Assembly: GCF_007833355.1 (NCBI RefSeq)
Contig: NZ_CP020914.1
Location: 2,280,047-2,344,046, forward strand
Direction: 5' to 3'
Origin: Denitratisoma sp. DHT3
GTDB taxonomy: Bacteria; Pseudomonadota; Gammaproteobacteria; Burkholderiales; Rhodocyclaceae
DNA length: 64,000 nt
Shown here: positions 1-64,000 of the stretch, piece by piece
Layout of the letters: each line of letters starts with the position of its first letter
How positions within the stretch are numbered: the first letter of the stretch is position 1
The notes under the pieces: generated by a model
What the model was told of the DNA's origin: nothing
The model's database searches: none
What the model saw: only the letters and a program-made list of their open reading frames with translations
Position numbers and translations under genes: made by a program

Positions 1-2750
1 TTGGAGGACACGAAGCCGTTTCTGTCTTTGGCGATAGTCTGAGCCTGCTCGCAACGCTTGAGTGATTCAGTGGCGAGGGATCCAAACGGACTCGCTTCCT
101 GGGCATGTTGGAGGAAAAGGCGGTTGAGTCGGATCGGAGCAACGGACTTTTTGTCCTCCCGGCTGAGCAAGCGAATTAGGTACGCATATTTGAGCTTCCC
201 GATGTCCGTCGGGTTTGCCGACCAACCGAAGAGCAAACTTTTCGATAGTTTGAGAATTTCATCGGGGCTAAGTTCGTCTAAGGGACGTGAATTGAGGAAT
301 CGGGTGATATCTGCCTGGGCTTGCCGCCATGCCGCGATACGTCTCTTCTGTCGATCACGTGCTCGCGAGTCGATGCCGAATGGCCGGGACTGGAATTCCC
401 CCGGTGCACCTTCTACGACAAGCCGGGGCGGTGGGACTGCCCAAGTAGATGCCGAGGAAAAGCCGAGTTCAGAAAATACGTGAGCCAGCATGGGGCGGGC
501 CCGTTTGGCATCGTCCGCCCAACAACGGAATGAGCGGTCACCATAGCTTGCAGCGTGTTCTTCAGCGTGCCCCAGCATGCCGTCGATGATCTCCGCATTC
601 AACCCCAGCTCGCGAAGTCGTTGGGCAAGGCGATGCCGAAACAGGTTGGCCGGGAGCGGCCAGTGGAATAGCCCATCGTCTGCAGTCATGATCTTCGCCG
701 AAACAGAAGCCCACTGAATTCGGCTCCCTGTTTGGCTCAACAGGAATAGAAACGGCAATCGCCCAGTTGGCTGTTGATCGATCAAAGCGCGGATTTCGAA
801 AGAAAGATCTGGTGTCACCTCATACAGCGTGTCCGCCAGGATTTTGAGGTGCCGACCATACTCGGTCATGAAATCGCTGGCCAGGGCCGAGGGGAGGGGA
901 ATTAAGCGCCCCTGGTGCAATTCGTCGCTGTCTTTGTCATCGACGTACAAAAAACTGTTTTCAAGGTCAAAGTGGCAAGGGGATTCGAAAATGTCCCTGA
1001 CCGGGCGACATCCTGTCGCCGCCAAAAGCCCGACCGCCCAATAGGAGACGAAGGCGTTGTGAAACTCCAGGATCGAGCTGCTACTGCGCAGGCCATCCAG
1101 GGTTTGCTTTGCCTGGGAAAAAGCTTCTGCCAGCAGCCCGTCGAGCGGATCCAACCGGCTTCCCATGGCAATGATATTGGCAGCACTCTGGCCCTCGCTA
1201 ATACCGAAGGGGGTAGGCAGTTGATCCGACGTCCAGCGGGCATAGGCGCATGGGGCGGGAAGTCCCGAATTGGGAGACGAGCCCAGCAACCGGGCAAAGG
1301 AAGTGTCGTCGGAAGCTTCGAAGGTGAATTGAGTAAGGGCATGCGCCAACATTCCACCAGTGACCCGTGGAGCGATGGTCTCTATCGCTTGGCGGAACGC
1401 TGTGGCACAGACTTCTTCCACAGCAATGGCCTGCCAAATATCGCCAATTGTGCGGACATTTTGGCGAATATGTTGCGCAAGGCAGTGGATAATTGCCGAT
1501 GGTAGGGTGATCGTTTGGGCCGTTGCCAATGGACGAAGCCATTCTCGCTGATCTGGGGTGTCGGGTACCCAGGAGCTGTAGCGCCGCGGCGGCTGTCGCT
1601 GCAATTGGCCTTTGCCGACGTTCAATGTCCAGTCATCGGATATTTGACTCCCATCAACCACTATCCGACAAACTTGGTTAATCGACCGCCCAGCCGTCAT
1701 GGCGATCCAGGTAATTGCTGCCAATAAGGCTGACTTCGAGTCGGGCGATTCTATTGTCGCAGCGATCCAGTCATCGATCCTCGATCGGTCCCATCGATTG
1801 GGCGTCGTCCAGGACCACGGAAGAAACTGCCGCTGTTCCGCCGTCAGGAGCAGAACACTGCGTCCGACACGAACCTTCTCACTCATCGGCAGATCTTCGC
1901 GGACGTCCTGTACCAGAACCCCGTCCTCATCACCGCTAAGCAGCCGATCGGGAGGATCGGCGTCGATGAGATTGGCGACCGACTCGATGGCTACAAACTT
2001 TTCGTCATCAGACTCCGTTTCGTCTGGTGCATGTGAAGTGAGGAGTTGGGAGGGGACCAGTTCGGTTACTGCGCTGCCAGCATCCTCCAAGCGACTGAAT
2101 CCGGCTGCGGCGATGATTGCCCGAAAGAATCCGTCTTCGGTCGAACTGAGCGGTGCGTAGTCTCTTCGCAGTGCGATAGCGGTATTCTCGATGTGTCCGT
2201 TGATTGTCAGGAAATCCTCGGAGAGGACTTCCAGCTCCATCAGAAACGTTCTCCACCGGCCGGGTTCATGGATCCGGTACATCGCGGTGGCTACGGTTCG
2301 GAGATGGGTGTCCTGGATAATTCCGTGAATCGCTCGATCGGTCGCGTGAACCAGCAACCAACAGCACAACTTGGCCCACCAGATGGATTCAGCGCGGGTT
2401 TTTTGCGGGGTCGAAGTGGCTAGTGCCGCCGCAATATAGGTGGATTTCAGATCACCTCGAAGGGCCTTCTTCGCAGGCTGGTCGTCAGGCAGGTGCTCAA
2501 TGCCAGGAGGCGGCCCATATTGGTGAAGTGCGTTCGAGAGTGCCCACAAAGGTTCCGCAGCAACACACTGGATTGACCACGATTCGAGAAGTGAGTGTTT
2601 ATCAGCGTCGGCAAGGTGTCCCAATAGGGTACCGAGGATTCTACGATCGCGAGCGACGAGCCCTAGATTGCTAAGGAGAAGGAGTTCCTTCAATACACCG
2701 TGGCTTCTTGCCCAGGCAACCGAGCGCGCGAGACCGTAGGTGAAAAACAC
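1..2750 (-). CDS. large tyrosine recombinase/integrase-like protein (partial, runs off left edge)
   Basis: The reverse strand is open from 2852 to base 1 with no stop (about 916 codons from the GTG at 2750). The family is shown near the window edge: ATGCRP (around 1005) fits the box I TG-x-RP arginine motif, VDDK (around 930) fits the catalytic lysine, and at 545-640 come LFRH, then LGHA, then the tyrosine in AASYGD. The usual His of box II is Asn, just before LFRH. The long N-terminal half has no domain I recognise. Between the in-frame TAA at 2853-2855 and 2750 there is no ATG, GTG or TTG, so GTG 2750 is the first usable start, and its Shine-Dalgarno sequence is poor. The 5' end lies inside a direct repeat bounding the defence cargo, so this is the likely mobilising enzyme. 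Recombinase class is fairly sure; start and exact subfamily are not. Confidence 0.75.
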   Translation of the reverse strand, partial: MFFTYGLARSVAWARSHGVLKELLLLSNLGLVARDRRILGTLLGHLADADKHSLLESWSIQCVAAEPLWALSNALHQYGPPPGIEHLPDDQPAKKALRGDLKSTYIAAALATSTPQKTRAESIWWAKLCCWLLVHATDRAIHGIIQDTHLRTVATAMYRIHEPGRWRTFLMELEVLSEDFLTINGHIENTAIALRRDYAPLSSTEDGFFRAIIAAAGFSRLEDAGSAVTELVPSQLLTSHAPDETESDDEKFVAIESVANLIDADPPDRLLSGDEDGVLVQDVREDLPMSEKVRVGRSVLLLTAEQRQFLPWSWTTPNRWDRSRIDDWIAATIESPDSKSALLAAITWIAMTAGRSINQVCRIVVDGSQISDDWTLNVGKGQLQRQPPRRYSSWVPDTPDQREWLRPLATAQTITLPSAIIHCLAQHIRQNVRTIGDIWQAIAVEEVCATAFRQAIETIAPRVTGGMLAHALTQFTFEASDDTSFARLLGSSPNSGLPAPCAYARWTSDQLPTPFGISEGQSAANIIAMGSRLDPLDGLLAEAFSQAKQTLDGLRSSSSILEFHNAFVSYWAVGLLAATGCRPVRDIFESPCHFDLENSFLYVDDKDSDELHQGRLIPLPSALASDFMTEYGRHLKILADTLYEVTPDLSFEIRALIDQQPTGRLPFLFLLSQTGSRIQWASVSAKIMTADDGLFHWPLPANLFRHRLAQRLRELGLNAEIIDGMLGHAEEHAASYGDRSFRCWADDAKRARPMLAHVFSELGFSSASTWAVPPPRLVVEGAPGEFQSRPFGIDSRARDRQKRRIAAWRQAQADITRFLNSRPLDELSPDEILKLSKSLLFGWSANPTDIGKLKYAYLIRLLSREDKKSVAPIRLNRLFLQHAQEASPFGSLATESLKRCEQAQTIAKDRNGFVSS

Positions 2751-2847
2751 CGGGGAAAGGAGACAATCCTCAAATGAACTTGAGGTACCGGAATTGACGC
2801 TAACAGATGGGCGGGTAGCTGCCGGAATAGTTTTGAGTGTTGCCGTA
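2733..2847. repeat. left direct repeat, candidate recombination site
   Basis: This 115-bp stretch aligns without gaps to 13496-13610, with about 92 identities by hand count. The core 2765-2806 matches 13528-13569 at 40 of 42 positions. The core contains CCTCAA-6 nt-TTGAGG (2768-2785), an inverted repeat with a 6-nt spacer, which suits a tyrosine-recombinase core site. It overlaps the 5' end of the recombinase gene. Confidence 0.7.
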
Positions 2848-2978
2848 AACTTTTAAGTCTGCATGATTCTATGATATTAGAGGCGGCTTTCTCACTATGG
2901 TGGTACGGGTTATCGCTCAGGTCATAGTCCGGTGCTCGGCCATGTTGCCGTTGGCGTCAGAAACGGCGAGCGGCCGGT

Positions 2979-3956
2979 TTAGAGCTGTTTTGCGACGCCG
3001 ACCGCAATTGTCTCCGGCCTGACCCCAATGCCGTAAAAATATCCGCTTGATCTGACATCACGTGGCAACCCATGGCGACCGCTACTAACTCGCCATACGG
3101 ACGAATCAGCGTGAAACAGTTGGGCTAATAACGCTAGGACCGAAAACATTTTCGGTCCTAGCGGAAGAATCACAACGTTGTGCTCCTCTTCGAGGCCGCG
3201 TATCGCTGAATCCAAGATCGCGAGAGTACCGACAGGGTCTTCGACCGCGTATTCAATCACGTCTCGCTCGCCCAATTCCGCCAGAAGGCTTTCGTTGGCT
3301 TGGCGTAGATCTGGTTCATAATCCTTAATCAGCGACACTGGCATGAACGCAACAACCTTGGATGCCTGTAGATACTCAGTCGCCCCCATCACCTTGCCCG
3401 GTTCATAGCCCAGGCCCGCGACGAGGGCAATTGGCCTTCCCGGATCCCTAAACCACCCGGCAAATCGACTGTGTACTGGACCGACGATCTCGTTCTGAAC
3501 GAAGCCGCCTTCCGGAGGTTGAAATTCCGCCAGCGCGTACCAGATGTCGAGCGTAATCTTTCCTTGCTGTGTTAGTGGAATAGCAGCGGCCAGTATTGAA
3601 GCGATACGAAATCGATTCAAACAAGACACATCGCAGGCGACCCGAGACGGTTCCAAGGATGAGCCCCGCTGTGATGCCAACTCTTCAAGCTCTTTCGCGA
3701 TAATCTGGGGAAAGTCTCCATCCGAAATGTCGTTGAGAAGTCGGATGCCATTGGACGAATACCAACTCGTATTAGCTGCGTACGCGGCTTCCCGGTTGTG
3801 GTCAAAGCCGATAGCGACGATACGGTCCTTAAAGGAAAGTAGTTCCGTTGAAACGGCGATAGCTCTTGACTCATAACCAAGTGCAACAAGAACCAAGTCG
3901 TAACCAACTTCGCGCTCTTGCTCTAGGGCAATTCTTTCAAACCGTAAGTCATTCAT
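2979..3956 (-). CDS. unrecognised protein, fourth gene of the methylase-phosphoesterase-ATPase operon
   Basis: This is a 325-residue soluble protein that I cannot assign to a family. An alternation of short hydrophobic strands and helices suggests a Rossmann-like fold: LVLVALGYESR near the N-terminus, ACDVSCLNR in the first third, and VVILPLGPK near residue 270. The last of these, followed by a hydrophobic helix, recalls the sensor face of CARF-type proteins, but that is only a guess. Start: ATG 3956 overlaps the end of the ATPase gene by 8 bp and has an AAGGGG ribosome site; a longer frame from 4028 would run back into the ATPase gene. It is the last gene of its operon, and downstream is the left direct repeat. 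A role as sensor or effector partner of the ATPase is inferred only from position. Confidence 0.75.
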   Translation of the reverse strand: MNDLRFERIALEQEREVGYDLVLVALGYESRAIAVSTELLSFKDRIVAIGFDHNREAAYAANTSWYSSNGIRLLNDISDGDFPQIIAKELEELASQRGSSLEPSRVACDVSCLNRFRIASILAAAIPLTQQGKITLDIWYALAEFQPPEGGFVQNEIVGPVHSRFAGWFRDPGRPIALVAGLGYEPGKVMGATEYLQASKVVAFMPVSLIKDYEPDLRQANESLLAELGERDVIEYAVEDPVGTLAILDSAIRGLEEEHNVVILPLGPKMFSVLALLAQLFHADSSVWRVSSGRHGLPRDVRSSGYFYGIGVRPETIAVGVAKQL

Positions 3957-5835
3957 CAAATAACCCCTTTTGCGGATCATCTTCGGACTTGTTTGATGAC
4001 TGTGTTGGTTTGGGCCGCTCTCTTTCAAGTATCCGAGGGCTCTTCTTTACTAGCGTCGCCAAGGATCTGGACTTGCTCGCGGAACGCAGTGGAAGTAGCG
4101 CCAGAGGAGCAAAGAGGTGGGTCAATCGGAGCCGAACTCCCGCGACCTGAGAAAAAACGGAACGCCCTTCTAACCCTCCAATTGGGATAAAAGCTCCTGA
4201 GTAAAGTCCATCGGCAATTGCGTCTCTCACCGCCTCATCGCAATCTTCGGGAACCTCGAAGCTCATCACTGGATCCATTGTGAAGACACCCTCCAGGACG
4301 CTACGGCGGAAGGAGCCTGTGAGTTCGTCTACGATGTAACGAAGGCCACCCTTCCTACTGTTATCCGGCGCCGCCACCTTACTCGGTATCGTCGTAATGT
4401 AGTCTTGGAACTTTTGCGATGCTCCCTGAATAACTCGAAACTGCTTGTCGACGCTGATATCCCGGCCAGAACTACCCCGCGACCGTTCAATCAGCAGTTG
4501 TCTGGCAATACCGGTAAACCATCTCGGGTTCGCTTCTGAAATAAAGCAAACGGCCTCCCAGCCGCTATAAATCTTGGCCGTAGACTTCTTACCTTTCTTA
4601 AGTACGCTTTTTTCACCCCTACGTGAAGGGCCTCGGTCGATCAGAAGATTTCTAAAGCCAACGAGAGGCGCTGCTTTACGAACTACCGCGTCCATCAATT
4701 CTGGAGGTACCTTCTCCAGATCATTTGCGTTCACACCCTTCCTGGAAAGGACTTCCTGAAAGGATGGATCCTTGTTCGCGAGTTCGCTAAATGCGCGCTG
4801 CCATGCCCCTGTACGCCGATAGGTTCCTCGTACATCTGGCGCATGAAATACTGAATGACCCAAAACAGCTGTGGGTTGTACGATGCTCGTCTTATCGGCA
4901 GCCAAAGCTAGGCGACCCCATAACGCTTCGCAGAAGCCTTGCGCATCCTTCGGGTCGGCGTACAGAGATATCTCTTCGAAGTCGTTGCCTGCTGATGGCC
5001 CGAGAACGCTGTGGAAGACATCGGCTGCCGATGCAGATGGGCTAATCGCAAGTTTGAATACCAACCGTTGATCGGTCGATCGAAGGCACGAAAAGAGCAT
5101 CCGCTGAACACTATCGGGAGCAATTTCAAGTTCGTCAAAAAGTAGCCCCCAACGTCCTTGGTATTGGCCGGTCATAGCGTTGAAGGCCTCAATACCCTGG
5201 CTCGCACATGGAACAAGGGCAGTCTGGGCAGATGAAAGTAAGTGCGCTAGCTGGTCAGGACTATTGGTTGCGACTTCGTGAAGCCTTGCCATCCGGTCGA
5301 CGAGCGATTGCTTGATACCCAACAGCGAATAGATCAAGGGAGAAAGGTTCCAGCTGTTGGCGAGAGCCCTACAAAGCTCCGATTCTCGTTCCCGCGACAC
5401 GTCAAAATGGAGGAAGCCGTTATCCTGCTGCGGTCGATCATGGGTCAACTGAAGAAACGTATCAAGCAGCGCCCTCTGGAAATGGGTAACGAAAATAGCA
5501 TCTGTAAAGCGGAGGGCTATCGGCTGCTCAATTGCTTCGGCAATACAAGTAATCTGTTGCTTCCATGCCTCGTCCGCCGGAATAAAGACACCAATGAATC
5601 CAACTGATGCCCGGGTCTGATCTGCACTCGGATGATTCCAGCACGCCAACGCCTTCGGCTGAAGCATCTTTAATAGGTGCGTCTTACCGCTCCCTCGCGG
5701 CCCCACAACCAGCGCATGCTGCAAGGTCGCTAGCTGGTGAAAATTTAGATTTGGAACAAAATGCGAAGCGATTTTCTCCGCATCAAGGTGTCGCGCGTTA
5801 AATGCCGAGAAGAAAACCTTTGATGACTTTATCAT
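3949..5835 (-). CDS. AAA ATPase, ORC-CDC6-like, defence-associated
   Basis: This 628-residue P-loop ATPase has Walker A GPRGSGKT at residues 45-52 and Walker B LLFDELE at 231-237. The N-terminal FNAR segment (12-15) followed by the P-loop recalls the prokaryotic ORC-CDC6/STAND-like ATPases found in conflict systems. The C-terminal third (from about residue 400) is basic and charged, with no recognised domain, and may bind nucleic acid or a partner. Its ATG overlaps the phosphoesterase stop by 4 bp (ATGA), and its own stop overlaps the next gene by 8 bp, so the subunits are probably made in a coupled way. Likely an ATP-driven switch or remodeller for the neighbouring phosphoesterase. ATPase activity is firm; the role is inferred. 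Confidence 0.85.
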   Translation of the reverse strand: MIKSSKVFFSAFNARHLDAEKIASHFVPNLNFHQLATLQHALVVGPRGSGKTHLLKMLQPKALACWNHPSADQTRASVGFIGVFIPADEAWKQQITCIAEAIEQPIALRFTDAIFVTHFQRALLDTFLQLTHDRPQQDNGFLHFDVSRERESELCRALANSWNLSPLIYSLLGIKQSLVDRMARLHEVATNSPDQLAHLLSSAQTALVPCASQGIEAFNAMTGQYQGRWGLLFDELEIAPDSVQRMLFSCLRSTDQRLVFKLAISPSASAADVFHSVLGPSAGNDFEEISLYADPKDAQGFCEALWGRLALAADKTSIVQPTAVLGHSVFHAPDVRGTYRRTGAWQRAFSELANKDPSFQEVLSRKGVNANDLEKVPPELMDAVVRKAAPLVGFRNLLIDRGPSRRGEKSVLKKGKKSTAKIYSGWEAVCFISEANPRWFTGIARQLLIERSRGSSGRDISVDKQFRVIQGASQKFQDYITTIPSKVAAPDNSRKGGLRYIVDELTGSFRRSVLEGVFTMDPVMSFEVPEDCDEAVRDAIADGLYSGAFIPIGGLEGRSVFSQVAGVRLRLTHLFAPLALLPLRSASKSRSLATLVKKSPRILERERPKPTQSSNKSEDDPQKGLFDE

Positions 5836-7025
5836 GTTGCCCTCGGGGCAATTTGGCTGGGAAGCCCCGTACGATCGTAGTTGACTGCAATTCCCCGCAA
5901 TTCCAACTCGTCTTCCAACTGTTCCAAATGCTCTGGCGTCAAGTAGTTAAGCGAGGGAAGCGTCCCGAGTGCTTCTGACCATGTAATGTACGCAGTGCCG
6001 ACGAGCTTTGAAAGCTCATCGGCTAAGCAACCCACTTGACCCTTAAATCCGAAGCCACAAATGGTTGGCATACCCAAATTGCTACGCCCTGCTTGGCTCC
6101 ATTCGGTTGTCTCGGTCCACGACCAAGTCTTAACAGTGCCGACAATCGACGAATGATCAGACTGATTCGACTTCTTTAGCTCAATGAGGTGAAACTGATT
6201 CGGAATACCGGTTAGCCTTGCTCCAAGGCTACTGGAACCAAAAATAATGGGCGCACACGACGTCGAGGCTTGACCGTACACCAGACGTGGATGGTGGCGA
6301 TGCCCGTGAATGACCAGCCAGGACTTTCTTGTCGCGCGTTCTAGCTTTTCCAACAGTTCCGCGCCTTTGTGCACATACTGGTAGTCTGTTTTGCCTGCGA
6401 GGCTCGTCATAGGCATGAGATGGTGGTGACAGACAAGAACGAATGTCTGCTTGTCCTTCCACTTAGCCAACTCGCATAGAATGGCATCAATCGTACGCTG
6501 ACTTACTCTTCCGTGTTCGATTTCTTCTTCGCGGCCACCATGGTATGCGCTCGTATTTAGCACCAATGTGCAGCAGTCAGAAGCTAGATCGACGAAGACA
6601 AAGTTCTGTGCCCAGTACTGATTGTTGATGGCTGGATCGTCAAAAGGGAACCCTGGCGTTTGACACAAAAGAGCACCCTTCGGATCGGGGTCGTCGTCTT
6701 CGCTACGGTCCTTCAAATATCTCGAATTCAAATCGTGATTGCCGCAGGTCGACACCAACTGCCGCGAGCCGAGAGCCGCGTTCAGTTCTTGGAGCCTTGA
6801 CCACGCAGAACTGAAGCCTTGCAGGTCCGCTTGATTGCATATATCGCCGGCGCAGACCAGTATGTCGGCGGTAACACGCTCGCGCCTTACATACTCAATT
6901 AGATTGACGAGTGGGTTTCTACTCTCTAACGCCGCCGTGCCGAATTGCAAAGATGAATTGCTCGAATTCTTTGCATCTACGAAAGCATGCAAGTCGCTTA
7001 TCACCGCAAAGCTAAGCTCAGCCAT
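5832..7025 (-). CDS. calcineurin-like metallophosphoesterase
   Basis: This 397-residue protein carries the full metal-ligand set of the calcineurin-like superfamily in its first 245 residues: SDLH (10-13), GD (60-61), GNHD (95-98), a triple His (200-202) and GHRH (241-244). Such enzymes are two-metal phosphodiesterases or nucleases (MRE11/SbcD type) or phosphatases; the sequence does not say which substrate. Residues 260-397 form an extra C-terminal region I do not recognise. The start lies 10 bp after the methylase stop behind AGGAT, and the stop overlaps the ATPase start. Pairing a phosphoesterase with a P-loop ATPase resembles SbcCD-like logic, although this ATPase lacks the long coiled coil of SbcC. 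It is the probable effector of the operon. Confidence 0.88.
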   Translation of the reverse strand: MAELSFAVISDLHAFVDAKNSSNSSLQFGTAALESRNPLVNLIEYVRRERVTADILVCAGDICNQADLQGFSSAWSRLQELNAALGSRQLVSTCGNHDLNSRYLKDRSEDDDPDPKGALLCQTPGFPFDDPAINNQYWAQNFVFVDLASDCCTLVLNTSAYHGGREEEIEHGRVSQRTIDAILCELAKWKDKQTFVLVCHHHLMPMTSLAGKTDYQYVHKGAELLEKLERATRKSWLVIHGHRHHPRLVYGQASTSCAPIIFGSSSLGARLTGIPNQFHLIELKKSNQSDHSSIVGTVKTWSWTETTEWSQAGRSNLGMPTICGFGFKGQVGCLADELSKLVGTAYITWSEALGTLPSLNYLTPEHLEQLEDELELRGIAVNYDRTGLPSQIAPRAT

Positions 7026-7035
7026 ATTTTTGATC

Positions 7036-7872
7036 CTAGCTTGTCGTACGATAGTTTGTCATTATCATTTCATTTATGTCGGTCCGGAACTTCACTCCGC
7101 CGGCAACCGTTCGACGGACCGATTCGTACATACGCGACCACCCTTCAAGCTCCTCTATTATCTCTTTGTCATGAACATAGGATAGCATCACGTTCACGTT
7201 TCGCTCCGTCAGTTGTTTCGCTGCCGCAACGAGACGACGCTTGTCCTCATCATCAAAACGAGCTGCGTAGCCGTATTCGCCTCGATAACGCGTAGTCGTG
7301 GGATAGGGCGGATCCAGGTACACGAAGTCACCTGGCTGAACATCAGCTAGCGCCGCCTGAAAATCCCCTGAGATAAGAGTGGCCCCGTGAAGAAGGGACG
7401 AGGCCGCACGCAACTCCTGGAGTGTCGGGATTGCATATATTCTCGACCCCAACGGAACGTTGAACCTGCCCTTCCTATTCGTCCGATATACCCCGTTGAA
7501 ACACCCCTTCATGAGGTAGATGAGCTGCGCTGCGCGCTGCTCCAACGTCAGTGTCGTGCGATCCAGCTCACGCAAGATGTAATAGGCATCGGACGATACT
7601 GGTATCGAAGCCAGGTAACGATGAACCTCAGATGGGTTATCTCGGACGGCCGTATAGACGTCAATAACCTCTGGATTTATGTCACCTAGCGTCGCCCTAT
7701 TCGGACGCATACGAAAGAAAAGGCAAGCCGATCCTGCAAACGGTTCGATATATGAACGGAAAGTCTTCGGTGCAGACCTTTCCAGTATAGACACCAACCG
7801 CGCCTTGCTTCCCGACCAACGCAGGAAGGGCGCTGCTGCAATCTGCACATTGATTTCGGATGGCTCCAACAT
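7036..7872 (-). CDS. D12-class (Dam-like) DNA adenine N6-methyltransferase
   Basis: This 278-residue protein has the usual length and motif order of Dam-family methylases: WSGSK near residues 19-23, the SAM-binding EPFAGSA (43-49), GDINPE, and the catalytic DPPY at 187-190. It would methylate adenine at N6 in an unknown recognition sequence. It is the first gene of the operon, with an AGAAAGAG ribosome site before ATG 7872. No restriction endonuclease of a known family accompanies it. Self-marking by this enzyme, with the phosphoesterase and ATPase acting on unmarked DNA, is the natural hypothesis. An orphan regulatory methylase is the alternative. Confidence 0.9.
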   Translation of the reverse strand: MLEPSEINVQIAAAPFLRWSGSKARLVSILERSAPKTFRSYIEPFAGSACLFFRMRPNRATLGDINPEVIDVYTAVRDNPSEVHRYLASIPVSSDAYYILRELDRTTLTLEQRAAQLIYLMKGCFNGVYRTNRKGRFNVPLGSRIYAIPTLQELRAASSLLHGATLISGDFQAALADVQPGDFVYLDPPYPTTTRYRGEYGYAARFDDEDKRRLVAAAKQLTERNVNVMLSYVHDKEIIEELEGWSRMYESVRRTVAGGVKFRTDINEMIMTNYRTTS

Positions 7873-7905
7873 TGCTCTTTCTGGTCATCGCCAAAATATA
7901 ATTGA

Positions 7906-7921
7906 CGTAGCCAAAACTACG
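7906..7921. promoter_or_regulatory. small inverted repeat upstream of the methylase operon
   Basis: CGTAG-6 nt-CTACG lies about 35 bp upstream of the methylase start. TATATT on the minus strand near 7892-7897 could act as a -10 element, but no convincing -35 is seen. It may be an operator; the arms are short. Confidence 0.3.
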
Positions 7922-7999
7922 ATCATATATCGCAGCGCGGCCAGTCAGTCAGTATACCGAGGGAATGACCAGCCTGCATCGATTGTGATAGAAGCCCGG

Positions 8000-8062
8000 A
8001 TGAGCCTGATGGTCGTGGCTGCGATTATCGCGACGATGGTAGTCCTGAGCTTCCGCCGCTGA
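8000..8062 (+). CDS. possible 20-residue hydrophobic peptide (type I toxin-like)
   Basis: A short frame between the two defence operons encodes a single predicted membrane helix with a basic end (MSLMVVAAIIATMVV, then LSFRR). Length and composition recall small hydrophobic toxins of type I systems such as Ibs. It lies on the strand opposite to both flanking operons. The ribosome site is weak (GAAG before CCCGG). No antisense RNA gene could be identified. Chance occurrence is possible for so short a frame. Confidence 0.25.
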   Translation: MSLMVVAAIIATMVVLSFRR

Positions 8063-8128
8063 TCGCCACATGTCGTTCGTCTGAATGGGTATTGGTGCCC
8101 GTGACCTTCGAGCCCGATTGCTGATGAG

Positions 8129-8155
8129 GGGCGGCTTACCGCCAGACTGCCGCCC
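8129..8155. other. GC-rich hairpin between the two defence operons
   Basis: GGGCGGC and GCCGCCC form a 7-bp stem with a 13-nt loop, lying between the DUF6527 gene and the methylase operon. No T-run follows on either strand, so it is not a classical terminator. The rest of 7873-8221 holds only the small frame at 8000 and the inverted repeat at 7906. Confidence 0.35.
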
Positions 8156-8221
8156 GACAAGGACTGATCCGGCAACGGCAGCACTGGCCGAATTTAAGAC
8201 CGACGGCGATTATTAACCCAA

Positions 8222-8764
8222 CTAAACCCTTATGCTAATTCGACCTTGAGTACTGGACCCTAGTATGCACAAGTAATGCCCCTCCTGCTTTCCCTTTGCG
8301 GCTTGGTGCCTTCGAACTAGTTCCTCGCAGGCCCAATAAACATCCCAAGGTACAGCATCCAGACGTTCGGCCAAGATCCGATGATCAGTGGATTCGGTAG
8401 GAAGCGAGGCGAGTACAGAAGCGATCCAACCTTCCGATATCCGTTCTACGCGCGCAGCGCCATATGCGCCGCACCATAGGATTTCGTCGTTCCAAACAAT
8501 AAAGTGTGCTCGACAGCCATCCTGCTTCCAGACAGAGGGATATAACGTGATCTTGCCCTTGCGTTCGTACTTGCGCCAGGCTGGACCGCTCCGGCCATCG
8601 AGATTGACGCTAATCGTGTCACCACAGCCATCCGGACAGCGAATCAAGACGGAACGTGGAACGCCTCGTTCGACAATCACGCAATCGCCAGGATGCTTCA
8701 GCAATTCGACACCGTTCGAATAGCGTTGCACAACGCCGCAAAACCGAAGCTTATTCACTTTCAT
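8222..8764 (-). CDS. DUF6527 family protein of a ubiquitin-like conjugation operon
   Basis: This 180-residue protein has the DUF6527 pattern in its first 100 residues: CPDGCG, then a Trp-rich stretch, LYPSVW, a Cys before HF, and ILWCG. The cysteines look like zinc ligands. The family is repeatedly encoded with bacterial Ubl, E2-like and JAB-E1 genes; its biochemical role is not known to me. The start overlaps the end of the JAB-E1 gene by 14 bp, so it belongs to the same transcript and is its last gene. The tail from about residue 115 is helical and charged. Family assignment rests on the motif and the neighbours together. Confidence 0.8.
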   Translation of the reverse strand: MKVNKLRFCGVVQRYSNGVELLKHPGDCVIVERGVPRSVLIRCPDGCGDTISVNLDGRSGPAWRKYERKGKITLYPSVWKQDGCRAHFIVWNDEILWCGAYGAARVERISEGWIASVLASLPTESTDHRILAERLDAVPWDVYWACEELVRRHQAAKGKQEGHYLCILGSSTQGRISIRV

Positions 8765-10094
8765 GGTCTATCTCGTGGAGTGGGTCACCATAGTCGCCAT
8801 TTCCAACAGCCTCGGCGCCGCAAAAAGGACAATTCGGCTTGGACGACGATTGAGTTGGATTCATACGCGAATCGGCACCGTTGTAGTACACGTAGCGCCC
8901 TCTGTGGGGAATACCTGTAACTGCGGATAGCGCCATCGTTACTGCGAGCGACGCCGCAGTGGACGTCAGAGATATCACTGCCGGCTGCTTTACGGCGTTT
9001 GCATTCGAGAAATAAGGGTCCGCCTGACGTTGCTCAGGGGTCATGAGTTCATGCCGTATTCTCTTGGCGTCAAGCCGATCCATACACCATAAACACGGCA
9101 GGCCCGGCGCCAACATTGTCGCCTGAGCGCCATAAAAAAGGGGGACGCCTTCATTTTTTTGGATTACCACGCCCATATCGATAACCGGAATCATGTACTT
9201 GTAGGCAATCCGGTTAAGTTGATCGCGACTTGCGTGAGAGTCCGTGCAACAGAAGATGAGGTCGGCATCTACCAGTCTCCGTCCAACACCTCTCTTTGTC
9301 ACGTCCGCGCGGATGGGAACTATGGACGGACTGGCTCGCGCCTCTCGGATCACGCGCTCAGCCACTTCAATTTTCGGGCGATTAATATCTCCCTCAGTGG
9401 CGCCGTAGATGCGGTTTAGATTGGTCCTATCAACAACATCCCAGTCCACCAAGATGTACTGATCAATGCCGAGGCGGGACAACTGATAGACAATGGCCGA
9501 ACCAGTGCCGCCAAATCCGACAATGGCTACCCTCAGACTGTGCAACCGCCGCTGCCCTTCCTCACCAAAGGCGAGAATTTGGCGGTTGTGCTGGTCCTCT
9601 AGAAGCACAGCCTCTCCGGTATTGCAGGCGAAATGCAGTTCTGCTCCTACCTCCACCACCCGAATTGGTTCGCCGCTGGTCATTATCCTCGCGTCGAAAC
9701 CTGTGTTTCCAACAAGTAACGATGCATGGGGAACTCCGGGGCTGCGATAGTCCATGTACGGGCCCAGTTGACGCTCGGCGTCATCGTCTATGGAAGAAAA
9801 TTCCGGCCTATCCTGCATTGGATGGCTATGGCAGTAAATCAGGGACCAACCTCGGTCTTTGGCGCGACGTTCTAACGGGATCGCAAAATCCGGGGAGAGA
9901 CGAACCCTTGTTGGCGTCCGGCAATCGTAGTCACCTTCTGCTGGCAGGTGAATCTCTTTGACTAGTAGCCGGAATCCGTCGGCCCGAGCGGCGGGTGTCG
10001 CCAATAGAATCGCGGCACTCTCCCTCGACTTGTCATCAAGAAGTGCTTGCTTTAGCCGTTGAAGTTCGGGAGCCTTAAAAACCAAATCAATCAT
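8751..10094 (-). CDS. fused JAB/MPN deubiquitinase and E1-like ThiF adenylyltransferase
   Basis: This 447-residue protein has two enzymes in one chain. Residues about 1-150 are a JAB (JAMM) metalloprotease with H89-S-H91-P and S101-x-x-D104. Residues about 180-400 are a ThiF/E1 domain with the nucleotide loop GFGGTG (193-198). CLWC (334-337) and a C-terminal CPFC make a probable zinc knuckle, and C282/C283 are candidate thioester cysteines. It should trim and activate the small ubiquitin-like protein two genes upstream. ATG 10094 overlaps the E2 stop by 4 bp; an earlier in-frame ATG at 10187 would lie inside the E2 gene. Bil-type operons usually encode the JAB and E1 enzymes separately, so the fusion is noteworthy. 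Confidence 0.88.
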   Translation of the reverse strand: MIDLVFKAPELQRLKQALLDDKSRESAAILLATPAARADGFRLLVKEIHLPAEGDYDCRTPTRVRLSPDFAIPLERRAKDRGWSLIYCHSHPMQDRPEFSSIDDDAERQLGPYMDYRSPGVPHASLLVGNTGFDARIMTSGEPIRVVEVGAELHFACNTGEAVLLEDQHNRQILAFGEEGQRRLHSLRVAIVGFGGTGSAIVYQLSRLGIDQYILVDWDVVDRTNLNRIYGATEGDINRPKIEVAERVIREARASPSIVPIRADVTKRGVGRRLVDADLIFCCTDSHASRDQLNRIAYKYMIPVIDMGVVIQKNEGVPLFYGAQATMLAPGLPCLWCMDRLDAKRIRHELMTPEQRQADPYFSNANAVKQPAVISLTSTAASLAVTMALSAVTGIPHRGRYVYYNGADSRMNPTQSSSKPNCPFCGAEAVGNGDYGDPLHEIDHESE

Positions 10095-10480
10095 TCCAGG
10101 CGCTCCAATCGGTCGCGGATCGTGCTCATGTACGAACACAAGTCGCAGGTCGCAGGATTCCAATTGTTCACATGCCAGGAGAACCAACGGGATCCCGGCG
10201 GCGCCATAAGGTGTGGATTGGAAGTCTGGCTGTTCTTCGGCTCACCGCCAGCGACAAATCGCAGATCTTCCGACCAAAAGCAGTCGGGGGCAGCGGACGG
10301 ATAACCATCCGGAACCGTGAACCAGATTGCAGTCGCAGCTTTATTCCAGCCAGCTGGTAGATCTACTGCCGGAATATAGATGCTGTGGGTCCGGTGTCCT
10401 TGGTCTTGCCGAATCACCACATCGGAGAAACGTTCTTTCAGCCGAAAAAAATGCCGTTCCAGCGTACTTCCGGGTTCCAT
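10091..10480 (-). CDS. prokaryotic E2-like (UBC family E) conjugating protein
   Basis: This 129-residue protein lies between the Ubl and E1 genes. The Pro-rich middle (VPDGYPSAAPDCFW, near 56-69) matches the YP-x-x-P core of E2 folds, and the W-F-S-W-H and NWNP motifs near 99-109 match the prokaryotic E2 family E. Candidate catalytic cysteines are C67, C112 and C115; which one carries the thioester cannot be decided here. The start at 10480 is one base after the Ubl stop, with GGAGT as ribosome site. Predicted to receive the activated Ubl from the JAB-E1 protein and pass it to a target. Confidence 0.8.
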   Translation of the reverse strand: MEPGSTLERHFFRLKERFSDVVIRQDQGHRTHSIYIPAVDLPAGWNKAATAIWFTVPDGYPSAAPDCFWSEDLRFVAGGEPKNSQTSNPHLMAPPGSRWFSWHVNNWNPATCDLCSYMSTIRDRLERLE

Positions 10481-10481
10481 T

Positions 10482-10772
10482 TCAGACTCCAAAATCGGCA
10501 TTCGGACGACTATGGAAGTGCAGCGGTCCACCATTGCCATGTCCGTGGGAAACATCGATCGGGTCGTTGTCGCCAATCGTGCGATCGGCCTCGTTGCCGT
10601 TACCCTCAAGCACGAGGGTATGGTTGGGGTCGAATGTCTTTCCAGCCGCGCGAATTGCATCCTTGATTTGGGCCCCCGTCAGGACCGCCTGAGTCACGTC
10701 GATCTTCTCACCTACGAAAAAGAAGAACTGATTCTCGTGCGGCGTGCCTTCCTTAACTTTTCCAGTTTCCAT
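10482..10772 (-). CDS. ubiquitin-like protein (single multiubiquitin-type domain)
   Basis: This is a 96-residue beta-grasp-like protein of the multiubiquitin family. A short variable leader is followed by FFFFVGEKIDV, a helix TGAQIKDAIRAAG, TLVLEG and a final strand LHFHSRP ending ADFGV. The penultimate residue is Gly95, so removal of one Val by the JAB enzyme would expose a C-terminal glycine; an internal GG at 81-82 is probably within the fold. The start ATG 10772 has GGAGAT seven bases upstream; an in-frame ATG at 10850 lies in the promoter region and is less likely. It is the first gene of the conjugation operon and divergent from the WYL regulator. Confidence 0.82.
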   Translation of the reverse strand: METGKVKEGTPHENQFFFFVGEKIDVTQAVLTGAQIKDAIRAAGKTFDPNHTLVLEGNGNEADRTIGDNDPIDVSHGHGNGGPLHFHSRPNADFGV

Positions 10773-10905
10773 CGTTACATCTCCATATAGAAATATTGCT
10801 GGCGAGAAAATACATATAAATACTATACGTACCATGCCAGCTGGCCGCATGATAGTATGGGTATAATTTCTATGTCAACATAATTTATATACGTATCGGA
10901 GGCTT
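10773..10905. promoter_or_regulatory. divergent promoter and operator region of the Ubl operon and WYL regulator
   Basis: This AT-rich 133-bp gap separates divergent genes. A near-palindrome is centred on GCCAGCTGGC (10836-10845): CATG flanks it on both sides (10833-10836 and 10848-10851), and ATACTA (10820-10825) faces TAGTAT (10853-10858). TATAAT at 10862-10867 can serve as the -10 for the WYL gene, and TATAGTAT-like sequence on the minus strand for the Ubl operon. CapW/BrxR regulators bind such inverted repeats and hold the divergent defence operon silent, so this is the expected operator. Confidence 0.55.
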
Positions 10906-11784
10906 GTGAAAAAACAAAGTCGGGCATGGAGTGCCGAGGCTAGACTCCAGTTCATCGAGTTCAGGCTTTACTGGGAAGGGCGAATCAATCGAGCGGACCT
11001 AATTAGCCATTTCGGCATATCGGTTCCGCAATCGTCCCTTGACCTGAGAAGCTACCTAGAACTTGCACCAGGCAATGTCGAATACGACAGTCGACGGAAG
11101 GCTTACTTTGCGACAAGTAGTTTCAAACCGGTGCTTACTACACCGAACGCGAGAGACTACCTAGCGCAGCTTGAAATGCTCCAAGCCGAGCAAGACAGCC
11201 CGTTTTCTCATCGTTCGTTTGTTAGCGTTCCGCCAAGCTTTGACATCGCGCCATTCCCCGAACGGGTAGTGGATCCGCAAACCCTCAAACGCGTGCTTCA
11301 TGCCATTCGGGAGCGACGGGCACTGCACATGGAGTACCAGTCGATGAACCGACCGGAGCCCATTTGGCGTTGGATATCGCCTCACGCCATCGGGTCCGAT
11401 GGCTTTCGATGGCATATCAGAGCCTACTGCTACGAAAACAATAAATTCATCGACTTCGTTTTCGGCAGAATATTGGCGATTGGGGAGTCGAAGGACAGTG
11501 AAGTTGACCCCAGCGAAGACTCGGCCTGGAACAATTGGATCGAACTAACGATTGGGCCAAATCCTTCATTGGCTGGCGGGCCACGCAGAGTAATCGAACT
11601 CGACTACGGTATGGTTGGAGGCCTGACGAAGCTCATAGTCCGTGAGGCTCTGTCATCGTATCTGAAAAAACGACTTGGCCTCATTGCCAACATCGCCAGC
11701 TCAGAAGCCGCTCACGAAGATAAACAGGCAGGTCAACAACATATTGTTCTGATCAGGGAGGAACGGGTTAGCGCTAGATCATGA
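10906..11784 (+). CDS. WYL-domain transcriptional regulator, CapW/BrxR type
   Basis: This 292-residue protein starts with a winged helix-turn-helix (about residues 8-75, including RINRADLISHFGIS). A linker strand region follows, then a WYL domain (about 120-205) with MEYQS, an RWISP segment, WHIRAYC and FVFGRI in the expected order, and a C-terminal extension. Such proteins repress defence operons such as CBASS and BREX and release them on infection, probably after sensing a nucleic-acid ligand through the WYL domain. The GTG start has CGGAGG just upstream. It is divergent from the Ubl operon; whether it also controls the methylase operon is unknown. Confidence 0.88.
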   Translation: MKKQSRAWSAEARLQFIEFRLYWEGRINRADLISHFGISVPQSSLDLRSYLELAPGNVEYDSRRKAYFATSSFKPVLTTPNARDYLAQLEMLQAEQDSPFSHRSFVSVPPSFDIAPFPERVVDPQTLKRVLHAIRERRALHMEYQSMNRPEPIWRWISPHAIGSDGFRWHIRAYCYENNKFIDFVFGRILAIGESKDSEVDPSEDSAWNNWIELTIGPNPSLAGGPRRVIELDYGMVGGLTKLIVREALSSYLKKRLGLIANIASSEAAHEDKQAGQQHIVLIREERVSARS

Positions 11785-12100
11785 CGTGACTAGGGACTTG
11801 GTGTTGGGCATTTTTCGATATTGTCAGGCCGCTGAAAGTCTAGGAAGTTCCGGGCTGCAGAGAAAAGCAGCCTTTCAGGAATTCGATGCTGCCAAAGGCA
11901 GCAATCTAGCTCATTGCTGACGTAGTCACCGTACCTCACCGCCGACGGCTTGGCCGAGTTGTGTGAATAGGCACTACGGCAGCTTACGAGTGAAGCATGC
12001 TGTCCGATTCCGAGCCGTAGGCTAATGTCAGCAAGGCCGATTACTGATATTCCGGAGAAAGTCCGTAACGGGCGCAGATGTGCGCCTGTTCATTCTGTTT
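11785..12100. other. gene-free stretch with a hairpin
   Basis: No coding frame is supported in these 316 bases. A perfect 7-bp stem with AAA loop (TGCTGCC/GGCAGCA, 11887-11903) may end the WYL transcript, though no T-run follows. A second, longer-range inverted match (ACGGCT near 11943 and AGCCGT near 12014) may be chance. Confidence 0.4.
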
Positions 12101-12685
12101 TCAGCTTCTGGCAAAGGCGAGTAAAGGCGCAATGTCGCGCGCGTCGGCGGCTTGCAGTGCGGTGATGTAGTCCTTGCGAGTGTCGTTGGCGTCGACCAAG
12201 CTCTTGCTGCCCCAACTGAATCGAGGCTTGCCCAAGCGCTCAACCAGCAGGTCCGCCATCATCCGGGCATGACGTCCGTTTCCGTTGGGAAACGGATGAA
12301 TGGCGACGAGCCGGTGGTGGAAGCGGACGGCGATCTCGTCGGCCGGGAAGATACCGTGCTCGACCTGATAACGCACATCATCGAGCAACTTTTTCAGATC
12401 AACGCCAATGCAGAGCCAATCGACACCGATGTTCTTGTCGGACTTGCGAAAATCGCCGGCCCACTTCCAGGTTTCGCCGAACATCTGCTGGTGCAGCTGA
12501 CGCAGGAAACCCTCGTTGAGGATTTCCTTGCGCTGCTTGCGCGCCCAGCGCTCACCCTGGACGATGTTGAGCTGCTCCCATTCGTTCAGATCGCCCTGGG
12601 TGGTGATGTGACTGGGGATCAGGCTGGCGAGTTCGTCTGCATCAAGTGGGGTGGCACCAGGTGGATAGGCAAGCTGGACAGTCAT
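12101..12685 (-). CDS. mobile mystery protein B, Fic/DOC family
   Basis: This 194-residue protein contains the Fic active-site loop HPF-x-NGNGRxxR at residues 130-141, with Asn where most Fic enzymes have Asp or Glu. Upstream GETWKWAGDFR (70-80) is typical of the family. Fic proteins transfer AMP or related groups to target proteins. The gene overlaps the HTH gene by 4 bp (ATGA); together they match the mobile mystery protein A/B pairs seen on many mobile elements. It is probably the toxin-like member. The catalytic His, Gly and Arg residues are present, so it is likely active. Confidence 0.88.
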   Translation of the reverse strand: MTVQLAYPPGATPLDADELASLIPSHITTQGDLNEWEQLNIVQGERWARKQRKEILNEGFLRQLHQQMFGETWKWAGDFRKSDKNIGVDWLCIGVDLKKLLDDVRYQVEHGIFPADEIAVRFHHRLVAIHPFPNGNGRHARMMADLLVERLGKPRFSWGSKSLVDANDTRKDYITALQAADARDIAPLLAFARS

Positions 12686-13185
12686 TTGGCCGGCCGCTCC
12701 CTTTCCGACACTTCTTTACCCGCCCCTCGCCATAGGGTGCGGCGCGATCCCTTGAGGAGCTCTTCGGCCAGGACGCGAGTCTGCAACTCGACCGCCTCCC
12801 GGGAGGTCGATTGTGCTTCCAGTGCCATGGTGTGGCTGACAGCGGCCATCTGCTGGCGCGCCAGAGTCATGGCCCGGCTTTTCAGGGTATCGGCGAGGCT
12901 CTGCTTCGGCACCAGGGCGTAGTGCAGTTCGCAGCCCAAGGCTTCGGCGACGCGCCGCAGAGTACCCAGGCTGATGGTGTCATCTGCCTCGGATGTTTCC
13001 AACCGGGTCACCGTGGAGGTGGCGACGCCGAGCCTTGCCGCCAGGTGGGCGGCGGCCATGCCCAGGCTCTCGCGGATGGCCTTGATCCAGCCAGACGGCG
13101 GACGCGACGACAAATCGGCATCTCGCCAGCGGTTCAAGGCAGCATCGAGCTGGCGAAGCTTGAGTTCGGAGAAGTTCAATTTCAT
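12682..13185 (-). CDS. mobile mystery protein A, XRE-type HTH protein
   Basis: This is a 167-residue protein from ATG 13185 (a TTG at 13197 is in frame). The helix-turn-helix covers about residues 30-85: AIRESLGMAAAHLAARLGV, then STVTRLE and TLRRVAEALGCEL. The rest is helical. It is the regulator and probable antitoxin partner of the Fic protein whose gene overlaps its end. A perfect CAAACT-4 nt-AGTTTG repeat just upstream is the likely autoregulatory operator. Confidence 0.85.
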   Translation of the reverse strand: MKLNFSELKLRQLDAALNRWRDADLSSRPPSGWIKAIRESLGMAAAHLAARLGVATSTVTRLETSEADDTISLGTLRRVAEALGCELHYALVPKQSLADTLKSRAMTLARQQMAAVSHTMALEAQSTSREAVELQTRVLAEELLKGSRRTLWRGAGKEVSERERPAK

Positions 13186-13202
13186 AGCATTGCCCAATAA
13201 CG

Positions 13203-13218
13203 CAAACTATACAGTTTG
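13203..13218. promoter_or_regulatory. operator-like inverted repeat of the mobile mystery pair
   Basis: CAAACT and AGTTTG face each other across 4 bases, 18 bp upstream of the HTH gene start. An XRE-family autorepressor encoded next door would be expected to bind such a site. Confidence 0.5.
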
Positions 13219-13420
13219 TATATAGCATTATAGAGCAATACATACAAATTATTTATTGCGTCACGAAGCAATCATTACAATCACAAGCGACTCGATCTGT
13301 TAGGGTCTTTCTGGTGTTACAGACTTTGTCCGTGACATGATTAACTTCGGTGACCGCCGCCGTAACTGCCAAGCACTCTTTTCGCGGCTCACAACTATCC
13401 GGCCTTGAGCTTCAGCACCG

Positions 13421-13630
13421 TCAGGTGCGGTGAGAAGGTGCCCGATCTTCCAGATGGGAGAGCCAGATCTGGGCACTGAGGAGACTGGTACGAACACCGT
13501 AGGTCAAAAAAGCCGGGGCAGAAAGGTAATCCTCAAATGAACTTGAGGTACCAAAATTGACGCTAACAGCTAGGCAAATGGCTGCCAAAATTGCCTTGGG
13601 TGTTGCCGTAGACCTCTGATATTGATAATT
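13421..13630 (-). pseudogene. decayed fragment resembling the 5' region of the recombinase
   Basis: In the same frame as in the left repeat, this copy reads SVNFGTSSSFEDY, then FLTYGVRTS, against SVNSGTSSSFEDC and FFTYGLARS at the left end. It then diverges and stops at 13421-13423. There is no ATG. Either it is a cut-off relic of a related recombinase gene or the similarity reflects selection on the DNA site itself. The remaining bases 13219-13420 hold nothing I recognise. Confidence 0.4.
13496..13610. repeat. right direct repeat, candidate recombination site
   Basis: This is the gapless partner of 2733-2847 (about 80% identical, core 13528-13569 at 40/42). It has the same CCTCAA/TTGAGG inverted repeat at 13531-13548. 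Just outside, GCACTAC-G-GTAGTGC (13655-13669) is a perfect palindrome not preserved in the left copy. Confidence 0.7.
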
Positions 13631-13696
13631 TTAAGGCATTAGTAACATCTTTTGGCACTACGGTAGTGCTAGTTATTGTTCGGATTCATAATCTTC

Positions 13697-13725
13697 AAAC
13701 GGCTCTCCCTCGGGAGGGCCGTTTT
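13697..13725. terminator. strong intrinsic terminator at the right island edge
   Basis: AAACGGC and GCCGTTT pair, with an inner CTCCC/GGGAG stem, and a T-rich tail follows on the plus strand. It marks the border between island and signalling genes. The following 13726-13888 holds no supported gene. Confidence 0.75.
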
Positions 13726-13888
13726 CGTTTGGGTGCAGGCGGGAAAGTCGCCCGGCCGCAGCGGATGCGTCCTTGGTGGACTCCTTCCATGGAATGGAAA
13801 GGGCTACATGGGGATTGTAAGCCCCCTCCTCGCGCCCATGGAGGGAAACAGGGATGAATGCCGGGCGACTGATGGACACGCCTCGTAA

Positions 13889-14335
13889 CTACTTGCCTTC
13901 CCCTGTATAGATAAGTACAAGCTCCACCACCGAGCTGACATGCAGCTTTTCCATCATGTGCCCACGATGGTTATCGACGGTGCGGGAAGATATCCCCAAC
14001 TTTTCTCCAATTTCACGGCTTGAATTACCCTGGGCGACCAGTTTCAAGATCTTCAGTTCGGTCGCTGTCAGCAGAGCCAAGCGAGCCTCGGTGGCGCGAC
14101 GCTGCATGTCCTTCACGTAGAGCAACTTGCTTTCAGCAATAGCCCGCAGCACCTTGTCCAGGAAGGTTTGATGCGCGAACGGCTTTTCAATGTAATCGAA
14201 AGCTCCAGACTTCATGGCCTCGACAGCGGTACCGACCTCGGCATACCCGGTGATGAATATGACGGGAACGGTATAGCCTTGCTCGCGCAACAGGCGCAGG
14301 ACGGCATTGATCCGCCGGACCTTGCCATGAGAGAT
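13889..14335 (-). pseudogene. FixJ/NarL-type response regulator lacking its N-terminus
   Basis: The frame covers the second half of a receiver domain (PVIFITGYA, then the switch Lys in IEKPF) and an intact LuxR-type helix-turn-helix (LTATELKILKLVAQG, then SSREIGEKLGISSRTVDNH). Upstream, the frame is closed by a TGA only a few codons before this part, so the acidic pocket and phospho-Asp half is missing. No ATG is available; TTG 14290 would give a 133-residue protein. Truncation or frameshift is more likely than a functional short regulator. It lies between the island terminator and the CpxR-like gene, so loss may date from the island's arrival. Confidence 0.7.
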
Positions 14336-14470
14336 TTCCTTTCAGATTCGATAGACGTGGCAATGCCGCCGAGAACGGCCTGCATACCGGCCAGATTTTC
14401 CCAGCCCTTGGGGTAAATCTCTGTAAAAGTGGCTCAGGCATGGTGTCTTGTGCCATAACATCCCGTCACC

Positions 14471-15190
14471 ATGAACCCCGACGACTCACCATTCACCCAG
14501 ATGAATGTCCTGCTGGTCGATGATGATCGGGAGCTGGTAGACCTGATACGCGACTATCTCAATCGTGAGGGGTTTGCGGTCACCTGCGCATACGATGGCA
14601 TTCAAGGTGTGGAAGCGGCCTTGTCGGGCAAGCACGACATTGTTGTTCTTGATGTGATGATGTCGGGATGCGATGGATTCCAGGCACTGACAAGGATTCG
14701 GGCGGTCAGTTCGATTCCCGTCCTGATGCTGACTGCTCGCGGCGACGATGGCGACCGTGTCGCCGGACTTGAGCACGGCGCCGACGACTACGTGCCGAAA
14801 CCCTGCTCCCCGCGCGAACTGGCTGCCCGGTTGCGCGCCATTCTGAAACGGGTCGGCATGCGTTCTCAAACCGAGAGCAACGCAGACCAGCCGATCAGCC
14901 TTGGCCGCTTCTCGATCTGCCCTGCGCAACGGCTCGCGACCGACCACGACAGGCCACTTGAACTCACCAGTACCGAATTCAGCGTGCTGGAAGTATTGGC
15001 CCGCAATGCCGGAAAGGTCGTCAGCAAAGAAGAACTTTCCCTACAGGCGCTGGGGCGTCCGATGACGCGGTTCGACCGCAGCATCGATGTGCACATCCAC
15101 AGCATCCGCAACAAGATGCAGCCTCTGGAAGACGGACGGTCGCGCATCCAGACCATCATCCGCAAGGGTTACCAGCTGCTTTCGGGATAG
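14471..15190 (+). CDS. OmpR-family response regulator, CpxR-like
   Basis: This 239-residue protein has a receiver domain (about residues 11-125) with the acidic pair in VDDD (16-19), phospho-Asp D61 in VVLDVMM and the conserved Lys in VPKPCSP. A winged-helix DNA-binding domain (about 140-236) has LTSTEFSVLEVL and DVHIHSIRNK. The next gene is its kinase, beginning one base after the stop. A second possible start lies at the internal Met11. It likely regulates envelope-stress or metal-related genes, as CpxR homologues do, but the target is not visible here. Confidence 0.9.
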   Translation: MNPDDSPFTQMNVLLVDDDRELVDLIRDYLNREGFAVTCAYDGIQGVEAALSGKHDIVVLDVMMSGCDGFQALTRIRAVSSIPVLMLTARGDDGDRVAGLEHGADDYVPKPCSPRELAARLRAILKRVGMRSQTESNADQPISLGRFSICPAQRLATDHDRPLELTSTEFSVLEVLARNAGKVVSKEELSLQALGRPMTRFDRSIDVHIHSIRNKMQPLEDGRSRIQTIIRKGYQLLSG

Positions 15191-15205
15191 ATGATGATGA
15201 TGATG
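15191..15205. repeat. five tandem ATG triplets at a start codon
   Basis: The kinase gene begins with (ATG)5, immediately after the preceding stop codon. Gain or loss of triplets keeps the frame but changes the number of start codons. Confidence 0.85.
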
Positions 15206-16288
15206 AAAACAAGCCGCTTGTTCTGGAAGTTCTTCATCATCCTGTGGCTGGCGCAATTCGCCACGGCGCTCGGTGTGGGCGTCTTGATCTGGACCCATCG
15301 CCATGAGGATCGGCCGCGTCTCCATGAATTCCGTGAGGCACCTGGTGGCCCGGAAGCCTCTCCTCCCCATCAGCCGCCGGTGCCGCCAAGATCGATCCTT
15401 CCGCCCTTGATGCCGGTTGCGGTAGGCAGCGTGGTGAGCCTGCTCTTCGCCTGGTGGCTGGCAGGCTACTTCGCTCGTCCGATCCGAACCTTGCATGAAG
15501 CCTTTGAAGCCGAAGCCAACGGCAAGCTGGATACCCGGATCGGCACGCGGATGGGAAGTGGCCAGAACGAGCTGGTTGCCCTCGGGCAAGACTTCGACCG
15601 CATGGCAGAACGCTTGCAACAACTGGTCGAAAGCCAGCGCAGGTTGCTGCATGATGTCTCCCACGAATTGCGATCGCCGCTGGCCCGTTTGCAGGCCGCT
15701 GCCGATCTGTTGCAGCAGCAACCTGAACGCGCTCAGGAATTCATCGAAAGGATACAGCGTGATACCGGACGCATTGATACGCTGGTCGGCGAGTTGCTGA
15801 CGCTGGCACGACTGGATGCCGGCACCACCGATGGCCTTGACGAATCGGTCGATTTCGGTGAAATCGTGGCGGACGTCATTGACGATGCCAGTCTCGAAGC
15901 TGCCGCGAAAGCGTGCTCCATCACCACGGATGCAGACGACCCGCTCTTTGTTCGGGGTAACCGCGAACTCCTTCACCGCGCCCTGGAGAACGTCGTGCGA
16001 AATGCCGTGCAATACACGGCGCACAGCTCCAATATCGACGTTTTCGCCCACACTCTCGGGGGAAGACTGGTTGTTGCGGTTGGGGATCGCGGCCCTGGCG
16101 TGCCCGAGGGCGATCTCGAGGCCATGTTTGAACCCTTCTGCCGCGGCAGTGCGCATACGCCTTCTGGCTACGGCCTCGGGCTGGCCATTGCACGCCGCGT
16201 CATACTGACACACCACGGCAGGATTACCGCCGCCAACCGACCCGACGGTGGTTTGCTGGTCACCATCGACCTGCCCGCCGCGAAATAG
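15191..16288 (+). CDS. sensor histidine kinase, CpxA-like
   Basis: This 365-residue membrane kinase has a TM helix at about 11-33, a short Pro/His-rich periplasmic loop (35-72), a second TM at about 75-92, HAMP (92-145), the phosphoacceptor H158 in VSHELRSPLARL, an N box near residues 256-270 and a G box with DRGPGVP. The periplasmic loop (about 40 residues) is far shorter than in E. coli CpxA, which suggests a small or metal ligand or a membrane signal. It starts with five Met codons directly after the regulator's stop, so the two genes form a pair. Confidence 0.9.
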   Translation: MMMMMKTSRLFWKFFIILWLAQFATALGVGVLIWTHRHEDRPRLHEFREAPGGPEASPPHQPPVPPRSILPPLMPVAVGSVVSLLFAWWLAGYFARPIRTLHEAFEAEANGKLDTRIGTRMGSGQNELVALGQDFDRMAERLQQLVESQRRLLHDVSHELRSPLARLQAAADLLQQQPERAQEFIERIQRDTGRIDTLVGELLTLARLDAGTTDGLDESVDFGEIVADVIDDASLEAAAKACSITTDADDPLFVRGNRELLHRALENVVRNAVQYTAHSSNIDVFAHTLGGRLVVAVGDRGPGVPEGDLEAMFEPFCRGSAHTPSGYGLGLAIARRVILTHHGRITAANRPDGGLLVTIDLPAAK

Positions 16289-16443
16289 AGCCTCCGATCG
16301 TCACGGTCATGAAGCCTGCTCTGCGACAGCACGAGTGAATGAGGCGACCCGCGCCGACATGTCGTCGGCGGGTGTGGGGAGATAGCCGTTGATGCCGCTG
16401 CCACGCGCTACCGGTTTTGAAGGGGAAATCCATCGTTCCGTCC

Positions 16444-19400
16444 TCATGACGATCCAGGCATGGCCGCCAGCGCCGCATCGAAGTCGAAAGCCTCCATTGC
16501 ACGGGCGACGTTCTTGATGGGCTCAGCAAGCGGCGTACCGTGCACCAGCGGGACGAGCGTTTCCAGCACGTCGGTGGCTTCCGAATCGCAGTCCTCCAGC
16601 AGGGAACCGAGTTTCGCCAGCAGTGCCGCCACCCGCGCCGGATCGGCCGTGGCGCGGACTTCGGCCGTTATCGTCTGATTCATGCCGATTTTCCGCAAAC
16701 CCGCGATCACCGGCGCAAGGGCCGCGAGGGTGGCCTGTAGCCGCGCCTCGATCTCCGCTGCCGGAGCGCCGCCCTTGCAGGCCAGCTCCAGTTCCGCAGC
16801 CGCATCCTGCAACCGTTTGGCGCCGATGTTGCCTGCCGTGCCTTTCAAGGTATGCGCCGCCCGCGTTGCCGCCCGCGGGTCGGCGTCCCGGCGGGTCTGG
16901 GCGAACTGCTCGGCGAAATCCGCCTGGCTGTCGCGGAATTTCTGCAGCAGCTTCAGGTAGAGCCGCGGATTCTGCATCGTCGTCGCCAGTCCGGCGGCCG
17001 TGTCGATGCCCGGCAGCTCGGGGATTGCCGCCGCCCCGTCGGCGCTGGCGCTTGCTTCGGATTCCGCCGGGCTTTCCGGCACGACCCATCTGGCGAGGGT
17101 GGCGAACATTTCATTGACGTTGACCGGCTTGGCGATGTGGTCGTTCATGCCGGCGGCGAGCACCTTCTCGCGGTCGCTGGCCATCGCGTTGGCGGTCATC
17201 GCGACCACCGGTATATGCCGCCACATGGGGTTCCTGCGGATTTCCCGGGTCGCATCGTAGCCATCCATCACGGGCATCTGGCAGTCCATCAGCACACCGT
17301 CGAAGGCCGCGTCGCGGGCCAGGAGATCGAGCGCCTCCCGACCGTTGCTCGCCAGCTCGACCGTCATGCCGGCGTTGCGCAGCAGTTCGAGCGCCAGCTC
17401 CTGGTTCATCTCGTTGTCCTCCACCAGCAACACGCGGGCACCGCGCAGCCGCGCCATGGCCTCGGCATTGTGGTCCGCCTTTTCGCTGGCGCGGGTCTCC
17501 GCGACGACGCCCTTGCCGAGCGCCTCGCCGACGGCCTCGAGCAGCGTCGAGGGTGTTACCGGCTTGGTCAGCACCGACTTGAGTACGACGCTGTTCGCCT
17601 CGGCGGCGTCGATCGCCTCCTCCCGGCCATAGGCGGTCACCATGATCACGGCCGGCGTCCGCAGCGATGCATCGGCCTGCAGGCGCCGCACCGTTTCGAC
17701 GCCGTCCATCATCGGCATCTTCCAGTCCATCAGCACCACGTCGTAGGGCCGATCCTGGCGCTCGGCGGCGGCCAGCATGTGGAGCGCCTGCCCGCCGTCG
17801 CCGGCGACATCGGCCTCGAGACCAAAGGACTTCACCATGGTGGCGAGTATCTCGCGCGCCGCCGCATTGTCGTCCACCACCAGCACACGCACACCGAACA
17901 GTTCGTCGGCGCGGAACATGCGCCGCGGCATCGGTTCGGCCTGCAAGCCGAAGCGCGCCTGGAAGTGGAAGGTGGTTCCCTTGCCGTATTCCGACTCGAC
18001 CCAGATGCGGCCATCCATCATCTCGACCAGATTCCTCGAGATCGTCAGACCGAGGCCGGTACCGCCGTATTTCCGCGTCGTCGAACTGTCGGCCTGGCTG
18101 AAGCTCTGGAACACCTTGCCGCATTGCTCCGGCGTCATGCCGATGCCGGTGTCGCGCACCCAGAAGTGCAGTTCCACCGCGCCCGCATCTTCCGCCGCCT
18201 TCTCGACGCCGACGACGATCTCACCCGTCTCGGTGAACTTCACCGCGTTGTTGCCGAGGTTGATCAGCACCTGGCCAAGCCGCAGCGGATCGCCGACCAG
18301 CGCGGTCGGCACGTCCTGCGCGGCGTCGAACAGCAGTTCCAGGCCCTTGTCCTCGGTCTTCAGGCCGACCAGGTTGGCGAGGTTGTCGAAGACATCCTCG
18401 AGCCGGAAGTCGATCTTCTCCATCGACATCTTGCCGGCCTCGATCTTCGAGAAGTCGAGGATGTCGTTGATGATGCCGAGCAGATTCTCGGCGGCGCGGT
18501 GGGCCTTCTCGATGTAGTTGCGCTGCTTCTTGTCGAGCGGCGTCTGCAGCGCCAGATGCGACATGCCGATGATCGCGTTCATCGGCGTGCGGATCTCGTG
18601 GCTCATGTTGGCGAGGAAGTCGCTCTTGGCCCGAGTGGCCGCCTCGGCCTGCTCCTTGGCCTGAGCCAGTTCCTGCTGGGTATGCATGTACTCGGTGATG
18701 TCCTGGGTCACGCCATACATGTCCACGGATTTCCCGTCGGCGTCCTTGGTCACGGTTCCGAAAGCGTGAATCCAGACCACGCTCCCGTCGATGGGACGCT
18801 TGTAGGCATAGATCGAGTCATAGGCCGGAATCTTGCCGTCGATGGCGTCCTGGAAATTCTGCCCGGTGGCCTTGGCGTATTCCGGATCGCCGGCCTCGAC
18901 GTTGACGAACCAGTCCTCCTTGACCCGGTAACGATAATTCTCGTTGGGGATGTCGCCGAAGATTTCGACCGCGCGTTTTGAGGAGTTGTACCAGCCCGAG
19001 CCGTCCAGCGGCACATGCCAATAACCCGCCTTGGTCAGCCCGAGCGCCTGGTCGCTGAGGAAGTTGATGTGGCGCAGCGCCCGTTCCGCCTGTTTGCGCT
19101 CGGTGATGTCCCGATAGACGATCACCATGCCGACCAGCGCGCCGTCCTTATGCACCGGCGTGGTCGAATACTCGACCGGAATCGAGCCTCCATCCTTGCG
19201 CCAGAGCACCTCGCTGTCCACGGTGTGCGGCGTGCCGTCGAGCGCCGTGAGGCACATCGCGCATTCCTCGTGCGGGAAATCACGGCCATCGGGGTAATGA
19301 TGATGGACCAGCGCATGCATCGGCTGGCCGACGAACTCGTTCGATTCGTAACCGAGCATCGCCGGCGCGGCGGGGTTGGCGAAGGTCACCACGCCGTCGG

Positions 19401-20676
19401 TATCCAGTCCCACGATGCCGTCGTTGACCGATTCGAGGATCAGGCGGGTGCGCTCTTCGAGCGCGGTACGCTCCTGCAGCTCCTTGAGCGTGGCCCGCTT
19501 GCTCATGAGCAGTTCCAGGCTGAAGGCGATCACCGGAATGGCGTCGGCCAGGATCTCCTCCTGATAGCGGGGTTCGTGCAGATAGGCCAGTTCGATGACC
19601 GCGATGACCCCTTCGGCGCCACTGACCGGCACCACGGCCAGCGTGCGCGGCTTGATCGACACCAGGCCGGACTGGATGCGCAGCGCGTCGTCCGGCAGAT
19701 CGCGGCACATCACGATCCGGGCGCTGGCGGCGGCCTCGCCGGCCAGCCCTTCGCCCGGCCCGAAGGGCCTGCAGGCGGCGTGGTCGACGCCATGACCGGC
19801 ATGGCAGCGAAACACGCCGCCGGCCTCGTCGCGCACGAAGAATGCACCGATTTCGGCGCCCAGCCAGGTCGCGAGGCAGTCAAGCAACTGCGCGCCGAAT
19901 TCCGCGTAATCGTCGGCATTCTGCAATCGCTGCGACAATTCCCCGGCCTTCGCCTTGCCGCCGAGGACCGTTTCCTGCCGTTGCGCCGCTTCGCGAATCC
20001 GCCGCAGCGCGAGATTGAAACCGCGGATGACGCTCGCGATCTCCTGATCGCGGCCCTCCGGCAACTCGGTGATCGTGGCCTGCGCACCAACTTCCTGGCC
20101 GGCGAGCTGCATCAGCGCCGCGCGCAATTCCGCCAGGGGCCGGAAGACGATCCGCAGGCTGGCCAGCAGCAGCAGGATCAGGACGATGTCGACGGCCAGA
20201 ATTTGCAGTACCAGCTGGTAGGCGTTTCTCCGGATCGTCGCGTCGAGCTGGTCACGCGTGAAACGGATGATCAAGCGTCCGACGCGCTCATTGGGCTGGT
20301 CGGGGCGGAAGATGTCTTTTTCGAGCGTCTGCGGACTCTTCCAGTCGACTTCCTTGGCGGCCACGACGCTCCCCGAGGCATCGCGCACGAAGGCGGCGAC
20401 CATCGTATCGTCCATGTCCTGCACGGCCAGCGCGGCGATGTCGGGAATCTCCAACTGCGCGCGCAGGATGTTGGCCATCGCCTCGGCATTGACCTCCCAC
20501 AATGGAGTGGCCGCGCTCCGCGCGATCCGGTTCAAGGCTCCCGCCTGCATCGCGCGGAAGCTCTCGTTCAGTTCGTCGACGAGCTGCGAATGGCCGTAGA
20601 AACCGAAACCCGCCAGGGTCGCGGACGCCGCGACGATGAGCAGCAGCGACAGCCGGACGCGCAATGACTGGATCAT
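16444..20676 (-). CDS. multidomain hybrid sensor histidine kinase (BarA-like layout)
   Basis: This 1410-residue protein has, in order: TM near 8-28, a periplasmic domain, TM near 157-178, HAMP, GAF (about 250-400), PAS (about 415-535, with [13 protein letters not shown]), PAS/PAC (about 545-665), HisKA with [15 protein letters not shown], HATPase, two receivers ([10 protein letters not shown] and [10 protein letters not shown]) and a C-terminal Hpt domain with [14 protein letters not shown] complete internal phosphorelay H-D-H is therefore present. ATG 20676 with GAGGGAAAG was chosen over ATG 20748, which lies in the previous gene. It is last of three same-strand genes with a solute-binding protein and an HD-GYP regulator, the likely input and output. 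Confidence 0.93.
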
Positions 20677-20686
20677 GCACTTTCCC

Positions 20687-21448
20687 TCATTTTCTGACGG
20701 CGAAGTATTGCTCGGTGTACTTGCGGTAGATGGCGTCGTACCTTCCATCCTTGCGCATGGCCGCGACCGCCTGGTTGAAATCGTCGCGCACCTTCCTGTC
20801 GATGAACGCCGCCTTGTAGGGCGTCGGTGGAAAGATGTCGTAGTCGACGACCTCCTGCGCCGGCTCGACCTTGCGCTCGGCGATGAGCTTCTGCCTGTAG
20901 TAGCGGAAGATGCTCTCGTCCATGACCGCGACCTCGATCCTGCCCAGCAGCAGCATCTGCGCCTGCGCTTCCTGCTGCGCCATTTCCTTGTATCGACGGT
21001 TCTTCTCGACCGCGCGCGCGAAATCCCCGCCCAGATATTTGTCGGCGTTCTGGAAGGCGACGACGGACTTGTCGCCGAGATCGGCCACGCCGCGAATGAC
21101 GAGGTTGCGGGACTTCAATGCGAACGCCCGGTTGTGGTACTGCATGAAATCGTCGGAGTACTCGGCCTTCAGGCCCGAGCTTTCCTGGATGATGGTGGTG
21201 CCATCGACCTGCCGCTCGACGAACATCTTGAAGCCGCGGTCGATCGGCACGTAAACCGGCTTGACCGTGTGTCCGCCCGCCTCCAGGGCGGTGCGGACGA
21301 TATCGACGACGATGCCGGTGCCGTCCTCGAAGACGTAGGGAGGGGTGTATTTGCTGAACACGATCTTCAGTTCGGCCGAGAAAGCCTGGCCACTCACGAT
21401 GCCGCACAGGAGCAGCAGCGTCCGGAAAAATGTCGTCCGCATGATCAT
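20687..21448 (-). CDS. periplasmic solute-binding protein, family 3 (sensor-linked)
   Basis: This 253-residue protein has a signal peptide (basic MIMRTTFFR, hydrophobic stretch, cleavage near SGQAFSA) followed by a two-lobe amino-acid-binding-like domain ([12 protein letters not shown] near the start, WD-less [31 protein letters not shown]). No ABC transporter permease or ATPase is nearby. Instead it sits 18 bp after the HD-GYP regulator and 10 bp before a hybrid kinase, so it may present a ligand to the kinase's periplasmic domain rather than feed transport. Confidence 0.85.
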
Positions 21449-21465
21449 GCCTTTCGTGAATTTCG

Positions 21466-22614
21466 TTATCCGGTCCGGGTCTGCAGCATGGCCGCCTCCT
21501 GCGCGATGTCCGCGTCGCTGTCGGCGAAGCGCGCCGCAATGGCCTGGAACTCGTCCCGCAGGTCGAGGAAGGCGTCGAGGATGTCCGGGTCGAAATGGCT
21601 GCCCCTGCCTTCGGTCATGATCCGCACCGCCTGTTCGTGCGGCACGCCATCCTTGTAGACGCGCCGGCTGATCAGCGCGTCATAGACGTCGGCCACGGCC
21701 ATCAGACGGGCGGATATCGGGATGTCGTCGCCGCCGATGCCCTCCGGGTAGCCGCTGCCGTCCCATTTCTCCTGATGGCAATAGGCGATCTCCTTGGCGA
21801 TCCGGAGAAAGTCGACCTGCGTGCCGAGCTGCTTTTCGGCGTGAATGATGGCATCGCGCCCGAGCGTGGTGTGGGTCTTCATGATCTCGAATTCATCCGG
21901 CGTGAAGCGGCCCGGTTTCAGCAGGATGCGGTCCGGGATGCCGACCTTGCCGATGTCGTGCAACGGCGCCGACTTGAACAGCGTGTCGATGGCGTCGCCC
22001 GACAGGAAGTAGCCGAAGCGCGGATGCGTCCTGAGCTTCTCGGCCAGCGCCTTGACGTAGAACTGCGTGCGGCGGATGTGATTGCCGGTTTCGTTGTCGC
22101 GCGTTTCGGCCAGCGAGGCCATGGCGAGGATGGTGACGTCCTGGATCGCGGAGATTTCCTTGGTGCGCTTGGCCACCTCGGCTTCCAGAAAGTCGCTCTT
22201 GTCGCGCAGGAAATCGGCGGCGGCCTTGATCTGCAGGTGGTTGGCGACGCGCGCCAGTACGATGGGCGGCGAAATCGGCTTGGTGATGTAATCGACGGCG
22301 CCGAGCTCCAGCCCCTTCCTCTCGTCCTCGACCTCGCTCATCGCCGTGAGGAAGATGGCCGGAATGTCGCGCGTCGAGGCGTTGGCCTTGAGTTCGCGGA
22401 TCACCTCGTGACCGGACAGGCCAGGCATCATGATGTCGAGCAGGATCAGGTCGGGCGGCGGCGCGGCCTGGACGATGCGGAGCGCCTTCTCGCCGCTGTT
22501 GGCGAGCTTGACCCGGTACAAATCCTTGAGCAGGCCGGACATCAGGGAAAGATTGTCCGGCGTGTCGTCGACCACGAGGATCGTGGCCTTATCGGTAAAG
22601 TCCAACGCCCCCAC
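21466..22614 (-). CDS. response regulator with HD-GYP phosphodiesterase output (RpfG-like)
   Basis: This 382-residue protein has a receiver (about 10-125; VVDD at 14-17, phospho-Asp D60, Lys in ITKPIS), a helical linker, and an HD-GYP domain with H219-D220 in LHDIGKVGIPD and H280-QEKWDGSGYP. The canonical HHE reads CHQE here, so one metal ligand differs. HD-GYP proteins hydrolyse cyclic di-GMP. As first gene of the set with the binding protein and hybrid kinase, it is probably the output receiving phosphate from the kinase's Hpt domain. Confidence 0.92.
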   Translation of the reverse strand: MGALDFTDKATILVVDDTPDNLSLMSGLLKDLYRVKLANSGEKALRIVQAAPPPDLILLDIMMPGLSGHEVIRELKANASTRDIPAIFLTAMSEVEDERKGLELGAVDYITKPISPPIVLARVANHLQIKAAADFLRDKSDFLEAEVAKRTKEISAIQDVTILAMASLAETRDNETGNHIRRTQFYVKALAEKLRTHPRFGYFLSGDAIDTLFKSAPLHDIGKVGIPDRILLKPGRFTPDEFEIMKTHTTLGRDAIIHAEKQLGTQVDFLRIAKEIAYCHQEKWDGSGYPEGIGGDDIPISARLMAVADVYDALISRRVYKDGVPHEQAVRIMTEGRGSHFDPDILDAFLDLRDEFQAIAARFADSDADIAQEAAMLQTRTG

Positions 22615-22963
22615 CGCTGCCTCCTGTCATCGTTGGAATCGGCCGCAAAATATTCCGCGCAGTTTAATTTAATACAGACTGGGCGTGTCACCCGAGAAGA
22701 TGATTTGCCGCCTCGCGACGGCCGTGTTTTATCCACAAAAACTGTGGGCAAAACGGGGGGCATCCCGCGTCGTCCCCGGCCTGACCGGCGTGTCAAGTGG
22801 TTGCCTGCTTTTGAAGCACTTGCGCGCGTCAGGCACTCGAATCGGCCGCGCCTCAATCGTCGAGACGGGGAACGGTGAGCCGTGGTGCGCAGTACGGCAT
22901 CACCGACTCGTGGGCGATAAAAGGTAGAGTAACGGACACATTCGAACATCCACCCGTAACGTC
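22615..22963. other. gene-free intergenic region
   Basis: About 350 bases between divergent genes. It should hold the promoter of the signalling cluster, but I see no clear sigma-70 box, hairpin or small gene. Confidence 0.5.
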
Positions 22964-23560
22964 ATGAAAAAAACCATTCTCATGGCCGCGCTGGGCCTGG
23001 CCTCATCGCTCACGGCCACGGCCCAGGACGCGGCGAAACTCCCGCGGGCGAGCGACGCCTCGGCCGCCGGCTGCCAGCCGGGCAAGGCTGTCAGCGTGCG
23101 GTATGCCGGGACGTGGTATCCGGCGAAGGTGCTCCGGGGACCGGACAAGACGGGGACCTGCCTGGTCTCCTACGATGGCTTCGGTTCGAACTGGGATGAA
23201 TGGGTCGGCGCGGACCGGATGCGGCCGGCGACCCAGAGTGCGACTGCACCGGCCAAGAGCATGCCAGAGTCAGCCGGTTTCTCCACCGACACAGTGCCGC
23301 CAGGCAAATACGCCTGCTATACCTTCGACAGCGGCCAGTTGAATTACGCCTACACCGACATCGTCATCGAACCGGGAAATCGGTATGCGGTCGGCGGCAA
23401 GTCGGGAAGCTACAGTCTGTCCGGGAATGGAACGCTGGGGTTCACCGGCCCGATGGCCAACGCCCACGGCCGGTTTTCCCTCAAGAGCGGCGGCAAGCCC
23501 CAGATCGACCTGGTATTCAATGGCGATGCCAGGTCCTCCATGACGTGTCCGCGCACATGA
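22964..23560 (+). CDS. exported protein with a Tudor/chromo-like motif
   Basis: This 198-residue protein has a clear Sec signal peptide (MKKTILMAALGLASSLTATAQDA, cleavage after TAQ or nearby). Residues about 38-90 read as a small SH3/Tudor-knot-like barrel: V-x-VRYAGTWYPAKVL, then SYDGFGSNWDEWVGADRMR, a pattern best known in chromatin proteins. The second half (about 110-195) is beta-rich, with paired Cys (KYACYTF and MTCPRT), and unassigned. It is monocistronic, divergent from the signalling cluster. Function unknown; export is well supported. Confidence 0.8.
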   Translation: MKKTILMAALGLASSLTATAQDAAKLPRASDASAAGCQPGKAVSVRYAGTWYPAKVLRGPDKTGTCLVSYDGFGSNWDEWVGADRMRPATQSATAPAKSMPESAGFSTDTVPPGKYACYTFDSGQLNYAYTDIVIEPGNRYAVGGKSGSYSLSGNGTLGFTGPMANAHGRFSLKSGGKPQIDLVFNGDARSSMTCPRT

Positions 23561-23598
23561 GGCCGACCACGGCGCACGGCTGAGATCGTTCCGAAAGT

Positions 23599-24393
23599 TC
23601 AATTGTCCGCGCCAGCGGGCGGAGCCGCCTCGGCGCGATAGACCAGCAACCAGACACCGGAAGCGGCCACCCATTCGGCGGCGGCCAGCCCGACCTTGCG
23701 CTGCCGGCCGAAATCCGCCAGCAGCGCGGGATCGGAGAGGTTCGAATACGAGAAATAGATGGCGCCGCCCGGCTTGAGATACCGATCGACCTCCTGGAAG
23801 AAGCGGCGCGCCAGATCGCCGTCGGCGTCGTCCAGCGCGGGGTGGTTGGAGCCGGCCTGGGCCCTGTGCTGCAGCGGCAGGTTGAACAGCACGCTGTCGA
23901 AGGTCTCGCCCTCGGCCGCGGCGAACAGGTCCGACCGGCGGATGCGGGCGCGGTCCGCGAGCCCGGCGGCCAGGGCATTGCCCGCCGCGACGGCGACGGC
24001 GACGGCGTCGATGTCCAGCATCGTCGCGCACTCGGCCAGCCCCTGCTTCAACAGGGCCAGGCCGAGCACGCCGCTGCCGCAGCCCAGCTCCAGCAATTCG
24101 CCCAGGGGCCGCCCTTCCCGCAGCAGCGTGCGCAGGATGAACGCGCTGCTGGATGCCTCATGCGGATGGTAGAGCCCCGGCGCGACCTGGATCTCCATAT
24201 CGAACACCTGGTAGCGGGCGGACCGCTGCAGCGACTGGATGTGCTCCCGGTGGCCATCGGCGGCGGCGGGGGAAAGCAGCGCTGGGCAGGCGTCCTGCCT
24301 GGATGTCGGAAAGCATGAGGTATTCCTGGGTTCGGTTTTGCGCCATTCTGCCCGAAGCCGGGGCCATGGTTGGAGGTTGGAGTCTGGCGCCAT
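23599..24393 (-). CDS. class I SAM-dependent methyltransferase
   Basis: This 264-residue protein from ATG 24393 has the SAM-binding motif LLELGCGSGVLGLAL (about 99-113), the motif II acidic residue in MLDIDA and the motif IV-like FNLPLQHRA (170-178, N-L-P-L rather than NPPY). YHPHEASSS (75-83) precedes motif I, as in small-molecule or RsmC/PrmA-like methylases. The frame stays open upstream but enters the antisense of the next gene, so 24393 is preferred; its ribosome site is poor and ATG at residue 66 is an alternative. Substrate unknown. Confidence 0.75.
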   Translation of the reverse strand: MAPDSNLQPWPRLRAEWRKTEPRNTSCFPTSRQDACPALLSPAAADGHREHIQSLQRSARYQVFDMEIQVAPGLYHPHEASSSAFILRTLLREGRPLGELLELGCGSGVLGLALLKQGLAECATMLDIDAVAVAVAAGNALAAGLADRARIRRSDLFAAAEGETFDSVLFNLPLQHRAQAGSNHPALDDADGDLARRFFQEVDRYLKPGGAIYFSYSNLSDPALLADFGRQRKVGLAAAEWVAASGVWLLVYRAEAAPPAGADN

Positions 24394-24480
24394 GGGCGTT
24401 AGGATTGACGGTCGCCGGCGCCCGCGCAACCTCCGGCGACGGCATCCCCCTTTCACGCTTCGACCACCGACGCCTCGTCC

Positions 24481-25251
24481 ATGACCACGCCCCAGTCCAA
24501 CAGCGAGATTCCCCTGCTGCTCAGCGCCCTGAAGGATGTCTTCCGCAACCAGGGCCTGCGCTACGCCGACATCGCCGCCGCCCTGGACATCAGCCAGATG
24601 ACGGTGAAGCGCTATCTGTCCGGCAAAGGCCTGGGGTTGGGCGTACTCGAACAATTGTGCCGGCTGGCCGGGATCAGCCTGACCGAGCTCTCGGAACTGG
24701 CCGTCCAGCACGCCGCGCCGCGCGAGGCGAATCTCTCCGAGGCCCAGGAAAGCGCGCTGGCCGAGCACTTCAGCCTGGCGGTGCTGCTGCATCTGCTCCA
24801 GTCCGGCTGGGCGCCGCAGGAGATCCAGGCCGAGTTCGGCCTCCCGGAGCCGGTGCTGGTGGCGACGCTGGGTTACCTGGATCGCCTGGGCTTCATCGAT
24901 CTGCTGCCCGACAACCGGGTGCGTCTGCGTGGCGCCCGGCATATCCCCTGGTCGCGCAATCCGCGGCTCAAGCGCAGCTTCAACCTGCACCTGAAAAAGC
25001 ATTTCACCAAGGACTTCGCCGATCCCGAGGTGCTCTGGCGCTACCGCCTGGTGAAGTTGTCCGCCAAATCACGCAGCCGCCTGGAAGGCCTGTTCGAGGA
25101 ATGGAGCCGGACCGTCCATGCGCTGGCCCAGGAGGACCGGCGGCTGCCCGCCGACCAGTGCCAGTGGCATGGTGTGCTGTTCGCCGATCAGCCGGTGGAT
25201 CTCTCCGAGGTGCGCGAGCCCTCCTTCCTGGCGCCGCAGCGCAGCAAATAA
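24481..25251 (+). CDS. XRE-family helix-turn-helix regulator
   Basis: This 256-residue protein has an N-terminal HTH at about residues 16-68 (YADIAAALDISQMTVKRYLSG) followed by a second, winged-helix-like region (about 98-150). The remaining C-terminal part is basic and unassigned. It is divergent from the methyltransferase and precedes the catabolic genes, so it is a candidate regulator of either. No effector domain is recognised. Confidence 0.82.
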   Translation: MTTPQSNSEIPLLLSALKDVFRNQGLRYADIAAALDISQMTVKRYLSGKGLGLGVLEQLCRLAGISLTELSELAVQHAAPREANLSEAQESALAEHFSLAVLLHLLQSGWAPQEIQAEFGLPEPVLVATLGYLDRLGFIDLLPDNRVRLRGARHIPWSRNPRLKRSFNLHLKKHFTKDFADPEVLWRYRLVKLSAKSRSRLEGLFEEWSRTVHALAQEDRRLPADQCQWHGVLFADQPVDLSEVREPSFLAPQRSK

Positions 25252-25400
25252 CGCCGGGCGCACCCTCGCGGATACATCCGCTGTACCCGCCCGGTAACGC
25301 CATGTGTGCTTTCGCAATCACCGCCGAGCCGTTTCCCGTGCCGGAATGTTTCTCCCTTAGACTGGCCGTCGTCATCCATCGTGAGAAGCGTCGGCCCGTC

Positions 25401-26573
25401 ATGAGTTCACCACTGCTGCCCTGGTCCGACTACGTCGATCTGCTGAAACCGGCGGAAAAGCTGATCGACCTGACTTTCGAACCGCACAACCAGCAACTGC
25501 GGGCGGAGCTCTACCGGCAGTTGCTGATGAATCTTTCCCAGGGCTATTTCCTGTATTTCCAGGCCGATGCCGACCATCCGGACTGGGCGCCCTTCCTCAA
25601 CTCGGTCTATCTGCTGCAGCCCAATCCCGACGACACCTACCAGCTGGCGCCGGTGCGCGGCGACGGCGTTTACCGCATCGTCGGCAACCGCGGCACGGTG
25701 AAGCTGCTGACCTTCTCCACCGGTGCCAACATGATGGGCATGGCCGACGCGCCGGGCAGGAACTTCGGCTACTTCGACGCCGACGATCTGGCGCTCGGCC
25801 CCAACGGCGAGCTGGAAGTGATCCTCAGCGCCGAGCGCCCCGCCGGCCACCAGGGCAACTGGTGGCCCCTGCACCCGGATGCGGAATTCATCATGTCGCG
25901 CCAGCGCTCCTACGCCTGGGGCGTGGAGCGGGAGGCGAGCCTGGCGATCGAGCGCCTCGGTGCGCCGGCCCTGAAGCCGCGCCCCTCACTGGAAACCATC
26001 GACCGCCAGATGCGGGAGCTGCTCTCGGGCTTCACCCAGCGACTGTCGAAGATGTGGCTCAACTACCAGAACGCCGTGCTGCAACGGGGCGTCATCAACA
26101 AGATCGAGCTGGCCGACTTCGGCGGTGCGGTGCCGGCCCAGTCCTACTGGCAGGGCATCTTCCGCTTCGCGCCGGACGAGGCGCTGATCCTGGAAACCGA
26201 GCTGCCGGCCCGTCACAGCTACTGGAACGTGCAGTTGAACGACGAACTGTGGAACGCGGTGGAATTCGTGCAGCGCCAGAGCAGTTTGAACGGTCACCAG
26301 GCCCGGCTCGACAGCGACGGGAAGTTCCGCGCCGTGATCAGTCTGGAAGATCCGGGCGTGCCCAACTGGCTGGACCCGGTGGGCACCCTGCAGGGCATGA
26401 TCATCGGCCGCTGGTATCAGGCCGACGCGTTGCCGATCCCGACCCTGAAGACGGTACCCTTCGCCGAACTGCGCCGGCACCTGCCGGCGGACACGCCGCG
26501 AGTGAACACGGAAGAGCGCGCGGAACAGCTGCGCGCCCGCCGCATCGGCGCCCAGTTGCGCCGCCGCTGGTGA
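25401..26573 (+). CDS. DUF1214-family protein
   Basis: This is a 390-residue protein without a signal peptide. The C-terminal half carries DUF1214 features: FRFAPDEALILETELPAR, then YWNVQLNDELWN, and later LDPVGTLQGMIIGRWY. DUF1214 proteins often occur in steroid, terpene and aromatic catabolic clusters, with unknown chemistry. ATG 25401 begins the family-like sequence; the frame is open far upstream but that stretch is antisense to or out of frame with the XRE gene. The stop is 10 bp before the sulfotransferase gene, suggesting cotranscription. Confidence 0.82.
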   Translation: MSSPLLPWSDYVDLLKPAEKLIDLTFEPHNQQLRAELYRQLLMNLSQGYFLYFQADADHPDWAPFLNSVYLLQPNPDDTYQLAPVRGDGVYRIVGNRGTVKLLTFSTGANMMGMADAPGRNFGYFDADDLALGPNGELEVILSAERPAGHQGNWWPLHPDAEFIMSRQRSYAWGVEREASLAIERLGAPALKPRPSLETIDRQMRELLSGFTQRLSKMWLNYQNAVLQRGVINKIELADFGGAVPAQSYWQGIFRFAPDEALILETELPARHSYWNVQLNDELWNAVEFVQRQSSLNGHQARLDSDGKFRAVISLEDPGVPNWLDPVGTLQGMIIGRWYQADALPIPTLKTVPFAELRRHLPADTPRVNTEERAEQLRARRIGAQLRRRW

Positions 26574-26583
26574 GGAGCCGGGC

Positions 26584-27753
26584 ATGACGCAAACCGTTTT
26601 CCCGAGTGTCGATCAACTGCTGGCGCAGGCGGCGGCCGCCTGCCGCGCAAGTGGCGTTGCCGCGGACTTCGGCAGTGGCTTCGAACCGGGCCTGACCGCG
26701 CTGGTGGAAGCGATCCGCGCCGACGTGCCGATCCACGCCGGCAATCTCCAGCAGATGTCGTCGCAGATCCTCAGCCTGCTGATCAGCCGCGCCTATTCCG
26801 AGGCCGGCTGGAAGCAAAGGCCCGACTGCCTGAAGACGGCGATCCACGCGCCCCTGGTGGTCACCGGCATTCCCCGCACCGGCACCACCGCGCTGCACAA
26901 GCTGCTGTCGATGGACCCCCAGTTCCAGGGCCTGGAGCAGTGGCTGATCGGCACGCCGCTGCCGCGCCCGCCGCGCGCGACCTGGGACGACAATCCGCTG
27001 TTCCGCACCGCCGTCGCCAACCAGGAGGCTTTCCTGCAGGCGGTGCCGGCCCTGCGCGTCGCCCACGAGGTGAATGCCGACGAGGTGGACGAATGCCTGA
27101 ACCTCCTGGCGCAGAGCTTCGTCAGCCACTATCCGTCCACCGGCCTGGGCCTGCCCCATTACGACCGCTGGTGGCGCGGGCAGGATGAGACGCCGAGCTA
27201 CCGACGCTACGCCGACAACCTGCGTCTGATCGGTGCCGATGCGCCGCAGCAGCGCTGGCTGTTGAAGAACCCGGGCCACATCACCCATCTCGACGCGCTG
27301 CTGGCGGTGTTCCCCGACGCATGCATCATCCAGACCCACCGCGACCCGGCCAAGTGCATCCCCTCCGTCTGCGCCCTGATCTGGCCGGCGCGCAACTTCT
27401 TCCAGGCGCGGCAGACCGACCCGACGCTGCTCGGCCCACGCGAACTGGAGCTCTGGGCCTGGTCCGCCGAACGCGCGGAAAAGGTGCGACAGGCGCATCC
27501 CGAGCGTTTTTTCGACGTGCGCTTCGCCGATTTCCGACGCGATCCGATGGCCGTGGTCGAGGCCATCTACCGGCACTTCGGCCTGCCCTTGAGCGAGAAC
27601 GCCGCACAGCGGATGCGCCAGTGGATCGCCGGCAATCCCCAACACAAGCACGGCCGCCACGAATACAACGCGGAACAGTTCGGTCTTTCCGAGGCCGGCA
27701 TCCACGCACGCTTCGCCGATTACATCGCGCGCCACGATCTGTTCGAGCGCTGA
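26584..27753 (+). CDS. sulfotransferase-family protein
   Basis: This 389-residue protein has the PAPS 5'-phosphosulfate loop GIPRTGTTAL at residues 95-104, the KNPGHITHLDALLAVFPDA segment near 220-240 and a TH-x-DP loop near 243, typical of PF13469. Such enzymes transfer sulfate from PAPS to alcohols. It lies 10 bp after the DUF1214 gene and 29 bp before an alcohol dehydrogenase. Sulfating a catabolic intermediate is unusual in degradation, so a divergent activity is possible. Confidence 0.85.
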   Translation: MTQTVFPSVDQLLAQAAAACRASGVAADFGSGFEPGLTALVEAIRADVPIHAGNLQQMSSQILSLLISRAYSEAGWKQRPDCLKTAIHAPLVVTGIPRTGTTALHKLLSMDPQFQGLEQWLIGTPLPRPPRATWDDNPLFRTAVANQEAFLQAVPALRVAHEVNADEVDECLNLLAQSFVSHYPSTGLGLPHYDRWWRGQDETPSYRRYADNLRLIGADAPQQRWLLKNPGHITHLDALLAVFPDACIIQTHRDPAKCIPSVCALIWPARNFFQARQTDPTLLGPRELELWAWSAERAEKVRQAHPERFFDVRFADFRRDPMAVVEAIYRHFGLPLSENAAQRMRQWIAGNPQHKHGRHEYNAEQFGLSEAGIHARFADYIARHDLFER

Positions 27754-27782
27754 ACCGGAACGCCTAGAAGGAGGACAGTCTT

Positions 27783-28808
27783 ATGAAAGCAGCCGTATTC
27801 AAGGGCGCCGGCAACGGCCCGGCCCTGGTCATCGAAAACCGCCCCGACCCGCTGCCGGAAGCCGGCGAAGTGCTGATCAAGGTGAGCCGCGCCGGCATCT
27901 GCGGCAGCGATATTCACCTGACTTCCGGCCACGGCCTGCAACTGCCCCTGGACAGCATCATCGGCCACGAGTTCTGCGGCGAGGTGGTGGCGGTGGGCGC
28001 CGGGGTGGACCAGATCAAGCTCGGCGACCGTGTCGCCCCGATGCCCTACGTCGGCTGCGGAAAATGCCCGGCCTGCTTCGCCGGCCGCCCTCATCATTGC
28101 CCCCAGACCCGCTTCGACATCGTGCACGGCTTTTCCGAATATTCCCGCGTCGGCGCCCGCGACTGCGTGGTGCTGCCAGCCGGCGTCAGCGACGAGGAAG
28201 GCGCCCTGATCGAACCCCTGGCGGTCGGCCTGCAGGGCGTGCGCAAGGCGACGCTGCCGATCGGCGCCCGCGTGCTGATCACCGGCGCCGGCCCCATCGG
28301 TCTCGCCACCGCCTTCTGGGCCCAGCGCCTGGGCGCCGGCAAGGTCGCGGTGATGGCGGCATCCAGCCGCCGCCGCGACACCGCCCTGGCCCTGGGCGCC
28401 AGCCATTTCATCGCCCAGAAGGAAGTGGCCGACGCCAACGCCGCGATCCAGGAAGCCCTGGGCGGCGCACCCGACGTGGTGTTCGAAGCGGTGGGCCTGC
28501 CCGGCGCCATCGCCCAGGCCATCGACTACGTGAAGCCCCTGGGCACCGTGGTGTCCCTGGGCTTCTGCGGCGAGCCCGACAGTTTCGTGCCGGTGGCCGC
28601 GCTGACCAAGGAACTGCGGCTGCTGTTCTCCATGTGCTACGACAAGCAGGACTTCCAATACACGGCGGACGTGATGGCCGGCGGCGACCACCGTCCCAAG
28701 GCCATGATCACCGGCACCGTGGGCCTCGCTGCCCTGCCGGAGAAATTCGAGACCCTGCGCGGCGCCACACCGGACTGCAAGGTGATGGTCGCCCCCTGGG
28801 ACTATTGA
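27783..28808 (+). CDS. zinc-dependent medium-chain alcohol dehydrogenase
   Basis: This 341-residue MDR-family enzyme has catalytic zinc ligands in CGSDIH and GHEFCGE, the structural zinc cluster CGKCPACFAGRPHHC (about 83-97), and the NAD loop GAGPIGLA (about 170-177). It resembles sorbitol or 2,3-butanediol dehydrogenases and would oxidise a secondary alcohol with NAD(P). AGGAGG lies 7 bp before the start. It belongs to the catabolic run 25.4-33.3 kb. Confidence 0.92.
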   Translation: MKAAVFKGAGNGPALVIENRPDPLPEAGEVLIKVSRAGICGSDIHLTSGHGLQLPLDSIIGHEFCGEVVAVGAGVDQIKLGDRVAPMPYVGCGKCPACFAGRPHHCPQTRFDIVHGFSEYSRVGARDCVVLPAGVSDEEGALIEPLAVGLQGVRKATLPIGARVLITGAGPIGLATAFWAQRLGAGKVAVMAASSRRRDTALALGASHFIAQKEVADANAAIQEALGGAPDVVFEAVGLPGAIAQAIDYVKPLGTVVSLGFCGEPDSFVPVAALTKELRLLFSMCYDKQDFQYTADVMAGGDHRPKAMITGTVGLAALPEKFETLRGATPDCKVMVAPWDY

Positions 28809-28811
28809 TGA

Positions 28812-28950
28812 TGCCCCCCCTTCGCCCCCCTCCGGGGGGTTCGATATGGCTCGCTGCGCTCGATGTTACGGGGGACTCCGTAGCGCGGGTTTACCGTTTG
28901 CGCCTCCGGCGCGGGCCGCTTTTCCTTGGGGCCGCCCGGCGGAAAAGCTG
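28812..28950 (+). repeat. intergenic repeat family, copy A
   Basis: A CCCCCC-TTCG-CCCCCC start with CCTCCGGGGGG is followed by GCTCGCTGCGCTCG, then ACTCCGTAG, GCCGCTTTTCCTTGGGG and CGGCGGAAAAGCT. The same order of blocks recurs at 29754, 56632 and (inverted) 58211. It lies wholly between genes. Confidence 0.85.
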
Positions 28951-28984
28951 ATTTTTTTACGTTAGCGGTGGAGGAGAAAACAAA

Positions 28985-29740
28985 ATGAACCAGCGTTTCA
29001 ACAACAAGGTGGCCCTGATCACCGGCGCGGCCTCCGGCATGGCCCGAGCCACAGCGCTGCGCATGGGCCGTGAGGGCGCCAGCGTGTTCTGCGCCGATAT
29101 CAACGCGGAAGGCGCCGAAGCCACGGCCGCGGCCATCCGCGCCGCCGGCGGCCAGGCCCAGGCGGCGGCGGCCGACATCGGCGATCCGGCCCAATGCCGC
29201 GCCCTGGTCGATCAGGCGGTGGCCCGCTTCGGCGGCCTCGACGTGCTCTGCAACATTGCCGGCCGGGGCGGACTCCGGGCCTTCACCGAGGAAACCGTGG
29301 AGAGCTGGAACGCGGCCTTCGCGGTGAACGTCAACGGCCCCTTCCATCTCAGCCAGGCGGCGCTGCCCCATCTGCTGGCGCGGCGCGGCAACATCGTCAA
29401 CGTCGCCTCCACCGCCGGCCTGCAGGGGCAGGCCTACATGCCGGCCTATACCGCTTCCAAGCACGCCGTCGTCGGCCTCACCAAGTCCATGGCGGTGGAG
29501 TTCGGACGCAAGGGCCTGCGCATCAACGCCGTCTGCCCCGGCGGCACCGCGACCCCCTTCCTGCAGACCTTCGCCGTCCCCGAGGGCGCCGAGATGGACC
29601 TGATCGGCCACATGCAACTGCTGCCGGACATGGCCCAGCCCGAGGACATCGCCAACATGATCTGCTTCGCCGCCTCGGACGAGGCGCGCTTCGTCAATGG
29701 CGCCGTCCTCTCGGTGGACGGCGGCACGGTCGCTGCCTGA
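28985..29740 (+). CDS. SDR-family oxidoreductase
   Basis: This classical short-chain dehydrogenase of 251 residues has a cofactor loop TGAASGMA (residues 12-19), Asp at the end of beta-2 (ADIN, NAD preference), NIAG, the catalytic Ser and YTASKHA, and a C-terminal LSVDGG. GGAGG lies before the ATG. It is probably one of two dehydrogenases in the same catabolic route. Confidence 0.92.
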   Translation: MNQRFNNKVALITGAASGMARATALRMGREGASVFCADINAEGAEATAAAIRAAGGQAQAAAADIGDPAQCRALVDQAVARFGGLDVLCNIAGRGGLRAFTEETVESWNAAFAVNVNGPFHLSQAALPHLLARRGNIVNVASTAGLQGQAYMPAYTASKHAVVGLTKSMAVEFGRKGLRINAVCPGGTATPFLQTFAVPEGAEMDLIGHMQLLPDMAQPEDIANMICFAASDEARFVNGAVLSVDGGTVAA

Positions 29741-29753
29741 TGCTGAAGCAATG

Positions 29754-29898
29754 CTCGCCCCCCTTCGCCCCCCTCGCGGGGGGTTCTCATCTGCTCGCTC
29801 CGCTCGGATGTTTGGGGAAACTTCGTAGCCGCAGTCTTCCGTTTGCGGCTAGCGCCGCGTGCCGCTTTTCCTTGGGGCGCCCCGGCGGAAAAGCTCTG
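29754..29898 (+). repeat. intergenic repeat family, copy B
   Basis: The same block order as copy A, about 0.9 kb away: CCCCCTTCGCCCCCCTCGCGGGG, GCTCGCTCCGCTCGG, ACTTCGTAG, GCCGCTTTTCCTTGGGG, CGGCGGAAAAGCTC. Copies A and B flank a single SDR gene. Confidence 0.85.
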
Positions 29899-29915
29899 TT
29901 TCCACACTGACGATC

Positions 29916-30893
29916 ATGGCTCAATGGATTTTGCGCCTGGACCTGCGTTCGCCGGCCTTCGCCGGCGAGAATCCGGCGCTCTACCGCGCCGGCCTGGAGA
30001 TGGCGGCCATGGCCGATGCGCTCGGCTTCGACCATTGCATGCTGTCGGAGCACCACGGCGCCGAGGACGGCTATCTGCCCTCGCCCCTGGTCTATGGGGG
30101 CGCCGTGGCGGCGCGCACCGAACGGCTGCGGCTGCGCATCTCGGCCATCATCCTGCCGCTGCACGATCCGCTGCGGTTGGCCGAGGACGCGGCGGTGCTC
30201 GACCACATCGCCCAGGGCCGCCTGGAACTGGTGCTGGTCGCCGGCTTCCTGCCCAGCGAGTTCGCGATGTTCGGGCGTGCCCACGCGGAGCGCGGCCAAC
30301 TGCTCGAGGACGGCATTGCCGTGCTGCGCCAGGCCTGGCGCGGCGAGCCTTTCGCCTACCAAGGCCGAACGGTGCGGGTCACGCCGCGCCCCTGGCAGGC
30401 CGGCGGACCGCCGCTGCTGCTGGGCGGCGCCACGCCCCTGGCGGCCAGGCGCGCCGCCGAGCGGGGCGACGGCTTCGTGCCGGGCATCGCCGGACTCTAC
30501 GACATCTATGCGGCCGCCTGCCGGCAACTGGGCAAGCCGGTGGCGCCGGAGCCGGTGTTCGGCCCCCTGGCGATCTTCGTCAGCGAGGACCCGGAAGCCG
30601 CCTGGCGGCGCATCGCGCCCCACGCGCTGCACGAGACCAACTGCTACGCCCGTTGGTACCGGGAAGGCAACATCCCCGGCCCCTACACCCCGTTCGACGG
30701 CGCCGACGCCTTGCGCGCCTCCGGCCTCTACCAGGTGCTGACGCCGGCGCAATGCATCGATCTGGCGCAACGCCTGGGCCCCACCGGCCAGATGTACATC
30801 CACCCGCTGCTGGCGGGCCTCGACCCCGAAATCGGCCGGGAGACCCTGCGCCTGCTCGAGACCCAGGTGCTGCCGGCTCTATCGAACTCATAA
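29916..30893 (+). CDS. LLM-class (luciferase-like) flavin-dependent oxidoreductase
   Basis: This 325-residue TIM-barrel protein of the bacterial luciferase superfamily has MLSEHHGAEDGYLPSP near 42-57, the FMN-binding LVLVAGFLPSEFAMFG near 103-118 and PPLLLGGATPLAARRAAERGDG near 163-184. It would use reduced flavin (FMNH2 or F420-like) to oxygenate or reduce a substrate. ATG 29916 was chosen because the preceding 19 codons lie in repeat copy B. No strong ribosome site is seen. Confidence 0.9.
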   Translation: MAQWILRLDLRSPAFAGENPALYRAGLEMAAMADALGFDHCMLSEHHGAEDGYLPSPLVYGGAVAARTERLRLRISAIILPLHDPLRLAEDAAVLDHIAQGRLELVLVAGFLPSEFAMFGRAHAERGQLLEDGIAVLRQAWRGEPFAYQGRTVRVTPRPWQAGGPPLLLGGATPLAARRAAERGDGFVPGIAGLYDIYAAACRQLGKPVAPEPVFGPLAIFVSEDPEAAWRRIAPHALHETNCYARWYREGNIPGPYTPFDGADALRASGLYQVLTPAQCIDLAQRLGPTGQMYIHPLLAGLDPEIGRETLRLLETQVLPALSNS

Positions 30894-30907
30894 CAGGAGG
30901 ATCGTCC

Positions 30908-31432
30908 ATGCACACGCAACTCTTCGGCCCCGTCAAACAATGGGGCTTCGTCGTTCGCGACATCGACGCGGCGATGAAATGCTGGGTCGAGCAACTCGGC
31001 ATCGGCCCCTGGTGGGGCTACCGCAACGTGCCCCTGAAGTCCCGTTTCGAGGGCGTGGACGCCGATATCGTGATCGACGTGGCGCTGTCCTATCAGAACG
31101 GCGTGCAGATCGAACTGATCCAGCAGAAGAACGACGCCATCTCCCCCTACCGCGCCTTCTACGACACGCCCCACGCCCAGATGCTGCACCAGGTGGCCTA
31201 CATGGTGCCGGACCTGGACGCGGCCGTGGCTCAAGGCAAGGCGGCCGGCCTGACGGAACGCGGCATGCTGAGCAATGCCTATTCCCGCTACTACTACCTG
31301 GACTCCCCCGCCCTCGCGGGCCTGGTGGTGGAGCTGATGCAGGCCGATCCCGCCTTCGTCGCCGACTACGAGCGCTGCGCGGCGGAAGCCGCCGTCTGGG
31401 ACGGCAGCAATCCCTACCGGCTGCTGGGCTGA
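30908..31432 (+). CDS. VOC/glyoxalase-fold protein
   Basis: This 174-residue protein follows the flavin oxidoreductase after 14 bp, with AGGAGG upstream. It has the vicinal-oxygen-chelate pattern: QWGFVVRDIDAAM near the start, GIGPW, IELIQ and H-Q-V-A-Y-M-V-PDLDAAV in the second half. Metal ligands are plausible (a His in HQVAYM, Glu in VELMQ). Members act as dioxygenases, isomerases or epimerases; the reaction here is not determinable. Confidence 0.85.
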   Translation: MHTQLFGPVKQWGFVVRDIDAAMKCWVEQLGIGPWWGYRNVPLKSRFEGVDADIVIDVALSYQNGVQIELIQQKNDAISPYRAFYDTPHAQMLHQVAYMVPDLDAAVAQGKAAGLTERGMLSNAYSRYYYLDSPALAGLVVELMQADPAFVADYERCAAEAAVWDGSNPYRLLG

Positions 31433-31474
31433 GTTCACCCGCCCGCCCACCGCACTCCCCGAGGCTCGACATTC

Positions 31475-32263
31475 ATGACGAACGCAATGCAATTACCAGA
31501 CAAGGTCGCCGTGGTGCTGGGCGTCGCACCGAATAACCTGGGCCACGCCATCGCCCGCCGCTTCGTCGCCGAAGGCGCTCGCGTCATTGTGGGCGGTCGC
31601 CGCGCGGAGCCGCTGGCCGAGGTGGCGGCGGAGATCGGCGCCCTCGCCGTGCCCTGCGACATCACCAAGGACGCGGAGGTGGAGCGCCTGGTGGCCACCG
31701 CGCTGGAGCGCTTCGGTCGCCTCGACGTGGGGCTCAACGCCACCGGCTGGGGCCTGCTCAAGCCGTTCACCGAACACAGCCGGGAGGATCTGGAGCAGAT
31801 GGCCCAGATCCAGTTCATCGGCCCCTTCCGCTTCTTCCAGGCGCTGGTCAAGGCGATGACCCAGGGCGGCTCGATCATCCAGATTTCCTCGGTCACCGCC
31901 ACCATCATGTTCGACCATCATGCCGCCTACATGGGCACCAAGGCCGGCATCGACCACGTGATCCGCTGCATCGCGCACGAGTTCGGCCACCAGGGCATCC
32001 GCGCCAACTCGCTGTCGCCGGGCGGCATCGCCGACACGCCGATGTCCGGCGGCGGACTGCACTTCCCGCCGGTGGCAGCGCTCTACAACAAGTACATCCC
32101 CCTCGGTCGCCCTGGAGTCGCCGAGGACGTGGTCAATGCCGCGGTCTGGCTGGCGAGCGACCAGTCCGCCTTCGTCACCGGACAGAACATCCAGGTCAGC
32201 GGCGGCCAGACCCTGCGCACCAACCCCCGGCTGACCGAGATCGCGGCGGCGGCCGGCGCCTAA
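31475..32263 (+). CDS. SDR-family oxidoreductase
   Basis: This 262-residue protein has an atypical glycine loop (GVAPNNLGHAIA) like that of enoyl-ACP reductase-type or divergent SDRs, NATGWG in place of NNAG, catalytic YMGTKAG and a C-terminal QVSGGQT. It is the second SDR of the catabolic run. The loop recalls FabI, but the YxxxK spacing is classical. Confidence 0.88.
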   Translation: MTNAMQLPDKVAVVLGVAPNNLGHAIARRFVAEGARVIVGGRRAEPLAEVAAEIGALAVPCDITKDAEVERLVATALERFGRLDVGLNATGWGLLKPFTEHSREDLEQMAQIQFIGPFRFFQALVKAMTQGGSIIQISSVTATIMFDHHAAYMGTKAGIDHVIRCIAHEFGHQGIRANSLSPGGIADTPMSGGGLHFPPVAALYNKYIPLGRPGVAEDVVNAAVWLASDQSAFVTGQNIQVSGGQTLRTNPRLTEIAAAAGA

Positions 32264-32295
32264 TCGTTTCATTCCATCACGCGGAGGAATCCGTC

Positions 32296-33261
32296 ATGCC
32301 CCTGACCCAGGAAGAATTCATCGCCCTTGCCCATCGCCACGCCCAGGCCGAGAGCGACGCCGACGTGGAAGGCACCCTGGCCACGCTGGAGGCGGAGCCG
32401 GCCTACCATTTCTATCCGGCGGGCCGCAAATTCACAGGCATGGACAATACGCGGCGTTTCTACGAACACTTCGTCAGCCACTTCAAGCCGCGCATCCGCA
32501 ATGTCGAATTCCACGGCGAGGCGGTCGGCGCCGACGGCCTCTATCAGGAATACACCGTCACGCTGGAAGGCGACGACGGCCAGGCGCGCGACTACCGCAT
32601 CCTCGGCGTGCTGGTATTCGGCGAGAACGCCCTGGCCGGCGAGCGCATCTACGCGGACGAGGCCCTGTTCCGCCTGCTGGCCGGGCCTCTGTGGAACAAG
32701 ATGGAACCCATCCCCCAGTCCCTTCCCACGGGAAGCGGCGCACCGTCCGGCCCTGGAGGCCCCACCATGAACCGACCGCCTATCGATGCGCTGCTGGAAA
32801 AGTCCGCCATCCGTGACGCGCTCTCGCGCTACTGCCACAGCCTCGACCGCATGGACAAGGCGATGGCCTACGACGTTTTCGCCGCCGATTCCAGCGCCCT
32901 ATATTACGGCATCTACGAAGGCACGGGGCACGGCTTCATCGACTGGGTCTGGGAGTCTCACCGCGCCATGGAGTCCCACTCCCACCAGATCACCAACGTC
33001 CTGATCGAACTGGATGGCGACAGCGCCATCAGCGAAGCCTACGTCACGGTGGTGTTGCAGCAGCGGCGGCCGTCGGGCGGCGCGGAGATCCAGTGTCGCG
33101 GCCGCTACCTGGACCGCTGGGCGAAACAGGACGGCCGCTGGCGCATCGTCGAACGGGAGCACGTCATCGACACCCAGTCGGAGATTCCCCTGCCCGCCCC
33201 CCAGAAATCCGCCGAATCGCGCCGGGACGCGTCGGACCCCGCTTTCCGTTTCCTGCGCTGA
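32296..33261 (+). CDS. fused tandem SnoaL/NTF2-like protein
   Basis: This 321-residue frame contains two NTF2-like domains: residues about 5-140 (HRHAQAESDADVEGTL, then YHFYPAG, YEHFVSHF) and about 158-300 (AIRDALSRYCHSLDRMD, YLDRWAKQDGRWRIVEREH). A Gly/Pro-rich linker joins them, followed by Met158 (ATG 32767), which has GGAGG 6 bp upstream. The second half could therefore also be made alone. Family members act as steroid-isomerase-like or dehydratase folds or as polyketide cyclases. It sits between the SDR and PQQ dehydrogenase genes. Confidence 0.85.
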   Translation: MPLTQEEFIALAHRHAQAESDADVEGTLATLEAEPAYHFYPAGRKFTGMDNTRRFYEHFVSHFKPRIRNVEFHGEAVGADGLYQEYTVTLEGDDGQARDYRILGVLVFGENALAGERIYADEALFRLLAGPLWNKMEPIPQSLPTGSGAPSGPGGPTMNRPPIDALLEKSAIRDALSRYCHSLDRMDKAMAYDVFAADSSALYYGIYEGTGHGFIDWVWESHRAMESHSHQITNVLIELDGDSAISEAYVTVVLQQRRPSGGAEIQCRGRYLDRWAKQDGRWRIVEREHVIDTQSEIPLPAPQKSAESRRDASDPAFRFLR

Positions 33262-33306
33262 ACGCAATCCCCTTTGTCGTTCCCCTTCCTCGAAACAGCC
33301 GATGCA

Positions 33307-35391
33307 ATGATCGCTTCCAAGTCCTCCAGAATCCTGCCATGGCTGCTGGCGACGTTCGCCAGCACCTGCGCCCTCGCCGCCAGCGTCGTCGACAACGCCC
33401 TGCTCACCCGCGAACCCAGCGGCGCCCACTGGGCCGGCTACGGCCGCACCTTCGACGAGCAGCGTTTCAGCCCCCTGCGGCAAGTCAACGCCGGCAACGT
33501 CAAGCGCCTGGGCCTGGCCTGGAGCCTGGAGTTGGACGACGTGCCCAACGTCACCACCGTGCCCCTGGAAGTGGATGGCGTCATCTATTTCGCCGCCGGC
33601 TACAGCATCGTCCATGCGGTGGATGCGCGGAGCGGCAAGCTGCTCTGGCGCTACGATCCCGAGGTCACCAAGGTCGGCGGCCAGAAGCTGAAGACGGCCT
33701 GGGGCAGCCGCGGCCTGGCCTTCTGGAAGGGCCGGGTCTATGCCGGCACCCAGGACGGACGCCTGATCGCCGTCGATGCCAGGACCGGCAAGCTCGTCTG
33801 GAGCGTGATGACCATCGCCAAGGACGACAACCGCTACATCACCGGCGCGCCCAAGGTCTTCAACGGCCTAGTGGTGATCGGCCACGGCGGCGCCGACTAC
33901 GGCCCGGTGCGCGGCTACGTCACCGCCTACGACGCCGAGACCGGCAAGCAGCGCTGGCGCTTCCACACCGTGCCCGGCAACCCGGCCGACGGCTTCGAGA
34001 ACAAGGCCATGGAAATGGCCGCCAAGACCTGGACCGGCGAGTGGTGGAAGCACGGCGGCGGCGGCACCGTCTGGAACGCCATGACCTACGACCCGGAATT
34101 CAACCGCATCTACCTGGGCACCGGCAACGGCGCTCCCTGGAACCAGAAGATCCGCAGCCCCGGCGGCGGCGACAATCTCTTCCTCTGCTCCATCGTGGCG
34201 CTCGACGCCGACACCGGCGAATACGCCTGGCACTACCAGACCAATCCCGGCGAGACCTGGGACTACAACTCGGCGATGGACATGGTGCTGGCCACGCTGC
34301 CCATCGACGGCCAGCCGAGGAAGGTGCTGCTGCACGCGCCGAAGAACGGCTTCTTCTACGTGATCGACCGTGCGACCGGCAAGCCGATCTCGGCCGAGAA
34401 GATCGTCAAGGTCACCTGGGCCGAGCGGATCGACCTATCCACCGGGCGGCCGGTGGAGAACCCCGCGGCCCGCTACCCCAACGGCGGCGCCCGCGTCTCC
34501 CCCGCCAACCAGGGCGCCCACAGCTGGCATCCGATGGCCTTCAATCCGCGCACCGGCCTGGCCTACATTCCGGTACGGGAATCGGAGGACTTCTACAGCG
34601 ATCAGGGCGTGGACACCAAGCACTGGAAGCACCCGCCGGGCATGATTTTCAGTACGGGGCTGGCCCCCGGCGCCGCGCCCACCGACGGCCCCCTGATGGA
34701 ACCGAGTTCGGCGCTCCTGGCCTGGAATCCGCTCACGCAACAACAGGCCTGGCGCGTCCCCACTCCGGGCGAATACTCGGGCGGCGTGCTCACCACCGCC
34801 GGCGGTCTTGTCTTCCAGGCCGACGCCGGCGGCAAGCTCAACGCCTATGACGCCGAGCGCGGCACGCGGCTCTGGGCAGGCGACCTCGGCGTGGGCACCC
34901 TCTCGCCCCCGATCACCTACACGGTCGGCGGCCGCCAATACGTGTCCATCCTCGCCGGCTGGATGGGCGGAAGCACCGTCTACGGCAAACGCTCGGCGGC
35001 CATGGGCTGGGTCGGACGAGAGCAGCCGCGGCGCCTGCTGACCTTCGTCCTCGACGGCAAGGGCGCGTTGCCCCGGCCGCCGCACCATACCCATCCAACG
35101 CCCATCGACGATCCCGCCTTCGTGGTGGATGCCGCCAAGGCGAAACGGGGCTTCATCGCGTACGCCCTGAATTGCCTGACCTGCCACGGCATGGACGCCA
35201 TCGCCGGCGGCTATGCGCCGGATCTGCGCGCCTCGCCGATTCCGCTTGCCGTCGAGGTCTTCGACAGCGTGGTGCGCCAGGGCGCCCTGGCCCAGCGGGG
35301 CATGCCGCCCTTCGCCGACCTCGGCGCCGACGACCTGGACGCCATCCGCCATTACCTGCGGCAGCGGGCGCGCCACGACCTGCAAGAGTGA
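33307..35391 (+). CDS. PQQ-dependent alcohol dehydrogenase with C-terminal cytochrome c
   Basis: This 694-residue protein from ATG 33307 has a signal peptide (WLLATFASTCALAAS), an eight-bladed quinoprotein propeller with repeated AxDAxTGKxxW motifs, catalytic Asp in ETWDYNS, and a C-terminal haem-binding CLTCH (about residue 620) with a later Met ligand candidate in RGMPPF. It is a periplasmic type II quinohaemoprotein oxidising primary or secondary alcohols and passing electrons to the respiratory chain. No adjacent cysteine pair is visible in the propeller, although most family members have a vicinal disulfide there. No PQQ synthesis genes are in the window. Confidence 0.92.
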   Translation: MIASKSSRILPWLLATFASTCALAASVVDNALLTREPSGAHWAGYGRTFDEQRFSPLRQVNAGNVKRLGLAWSLELDDVPNVTTVPLEVDGVIYFAAGYSIVHAVDARSGKLLWRYDPEVTKVGGQKLKTAWGSRGLAFWKGRVYAGTQDGRLIAVDARTGKLVWSVMTIAKDDNRYITGAPKVFNGLVVIGHGGADYGPVRGYVTAYDAETGKQRWRFHTVPGNPADGFENKAMEMAAKTWTGEWWKHGGGGTVWNAMTYDPEFNRIYLGTGNGAPWNQKIRSPGGGDNLFLCSIVALDADTGEYAWHYQTNPGETWDYNSAMDMVLATLPIDGQPRKVLLHAPKNGFFYVIDRATGKPISAEKIVKVTWAERIDLSTGRPVENPAARYPNGGARVSPANQGAHSWHPMAFNPRTGLAYIPVRESEDFYSDQGVDTKHWKHPPGMIFSTGLAPGAAPTDGPLMEPSSALLAWNPLTQQQAWRVPTPGEYSGGVLTTAGGLVFQADAGGKLNAYDAERGTRLWAGDLGVGTLSPPITYTVGGRQYVSILAGWMGGSTVYGKRSAAMGWVGREQPRRLLTFVLDGKGALPRPPHHTHPTPIDDPAFVVDAAKAKRGFIAYALNCLTCHGMDAIAGGYAPDLRASPIPLAVEVFDSVVRQGALAQRGMPPFADLGADDLDAIRHYLRQRARHDLQE

Positions 35392-35516
35392 CGCTTGGGC
35401 AATGTTCGCCTTTACGCATCAGATCAAGACAGCTGTCGGATAACCACTAGAATCCGCGTCCACAACAGGCTCTCGCCAGAAGACCGCCGCACCCGAAATT
35501 CATCAAAGGAGACGAC

Positions 35517-37658
35517 ATGAGCGCCAACGCTTATTCCCACCTGCTCGCCCCGGGCCGCATCGGCAAGATGGAGCTGCGCAACCGCATGATCGTGACCGCC
35601 ATGGGGGTCAACCTGGCGGAGGACGGCCACTGCACCGAGCGCCTCCGGGCCTACCACGAGGAGCAGGCCAAGGGCGGCGTGGGCCTGGTGAACATGGGCG
35701 TCTCCGGCGTGGCCTGGCCTCATGGCGGCAATCAGCCGGGGCAGATCGCCATTTCCGACGACCGCTTCATTCCCGGCCTGAAGGCCGTCGCCGACGCGGT
35801 CCACGCCCACGGCGCCAAGTTCACCATCCAGATCCACCACGGCGGCGTGGTGAGCGTCGAGGACATGGCGGCCGGGCGGCCGGTGTGGGTGCCCTCGCTT
35901 CCCGGCCCCTTCCCCGGCGCCGGCACCCAACAGGTCACCGATGCCTTCACCAGCGCCGAGCTCCAGCAGATGATGGCCAATGCCAAGCCCCGGCCCAAAC
36001 CCGAATTCCATGAAATGACCCTGGAGGACATCCGGACCGTCGTCGGCAAGTTCGCCGACGGCGCCGACCGGGCCAAGCGCGCCGGCGCCGATGGCGTGGA
36101 AATCCACGGCGGCCACGGCTACCTGATCTCCGGCTTCATTTCGCCCAAGTCCAACAAGCGCACCGACGAATACGGCGGCCCCCTGGAAAACCGGGTGCGC
36201 CTGCTGCTGGAAGTCATCCGCGCGGTGCGCGAGCGCACCGGCCCCGAGTTCGCCATCATCGTCAAGCTGGACGCCCAGGAATACGGCGTCGAGACCGGCA
36301 TCAAGATCGAGGACGCGGTGCGCACCGCGCAGATGGCCGAGCAGGCCGGCGCCGACGCGATCACCGTCACCTCCTACCACGACACCGGCAAGCTCAAGCT
36401 CCATTCCCAGTCCAACATCCCGCACATCCCGGGTTGGAACCTGCCCGCCGCGGAGCGCATCAAGCAGGCCGTCTCCATCCCCGTGATCGCCTCCGGCCGG
36501 GTGGAGCCGGAGGTGGGCGAAGCCAAGATCGCCGCCGGCGCCTTCGACTTCCTCGCCATGGGCCGCAAGCTCCTGGCCGATCCTCATCTGCCGCGCAAGC
36601 TGGCCGAAGGCAAGCCCGAAACCATCCGCCCCTGCATCTACTGCTACACCTGCGTCAGCGCCATCTACCTGCAGGACACGGTGCGCTGCGCCGTCAATTC
36701 GGACTGCGCCTTCGAGTACCAGCGCCCCACCGGCAAGCCGGCATCCAAGCGCTATGTGGTGGTCGGCGGCGGCCCCGGCGGCATGGAAGCGGCGCGCCGC
36801 CTGGATGAACAGGGCCATCAGGTAACGCTGCTGGAAGGCACCGACCGCCTCGGCGGCACCCTGCAATTCGCCTCCATCGCCTACGAGCCCAACCAGCGCC
36901 TGCTGAACTGGCTGCGCCGGGGCATCGAGTCCTCCAAGGTGGATGTGCGGCTGAACACTCGCGCCACGCCGGAACTGGTGGCGAGCCTCAAACCCGACGC
37001 GGTGCTGGTGGCGACCGGCGCGCTGCGCGGCATGCCGCCGATTCCCGGCAGCGAGCAGAACCACGTGTTCAGCGGCGACGACATGCGCCGCCTGGTGCTG
37101 GGCCTGTCCTCGCCGGAGCTGGCGAAGAAGGTCGGCGCCCCGGTGCGCCTGGCGACCAGGCTCGCCGCCGCCACCGGCATGACCTCCAACCTCGACTTCC
37201 TGCGCCGCGCCACCCACTGGTGGATGCCCCTGGGCAAGCGCATCGTCATCATCGGCGGCGAACTGGTGGGCCTGGAGCTGGCCGAGTTCCTGATGGAGCG
37301 CGGCCGCACCGTCACGGTGGTGGATGACACCGCCCGCTTCGGCGCCGGCCTGCTGCTGGTGCGCCGCATGCGCATCCTGGAGGAGTTGAAGGAACACGGC
37401 GTGGGGCTCCACCCCGGCGCCCAGGACATCCGCATCGACCGGGACGCCGTGCGCTTCACCCTCAAGGAGGGCGGCGCCCAGTCGGTCCCCGCCGACCACG
37501 TGATCGTCGCCAAGGGCGCCACGGGCAACCCGGTGGTCGCTGACCAGCTGCGCGCAGCCGGCCTCAACGTCCATGCTTTCGGCGACTGCACCGGCGTGAG
37601 CTACATCGAGGGCGCCATCCGCGGCGGCGCCGATGCGGTCGCCGCGCTCAACCGCTGA
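35517..37658 (+). CDS. NADH:flavin oxidoreductase/2,4-dienoyl-CoA reductase-like (OYE plus FAD domain)
   Basis: This 713-residue protein has an Old Yellow Enzyme barrel (about 1-370; HGGHGYLISGFISPKSN, RTDEYGG), an iron-sulfur cysteine cluster (CIYCYTC near 373, C-AVN near 388), an FAD loop VVVGGGPGGMEAARRL (about 408-422) and a second dinucleotide loop (VIIGGELVGLELA). The layout matches FadH and trimethylamine dehydrogenase-type enzymes, which reduce conjugated double bonds of CoA esters or act on related substrates. An own ribosome site AAGGAG precedes the ATG, with a 125-bp gap after the PQQ gene. Confidence 0.92.
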   Translation: MSANAYSHLLAPGRIGKMELRNRMIVTAMGVNLAEDGHCTERLRAYHEEQAKGGVGLVNMGVSGVAWPHGGNQPGQIAISDDRFIPGLKAVADAVHAHGAKFTIQIHHGGVVSVEDMAAGRPVWVPSLPGPFPGAGTQQVTDAFTSAELQQMMANAKPRPKPEFHEMTLEDIRTVVGKFADGADRAKRAGADGVEIHGGHGYLISGFISPKSNKRTDEYGGPLENRVRLLLEVIRAVRERTGPEFAIIVKLDAQEYGVETGIKIEDAVRTAQMAEQAGADAITVTSYHDTGKLKLHSQSNIPHIPGWNLPAAERIKQAVSIPVIASGRVEPEVGEAKIAAGAFDFLAMGRKLLADPHLPRKLAEGKPETIRPCIYCYTCVSAIYLQDTVRCAVNSDCAFEYQRPTGKPASKRYVVVGGGPGGMEAARRLDEQGHQVTLLEGTDRLGGTLQFASIAYEPNQRLLNWLRRGIESSKVDVRLNTRATPELVASLKPDAVLVATGALRGMPPIPGSEQNHVFSGDDMRRLVLGLSSPELAKKVGAPVRLATRLAAATGMTSNLDFLRRATHWWMPLGKRIVIIGGELVGLELAEFLMERGRTVTVVDDTARFGAGLLLVRRMRILEELKEHGVGLHPGAQDIRIDRDAVRFTLKEGGAQSVPADHVIVAKGATGNPVVADQLRAAGLNVHAFGDCTGVSYIEGAIRGGADAVAALNR

Positions 37659-37681
37659 CCCGCACGCTCAAGGACGGCACC

Positions 37682-38131
37682 ATGAATCTGGAGACGCTGC
37701 TCGCCGAACGGGAAATCCAGCGCGCCATCGTGCGCATGGCGCGGGCCATGGACGAGCGCGACTGGCCGGCGCTGGACGACATCCTGCTGCCCGACGCCAC
37801 GGCCAACCTGGGCATGGGGCCGCTTGCCGGCCGTGACACCATCGTCGCCTTCATCCGCACTTTCCTCGACGACTGCGGCCCGACCCAGCACCTGCTGGGC
37901 AACGTGCTGATCGACGTGGCGGGCGACACGGCAACCAGCCGCTGCTATGTGAGCGACATGCACAAGGGCGCGGGCGAGAAATCCCACCTCACCTTCTCCA
38001 CCCTGGGCGATTATCACGACACCTGGCGCAAGGTGGATGGCCGCTGGTTCATGAGCCACCGCGCCAAGCTCAGCCGCGCCGTCCTGGGCGACATCTCGGT
38101 GCTCGGCGCGGGGCCGCAGCGGAAACCGTAA
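37682..38131 (+). CDS. SnoaL-like (NTF2-fold) protein
   Basis: This 149-residue single-domain relative of the second half of the fused protein at 32.3 kb has RAIVRMARAMDERDWPALDDILLPDA, then a YHDTWRKVDGRWF signature. AAGGAC lies before the ATG and the gene follows the OYE gene by 23 bp. Likely an isomerase, dehydratase or binding partner in the same pathway. Confidence 0.85.
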   Translation: MNLETLLAEREIQRAIVRMARAMDERDWPALDDILLPDATANLGMGPLAGRDTIVAFIRTFLDDCGPTQHLLGNVLIDVAGDTATSRCYVSDMHKGAGEKSHLTFSTLGDYHDTWRKVDGRWFMSHRAKLSRAVLGDISVLGAGPQRKP

Positions 38132-38142
38132 AACGGCATCGA

Positions 38143-38165
38143 CCGTCCCCGCCACGCGGGGACGG
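38143..38165. terminator. hairpin between convergent genes
   Basis: CCGTCCCCGC and GCGGGGACGG form a perfect 10-bp stem with CAC loop between the SnoaL and EthD genes. No T-run follows on either side, so it may be a Rho-assisted or RNA-stabilising element. Confidence 0.5.
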
Positions 38166-38178
38166 CTCACGTGGGCGC

Positions 38179-38892
38179 TTAGCCTAGCGGCTTGACCAGA
38201 TACTGGCTGGTGACCACCACGTCCAGCTTATCGAGATCGATGAAACGGGCGCAGCTTTCCATCATCGCATCGACGTTGCGCTTCAGCTTCGCGTCGTCGC
38301 CCACCGCGTCGTAGAAAGCGTGGGCGCTGGTCAGCGCGGCCTCGGGGAAGCCCTCCTCGACGATGGCGTCGTAGGGCGGCGCGCCGAAGGTGAGGGGGCG
38401 CACTACAAGGTTCTGCACGTAGAGGAAGGTGTCCTGGGTGTCGATCGCGATCTGGCTGTGGGAATTGCGCCAGGTGTCCAGCCAGTGCGCCTTGCTGATG
38501 CGTGGCGGGCACTGGAAGGCGGCGATCTGGGCATAACACTCGGTGCGCTGCCCGACCTTGGGCGGATGGCGGTCGTTGAACAGCAGTTGCGATTCGCTCA
38601 CCAGATAGGCCGCCATGCGCCAGGTGGCGGCGCCGATCACCGCGTCGAAGGGCTTGCGCTGTTCGTCGTTGGCGCTGTCCAGCCAGAGCTGGAGCACGCC
38701 CTCGATCGCGGGCTGATGCGAGGTCTGGATGTACTGGGCGCCTTGCAGGGCCACGCCGTCCTGCACGTTGGCCTGAACGAAACGGGCCCCCAGTTTCGCC
38801 AGCGCATCGGCCACTTCGCCGCGGATGCGCTTGCACCAGGTTTCGACCTCCTCGCGGGGGTCGCGCCAGAGCATGTAAATCACCTTTTCCAT
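38179..38892 (-). CDS. EthD-domain protein
   Basis: This 237-residue protein resembles two joined dimeric alpha-beta-barrel (EthD) halves: MEKVIYMLWRDP at the start and a second unit beginning near residue 120. EthD proteins accompany oxidative catabolic genes, and their catalytic role is unclear. GGAGGAG precedes the ATG, and it lies 42 bp downstream of the flavoprotein gene on the same strand. Confidence 0.78.
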   Translation of the reverse strand: MEKVIYMLWRDPREEVETWCKRIRGEVADALAKLGARFVQANVQDGVALQGAQYIQTSHQPAIEGVLQLWLDSANDEQRKPFDAVIGAATWRMAAYLVSESQLLFNDRHPPKVGQRTECYAQIAAFQCPPRISKAHWLDTWRNSHSQIAIDTQDTFLYVQNLVVRPLTFGAPPYDAIVEEGFPEAALTSAHAFYDAVGDDAKLKRNVDAMMESCARFIDLDKLDVVVTSQYLVKPLG

Positions 38893-38934
38893 CGTTTTCT
38901 CCTCCTCGCTGTTCGTTCCGTTCCGTCGTCGGCG

Positions 38935-40407
38935 CTATTCGCCGATCGCGGCATGTCGGCCGGCTTGCCGGCCGAAGAAGCTCGAGTCGCCCAGCGACAT
39001 CCCCGAGCTGTAGCCATCGCCCCAGCGGGGCAGGCCGCAGGCGCAGCGGCCGGCCGCATAGAGGCCGGGGATCACCGCGCCTTCGGGCGTCAGCACCTGA
39101 CCCGTGGGCAGCGTGGACAAGCCGCCGAGGGTGAAGGCGGCGCCGGGGAAATCCGTGGTGCAGTAGCTCAGGGCGGCGAAGGGCGCTTCCACCAGGGGCT
39201 GCATCCACTTGGCGTCCTTGTGGCAGACCGGATCGCTGCCGGCTTCGGCATAGCGGTTGTAAGCCTCGACGGTGTGCACCAGTTCGCCCGTGGGCAGCCC
39301 CAGTTCCTGTTCCAGTTCTTCCCAGGTTTCGCCCACTGCGGCGACCTCGATGTCGGGCCGGGTCATGGGACGGTCGAAGATGGCGTTGTCCACGATGAGC
39401 CAGGCACGCTGGTTGGGCTGCCGCAGGATGTACTGGGTGGCGCGGCCGTGATAGACGTCCTCGTTGATGAAACGCTGCCCCCGTTCGTTGACGAATATGC
39501 CCTTGACCAGGCTTTCCGGCGGAAAGAAGGGGCGCGTGATGAAGAACTGGTCCATGTGGATGGCGGCGCCGCCGACCGACATACCCATGCGGATGCCGGA
39601 GCCGTCGTCATTGCCGCCGGTCACGGGCCAGTCGCCCACCCGGGCGGCCGGCGCGTAGGTCTTGAGCATCTCGTCGTTGCAGATGAAGCCGCCGGCGCAG
39701 AGCAGCACGCCCTTCCGTGCCCTGATGCGGCGGGGCTCGCCATCGATGCGCACCACGACGCCCTGGACCCGGTTCTCCTCGTCGGCCACCAGGGCCAGGG
39801 CGCGGCTGCTGTAATGGGTCTCGATGCCCAGGCTCTCCACCTTCGCCGTCAGCCGCTCCATGATCGTCCTGCCGGCCCCCATGCCCACCATCTGGGCGGC
39901 ATGGCCACGGGGCGCGGGCTTGGCCTGCTGGGCGAAGGGCCAGGCGGCCTCGCTGCCCGACCAGACCAGGGTATCGTCGGTCATGGGTTCCAGCCATTTG
40001 CCCGGCAGATAGGTGCCCTTGAAGGGTACCCCCTGGGCTTCCAGCCAGTGGAAGTGGGCCACGGCATTCTCGGCGTAGCGCCGCACGCGGGCTTCGTCGG
40101 CGCCGGGTCCGCCGGCCATCATCAGGTACTTGAAGAAATCCTCGGTGCTGTCCTCGAAGCCGGCGGCCTTCTGCACCGGCGTGCCGCCGTTGCCGCCCAG
40201 GTAGAACTCGCCGCCGGACAGGGCGGCGCTGCCGCCGGAGGCCGCCGCCACCTCGAAGACCGTCACCTGCGCGCCGGCGTTCTTCGCCTCGATCGCCGCG
40301 CAGGCGCCGGAAATGCCGAAACCGATCACGGCCACGTCGGTTTCGATGTCCCAGCGCTCGACCTCGCTCAGACGCAAGGGGCGGGACGGGGAATAGGTCT
40401 GTGACAC
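38935..40407 (-). CDS. FAD-dependent oxidoreductase, 3-ketosteroid dehydrogenase/fumarate reductase-like
   Basis: This 490-residue flavoprotein has an N-terminal FAD loop (VAVIGFGISGACAAIEA, about 24-40), SGGSAALSGGEFYLGG, a substrate-domain middle and C-terminal PGLYAAGRCACG followed by GDGYSSGMSLGDS. This is the FAD_binding_2 architecture shared by 3-ketosteroid delta-1-dehydrogenases and fumarate reductase flavoproteins. It starts with GTG 40407 behind GGAGGAGG and is followed by the EthD gene. A 1,2-dehydrogenation of a cyclic ketone is plausible but unproven. Confidence 0.88.
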   Translation of the reverse strand: MSQTYSPSRPLRLSEVERWDIETDVAVIGFGISGACAAIEAKNAGAQVTVFEVAAASGGSAALSGGEFYLGGNGGTPVQKAAGFEDSTEDFFKYLMMAGGPGADEARVRRYAENAVAHFHWLEAQGVPFKGTYLPGKWLEPMTDDTLVWSGSEAAWPFAQQAKPAPRGHAAQMVGMGAGRTIMERLTAKVESLGIETHYSSRALALVADEENRVQGVVVRIDGEPRRIRARKGVLLCAGGFICNDEMLKTYAPAARVGDWPVTGGNDDGSGIRMGMSVGGAAIHMDQFFITRPFFPPESLVKGIFVNERGQRFINEDVYHGRATQYILRQPNQRAWLIVDNAIFDRPMTRPDIEVAAVGETWEELEQELGLPTGELVHTVEAYNRYAEAGSDPVCHKDAKWMQPLVEAPFAALSYCTTDFPGAAFTLGGLSTLPTGQVLTPEGAVIPGLYAAGRCACGLPRWGDGYSSGMSLGDSSFFGRQAGRHAAIGE

Positions 40408-40433
40408 GCTTGCCTCCTCCAGTTTGTGACATT

Positions 40434-40459
40434 AAAGCGCGGGCTCGATGGCCCGCTTT
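40434..40459. other. inverted repeat upstream of the flavoprotein gene
   Basis: AAAGCG-CGGGC and GCCCG-CTTT form a hairpin around TCGATG between the divergent flavoprotein and MarR genes. It could be a terminator of an upstream transcript or a regulatory site. Confidence 0.4.
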
Positions 40460-40544
40460 CATCGTAGAGGGTACCACGGGGCCGAGTCGGCGTCGGACGA
40501 ATGCAAACATCTTCATTAAATGCTGAAACGGACGCTAACAGAAA

Positions 40545-40591
40545 TTGACTTGACAACCCTTGCCTGGTCAATTTTAATGTTGTCGAGTCAA
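40545..40591 (+). promoter_or_regulatory. sigma-70 promoter inside a MarR-type operator
   Basis: A 13-base arm TTGACTTGACAAC (40545-40557) faces GTTGTCGAGTCAA (40579-40591), with 12 of 13 pairing. Inside it lie -35 TTGACA (40550-40555) and -10 TTTAAT (40573-40578) with 17-bp spacing. A dimeric repressor here would block RNA polymerase, fitting autoregulation of the MarR-efflux operon. Confidence 0.75.
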
Positions 40592-40618
40592 CTATTGATG
40601 TGCCTATCACTTAAAACG

Positions 40619-41086
40619 ATGAGCCGGGAAGCGGACGCCTCCATCGAACACTACACTGCGGACAGCTACCAGATGGGGGAGAGCGTCCTCTACCTGATGA
40701 GCGTCGCCCGTGCCCGCTGCCTCAGCGCCGTGGACGCGCGCATGGCCGAACTGGGCCTGACCACCGCCCAATTCGGCATCCTCAAGGTGGTGCAGGACGG
40801 CAGCGACGATACCGCCGCCGAATTGTGCCGCCGCTACAACATGGACCCCGGTTCGATGGCGCGGATGCTGGACAAGCTGGACGAGAAGGGGCTGATCCGC
40901 CGCGAGCGCAGCAGCGAAGACCGCCGCGTCGTCCGCATCGACCTCACCGACGAAGGCCGGGCGCTGTGCGCCCAGGGCATCGCCGCCGCGGTCAAGACCC
41001 TCAACCACTCGGTCCGCAGTTTCAGCAAGGAAGAATTGGACGTTTTCAAGAACGCCCTGCGCCAAGTCATCGCCAATATGGAATGA
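40619..41086 (+). CDS. MarR-family transcriptional regulator
   Basis: This 155-residue protein from ATG 40619 has winged-helix features: LGLTTAQFGILKVVQDG, AAELCRRYNMDPGSMARMLDKLDEKGLIRRERSSEDRR (the wing) and helical dimerisation ends. Upstream in-frame ATGs lie at or before the promoter at 40550-40578, so they are excluded. The gene starts an operon with outer-membrane factor, adaptor and three EmrB-type transporters, and is most likely its drug-responsive repressor, as EmrR is for EmrAB. Confidence 0.88.
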   Translation: MSREADASIEHYTADSYQMGESVLYLMSVARARCLSAVDARMAELGLTTAQFGILKVVQDGSDDTAAELCRRYNMDPGSMARMLDKLDEKGLIRRERSSEDRRVVRIDLTDEGRALCAQGIAAAVKTLNHSVRSFSKEELDVFKNALRQVIANME

Positions 41087-41111
41087 CCGCCCCCGCCCCG
41101 GAGAATCCCCC

Positions 41112-42533
41112 GTGAAACCCTATCTGCTTCCTCTCGCACTATTGCTCGCCGGGTGCGCCAATCACGGCGATCTGGCGCCCGCCATCCGCCCGGTGGACGG
41201 CGCGGGACTGGCCACCGCTCAAACGCTCTCGGGGCCGGCCGCCCAGGGCGCGCCGGCCGCCGCCTGGTGGCGCGAATTCGGCGACCCGCAACTCGACGCC
41301 CTGATCGACGAAGCCCTGCAATCCGCGCCCAGCCTGCAACTGGCCGCCGCCCGCCTGCGCCAGGCCCTGGCCCAGGCGGGCGTGGCCGACTCGGCCACGC
41401 GGCCGCGCGTGATGGGTAATTACCAGGGCGACCGGGAGCGCATGAGCGAGCACTTCCTCTACCCGCCGCCGTTCGGCGGCTCGACGGTGACGATGAGCCG
41501 GCTGGCGCTCGACTTCTCCTACGAGCTGGATTTCTGGGGACGCCACCGGGAGACCATGAAAGGCGCCCAGTCCGAGGCGCGCGCCGCGGAACTGGAGCGG
41601 GAGACGGCACGTCTGGTGCTGGCCACCGGCATCGCCCGCAGCTACGTGGAGCTGGACCGGCTGCTGTCCCTGCAGGCGCTGTCGGACCGCCAGCTCCAGG
41701 CCGCGCGGGAGGCCGCCCACCTGGTGGACCAGCGCTTTGCCGCCGGCATCGACAACGAGCCGGCGCGCAACCGGGCCCGCGTCCAGGCCGCCGCCCTGGA
41801 AAACGAACAGGCCGCCATCGCCGAGCAGGTCCTGCGCGTGCGCCATCAACTCGCCGCCCTGCTGGGCGCCGGTCCCGACCGCGGGCTGGCGATCGGCCGC
41901 CCCGACCTGAAGAACGCCGGCGCGCTGGCCTTGCCCTCGGTGCTGCCCGCCGAGTTGATGGGCCGCCGCCCCGACGTGGTGGCGCAACGGCTGCGGGTCG
42001 AGGCGGCGGAGCACTACGCCGAGGCCACCAAGGCCGACTTCTATCCCAACGTCAATCTGAGCGCCTTCCTCGGCTTCCAGTCCATCGGCACCGATACCCT
42101 GCTCAAGTCGGGCAGCCGCATCGCCGGCCTCGGTCCCGCGGTCAGCCTGCCCATCTACGCCGGCGGCAACACTCGGGCGCGGGTCGCCGGCCGCTACGCC
42201 GAATACGACGCCGCGGCGGCCCAGTACAACGCCACCCTGACCACCGCCCTGCGGGAAATCGCCGACGCCGTGGGCGCCTGGCGCGCGGTGGAGGAAAGGG
42301 AAGCCGCCCAGCGCGTCGCCACCAACGAAAGCGGCAGGGCCTTCGACGCCGCCCGCCGCCGCCACGAGGCCGGAGTGGACAACCGGCTGGCGGTGATCGG
42401 CGCCGAAACCGAGGCCATCGCCGAACAGCGGCGCAGCGCCGACCTGCGCGCCCAGCGTTTCGCCGCCGCCATCGAACTCGCCCGCGCGCTGGGCGGCGGC
42501 TATGCCGAATCCACCGTCCTGGCGCGGCGCTGA
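41112..42533 (+). CDS. efflux outer-membrane lipoprotein, NodT/OprM family
   Basis: This 473-residue protein has a lipoprotein signal (LLLAGC, lipidated Cys near residue 15) and two OEP (outer-membrane efflux) repeats with long coiled-coil helices, including PAAAWWREFGDPQLDALIDEAL and the GRRPDVVAQRLRVEAAEHYAEATKADFYPNV segment. It forms the trimeric TolC-like exit duct for the adaptor and transporters that follow after 22 bp. Confidence 0.93.
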   Translation: MKPYLLPLALLLAGCANHGDLAPAIRPVDGAGLATAQTLSGPAAQGAPAAAWWREFGDPQLDALIDEALQSAPSLQLAAARLRQALAQAGVADSATRPRVMGNYQGDRERMSEHFLYPPPFGGSTVTMSRLALDFSYELDFWGRHRETMKGAQSEARAAELERETARLVLATGIARSYVELDRLLSLQALSDRQLQAAREAAHLVDQRFAAGIDNEPARNRARVQAAALENEQAAIAEQVLRVRHQLAALLGAGPDRGLAIGRPDLKNAGALALPSVLPAELMGRRPDVVAQRLRVEAAEHYAEATKADFYPNVNLSAFLGFQSIGTDTLLKSGSRIAGLGPAVSLPIYAGGNTRARVAGRYAEYDAAAAQYNATLTTALREIADAVGAWRAVEEREAAQRVATNESGRAFDAARRRHEAGVDNRLAVIGAETEAIAEQRRSADLRAQRFAAAIELARALGGGYAESTVLARR

Positions 42534-42555
42534 ACCGAATTCCACAGGAGTCATC

Positions 42556-43728
42556 ATGAGCGAAGCTACCCCCATCGAGAACGGCAACGACAAGCGCCGC
42601 GCCCGCGCCCTCAAACTGCTGGCCCTGCTGTTCGCCGGCGCCGGCATCGCCTACGGCGCCTACTGGGCCTTCCACAGCCGTTTCCACGAAACCACCGATG
42701 ACGCCTACGTGGCCGGCAACGTGGTGCAGGTGACGCCCCAGGTCGCCGGCGCGGTCAGCGCCATCTATGTCGAGGACACCGATTTCGTCCAGGCCGGCGC
42801 GCCGCTGGTCAAGCTGGATCAGGCCGACACCCGGCTCGCCCTGGAACAGGCGGAAGCCGAGCTGGCCCGCGCGGTGCGCGACGCGCGCGCCCTGTTCGCC
42901 AACGATGCCGGTTTCGCCGCGCTGGCGGTCCAGCGCGAAATCGACCTCGCCCGCCGCAAGGAAGACCTGGCCCGGCGCCAGGGTCTGGCCGCCAGCGGCG
43001 CGGTGTCGAAGGAGGAAGTCGACCACGCCGCCACCGCCGTCAAGGCGGCCGAGGCGGCGCTGACCACCGCCCGTGAACAGTTCACCGCCAACCGCGCGCA
43101 GACCAGCGGCACCACGGTGGCAAGCCATCCCAACGTGGCGCGGGCCGCCGCCAGGTTCAAGGAAGCCTTCCTGGCCCAGGCCCGCACCACCATCCTCGCG
43201 CCGGTCACCGGGCACGTCGCCAAGCGCGCCGTGCAGGCCGGCCAGCGCATCGCGCCGGGCACGCCGCTGATGGCGGTGGTGCCCCTGGACGCGCTGTGGG
43301 TGGATGCCAACTTCAAGGAAGTGCAGCTCAAACACATGCGCATCGGCCAGCCGGTCGCGCTCCATGCCGACCTCTACGGCGGCGGCGTGGAATACCGGGG
43401 CCGGATCGTCGGCCTGGGCGCCGGCACCGGCGCCGCCTTCGCCCTGCTGCCGGCGCAGAACGCCACCGGCAACTGGATCAAGGTGGTGCAGCGGGTGCCG
43501 GTGCGCATCTCCCTCGACCCCAAGCAGGTGGCGGAACATCCGCTGCGGGTGGGCCTCTCGATGCTGGCCGACGTGGATACGCACGACCGCGGCGGCAAGC
43601 CGGTGACCGAAGCCCAGCGCGACAAGCCGCTGGTGGTCAGCGAAGTCTATGGCGACCCGCTGAAGACAGCCGAGACCCGCCTCAAAGCCATCATCGCCGC
43701 CAACCTGGCCGAACCGGCAAGGTACTGA
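42556..43728 (+). CDS. emrA: HlyD/EmrA-family periplasmic adaptor
   Basis: This 390-residue protein has one N-terminal TM helix (about 19-40), the biotinyl-lipoyl segment DDAYVAGNVVQVTPQVAGAV, coiled-coil hairpin (90-170) and beta-barrel domain (ILAPVTGHVAKRAVQAGQ). It links the inner-membrane transporter to the outer-membrane factor. ACAGGAG precedes ATG 42556. The symbol is by family resemblance. Confidence 0.9.
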   Translation: MSEATPIENGNDKRRARALKLLALLFAGAGIAYGAYWAFHSRFHETTDDAYVAGNVVQVTPQVAGAVSAIYVEDTDFVQAGAPLVKLDQADTRLALEQAEAELARAVRDARALFANDAGFAALAVQREIDLARRKEDLARRQGLAASGAVSKEEVDHAATAVKAAEAALTTAREQFTANRAQTSGTTVASHPNVARAAARFKEAFLAQARTTILAPVTGHVAKRAVQAGQRIAPGTPLMAVVPLDALWVDANFKEVQLKHMRIGQPVALHADLYGGGVEYRGRIVGLGAGTGAAFALLPAQNATGNWIKVVQRVPVRISLDPKQVAEHPLRVGLSMLADVDTHDRGGKPVTEAQRDKPLVVSEVYGDPLKTAETRLKAIIAANLAEPARY

Positions 43729-43749
43729 CCCCCCCTCTCCTCCCCCGCC

Positions 43750-45297
43750 ATGGCTGCCGCCGATGCCACGCACCCGCCCCTGCCGGCGGGGGAACGCCTC
43801 ATCGCCACCCTGGCGGTCTCGCTGGCCATCTTCATGTACGGCCTGGACATGGCGGTGGCCAACGTCTCGATCCCGGCCATCGCCGGCGACCTGGGCGGCT
43901 CCCTGAGCCAGGGCACCTGGGTCATCACCGCCTACGCCGTCGCCAACGCGATCGTGATTCCCCTGACCGGCTGGCTGACGACCCGCTTCGGCCAGGTGCG
44001 GCTGTTCGTCGCCTCGGTGTTGCTGTTCACCCTGGCCTCGGCGCTGTGCGGCCTGTCCACCAGCCTGGAGATGCTGGTGTTCTTCCGCGGGGTGCAAGGC
44101 TTCGTCGCCGGACCGATGAATCCGCTCTCCATGGCGCTGCTGCTTTCCGCCTACCCGCCTCGGCAGGCTGCGGTGGCGATGGCCGCCTCGATGATGACCG
44201 GCATGATGTCCCCCGCCCTGGGCCCCATCCTCGGCGGCTGGATCACCGACAACCTTTCCTGGCCCTGGATCTTCTACATCAACATTCCGGTGGGCCTGTT
44301 CGCGGCGGCGGTGAGCTGGCGCATCTTCCGCCGGCGCGAGACGCCCCGCGTCAGGCAGCCGGTCGATTATGTGGGGCTGGCCCTGCTGGTGACCTGGGTC
44401 GGCGCCCTGCAGATCATGCTCGACCTGGGACGGGAACGCAGCTGGTTCGAGTCGCCGCTGGTGGTGGCACTGGGGCTGGTGGCTCTGGCGGGCTTCCTGT
44501 TTTTCCTGGTCTGGGAATGGTACGAAGCCCATCCGGCGGTCGAGCTGCGGCTGTTCAAGATTCCCAGTTTCGCCGTCAGCATCTGCATCCTGGCCGTCGT
44601 CAACGTGCCCTATTTCGGCAACGTGGTGCTGACGCCGCTCTGGCTCCAGGGTTCCCTGGGCTACACCGCCACCCTCTCCGGCTTCGTCGTCATGGGCGGC
44701 GGCCTGGCGATGTTCTTTTTCCAGCCCGTCGTCGGCAAGCTGGTGCCCCGGCTCGGCAGCCGGGAATTCGCCACCCTCGGGCTCGTCATCCTGATCGTCG
44801 CCTGCTATCTGCGCATCGGCTTCACCCCCGATCTGACCACCGGCGATCTGATCCTGCCGCAAGTCCTGCAGGGCCTGGGCACGGCGGCCATTTTCATGCC
44901 CATCGTGCTGCTGTCCTTGAACGGCGTGCCGCAGTCGAAGGTGGCCAGCGCCTCCGGACTGAACGCCTTCGCCCGCATCCTGGCGACCGGCACCGGCACC
45001 TCGATCGCGACCTCGCTCTGGGACCAGCGCACCATCCATCACCATGCGATCCTCAGCGAGCGGATCAATCCCTACAACGCGGACGCGGCCGCCGCCCTCG
45101 GCGACCTGACCCGCCAGTTCGGCGCCGAGGATGGATTGCGCAGCATCGATCGGCTGATCACCTCCCAGGCCCAGACCATGGCGATCAACGACTACAACGT
45201 GTTCGCGCTGGTCCTGTTCGCGCTCTGCATCGTGCTGATCTGGTCCCTGCGCCGCCAGGCCGCGGCCACGCATCCGGTCCCGGCCGGAGACCACTGA
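43750..45297 (+). CDS. emrB: DHA2-family MFS multidrug transporter (EmrB-type), copy 1
   Basis: This 515-residue protein with about 14 TM helices has DHA2 signatures ATLAVSLAIFMYGLDMAVANVSIPAI (helix 1), motif A-like TTRFGQVRLF and motif C GPILGGWITDNLSWPWIFYINIP. Proton-driven export of hydrophobic drugs or pathway products. First of three consecutive homologues, and very close to copy 2. A 20-bp gap follows the adaptor gene. Confidence 0.92.
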   Translation: MAAADATHPPLPAGERLIATLAVSLAIFMYGLDMAVANVSIPAIAGDLGGSLSQGTWVITAYAVANAIVIPLTGWLTTRFGQVRLFVASVLLFTLASALCGLSTSLEMLVFFRGVQGFVAGPMNPLSMALLLSAYPPRQAAVAMAASMMTGMMSPALGPILGGWITDNLSWPWIFYINIPVGLFAAAVSWRIFRRRETPRVRQPVDYVGLALLVTWVGALQIMLDLGRERSWFESPLVVALGLVALAGFLFFLVWEWYEAHPAVELRLFKIPSFAVSICILAVVNVPYFGNVVLTPLWLQGSLGYTATLSGFVVMGGGLAMFFFQPVVGKLVPRLGSREFATLGLVILIVACYLRIGFTPDLTTGDLILPQVLQGLGTAAIFMPIVLLSLNGVPQSKVASASGLNAFARILATGTGTSIATSLWDQRTIHHHAILSERINPYNADAAAALGDLTRQFGAEDGLRSIDRLITSQAQTMAINDYNVFALVLFALCIVLIWSLRRQAAATHPVPAGDH

Positions 45298-45300
45298 ACC

Positions 45301-46854
45301 ATGTCCGCCGCCCACGCGCCCCACCCGCCCCTGCCCGGCAGCGAACGCCTGCTGGCGACCATCGCGGTGTCCCTGGCCATCTTCATGTACGGCCTGGACA
45401 TGGCGGTGGCCAACGTCTCGATCCCGGCCATCACCGGCAACCTCGGCGTTTCGCTCAACCAGGGCACCTGGGTGATCACCTCCTACGCCGTCGCCAACGC
45501 GATCGTGATCCCGCTGACCGGCTGGCTCACCGCCCGCTTCGGCCAGGTGCGGCTGTTCCTCACTTCCGCGCTGTTGTTCACCCTGGCCTCGGCGTTGTGC
45601 GGCCTGTCCACCAGCCTGGAGATGCTGGTGTTCTTCCGCTGTGTGCAGGGCGCGGTGGCCGGACCGATGAATCCGCTGGCGATGGCCCTGCTGTTGGCCG
45701 CCTATCCGCCGCAGAAGGCGGCGTTCGCGATGGGCGCCTCGATGATGACGGCGATGATGTCGCCCGCGCTGGGACCGGTGCTGGGCGGCTGGATCACGGA
45801 CAATTTCTCCTGGCCCTGGATCTTCTACATCAACATTCCCGTCGGCCTGTTCTCCACCTGGGTCAGCTGGCGCATCTTCCGCCACCGCGAGTCGCCACGC
45901 GTCAAGCAGCCGGTGGACTACGTGGGCCTGATCCTGCTGGCCATCTGGGTCGGCGCATTCCAGGTGATGATGGAGCAGGGCCGCGAACACAACTGGTTCG
46001 ACTCCGCCTGGGTGATCTTCCTCGGCATCACCTGCGTCACCGGTCTGATCTTCTTCCTGGTCTGGGAATGGTACGAGCCCCATCCGGTGGTGGAATTGCG
46101 GCTGTTCAAGATTCCAACCTTTTCCGTCAGCGCCACCATCGGCATCTTCACCAGCCTGCCCTTCTTCGGCAACATCGTGCTGACGCCGCTCTGGCTGCAA
46201 AGCTCGCTCGGCTACTCGGCGACCCAGGCCGGCCAGGTCGCCATGTTCAGCGGGCTGTTCATGTTCCTCTTCCAGCCCCTGGTGGCCCGCGCGGTGCCGC
46301 GGCTCGGCAGCCGCCGGCTGGCGGTGGTCGGGCTGTGCATCCTGATCGTCTCGGTGTATCTGCGCACCGGCTTCAACCCGCTCCTCACCAGCGTCGACAT
46401 CATCATACCCATGGCCTTGCAGGGCATCGGCGCCGGCGCCGTCTTCATGCCCATCGCGCTGCTCTACATCTCCGACATGCCGCCGGCAAAAATCGCCAGC
46501 GCCAACGGCATCTACGCCTTCACCCGCACGCTGTCGATCGGCATCGGCACCTCGGTCGCCACCAGCCTGTGGGACAACCGCACCAGCCATCACCACGCGC
46601 AGTTGACGGCCCAGATCACCCCCTACAACGATGCCGCGACACAGGCGCTGGGCGGGCTGAGCGCGTCCCTCGGCAACGAGGGTGCCCTGGCGACGATGGA
46701 GCGGCTCATCACGGTGCAGGCCCAGACCCTCGGCGTGAATGACTACAACGTGTTCGCGATCGGATTGCTGCTGGCCGGCATCGCCTTCATCCTCCTGGTA
46801 AAGCCGGGCCGGCCGGCCGGCGCCGCGATGCCGGCGCCGATACTGGAACACTGA
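45301..46854 (+). CDS. emrB: DHA2-family MFS multidrug transporter (EmrB-type), copy 2
   Basis: This 517-residue protein is nearly collinear with copy 1 (IFMYGLDMAVANVSIPAI, ARFGQVRLF, GPVLGGWITDNFSWPWIF) and starts 3 bp after its stop. Both copies share long identical stretches, so they come from a fairly recent duplication. Differences lie mainly in the cytoplasmic loop and last helices, which may shift substrate range. Confidence 0.92.
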   Translation: MSAAHAPHPPLPGSERLLATIAVSLAIFMYGLDMAVANVSIPAITGNLGVSLNQGTWVITSYAVANAIVIPLTGWLTARFGQVRLFLTSALLFTLASALCGLSTSLEMLVFFRCVQGAVAGPMNPLAMALLLAAYPPQKAAFAMGASMMTAMMSPALGPVLGGWITDNFSWPWIFYINIPVGLFSTWVSWRIFRHRESPRVKQPVDYVGLILLAIWVGAFQVMMEQGREHNWFDSAWVIFLGITCVTGLIFFLVWEWYEPHPVVELRLFKIPTFSVSATIGIFTSLPFFGNIVLTPLWLQSSLGYSATQAGQVAMFSGLFMFLFQPLVARAVPRLGSRRLAVVGLCILIVSVYLRTGFNPLLTSVDIIIPMALQGIGAGAVFMPIALLYISDMPPAKIASANGIYAFTRTLSIGIGTSVATSLWDNRTSHHHAQLTAQITPYNDAATQALGGLSASLGNEGALATMERLITVQAQTLGVNDYNVFAIGLLLAGIAFILLVKPGRPAGAAMPAPILEH

Positions 46855-46855
46855 G

Positions 46856-48409
46856 ATGAACGCGGCCCACGCCCCATTGCCCCCCATCGAGGGCGGCAAG
46901 CGCCTCTTGGCCACCCTGGCGGTCTCCCTGGCCTGCTTCATGTACACCCTGGAGATGGCGGTGGCCAATCTCTCCCTGCCGGCCATCGCCGGCGACCTGG
47001 GCGTGTCACCGCCCCAGGCGACCTGGGTGATCACCGCCTACGCCGTCACCAGCGCCATCATCACCCCCCTCTCCGGGTGGCTCACCGCCCGCGTCGGCCA
47101 GGTGCGGCTGTTCGTCTACTCCTTGCTGCTGTTCGCGCTGACCTCCCTGTTCTGCGCGCTGGCCACCAGCCTGCCGCTGCTGATTCTCGCCCGCTGCCTG
47201 CAGGGCGCCGTGGTGGCGCCGCTGATGCCGGTGGCGATCGCCTTGCTGCTGCAAGCCTATCCGCCGAGCCAGGCGGCGCTGGCGGTCTCCATTTCGATGT
47301 TCACCATGATGTTCTCGCCCGTGGTGGGGCCGATCATCGGCGGCTGGATCACCGAGAATCTGTCCTGGCCCTGGATCTTCTACATCAACGTGCCGATCGG
47401 CGTGCTGGTGGCGATCGCCTCGTGGCGGCTGTTCAAGGACCGGGAATCGCCCCGGGTGCGCCAGCCGGTGGATATGGTGGGCCTGATCCTGCTGGCGATC
47501 TGGGTCGGGGCGTTGCAGATCCTGCTGGACAAGGGGCGGGAACTGGGCTGGTTCGAGTCGGGGGAAATCCTCGCCCTGGGCGTCACGGCGCTGATGGGGT
47601 TCTGCTTCTTCCTGGTCTGGGAATGGTACGAGGCCCATCCGATCGTGGAATTGCGGCTCTTCGCCAACCGCAACTTCGTGGTGGGGACGGCCACCAACAG
47701 CCTCTGGAGCTTCATCTACCTGGGCAACATCCTGCTGCTGCCGCTCTGGCTGCAGCAGTCGCTGGGCTACACCGCCACCTGGGCCGGTCTGGTGGTGGCG
47801 CCCAGCGGCCTGGCCGCGGTGATCATGCAGCCGGTGGCCAATCGCCTGCTGGGCGTGTCCGGCATCCGTTCCCTGGCCACGGTGGGCCTTGCCATGCTGG
47901 CCCTGGCCGCCTATCTGCGGGCGGGGTTCACCAGCGGCGTGGCGCCGGAGCACATCGTCCCGGCGCAGATCTGCAACGGCATCGGCTCGACCTGCTTTTC
48001 CCTGGCCAGCAGCCTGCTGCTGTTCAACGGCCTGAGCCAGTGGCAGATCGCCAGCGCCTCCGGACTCTCATCCTTCGTGCGCCTGATGGCGACCGCCATG
48101 GGGACGTCGTTCGCCGCCACGATCTGGGACAGCCGCACCTACCATCATCGCAGCGAACTGGCGGCCCACGTCACCCCTTACGACAACGCCATCGGCCAGT
48201 TCATGAACAGCGCGTCGGCGCTGGGCATGGATCTCACGGGGGCGCTGATCGCGGTCGAGCATCAGCTCACGGCGCAGGCGCAGACCCTCGCCGCCAACGA
48301 TTATTTCTGGCTTTCCTCACTGCTGTTTCTGGGCATCGCGGCACTCATCTGGCTGGCGCGCCCCGTCGCCGCGCCGCCGGGGACGCCGCCGGCGGTACTG
48401 GAGCACTGA
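46856..48409 (+). CDS. emrB: DHA2-family MFS multidrug transporter (EmrB-type), copy 3
   Basis: This 517-residue protein starts one base after copy 2. The first helix reads CFMYTLEMAVANLSLPAI, with Glu in place of the Asp found in copies 1 and 2. It is more diverged (TARVGQVRLF, GPIIGGWITENLSWPWIF), so this duplication is older. It ends the operon; the next gene is convergent, 9 bp away. Confidence 0.92.
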   Translation: MNAAHAPLPPIEGGKRLLATLAVSLACFMYTLEMAVANLSLPAIAGDLGVSPPQATWVITAYAVTSAIITPLSGWLTARVGQVRLFVYSLLLFALTSLFCALATSLPLLILARCLQGAVVAPLMPVAIALLLQAYPPSQAALAVSISMFTMMFSPVVGPIIGGWITENLSWPWIFYINVPIGVLVAIASWRLFKDRESPRVRQPVDMVGLILLAIWVGALQILLDKGRELGWFESGEILALGVTALMGFCFFLVWEWYEAHPIVELRLFANRNFVVGTATNSLWSFIYLGNILLLPLWLQQSLGYTATWAGLVVAPSGLAAVIMQPVANRLLGVSGIRSLATVGLAMLALAAYLRAGFTSGVAPEHIVPAQICNGIGSTCFSLASSLLLFNGLSQWQIASASGLSSFVRLMATAMGTSFAATIWDSRTYHHRSELAAHVTPYDNAIGQFMNSASALGMDLTGALIAVEHQLTAQAQTLAANDYFWLSSLLFLGIAALIWLARPVAAPPGTPPAVLEH

Positions 48410-48417
48410 GGGCCGGC

Positions 48418-49875
48418 TCAGGCGTGGATGCCGCCCAGGCACCAGTACTGGGTCTCCAGGTAATCCTCGATGCCGTGGCGGGAACCCTCCCGCCCCAGGC
48501 CCGATTCCTTCATGCCGCCGAAAGGCGCCACCTCCGTCGAGATCGCGCTTTCGTTGATGCCGACCATGCCGTACTCCAGCGCCTCGGCGACGCGGAACAC
48601 CCGCGCCACGTCGCGGCTGTAGAAGTAGGCGGCAAGGCCGTATTCGGTGTCGTTGGCGAGCCGGATCGCCTCGGCCTCGTCGCGGAAGCGGAACAGCGGC
48701 GCCACCGGGCCGAAGGTCTCCTCGCGGGCGATGCGCATCGCCGGCGTCACGTCGGCCAGGATCGTCGGCTGGAAGAAGTTGCCGCCCAGCGCGTGGCGGG
48801 CGCCGCCGGCCAGCAGGCGGGCGCCCTTGTCCAGCGCGTCCCGCACGTGGGCCTCCACCTTGCTCACGGCAGCCGCCTCGATCAGGGGACCGATGCGGCT
48901 GGCCGGATCGCGCCCGTCGCCGACGGCCAGCTCCGCCACCGCGACGGCCAGGCGGCGCGCGAACTCGTCGTAGATGCCGTCCTGAATCAGCAGACGGTTG
49001 GCGCAGACGCAGGTCTGGCCGGCGTTGCGGTACTTGGAGGCGACCGCGCCGCGCACCGCCAGGTCGAGATCGGCGTCGTCGAAGACGATGAAGGGCGCGT
49101 TGCCGCCGAGTTCCAGGGAGACCTTCTTCACCGTGTCGGCGCACTGCCGCAGCAGCAGCTTGCCCACCTCGGTGGAGCCGGTGAAGCTGAGCTTGCGCAC
49201 CGTGGGGCTGGCGCACAGCACCTGCCCCACGGTCTGCGGATCGGCGCTGGTGATCACGTTGAACACGCCCGGCGGCAGACCGGCCCGCGCGCCCAGTTCG
49301 GCCAGCGCCAGCGCCGAGAATGGCGTCAGTTCCGCCGGCTTGGCCACCATCGTGCAGCCGGCGGCGAGCGCCGCGCCGACCTTGCGGGTGAGCATTGCGG
49401 AGGGGAAGTTCCACGGCGTGATCGCGGCGCAGACGCCGACCGGCGTCTTCCGCACCAGCAGGCGCCGGTCGGGCGCGGTGGCGGGGATGGTTTCGCCATA
49501 GACCCGCTTGCCCTCCTCGGCGAACCACTCGATGAAGGATGCGCCGTAGGCGATCTCGCCCCGCGCCTCGGCCAGGGGCTTGCCCTGCTCCGCCGTCAGC
49601 AGGCGGGCCAGATCTTCCTGGTGGGTCAGGATCAGTTCGCACCAGCGGCGCAGGACGGCGCCCCGCTCGCGCGCGGTGCGGCGCCGCCAGTCCGGCCAGG
49701 CATCGGCCGCGGCGCGGATCGCCACCTCCGTCTGCGCCCGCCCCAGGTCCGGCACGGTCCCCAGCAGCGCGCCCGTGGCCGGATCGCGGACATCGAACCC
49801 GCCGCCCGCGCCATCGATCCATTGACCATCGACATGGGCCTGCTGACGGAACAGGCCGGGATCATCCAGATTCAT
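48418..49875 (-). CDS. gabD: NAD(P)-dependent succinate-semialdehyde dehydrogenase
   Basis: This 485-residue aldehyde dehydrogenase has TPWNFPSAMLTRKVGAALAAGC, FTGSTEVGKLL, the general-base Glu in LELGGNAPF (about 253), nucleophile Cys in AGQTCVCANR (about 287) and C-terminal FGGMKESGLGREGS. GabD-type enzymes oxidise succinate semialdehyde to succinate. It is monocistronic, convergent with the efflux operon. GabD is the best match by motif, but other semialdehydes are possible. Confidence 0.88.
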   Translation of the reverse strand: MNLDDPGLFRQQAHVDGQWIDGAGGGFDVRDPATGALLGTVPDLGRAQTEVAIRAAADAWPDWRRRTARERGAVLRRWCELILTHQEDLARLLTAEQGKPLAEARGEIAYGASFIEWFAEEGKRVYGETIPATAPDRRLLVRKTPVGVCAAITPWNFPSAMLTRKVGAALAAGCTMVAKPAELTPFSALALAELGARAGLPPGVFNVITSADPQTVGQVLCASPTVRKLSFTGSTEVGKLLLRQCADTVKKVSLELGGNAPFIVFDDADLDLAVRGAVASKYRNAGQTCVCANRLLIQDGIYDEFARRLAVAVAELAVGDGRDPASRIGPLIEAAAVSKVEAHVRDALDKGARLLAGGARHALGGNFFQPTILADVTPAMRIAREETFGPVAPLFRFRDEAEAIRLANDTEYGLAAYFYSRDVARVFRVAEALEYGMVGINESAISTEVAPFGGMKESGLGREGSRHGIEDYLETQYWCLGGIHA

Positions 49876-49981
49876 GTTCGCTCTCCGTCGTGGAATATTT
49901 CAAGGTAGCACGGCCCCCACCTCCATCGACAATCCCAAGCGCACCGCGCATCTGGTGAAACACGTTCATACCAGGCGAACG

Positions 49982-50026
49982 ATTGTTATATTGCTCATGA
50001 ACAATACATTGCTAGAATGCAATATA
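49982..50026. promoter_or_regulatory. inverted repeats over the start of a toxin-antitoxin-like pair
   Basis: TATATTGC (49987-49994) and GCAATATA (50019-50026) form a perfect 8-bp inverted repeat ending at the start codon. A second pair, ATTGTT/AACAAT (49982-49987 and 50000-50005), overlaps it. It fits autoregulation by the HTH protein two genes on. Confidence 0.55.
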
Positions 50027-50304
50027 TGAAAGCCGCCCGCATTGTCCAAGCCAAAGAAATCCGGGACGACGGTTCCATCGTCGAGATCGTGGCCTGGGAG
50101 CTCGATGCGCCGCTGCCACCCTGCGCCCACCGTTACAAATACCGTCTGTTTTTTGGTCGTGCCGGTGAATGCTACGTCCGTTATGACAATGAGCGCGGCA
50201 AGGGAGACCATCGGCACTTCGGCAATGAGGAAACGGCCTACGCATTCACATCCATCAATGCGCTGCTGGACGATTTCGAGCGCGATGTCACAAACTGGAG
50301 GTAA
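50026..50304 (+). CDS. DUF6516-like small protein, putative toxin
   Basis: This is a 92-residue protein from ATG 50026 (an ATG at 50017 is in frame). The pattern is IVEIVAWELDAPLPPCAHRYKYRLFFGR, then CYVRYDNERGKGDHRH and helical FTSINALLDDFERD. This matches the DUF6516 type encoded beside small HTH proteins; toxin function is inferred from the pairing. The next gene starts 3 bp after its stop. Confidence 0.7.
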   Translation: MKAARIVQAKEIRDDGSIVEIVAWELDAPLPPCAHRYKYRLFFGRAGECYVRYDNERGKGDHRHFGNEETAYAFTSINALLDDFERDVTNWR

Positions 50305-50307
50305 GCC

Positions 50308-50658
50308 ATGAAAGCCATTATCGAGGTCGGTCCCAAGGGTTCCATCTTTCGCAATGTGCGCACCCAGTTGGCGGATTCAAAGGATGGCCACGCACCCGAC
50401 TATCGGCTGACGTTCGAATCGGCCAGGGTCATGTTTGCGGAACTGACGCCCGCCAGGCTGGATTTGATCAATACATTGCACGGCATGGGCCCTGTGAGCA
50501 TCTATGCCCTGGCAAAGGCTGCCGGCCGAAATTACTCCAATGTCCATGCCGACATATCCCGCCTGATCGAACTGGGCATGGTGGAACGCAACGAGGACAC
50601 CGTGGAAGTGAAATTCGACGCCGTCGAAATCCATATGGATCTGGCCAAGGCTGCCTGA
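50308..50658 (+). CDS. small winged-helix protein (HVO_A0114-like), putative antitoxin
   Basis: This 116-residue protein has an N-terminal strand region and a winged helix: LTPARLDLINTLHGMGPVSIYALAKAAGRNYSNVHADISRLIELGMVER. The family occurs next to DUF6516 proteins, so this is probably the DNA-binding antitoxin. GGAGG lies before the ATG and a bidirectional terminator 41 bp after the stop. Confidence 0.78.
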   Translation: MKAIIEVGPKGSIFRNVRTQLADSKDGHAPDYRLTFESARVMFAELTPARLDLINTLHGMGPVSIYALAKAAGRNYSNVHADISRLIELGMVERNEDTVEVKFDAVEIHMDLAKAA

Positions 50659-50698
50659 TCGTGAACTACGCGAGATAAGCGCTTCCATACCGGCACCC

Positions 50699-50730
50699 AA
50701 CAAAAAGCCGCCCGAAGGCGGCTTTTTGTT
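50699..50730. terminator. bidirectional intrinsic terminator
   Basis: AAAAAGCCGCC-CGAA-GGCGGCTTTTT is symmetrical with A- and T-runs, so it serves both the small pair on the plus strand and the ribosomal operon on the minus strand. Confidence 0.9.
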
Positions 50731-50751
50731 GAAACGCGTTGCTGCCGGCGA

Positions 50752-51201
50752 TCAGTGCTCGCCCAGCACCGAGACGGTGATGGTGACCACCACGTCGGGA
50801 TGGGGCGCGACTTCGAGCTGGGTGTCGCCGATGGTCTTGAGCAGGCCGTTGGGCATGCGCACGGCGGCTTTCTCGACCTCGATGCCCTGCGCCTTGAGCG
50901 CATCGGCGACGTCGGCATTGCCGACGGAGCCGAACAGGCGGCCATCGACACCGGCCTTGCGGGTGATCTGCACCATCATGCCGTCGAGCTTGGTGCCCAG
51001 CGCCTGGGCGGCGGCCAGCTTCTCGGCCTGGACCTTTTCCAGCTCGGCGCGGCGGGCTTCGAACACTTTCAGGTTCTCGGCCGTGGCGCGCTTGGCCATG
51101 CCCTTCGGGATCAGGAAGTTGCGGGCATAGCCGTCCTTGACCTTGACCACGTCGCCGAGGCCGCCGAGGTTAACCACTTTTTCCATCAGAATGATTTGCA
51201 T
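50752..51201 (-). CDS. rplI: 50S ribosomal protein L9
   Basis: This 149-residue protein has the L9 start [34 protein letters not shown], a long connecting helix (about 40-75) and a C-terminal RNA-binding domain. ATG 51201 with GAGGGAC is preferred; the family begins exactly at MQIIL. It is the last gene of rpsF-priB-rpsR-rplI. Confidence 0.97.
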
Positions 51202-51215
51202 GGTCTGTCCCTCGC

Positions 51216-51500
51216 TCAAGCGTTGTGCAGGTCGGTGTAGGGCATCAGGGCCAGGAAGCGGGCGCGCTTGATGGCCGTCGACAGCTGACGCTGATAGCCG
51301 GTCTTGGTGCCGGTGATGCGGGCGGGCATGATCTTGCCGGTCTCGGTGACGAAGTCCTTGAGGATTTCAACATCCTTGTAGTCGATCTCTTCGATCTTCT
51401 CCGCGCTGAAGCGGCAGAACTTGCGACGCTTGAACAGGCTGCGGCCCTTGTCGTCCTTGCGCTTGTTGTTAGCGCCCTTACCTTTTGGTTTGAATGCCAT
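51216..51500 (-). CDS. rpsR: 30S ribosomal protein S18
   Basis: This 94-residue protein has a basic head and the S18 core [38 protein letters not shown], then [18 protein letters not shown]. The first 18 residues (Lys- and Asn-rich) form a longer N-terminal extension than in E. coli. It overlaps the priB end by 23 bp. Confidence 0.97.
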
Positions 51501-51822
51501 CTGGATTTCCTTCCAAAAATTCGATTGTCTTCACATGCAGCACCGGCGTCCGGCTCTTCAGGCTCCGGGCGGCGATGAAGCCGCCGAGATGAAGCCCGTC
51601 GCCCGTTTGTGCGCCGGTCAGCAGATTCGCTGTCGGCCCCACGGCCACACAGGGCATTTCGCATTCCACGCGCCGCATCGCTCCCGCCTCCTCCTGCTCG
51701 GACTGGTGTACCAAGCGGAATTCGACGACCGGAACGCCGGCTGGCGTGTAGCGCAATGCCCCCCGCTCAAGGATCTGCCCGGAGAGCCGGATCAGATTGG
51801 TGGCTGCGGCGGGGAACGTCAA
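51478..51822 (-). CDS. priB: primosomal replication protein N
   Basis: This 114-residue OB-fold single-strand-binding protein has [31 protein letters not shown] at its start and strand-rich remainder. It lies between rpsF and rpsR as in other betaproteobacteria. It helps PriA restart stalled forks. The gene starts one base after rpsF ends and overlaps rpsR. Confidence 0.93.
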
Positions 51823-51823
51823 G

Positions 51824-52198
51824 TCAGGCAGCCGGCGCCTCCGCCTTGGCTTCGACCGCGGGCGTCAGGGAGCGGGACTTCTCTTCCTTCATCATCGGCG
51901 AGGGCGCAGTGACGGCCTTGTCCATCTTGATGGTCAGGTGGCGCAGCACGGCGTCGTTGAACTTGAAGGCGTTTTCCAGCTCGGCCAGGGTCTCGCCGTC
52001 GCACTCGATGTTCATCAGTACGTAGTGGGCCTTGTGCACCTTCTGGATCGGATAGGCCATCTGACGGCGGCCCCAGTCTTCCAGGCGATGGATCGCGCCG
52101 TTGCGGCCGGTCACCAGGGTCTGGTAGCGCTCGATCATGGCCGGAACCTGCTCGGACTGGTCCGGATGAACGATGAAAACGATTTCGTAGTGTCGCAT
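51824..52198 (-). CDS. rpsF: 30S ribosomal protein S6
   Basis: This 124-residue protein has [25 protein letters not shown] at the start, [16 protein letters not shown] and a helical end. An Ala/Glu-rich tail (EAKAEAPAA) extends past the family core. It is the first gene of the operon, with AAGGAG upstream. Confidence 0.97.
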
Positions 52199-52264
52199 GC
52201 AATCTCCTTATGGCTGACAGCCCTCCCGGATGCGTGCGGGTGGGGCAAGGTTGAAAGGCCGCGA

Positions 52265-52293
52265 ATTGTAGGGGAAAACCCTCGCAAATTCAA
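52265..52293 (-). promoter_or_regulatory. sigma-70 promoter of the rpsF operon
   Basis: On the minus strand -35 TTGAAT (52293-52288) and -10 TACAAT (52270-52265) are spaced by 17 bp, about 65 bp before rpsF. Confidence 0.7.
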
Positions 52294-52300
52294 CATTGCT

Positions 52301-52329
52301 TTGACCTGGCGGCAACAGCTGCGTATAAT
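52301..52329 (+). promoter_or_regulatory. sigma-70 promoter of rplU-rpmA
   Basis: TTGACC (52301-52306) and TATAAT (52324-52329) have the ideal 17-bp spacing, 40 bp before rplU. This promoter is almost back to back with that of the rpsF operon. Confidence 0.85.
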
Positions 52330-52368
52330 CCGCCCCCTTTCGTACCATCCATCAATGGAGTCCATATC

Positions 52369-52680
52369 ATGTATGCGGTCATAAAAACCGGCGGCAAGCA
52401 GTATCGCGTCGCTGCCGGCGAAAAGATCAAAGTAGAACAGATACCGGCAGACGTGGGCGCTGAAATCACTCTCGACCAGGTTCTCATGGTCGGCGAGGGC
52501 GAGTCGGTGAAGATCGGCGCGCCCCTGGTTTCCGGCGCCAAGGTCACGGCCAAGGTCGTCTCCCACGGTCGTCACGACAAGATCCGGATTTTCAAGATGC
52601 GCCGGCGCAAGCACTACCAGAAGCACCAGGGCCATCGCCAGAACTACACCGAACTGGAAATCAGCGGCATCGCCGCCTGA
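52369..52680 (+). CDS. rplU: 50S ribosomal protein L21
   Basis: This 103-residue protein has [26 protein letters not shown] and C-terminal [21 protein letters not shown], the usual rRNA-binding end. It begins the rplU-rpmA-obgE-proB block. Confidence 0.98.
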
Positions 52681-52704
52681 TGACGTAAGCGAAGGAGTCA
52701 TCAC

Positions 52705-52974
52705 ATGGCACACAAAAAAGCAGGCGGCAGTTCCCGCAACGGCCGCGACTCGGAATCGAAACGCCTGGGCGTCAAGCGCTACGGCGACCAACTGGTTTCC
52801 GCCGGCAGCATCATCGTGCGTCAGCGCGGCACCCAGTTCCACCCCGGCCTGAACGTCGGCATCGGCAAGGACCACACCCTGTTCGCCAAGATCGACGGCA
52901 AGGTGCAGTTCACCGTCAAGGGCGCGGCGCAGCGCAAGCTGGTCAACATCGTCCCCGTTGCCGAGCAAGCCTGA
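52705..52974 (+). CDS. rpmA: 50S ribosomal protein L27
   Basis: This 89-residue protein has [27 protein letters not shown], the conserved N-terminus reaching the peptidyl-transferase centre. It has no Firmicutes-type cleavable extension. GAAGGAG precedes the ATG. Confidence 0.98.
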
Positions 52975-53001
52975 CGACGCAGCAAGGGTCCGTAGCCCGG
53001 C

Positions 53002-55226
<2,225 letters not shown>

Positions 55227-55388
55227 GCGAAGGTCCAGGGCGAACCGCGTACCGCGCGCCCTTACATCGCCTTACATTCGCCCCGCCTCCCGCAACACCC
55301 CGCCGGCCGCGACGGCGCTAGACTTCAGCGGGTCCGCGCCTCTTGCGGCGGACGTCCCGCAGCCAGCTGCCTCCCGAGCCCGCACACC

Positions 55389-56612
55389 ATGCACAACCGC
55401 AACGGCCTGCGCCACTTCAGCATCGCCACCCTGGCCCTCGCCATGCTCTCGGGCTGCGCGTCGTCGCCGCCCGTACCGCGCATCGACGACGACCTGGTCA
55501 AGCAGTTCGCCGGGCGCGGCTATCTGAGCGACGACCGCTTCGGCGTCAGCACCTCCTTCGCCACCTGGCGGATCCAGGATCAGCCGCTGGACGTCGCCCT
55601 CGCCGTCCCCACCGGCAAAGGGCCGGTACCGCTGGTCGTCTACCTACCGGCATTGGGAGAGAGCCGAGCAGCGGGAGCCACCTGGCGCACCGCCTGGGCG
55701 CAGGCGGGCTTCGCGGTGCTGTCCTGCCAGTTGCGCCCGCAGGACAGCCAGGCCTGGTCCTCTCCGCGCGCCCGTGCGGGGGACTTCACCACGCTGGCAA
55801 AGGAAAGCTATTCCGGCGCCGTCATGACGCAGCGATTGACGACCCTTGACCACGTGATCGCGGAAGTGCGGCGCCGCGCCGCCGCCGGCGAGGCGCCCTA
55901 CGACCGCATCGATACCTCCCGTCTCGCCCTGGCCGGCTACGACCTGGGCGCCTACACCAGCCTGGTGGCGGCGGGCGAGAACCTGCGCGGACTGGCCGAC
56001 CCCCGGCCGCCGTTGCCGGCTTTCCAGGCCGTCATCGCCATCAGCCCCTATGCCGATTTCGGCGGGCTGCCCTTTCCCAGCCGCTACGACGGTGTCCATG
56101 TTCCCGTGCTGTCGGTGACCAGCGAGGAGGATGGCGACGCCCTGGGACTGGTGACCTCGCCCTACCTGCGCCGCGCGCCCTTCGAACACATGCCGCCCGG
56201 CGACAAGCTGCTGCTGACTCTCTCCGGCCTGCCCCATCAGGGATTGGGCGGCAACGGCACGGTAGCGCCGCCGAACGCGGAGCACAGGGATGGCAGGAAT
56301 GGGGAAGGCCACGAAACCTCCGGCCGCCGCGGCGGCGAAGGCGGGGGTGGAGGCGGCCAGGGCCGGCAACGCGGCGGACGACACGGCGGCGGCATGCCCG
56401 CGGGCGGCGGCGAGCGCGGTGACGGCGGACGGATGCCGCCGCAGGGCGGCGGGATTTCCCTGACCCGACAGGCATTGGAAGCCAGCGCCGTACAGGGCGT
56501 CAGCACCGCCTTTCTCGATGCCTATCTGCGCCAGGACGCCACGGCGCAGGAATGGCTGCGAAAGGACGCTCCCCGCTGGCTGGGCGACAAGGGGCGGCTG
56601 GAGCGGCGCTAA
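55389..56612 (+). CDS. alpha/beta-hydrolase-like lipoprotein with Gly-rich insert
   Basis: This 407-residue protein has a lipobox MLSGC (lipidated Cys about 22). The core looks like an alpha/beta hydrolase (VVYLPALGESRAAGATWRTAWAQAGFAVLS), but the nucleophile elbow is LAGYDLGAYT, with Asp where a serine is usual. Residues about 297-358 are a low-complexity Gly/Arg run rich in GGG, absent from typical relatives. After it a short helical C-terminus follows. It is monocistronic. Whether it is a catalyst is uncertain. Confidence 0.75.
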   Translation: MHNRNGLRHFSIATLALAMLSGCASSPPVPRIDDDLVKQFAGRGYLSDDRFGVSTSFATWRIQDQPLDVALAVPTGKGPVPLVVYLPALGESRAAGATWRTAWAQAGFAVLSCQLRPQDSQAWSSPRARAGDFTTLAKESYSGAVMTQRLTTLDHVIAEVRRRAAAGEAPYDRIDTSRLALAGYDLGAYTSLVAAGENLRGLADPRPPLPAFQAVIAISPYADFGGLPFPSRYDGVHVPVLSVTSEEDGDALGLVTSPYLRRAPFEHMPPGDKLLLTLSGLPHQGLGGNGTVAPPNAEHRDGRNGEGHETSGRRGGEGGGGGGQGRQRGGRHGGGMPAGGGERGDGGRMPPQGGGISLTRQALEASAVQGVSTAFLDAYLRQDATAQEWLRKDAPRWLGDKGRLERR

Positions 56613-56631
56613 AATTCCGGCTCGCCCCCTG

Positions 56632-56752
56632 GCTCGCCCCCCTTCGCCCCCCTCCGGGGGGGTCGATATGGCTCGCTGCGCTCGGGTGTTTTGGGGGCTT
56701 CGTAGCAGCAGCCTGCCATTTGCGCCTGGCGGCGCGGCGGAAAAGCTCTGTC
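56632..56752 (+). repeat. intergenic repeat family, copy C
   Basis: The blocks of copies A and B recur in order: CCCCCCTTCGCCCCCCTCCGGGGG, GCTCGCTGCGCTCGG, CTTCGTAG, then GCGGCGGAAAAGCTC. The GCCGCTTTTCCTTGGGG block is missing here but a fragment resembling it lies at 56891-56930. Confidence 0.8.
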
Positions 56753-56783
56753 AAGGAAGCACGGGAGTTCTGACCGTGTACGT

Positions 56784-56853
56784 GTAGGAGCGGGCCATGC
56801 CCGCGAACCGGTGGGCGGCAATGCGCTGGTCGCGGGCATGGCCCGCTCCTATG
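56784..56853. repeat. REPIN-like pair of inverted REP hairpins
   Basis: TAGGAGCGGGCCATGCCCGCGA (56785-56806, shown here as two halves TAGGAGCGGGC and CATGCCCGCGA) is repeated exactly in reverse complement at 56830-56851. Each arm has its own GCGGGC-CAT-GCCCGC hairpin. The GGAGCGGGC...GCCCGCGA design matches REP palindromes of Pseudomonas and relatives, mobilised by RAYT transposases. No RAYT gene is in the window. Confidence 0.85.
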
Positions 56854-56890
56854 AGACGCGGAGGGTTTTCGCCGTGCCCGCCGTGTCGCC

Positions 56891-56930
56891 GTGGTTTTCC
56901 TTGCGGTGGCCGGCGGGAAAAGCTCCGTCA
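56891..56930 (+). repeat. fragment of the intergenic repeat family
   Basis: GTGGTTTTCCTTGCGG and CGGCGGGAAAAGCTC resemble the 3' third of copies A and B. It sits immediately after the REPIN, directly before the grxD stop codon. Confidence 0.6.
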
Positions 56931-56938
56931 GGGGCCGC

Positions 56939-57262
56939 TTACTCGGACTTGAGGAGCGGCTCCAGCAGCTTCTGCAGTTCGCCCGACGCGTACATCTCGC
57001 TGGCGATGTCGCAGCCGCCGATGAATTCGCCGTTGACGTAGAGCTGGGGAATGGTCGGCCAGTTGGCGTAGTCCTTGACGCCCTGGCGGATGGTCTCGTC
57101 GGCCAGCACATTCACCGTCACCAGATCGGTCACGCCGCAGGCCTTGAGGATCTGGATCACCCGGGAAGAAAAGCCGCACTGGGGAAACTGGGCCGTGCCC
57201 TTCATGAACAGTACGACGGGGTTCTTGGTCACGGTTTCGTGAATCTGCTGCTGGACGTCCAT
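56939..57262 (-). CDS. grxD: monothiol glutaredoxin, Grx4 family
   Basis: This 107-residue protein has the CGFS active site (PQCGFSSRV, about residues 28-36) and the glutathione-binding WPTIPQLYVNGEFIGGCDI. It carries iron-sulfur clusters and delivers them to target proteins. It is last in the order hemA-prfA-prmC-grxD. Confidence 0.96.
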   Translation of the reverse strand: MDVQQQIHETVTKNPVVLFMKGTAQFPQCGFSSRVIQILKACGVTDLVTVNVLADETIRQGVKDYANWPTIPQLYVNGEFIGGCDIASEMYASGELQKLLEPLLKSE

Positions 57263-57328
57263 GGGAATTCCTTGATGAATAGTTGAGTTTATTACTCGGG
57301 AAATTGTACCGGTACGCGGGAAGCCCGG

Positions 57329-58198
57329 TCAAGCCGAACAAGTATTGAATTCGTTTCCAGCCGCCCCGACGGCGCCGCCGGAAACCCGGATGACGCCGGC
57401 CAGGTCGCGATGCTGTTCGATCTCCACGAAGCCGCTCTGCGCCAGGATCGCCGCCACGGCTTCGGCCTGATCGTAGCCGTGCTCCAGCAGCAGCCAGCCG
57501 CCCGGCGCCAGATGCGCCGGCGCGGCGGCGGCGATGTGGCGGATATCGTCCAGGCCGTCGGCGCCGCTGGCCAGCGCGGACAGCGGCTCGAAGCGCAGGT
57601 CGCCCTCGCCCAGATGGCGATCCCCCGCCGCCACGTAGGGCGGGTTGGAGACGATCAGGTCGAAACGCCGTCCGGCCAACTCCACGAACCAGCTGCTGGC
57701 GACAAACTCCAGCTTGGCGCCGAGCCGGGCGCCGTTGTCGCGCGCCACGGCCAGCGCCGCCGGAGAGGCGTCCACGGCGGTGACGGCGGCGCGGGCGCAT
57801 TCCAGCGCCAGGGTGACGGCGATGCAGCCGCTGCCGGTGCCCAGGTCGAGGATGCGCGGCGCGCTTATCTGGCCCACCTCACGCACCTTGGCCAGCGCCA
57901 GGTCCACCAGCAGTTCGGTTTCCGGCCGGGGAATGAGGACGTCCGGCGTCACCGTGAAATCCCGCCCGTAGAACTCCCGTTGCCCCAGCAGGTAGGCCAC
58001 CGGCTCCCCGGCGCCACGGCGCGCCACCAGGGCCTCGAAACTGGCGGCGACAGCGGCCGGCAGCGGATCGTCGCGATGGGCCTCGAGCCAGGCGCCGTTG
58101 CGGCCGAGCAGGTGGCCCAGCAGCAGACGCGCCTCGGCGGCAGGAATCAGCGACCTCGCCCAGGCCAGGGCTTCGGCGAGGATCATGGGAGCCACCAT
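57329..58198 (-). CDS. prmC: peptide chain release factor N5-glutamine methyltransferase
   Basis: This 289-residue protein has an N-terminal helical domain with RLLLGHLLG, SAM motif LDLGTGSGCIAVTLA (about 118-132) and the catalytic NPPY (about 186). It methylates the GGQ glutamine of release factors, including the PrfA encoded upstream. The C-terminal ten residues beyond the family core vary. Confidence 0.95.
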   Translation of the reverse strand: MVAPMILAEALAWARSLIPAAEARLLLGHLLGRNGAWLEAHRDDPLPAAVAASFEALVARRGAGEPVAYLLGQREFYGRDFTVTPDVLIPRPETELLVDLALAKVREVGQISAPRILDLGTGSGCIAVTLALECARAAVTAVDASPAALAVARDNGARLGAKLEFVASSWFVELAGRRFDLIVSNPPYVAAGDRHLGEGDLRFEPLSALASGADGLDDIRHIAAAAPAHLAPGGWLLLEHGYDQAEAVAAILAQSGFVEIEQHRDLAGVIRVSGGAVGAAGNEFNTCSA

Positions 58199-58210
58199 CC
58201 CATGCAGTCT

Positions 58211-58352
58211 CGCCGCCGGGCAGCCCCCAAGGCGAGACGGCCCGTTCGCGAAGCGAACATCCGCCGGCCGCCTCTACGGAGTTCCCCGTGACAACCGAGC
58301 GCAGCGAGCAAGCGGGCTCCCCCGCCCCAGGGCGGGGGCTGGGGGGTGGGGT
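58211..58352 (-). repeat. intergenic repeat family, copy D (inverted)
   Basis: On the minus strand: CCCCGCCCTGGGGCGGGGG, GCTCGCTGCGCTCGG, GGGAACTCCGTAG, then a GCTTCGCGAACG hairpin, CTTGGGGGCTGCCCGGCGG. This copy has a Pro-like different head but keeps the block order. It fills the gap between prmC and prfA. Confidence 0.7.
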
Positions 58353-58359
58353 ACCGCAT

Positions 58360-59442
58360 CTACTGTTCCCCGGCCAGCGCCGCCAGCAACTCGGCCTGGT
58401 GTTCGGCGGTCAGCGCGGCCACCAGTTCGTCCAGGTCGCCGTCCATGATCGCGTCGATCTTGTAGAGGGTCAGGTTGATGCGATGGTCGGTGACCCGGCC
58501 CTGGGGAAAGTTGTAGGTGCGGATGCGCTCGGAGCGGTCGCCGCTGCCCACCAGGCTCTTGCGGGTGGAGGCGATCTTCCGCTGCTGCTCCTGCTCGCGC
58601 GCGGCCTGGATGCGGGCGGCGAGCACGCTCATGGCCTGGGCCTTGTTGCGGTGCTGGGAGCGGTCGTCCTGGCATTCGACGACGATGCCGGTGGGCAGGT
58701 GGGTGATGCGCACCGCCGAGTCGGTCTTGTTGATGTGCTGGCCGCCGGCGCCGGAAGCGCGAAAGGTGTCGATGCGCAGGTCGGCCGGGTTGATCTCCAC
58801 CGCCGCCAGTTCGTCGGCCTCGGGCATCACCGCCACGGTGCAGGCCGAGGTGTGGATGCGGCCCTGCGACTCGGTCTCCGGCACGCGCTGGACGCGGTGG
58901 CCGCCGGATTCGAACTTGAGCCGGGAATAGGCGCCCTGGCCCTCGATGCGGCAGATGATCTCGCGATAGCCGCCCAGGTCGGACTCGTTCTTCGACACCA
59001 CCTCGACCCGCCAGCGCTGGCGTTCGGCATAGCGCGCATACATGCGGAACAGGTCGCCGGCGAACAGCGCCGACTCGTCGCCGCCGGTGCCGGCGCGGAT
59101 CTCCAGGAACAGGTTCTTGTCGTCGTTGGGATCGCGGGGCAGCAGGGCCACCTGCAGCTCGTCCTCCAGCCGCGCCAGCTCGGCCTGGGTCGACTCGATC
59201 TCGGCGGCGGCCAGTTCCTTCATCTCCGGATCGGCCAGCATCTCCCGAGCGCCGGCCAGATCGGCCTCGGCGCGGCGCCAGGCATCGTAGAGGGCCACCA
59301 CCGGCTCGATCTCGGCGTGTTCGCGGGTCAGCTTGCGAAAGCCGTCCATGTTGCGCGTCGCCTCCTCGCTGGCGAGCAGGGCGTCGATCTCCTCCTTGCG
59401 GAGGGTGAGGTTTTCGAGCTTGTCGAGGATGCTGGGTTTCAT
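58360..59442 (-). CDS. prfA: peptide chain release factor 1
   Basis: This 360-residue protein from ATG 59442 has the family start [12 protein letters not shown], a domain with [19 protein letters not shown], the GGQ loop in [17 protein letters not shown] and a class I RF C-terminal arm. It recognises UAA and UAG. The frame extends upstream to 59487, but that part is not family-like. Confidence 0.97.
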
Positions 59443-59493
59443 GGCAAAAAACGACGATCGCCGCCCGGCCGGGCGGCGCTCCGGCAATGAGCG

Positions 59494-60744
59494 CTAATTG
59501 TGCTGGTGGAGGCGGTAGATCCGGGAGATCAGCCGGGCCACCTGCTCCCGTTCCTCGCCGCCCTCGTTGAGCGCCTGGGTGGGCGCGTGGATCAGCTTGT
59601 TGGTCAGGCCACGGGACAGCGCCTCGATCACCCGCAGCGGATCGTCGCCCCGCGCCAGCAGCTTCAGGGCATGCTCCATCTCGTGGCGCCGCGCCCGCTC
59701 CGCCGCGTCGCGCAGGGCGCGGATCACCGGCACCACCTCGCGCGCGTCCACCCAGTCGAGGAAACTGGTCACCTGGCCATCGATGATGGCCTCGGCCTCG
59801 ATCACCGCCGCCTGACGCGATTCCAGGCCCAGCTCGACGATCTGCGCCAGGTCGTCCAGGGTGTAGAGGAACACGTCGTCGAGCTTGCCCACCTCGGCCT
59901 CGATGTCGCGCGGCAACGCCAGATCCACCATCACCATCGGGCGATGGCGGCGCGCCTTCAGCGCCCGCTCCACCATGCCCAGCCCGACGATGGGTAGCGG
60001 GCTGGCGGTGCAGGACACCACCACGTCATAATCGGCGAGCCGCTCGCCCAGCTCGTCCAGGCGCAGGGCGTCGCCGCCGAAACGCTGGGCCAGGACCCCG
60101 GCCCGGTCCAGGGTGCGGTTGGCCACCGTCAGGCGGCGCGGCTTCTCGGCGGCGAAATGGGCGGCGCAGAGCTCGACCATCTCGCCGGCGCCGATGAACA
60201 GCACCCGCTGGGCAGACAGGCTCTCGAAAATCCGCCCCGACAGGTGCACCGCGGCGGCGGCCATGGACACGATGTTGGCGCCGATGGCGGTGGTGGAGCG
60301 CACCTCCTTGGCCACCGCGAAAGTGCGCTGGAACAGCTTGTTGAGCAAGGTGCCCAGGGTGCCCGCCTCTTCCGCCGTGCGCGCCGCCTGCTTCATCTGG
60401 CCCAGGATCTGGGGCTCGCCCAGCACCATCGAATCCAGGCCGCTGGCGACCCGGAACAGGTGGCGCACCGCGTCGCGCTGGGGATGGGTGTACAGGTAGG
60501 GCGAGACCTGCTGGGGCGACAACTGGTGATACTCGGCCAGCCACGCCGCCGCCGCCACCGGGTCCTCGGTGGCGCAGTACACCTCGGTGCGGTTGCAGGT
60601 GGACAGGATCGCCGCCTCCTGCACCGGCTTGGCCCGCAGCAGATCGTGCAGGGCCTGTGGCAGGCGCGCCAGGTCGAAAGCCACCCGTTCGCGCACGGCG
60701 AGGGGGGCGGTGTGATGATTGAGACCGAGGGCGAAGACCTGCAT
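59494..60744 (-). CDS. hemA: glutamyl-tRNA reductase
   Basis: This 416-residue protein has an N-terminal catalytic domain ([16 protein letters not shown]; nucleophile Cys in [10 protein letters not shown], about 50), the [11 protein letters not shown] signature, NADP domain ([13 protein letters not shown]) and helical dimerisation end. First committed step of haem synthesis from glutamyl-tRNA. Start at Met-Gln-Val (60744), the usual family start. Confidence 0.96.
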
Positions 60745-60773
60745 GGGCAAGCCGGAAAACGAATTGGAGATGA

Positions 60774-60779
60774 ATTATA
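60774..60779 (-). promoter_or_regulatory. -10 element upstream of hemA
   Basis: TATAAT on the minus strand lies about 30 bp before hemA in the gap to the divergent moeA. No convincing -35 is seen. Confidence 0.45.
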
Positions 60780-60837
60780 GTACCGCCTCGCCGTGCGCCG
60801 CAGGCGGACGGCTCCTTCATTTTCCGATCCCATCGCC

Positions 60838-62031
60838 ATGACCCTGCTCTCCTTCGACGCCGCCCGCGCCGCACTCCTGGCCTCGGCCCACCCCATCGAC
60901 GACATCGAATGGCCCGATCTGGCCGAAGCCTACGGCCGCGTCCTGGCCGCGGACCTCACCTCGCCCCTGACCGTGCCGTCCTTCGACAATTCGGCGATGG
61001 ACGGCTACGCTCTGCGGGCGGCGGACGTGCCGGCGCCCGGCACGCGCCTGCCGGTGAGCCAGCGCATCACCGCCGGCGCCAGCGGCGAACCGTTGGCACC
61101 GGGCAGCGCCGCCCGCATCTTCACCGGCGCCCCGCTGCCCGCCGGCGCCGACACGGTGGTGATGCAGGAGCTGTGCGAGGCCGGCGACGGCATGGTGACG
61201 ATCCAGCACCAGCCCAGGCCGGGCGACCACGTGCGCCTGGCCGGCGCCGACATCCGCGCCGGCACGACGATCCTCGCCGCCGGCACGCGGCTCTCGGCCG
61301 CCGCCCTGGGCCTGGCCGCCTCGGTGGGCGTCGAGCGCCTGCCGCTGCGGCGGCGCCTGCGGGTGGCGATCTTCAGCACCGGCGACGAGCTGCGCAACCC
61401 TGGCCAGCCGCTGGGGCCGGGCCAGATCTACAACTCCAACCGCTACGTGATGCGCGGCTTCCTCCAGTCGCTGGGGCTGGAGGTCGTGGACCTGGGCATC
61501 GTCGCCGACGATCGGCAGATCACTCGCGACGCGCTGCTGCGCGCCGCCGCCGCGGCCGACGTGATCCTCGCCAGCGGCGGCATGTCCGAGGGCGAGGAAG
61601 ACCACGTCGCCGCCGCCGTCCGCGCCGAGGGGCGGCTGGACGTCTGGAAGGTCGCGATGAAGCCGGGCAAGCCCCTGGCCTTCGGCAGCGTCGGGCAGAC
61701 CCCGTTCATCGGCCTGCCCGGCAACCCGGTGGCGGTGTGGGTGGGCCTGCTGTTGCTGGTCGAGCCCTTCCTGGCGCGCCGCCAGGGCGCGACGGAGCAA
61801 ACCGCGAGCCCGCAGCGGCTGCGGGCCGACTTCTCCTGGAAGGTGAAAGGCAACCGCCTGGAGTTCCTGCGCGTGCGCAAGAACGCCCAAGGCGGGCTGG
61901 ACTGCTATCTGGACCAGAGCTCGGGCGTGCTGTCCTCCGCCGTCTGGGCCGATGGCCTCGCCGTCATCCCGCCCGGGACCGAGGTACGGCCGGGCGACGA
62001 GGTGGACTTCATCGCCCGCCCCGCCGGCTGA
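60838..62031 (+). CDS. moeA: molybdopterin molybdenumtransferase
   Basis: This 397-residue protein from ATG 60838 has PSFDNSAMDGYALRA, FTGAPLPAGADTVVMQE, the MoCF-domain GGMSEGEEDHV and KPGKPLAFG with GLPGNPVAV. It inserts molybdate into molybdopterin. Its neighbour msrP is a molybdoenzyme, which fits the grouping. Confidence 0.95.
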   Translation: MTLLSFDAARAALLASAHPIDDIEWPDLAEAYGRVLAADLTSPLTVPSFDNSAMDGYALRAADVPAPGTRLPVSQRITAGASGEPLAPGSAARIFTGAPLPAGADTVVMQELCEAGDGMVTIQHQPRPGDHVRLAGADIRAGTTILAAGTRLSAAALGLAASVGVERLPLRRRLRVAIFSTGDELRNPGQPLGPGQIYNSNRYVMRGFLQSLGLEVVDLGIVADDRQITRDALLRAAAAADVILASGGMSEGEEDHVAAAVRAEGRLDVWKVAMKPGKPLAFGSVGQTPFIGLPGNPVAVWVGLLLLVEPFLARRQGATEQTASPQRLRADFSWKVKGNRLEFLRVRKNAQGGLDCYLDQSSGVLSSAVWADGLAVIPPGTEVRPGDEVDFIARPAG

Positions 62032-62161
62032 ACGACCATGCGTCCGCGCCGTCGGCGCGGCGTCCATGACGACCCCCGGCGCCACGGCGAGCTGTCAAGG
62101 AAGGCCGAACCGGCGCGGCGTTTTTCTGTCAATATCCTAGTGTTCCAGTAGGATATGTGCC

Positions 62162-63094
62162 ATGTACCCCATTCCGAGTTCCGAAATCACGCCGCGCGAG
62201 ATCTTCGAGCGGCGTCGGGAGTTCCTCCGCGCCGCCGCCGCGTCGTTCGGCGCACTGGGGACGCCGGCCCTGGCCGGGGAGAAACTGCCGGCCACATCCC
62301 CCCCGAATCTCGCCCCCAATCCCGGCCCCTATTCCACGCGCGAAACCCTGACGCCCTACAAGGCCGTCACCGGCTACAACAATTTCTATGAATTCGGCAC
62401 CGACAAGACCGATCCGGAACGAGAGGCCCAGCGCCTGCGCACCCGGCCCTGGACGGTGCGCGTCGAAGGACTGGCGCAGCGCCCGCGCAGCTTCGGCATC
62501 GAGGAACTGCTGAAGCTCGCGCCGCTGGAGGATCGCATCTACCGGCTGCGCTGCGTCGAGGGCTGGAGCATGGTGATCCCGTGGATCGGCTATCCCCTCT
62601 CCCATCTGCTGAAGACCGTGGGACCACTGGGCAGCGCGAAGTACGTGGAATTCGTTTCCGCCACCCAGCCCGACGCCATGCCCGAGCTGCGCCGCCGCGT
62701 GCTGGACTGGCCCTACACCGAGGGGCTGCGTCTGGACGAGGCGCTGCATCCGCTGACCCTCCTGGTCTTCGGCCTCTACGGCGAGGCGTTGCCGAAACAG
62801 AACGGCGCCCCGCTGCGCATCGTGGTGCCCTGGAAGTACGGCTTCAAGAGCGCCAAATCGATCGTCGCGATCCGTCTCGTGGAAACACAGCCCTCGACCA
62901 GCTGGGTCAAGGCCAACCCCGACGAATACGGTTTCTATTCCAACGTCAATCCGGCGGTGGACCACCCGCGCTGGAGCCAGGCCCGGGAGCGCCGCCTGGG
63001 CGAATTCCTCAAGCGCGAGACCCTGCCGTTCAACGGCTACGGCGAGCAGGTGGCCGGCCTCTACAGCGGGATGGACCTGAAAAAATACTTCTGA
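62162..63094 (+). CDS. msrP: protein-methionine-sulfoxide reductase catalytic subunit
   Basis: This 310-residue molybdoenzyme has a Tat signal ([17 protein letters not shown], about 17-33), [11 protein letters not shown], and the molybdenum-ligand Cys in [11 protein letters not shown] (about 128). It repairs oxidised methionine in periplasmic proteins with electrons from MsrQ. The start is the ATG at 62162, and msrQ follows 2 bp after the stop. Confidence 0.95.
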
Positions 63095-63096
63095 CC

Positions 63097-63795
63097 ATGA
63101 AAGCCGCCAGCGTGAAAAACCCCAGCGCCACCACCATCGCCGCCGTCAAGGCCGGCCTGTTCCTCGTCTGCCTGCTGCCCCTGGCCCACCTGGGCTGGGG
63201 CGCCTGGCAGGACGACCTGGGCGCCAACCCGATCGAATTCGTCACCCGCGGCCTGGGCACCTGGACGCTGAACTTTCTCCTGATCACACTCACCGTGACA
63301 CCGCTGCGGCGGCTTTCCGGCTGGCACTGGCTGCTGCGCCTGCGGCGGATGCTGGGGCTGTTCGTTTTCTTCTACGCCTGCCTGCACCTCACGAGCTATC
63401 TGTGGTGGGACCAGTTCTTCGACTGGCACGCGATCGGCAAGGACATCGTCAAGCGCCCCTTCATCACCGTGGGCATGGCGGCCTTCCTGCTCACCGCCGC
63501 CCTGGCGCTGACCTCCAACGCCTGGGCGATCCGCCGCCTGGGCGGCCGCCGCTGGCAGGAACTGCATCGCAGCATCTACGCCATCGCCATCCTGGCGGTG
63601 CTGCACTACAGCTGGCTGGTTAAAAAGGATTTGTTCCTGCCCGTGCTGTATTTCGCCCTCGTCGCGCTGCTGCTGGGCATGCGCGCCTACTGGCGCAACC
63701 AGGAGCGGCAGGCGCAGCTGGCCGGCAAATACCTGCATCCCCGACGCGGCCGGGTCATTCCCATCATGGTCAAGCCAGGGCGATTGCATGAATGA
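63097..63795 (+). CDS. msrQ: haem-binding membrane subunit of methionine-sulfoxide reductase
   Basis: This 232-residue membrane protein has about six TM helices with haem-ligand His residues (in YACLHLTSYLWW and AVLHYSWL). ATG 63097 lies 2 bp after msrP; the frame is open far upstream over msrP, but the family begins here. It passes electrons from the quinone pool or flavin reductase to MsrP. Confidence 0.92.
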   Translation: MKAASVKNPSATTIAAVKAGLFLVCLLPLAHLGWGAWQDDLGANPIEFVTRGLGTWTLNFLLITLTVTPLRRLSGWHWLLRLRRMLGLFVFFYACLHLTSYLWWDQFFDWHAIGKDIVKRPFITVGMAAFLLTAALALTSNAWAIRRLGGRRWQELHRSIYAIAILAVLHYSWLVKKDLFLPVLYFALVALLLGMRAYWRNQERQAQLAGKYLHPRRGRVIPIMVKPGRLHE

Positions 63796-63906
63796 GGAGT
63801 GAGGGGTTCATTCCATCGCACTGGCGGAGAGCATCGACAAGCGACGGATTGTCGTTAAAATCGCTACAATCCAACGGTGATTTGGTAAGGGCAAAAAGTA
63901 GGCCCA

Positions 63907-63975
63907 GATACAATCCGGGTCTTTATTTTTGGCTTTTGGAAAAGCACATTGATTGTATCCATAAAAGATACAATC
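63907..63975. promoter_or_regulatory. inverted repeats before a gene starting at 63981
   Basis: GATTGTATC (63951-63959) and GATACAATC (63967-63975) form a perfect 9-bp inverted repeat, with a third GATACAATC at 63907-63915. They lie within 75 bp of an ATG at 63981 and resemble an autorepressor operator. The rest of 63796-63906 holds nothing recognised. Confidence 0.55.
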
Positions 63976-63980
63976 ATTCT

Positions 63981-64000
63981 ATGAACAATTGTTGCGGGAG
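63981..64000 (+). CDS. start of an unidentified gene (partial)
   Basis: ATG followed by Asn-Asn-Cys-Cys-Gly runs off the window edge. It lies 5 bp after the inverted repeat, with no ribosome site visible. Identity cannot be judged from six codons. Confidence 0.3.

What the first reader, a model, noticed from the sequence alone, without database searches (positions are those of the whole stretch)
2979..7872. Four-gene operon: DNA adenine methylase, metallophosphoesterase, AAA ATPase and an unknown protein
Seen: four minus-strand genes, the first two 10 bp apart, the others overlapping by 4 and 8 bp, with intact Dam-like (DPPY), calcineurin-like (SDLH, GD, GNHD, GHRH) and P-loop (GPRGSGKT, LLFDELE) motifs. 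Known: D12 methylases mark DNA, calcineurin-like enzymes cut phosphodiesters, and ORC-CDC6-like ATPases occur in conflict systems. I know no named defence system with exactly this quartet. Inference: a self/non-self system in which the methylase protects host DNA and the ATPase-gated phosphoesterase attacks unmarked DNA. The company (Ubl operon, Fic pair, recombinase) supports a defence role.
Basis: partly seen in the sequence, partly recalled or inferred. Interest (0 to 1): 0.85.

Follow-up and report, generated by a model that had tools for sequence, protein, structure and literature searches.

The report
Four-gene methylase and CARF defence module
Four neighbouring genes - a DNA-marking enzyme, a phosphodiester-cutting enzyme, an ATP-driven motor and a probable sensor of small nucleotide signals - occur together in the same order in bacteria of several phyla, and probably form an uncharacterised antivirus system that joins DNA self-marking to nucleotide signalling.

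Summary
In detail: four minus-strand genes at 2979-7872 with the stated spacings and motifs. The set is no accident. A genome-collection scan with the ATPase returned 56 loci; phosphoesterase, ATPase and the fourth gene stand in that order wherever the contig allows, and a D12 adenine methylase lies directly upstream in 48 of 57 (window included). The active-site motifs are invariant or nearly so.

The "unknown" protein is a stand-alone tandem-CARF protein (PADLOC CARF6; confident AlphaFold2 model; rows 1-36 of the second structural comparison are CARF or SAVED proteins). The phosphoesterase has a C-terminal winged helix and resembles cyclic-nucleotide phosphodiesterases more than Mre11. One locus without its own methylase lies in a genome whose only D12 hit is the housekeeping Dam, which suggests GATC marking as the shared requirement. 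Csm1-type Cas10 and SMODS CD-NTase were not detected in most of 50 carrier genomes.

I read it as a self-marking defence module whose attack arm is an ATPase, phosphoesterase and CARF-sensor complex. Whether the phosphoesterase cuts DNA or nucleotides is open. No named system matched in PADLOC or NCBIfam; dedicated Pfam models show that others have seen at least two parts. A new variant of known kinds, experimentally untested.

The parts
7036..7872 (-). D12-class (Dam-family) DNA adenine-N6 methyltransferase, 278 aa, DPPY motif; first gene of the operon
   Evidence: PF02086 1.5e-38; TIGR00571 3.7e-56; nearest solved structure DpnIIA methylase 2dpm 3.4e-44; only D12 match in this genome
5832..7025 (-). 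calcineurin-like metallophosphoesterase (residues about 1-310) with C-terminal winged helix (residues 323-375), 397 aa
   Evidence: PF00149 1e-12 and PF24408 2.1e-17; AlphaFold2 pLDDT 92.3; fold nearest Rv0805 and other phosphodiesterases; D11, H13, D61, N96, H97, H200, H242, H244 invariant in 55 of 55
3949..5835 (-). ORC-CDC6-like AAA+ ATPase, 628 aa, Walker A GPRGSGKT and Walker B LLFDELE
   Evidence: PF24389 1.8e-94; K51, T52, D234, E235, R252 invariant in 57 of 57
2979..3956 (-). stand-alone tandem-CARF protein (two Rossmann-like CARF units, residues about 18-150 and 172-300), 325 aa; putative nucleotide sensor

Best explanation
A four-gene, probably anti-phage or anti-plasmid module. Step 1 (enzyme family shown, activity and site inferred): the Dam-family methylase marks host DNA, most likely at GATC or a closely related site. 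Step 2 (inferred): the ORC-CDC6-like ATPase, together with the phosphoesterase and its C-terminal winged helix, assembles on DNA and is licensed by lack of the mark. Step 3 (fold shown, ligand inferred): the tandem-CARF protein binds a small nucleotide made or released during infection and gates the complex. Step 4 (active-site motifs shown, substrate inferred): the dimetal phosphoesterase then hydrolyses phosphodiester bonds, unmarked DNA being the first guess, so the methylase spares the host. It works like a restriction-modification system with a second-messenger safety catch.
For: Phosphoesterase-ATPase-CARF order in the 56 other loci as far as their contigs reach, in at least seven named phyla. 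Motif residues of all four proteins invariant or nearly so. Phosphoesterase, ATPase and CARF co-vary (Spearman 0.72-0.81 of pairwise distances, 51 loci) while the methylase follows less closely (0.43-0.46), as for an exchangeable marking enzyme. The methylase slot is refilled by a divergent D12 enzyme in L014, L019, L022. The triad of L047 lacks a methylase, and its genome's only D12 hit is the housekeeping dam between a damX-like gene and rpe. 49 of 52 locus methylases carry the N[GA][VLIM]xRxNxxxx[FY]N[VT] stretch that the housekeeping Dam also has. All 14 carrier genomes searched (a chosen part of the 56) have a D12 match, against 150 of 398 sampled genomes of the phylum. Tandem-CARF fold. 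Island setting: lower G+C, ubiquitin-like operon, WYL and Fic genes next door; some other copies lie beside restriction or SAVED genes.
Against: No activity was or could be tested. The phosphoesterase fold is nearer to cyclic-nucleotide and small-phosphodiester hydrolases than to DNA nucleases. By Pfam no protein of the triad has a recognised DNA reader beyond the winged helix, and PF24408 itself was not detected in 10 of 50 carrier genomes. No messenger synthase lies in the operon, and in 50 carrier genomes SMODS CD-NTase matches in 10 and Csm1-type Cas10 above cut-off in none, so the CARF ligand has no known source. GATC specificity rests on motif similarity and on one clear case; three loci hold a methylase without that motif. 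Of the 14 genomes with a D12 match, L048's has only a weak partial hit in a 1099-aa frame. No match in IMG/VR or INPHARED and only 5 of 72,556 plasmids, so mobility looks modest.
Confidence: 0.42

Rival explanations
1. Nucleotide-targeting effector: the phosphoesterase hydrolyses a free nucleotide or a cyclic or linear messenger (depleting the pool or making a signal) rather than DNA. Unmethylated foreign DNA is the trigger through the ATPase, and the CARF protein senses the nucleotide product or signal and amplifies or stops the response.
Against: The C-terminal winged helix (PF24408, above cut-off in 39 of 50 carrier genomes) suggests contact with DNA; a shared dimetal fold does not tell the substrate.
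Confidence: 0.35
2. Off-switch reading: the phosphoesterase is the ring-nuclease-like or phosphodiesterase brake for the messenger sensed by the CARF protein, and the ATPase (with partner DNA) is the effector.
For: CARF gene in one operon with a phosphodiesterase of cyclic-nucleotide type; CARF signalling is known to need messenger removal (starts of abstracts listed).
Against: No messenger synthase in the operon and few detected in the carrier genomes; Pfam shows no nuclease or membrane domain in the ATPase.
Confidence: 0.1
3. Not defence: a Dam-linked DNA maintenance, replication-timing or plasmid and island stability module.
For: ORC-CDC6 ATPases and Dam both have replication roles elsewhere (recalled); some copies lie on plasmids.
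Against: Found by its marker domain in 1 of 398 sampled genomes of the phylum; ATPases 574 of 628 identical in two families of Alphaproteobacteria (L019, L022); some defence-gene neighbours; CARF sensor.
Confidence: 0.08

Closest known systems
Type II restriction-modification with a Dam/DpnII-class methylase
   Same: D12 adenine methylase of DpnIIA type as the presumed self-mark; methylase exchangeable; a host with another Dam seems able to do without the operon's own
   Different: No restriction-endonuclease family; in its place an ORC-CDC6 ATPase, a dimetal phosphoesterase with winged helix, and a CARF protein, conserved as a trio
CARF effectors of type III CRISPR (Can1, Csm6, Csa3, Cam1) and SAVED effectors of CBASS (Cap4, Cap5)
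   Same: Sensor fold: best structural rows are Can1, Csa3, Csm6, Cam1, then Cap5 and Cap4
   Different: No fused effector; the sensor is a separate gene in an operon with a methylase; no Cas10 or CD-NTase in the operon, and Csm1 or SMODS detected in few carrier genomes (the Cas10 palm2 test was unspecific)
ORC-CDC6-ATPase defence systems (SspC of the Ssp phosphorothioate system, BrxC/BrxD of BREX; PMC10853773 and PMC12839542, passages seen)
   Different: Dam-type methylase instead of phosphorothioation or BREX enzymes; adds phosphoesterase and CARF; PADLOC shows no Ssp or BREX signature protein in the operon apart from a weak BrxC match
Calcineurin-CE immune effectors (Nicastro et al. 2023, recalled, not held)
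   Same: Calcineurin-like phosphoesterase as presumed immune effector; the Pfam models for this ATPase and winged helix look like the same batch (PF24390 is PRTase-CE; the link is my inference)
   Different: Could not be checked: I do not know whether that paper already draws this gene set

Membership tests
CARF superfamily (CARF6 group) | Sequence match to CARF profiles | tested here: met
   PADLOC CARF6 1.4e-67; 38 of 38 aligned homologues match PDLC01915. Pfam gave only Csa3_N at 0.072, below cut-off
CARF superfamily (CARF6 group) | Rossmann-like CARF fold, here twice in one chain | tested here: met
CARF superfamily (CARF6 group) | Binds cyclic or linear oligonucleotide | not testable with these tools
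   E29, R31, D109, Y140, K269 invariant in 57 of 57 (which numbers them 24 higher); no ligand data
Type II restriction-modification system | Methylase gene | tested here: met
   PF02086, TIGR00571
Type II restriction-modification system | Adjacent type II restriction endonuclease | tested here: not met
   No endonuclease family above a cut-off in the other three proteins by Pfam, PADLOC or NCBIfam
Type III CRISPR accessory set | Cas10 in the genome | tested here: not met
   Own genome: Csm1 and Cas10 palm2 models without match. Carriers: Csm1 above cut-off in 0 of 50, 7 of 50 with a weak match; palm2 matches 17 of 50 but is unspecific; Cmr2 not tested with its own model
CBASS | CD-NTase in the operon | tested here: not met
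   None of the four genes; a separate CD-NTase/AAA/SAVED operon lies elsewhere in this genome; SMODS in 10 of 50 carriers
Calcineurin-like phosphoesterases | Dimetal motifs DxH, GD, GNH, H, GHxH | tested here: met
   PF00149 1e-12; invariant residues
Mre11/SbcD nuclease subfamily | Nearest fold and family model is Mre11/SbcD | tested here: inconclusive
ORC-CDC6-like ATPase family PF24389 | Match over full length with Walker A and B | tested here: met
   1.8e-94 over residues 8-591; motifs invariant
BREX / Dnd / Ssp systems | Their signature proteins (PglZ, PglX, DndC, SspB ...) in the operon | tested here: not met
   PADLOC gives only weak partial matches for the ATPase (mad8 0.00022, BrxC 0.0066) and no such signature for the others
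Calcineurin-CE system of Nicastro et al. 2023 | Gene set drawn in that paper | not testable with these tools
   Paper not held

The most novel reading that the evidence does not exclude
A restriction-modification system with a second-messenger lock: a tandem-CARF sensor gates an ATPase and phosphoesterase attack arm that spares Dam-marked DNA. The messenger comes from neither Cas10 nor a CD-NTase but from the module itself or from infection debris, so a new source of CARF ligand exists. Hosts with a housekeeping Dam can run the triad without its own methylase.
Probability: 0.28. Interest if true: 0.88.

Novelty: new variant of a known kind. Interest (0 to 1): 0.66.

Why it matters
Restriction-modification and nucleotide-messenger immunity are usually treated as separate strategies. 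A conserved operon in several phyla that pairs a self-marking methylase with a CARF sensor would link them. In most of the 50 carrier genomes examined the known synthases of CARF and SAVED ligands were not detected, so it raises a testable question: what do CRISPR-independent CARF proteins sense? The dam-plus/dam-minus contrast in E. coli K-12 makes the self-mark hypothesis cheap to test.

Tried and rejected
Considered and dropped: (1) 'Unknown fourth protein': rejected, it is a CARF protein. (2) Fourth protein as a type III CRISPR accessory: Csm1 above cut-off in 0 of 50 carriers and no match in the own genome. (3) Mre11-Rad50-like pair: the ATPase is ORC-CDC6-like and the phosphoesterase fold is nearer to Rv0805. 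(4) Methylase lost in L014, L019 and L022, where my first similarity search found none: the slot holds a divergent D12 enzyme.

Led nowhere: sequence search of solved structures with the CARF and ATPase profiles and the phosphoesterase (no informative match); N-half against C-half profile alignment of the CARF protein gave only a short match around the LGYE loop, so the duplication rests on the model; clustering of flanking genes (573 ORFs) gave 13 clusters in 3 to 6 loci each and no constant fifth component; the Cas10 palm2 model is unspecific (it rings in E. coli; 17 of 50 carriers, 10 above cut-off; 34 of 46 matches begin at model position 50 or later, which I take to be GGDEF proteins, untested), so Cmr2-type Cas10 is not excluded in those 17; viral and phage collections gave no match. 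Literature: ten searches listed no paper whose title or abstract start names the quartet; the two papers most likely to mention it (Makarova 2020 CARF census, Nicastro 2023) are not held, so a published mention is not excluded.

Rows dropped before counts: one search compared 51 loci (window included); L005, L011, L013, L047 and L048 lack one of the four proteins in the held DNA and L046 was dropped because its Dam is cut by the contig end. Where the methylase is not adjacent the best Dam hit of the locus was used, and the divergent methylases of L014, L019 and L022 were included, which lowers the methylase correlations. Searches used 50 of the 56 loci (left out L005, L011, L037, L039, L046, L049). 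One search used 14 of 56, chosen because the methylase was missing, moved, cut off or divergent, or for the host. One search left out L005. In one search the three divergent methylases were entered by hand.
Full report
OBSERVATION. One search recomputed the four ORFs: methylase 7036-7872, phosphoesterase 5832-7025, ATPase 3949-5835, fourth protein 2979-3956, all on the minus strand with ATG starts and no internal stops; gap 10 bp, overlaps 4 and 8 bp. The quoted motifs are present. (ORF listing extends the fourth frame to 349 aa from a TTG; the database protein P0001 is 325 aa.) The window lies at G000:C1:2280047-2344046 of a 3.66 Mb single-contig genome.

WHAT THE PROTEINS ARE. Pfam: methylase PF02086 1.5e-38; phosphoesterase PF00149 1e-12 plus a C-terminal PF24408 'wHTH-Calcineurin_assc' 2.1e-17; ATPase PF24389 'ORC-CDC6-like' 1.8e-94; fourth protein only Csa3_N at 0.072, below cut-off. 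NCBIfam: TIGR00571 Dam family above cut-off for the methylase; for the phosphoesterase only matches below cut-off, the best an 'anti-phage phosphoesterase' (2.6e-16). PADLOC: the fourth protein is CARF6 at 1.4e-67, and 38 of 38 aligned homologues match that model. The nearest solved structure of the methylase by sequence is DpnIIA.

CONSERVATION OF THE SET. One scan of the genome collection with the ATPase alignment gave 73 pattern matches and 56 confirmed loci; the pattern filter limits its reach. With the window that makes 57. CARF homologue directly downstream of the ATPase: 56 of 57 by rule, and the exception L005 is an ATPase ORF in two pieces with the CARF gene after the second. Phosphoesterase directly upstream: 54 of 57 by rule; L005 and L048 are cut by the contig end and L020 is an over-extended ATPase ORF call. 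D12 methylase directly upstream on the same strand: 48 of 57, three of which (L014, L019, L022) hold a divergent longer D12 enzyme recognised by Pfam and entered by hand. The other nine: L005, L011, L048 cut by the contig end; L043 and L046 convergent, next to the CARF gene; L050 3 kb upstream in a pair with a restriction-enzyme homologue; L057 2.3 kb downstream beside a DpdB/DndB-like gene; L013 and L047 none in the flank. An overlap of 4 bp is the commonest junction of phosphoesterase and ATPase (33 of 57).

CONSTRAINT. Phosphoesterase D11, H13, D61, N96, H97, H200, H242, H244 in 55 of 55; ATPase G45, K51, T52, D234, E235, R252 in 57 of 57; CARF E29, R31, D109, Y140, K269 (325-aa numbering) in 57 of 57, E185 in 56; methylase D187, P188, P189, Y190, R130 in 52 of 52. 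Pairwise distances correlate among phosphoesterase, ATPase and CARF (Spearman 0.81, 0.74, 0.72) and less with the methylase (0.43-0.46) over 51 loci. These correlations contain shared ancestry, and the methylase set includes the three divergent and a few non-adjacent enzymes, so only the contrast is informative.

THE SELF-MARK. 49 of 52 locus methylases share the N[GA][VLIM]xRxNxxxx[FY]N[VT] stretch, which the housekeeping Dam of Pseudoalteromonas also has; I recall this region as part of the GATC reader of Dam. L014, L019 and L022 lack it. L047, Pseudoalteromonas sp. P1-25, has the triad without a methylase in the flank; its genome's single D12 hit lies between rpe and a damX-like gene (AAA plus SPOR domains), that is the housekeeping dam. 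A Pseudoalteromonas donghaensis plasmid also has the triad without an adjacent Dam (its chromosome was not searched). L013's genome has a D12 enzyme paired with a DUF6996/6997/7226 protein of the kind that PADLOC calls REase_II in L050. All 14 genomes searched have a D12 match (L048's only a weak partial one in a 1099-aa frame) against 150 of 398 sampled genomes of the window's phylum. The 14 were chosen, belong to several phyla, and nine of them carry the enzyme in the locus itself, so the contrast is suggestive only.

RARITY AND SPREAD. PF24408 occurs in 1 of 398 sampled genomes of the phylum, the own one, and in 40 of 50 carrier genomes (39 above cut-off), once in each; it was not detected in the other 10, although nine of those have the phosphoesterase gene in the locus. 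Five of the 40 positions were checked and all five lie inside the phosphoesterase gene. The domain thus looks specific to this module. The ATPase tree holds Pseudomonadota, Bacteroidota, Acidobacteriota, Verrucomicrobiota, Actinomycetota, Planctomycetota, Gemmatimonadota and a SAR324 bacterium; its label Cyanobacteriota for L009 is, I think, a homonym error for Rhodococcus. L019 (Sphingomonadaceae) and L022 (Phyllobacteriaceae) ATPases share 574 of 628 residues, which suggests transfer. Five of 72,556 plasmids match; no INPHARED phage record and no IMG/VR contig does.

MESSENGER SOURCE. The operon encodes no recognised cyclase. Of 50 carrier genomes, SMODS CD-NTase matches in 10 (9 above cut-off) and Csm1-type Cas10 above cut-off in none (7 with weak matches). 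The palm2 model matches 17 but also E. coli and is unspecific. The own genome has no Cas10 match by two models and one CD-NTase in an operon with an AAA ATPase and a SAVED protein at about 1.40 Mb. Limits: PF18144 may not cover every CD-NTase, Cmr2-type Cas10 was not tested by its own model, completeness of these genomes is not told and some carriers are MAGs.

SETTING. The first 14 kb of the window have 51-60% G+C against 57-68% from 14 to 20 kb. Left of the window housekeeping genes (cobQ-like, lipA-like by my reading) give way to an 868-aa protein with a tyrosine-recombinase-like C-terminus (my reading; no Pfam match). Right of the quartet follow a DUF6527, JAB-E1, E2 and ubiquitin-like operon, a WYL protein and a Fic/HTH pair. 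Other copies lie beside a type IV restriction enzyme (L086), a SAVED-CHAT-like protein (L087) and a DpdB-like protein (L057). I made no statistical test of defence-gene enrichment, and most flanks were not annotated.

WHAT IS KNOWN. PADLOC 2.0 and NCBIfam 20 gave no system or above-cut-off equivalog for the trio. Dedicated Pfam models exist; PF24390, next in number to PF24389, is PRTase-CE, which I recall from Nicastro et al. 2023 on nucleotide-targeting effectors, so that group has probably seen at least the ATPase and the winged helix. That paper and the CARF census of Makarova et al. 2020 are not held. Of papers held I saw passages of PMC12839542, PMC10853773, PMC7159879, PMC9503650 and PMC4012209; none of those passages describes the quartet.

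VERDICT. That the four genes are one functional unit is close to certain. That it is a defence system is likely (about 0.8, judgement). That the methylase provides the self-mark is likely (about 0.7). Whether the phosphoesterase cuts DNA (0.42 for the whole model as stated) or nucleotides (0.35) is open. Classed as a new variant of known kinds.

Noticed in passing
window 8222-10850 (-): Ubiquitin-like operon: DUF6527 protein, JAB-E1 (ThiF) fusion, Prok-E2, and a multiubiquitin-like protein (below cut-off), reading toward the quartet; separate system by its families.
   Followed up: partly
window 10906-11784 (+): WYL-domain protein divergent from the ubiquitin-like operon.
   Followed up: no
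window 12101-13197 (-): HTH protein and Fic protein pair; the Fic protein has an HPFPNGNGRH motif.
   Followed up: no
L060 1876-5867 (own genome, about 1.400-1.404 Mb): CBASS-like operon: CD-NTase (SMODS, barely over cut-off), AAA ATPase, and a 504-aa protein with C-terminal SAVED.
   Followed up: partly
L086 2886-4730: 614-aa protein without Pfam or PADLOC match directly upstream of the Dam-less triad on a Pseudoalteromonas donghaensis plasmid; its C-terminus looks like a PDDEXK nuclease (my reading).
   Followed up: partly
L019 and L022: ATPases sharing 574 of 628 residues in two families of Alphaproteobacteria, with the divergent D12 methylase in both: probable transfer.
   Followed up: partly
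L050 2662-4819 and L063 1363-3601: D12 methylase paired with a DUF6996/DUF6997/DUF7226 protein; PADLOC calls the L050 partner REase_II.
   Followed up: no
L087 9472-12944: SAVED-CHAT-like protein beside a second annotated metallophosphoesterase next to a quartet on a Methylobacterium plasmid.
   Followed up: no
L058 9416-12022 (left of the window): 868-aa protein with a tyrosine-recombinase-like C-terminus (my reading) at the edge of the island; no Pfam match at 0.01.
   Followed up: no
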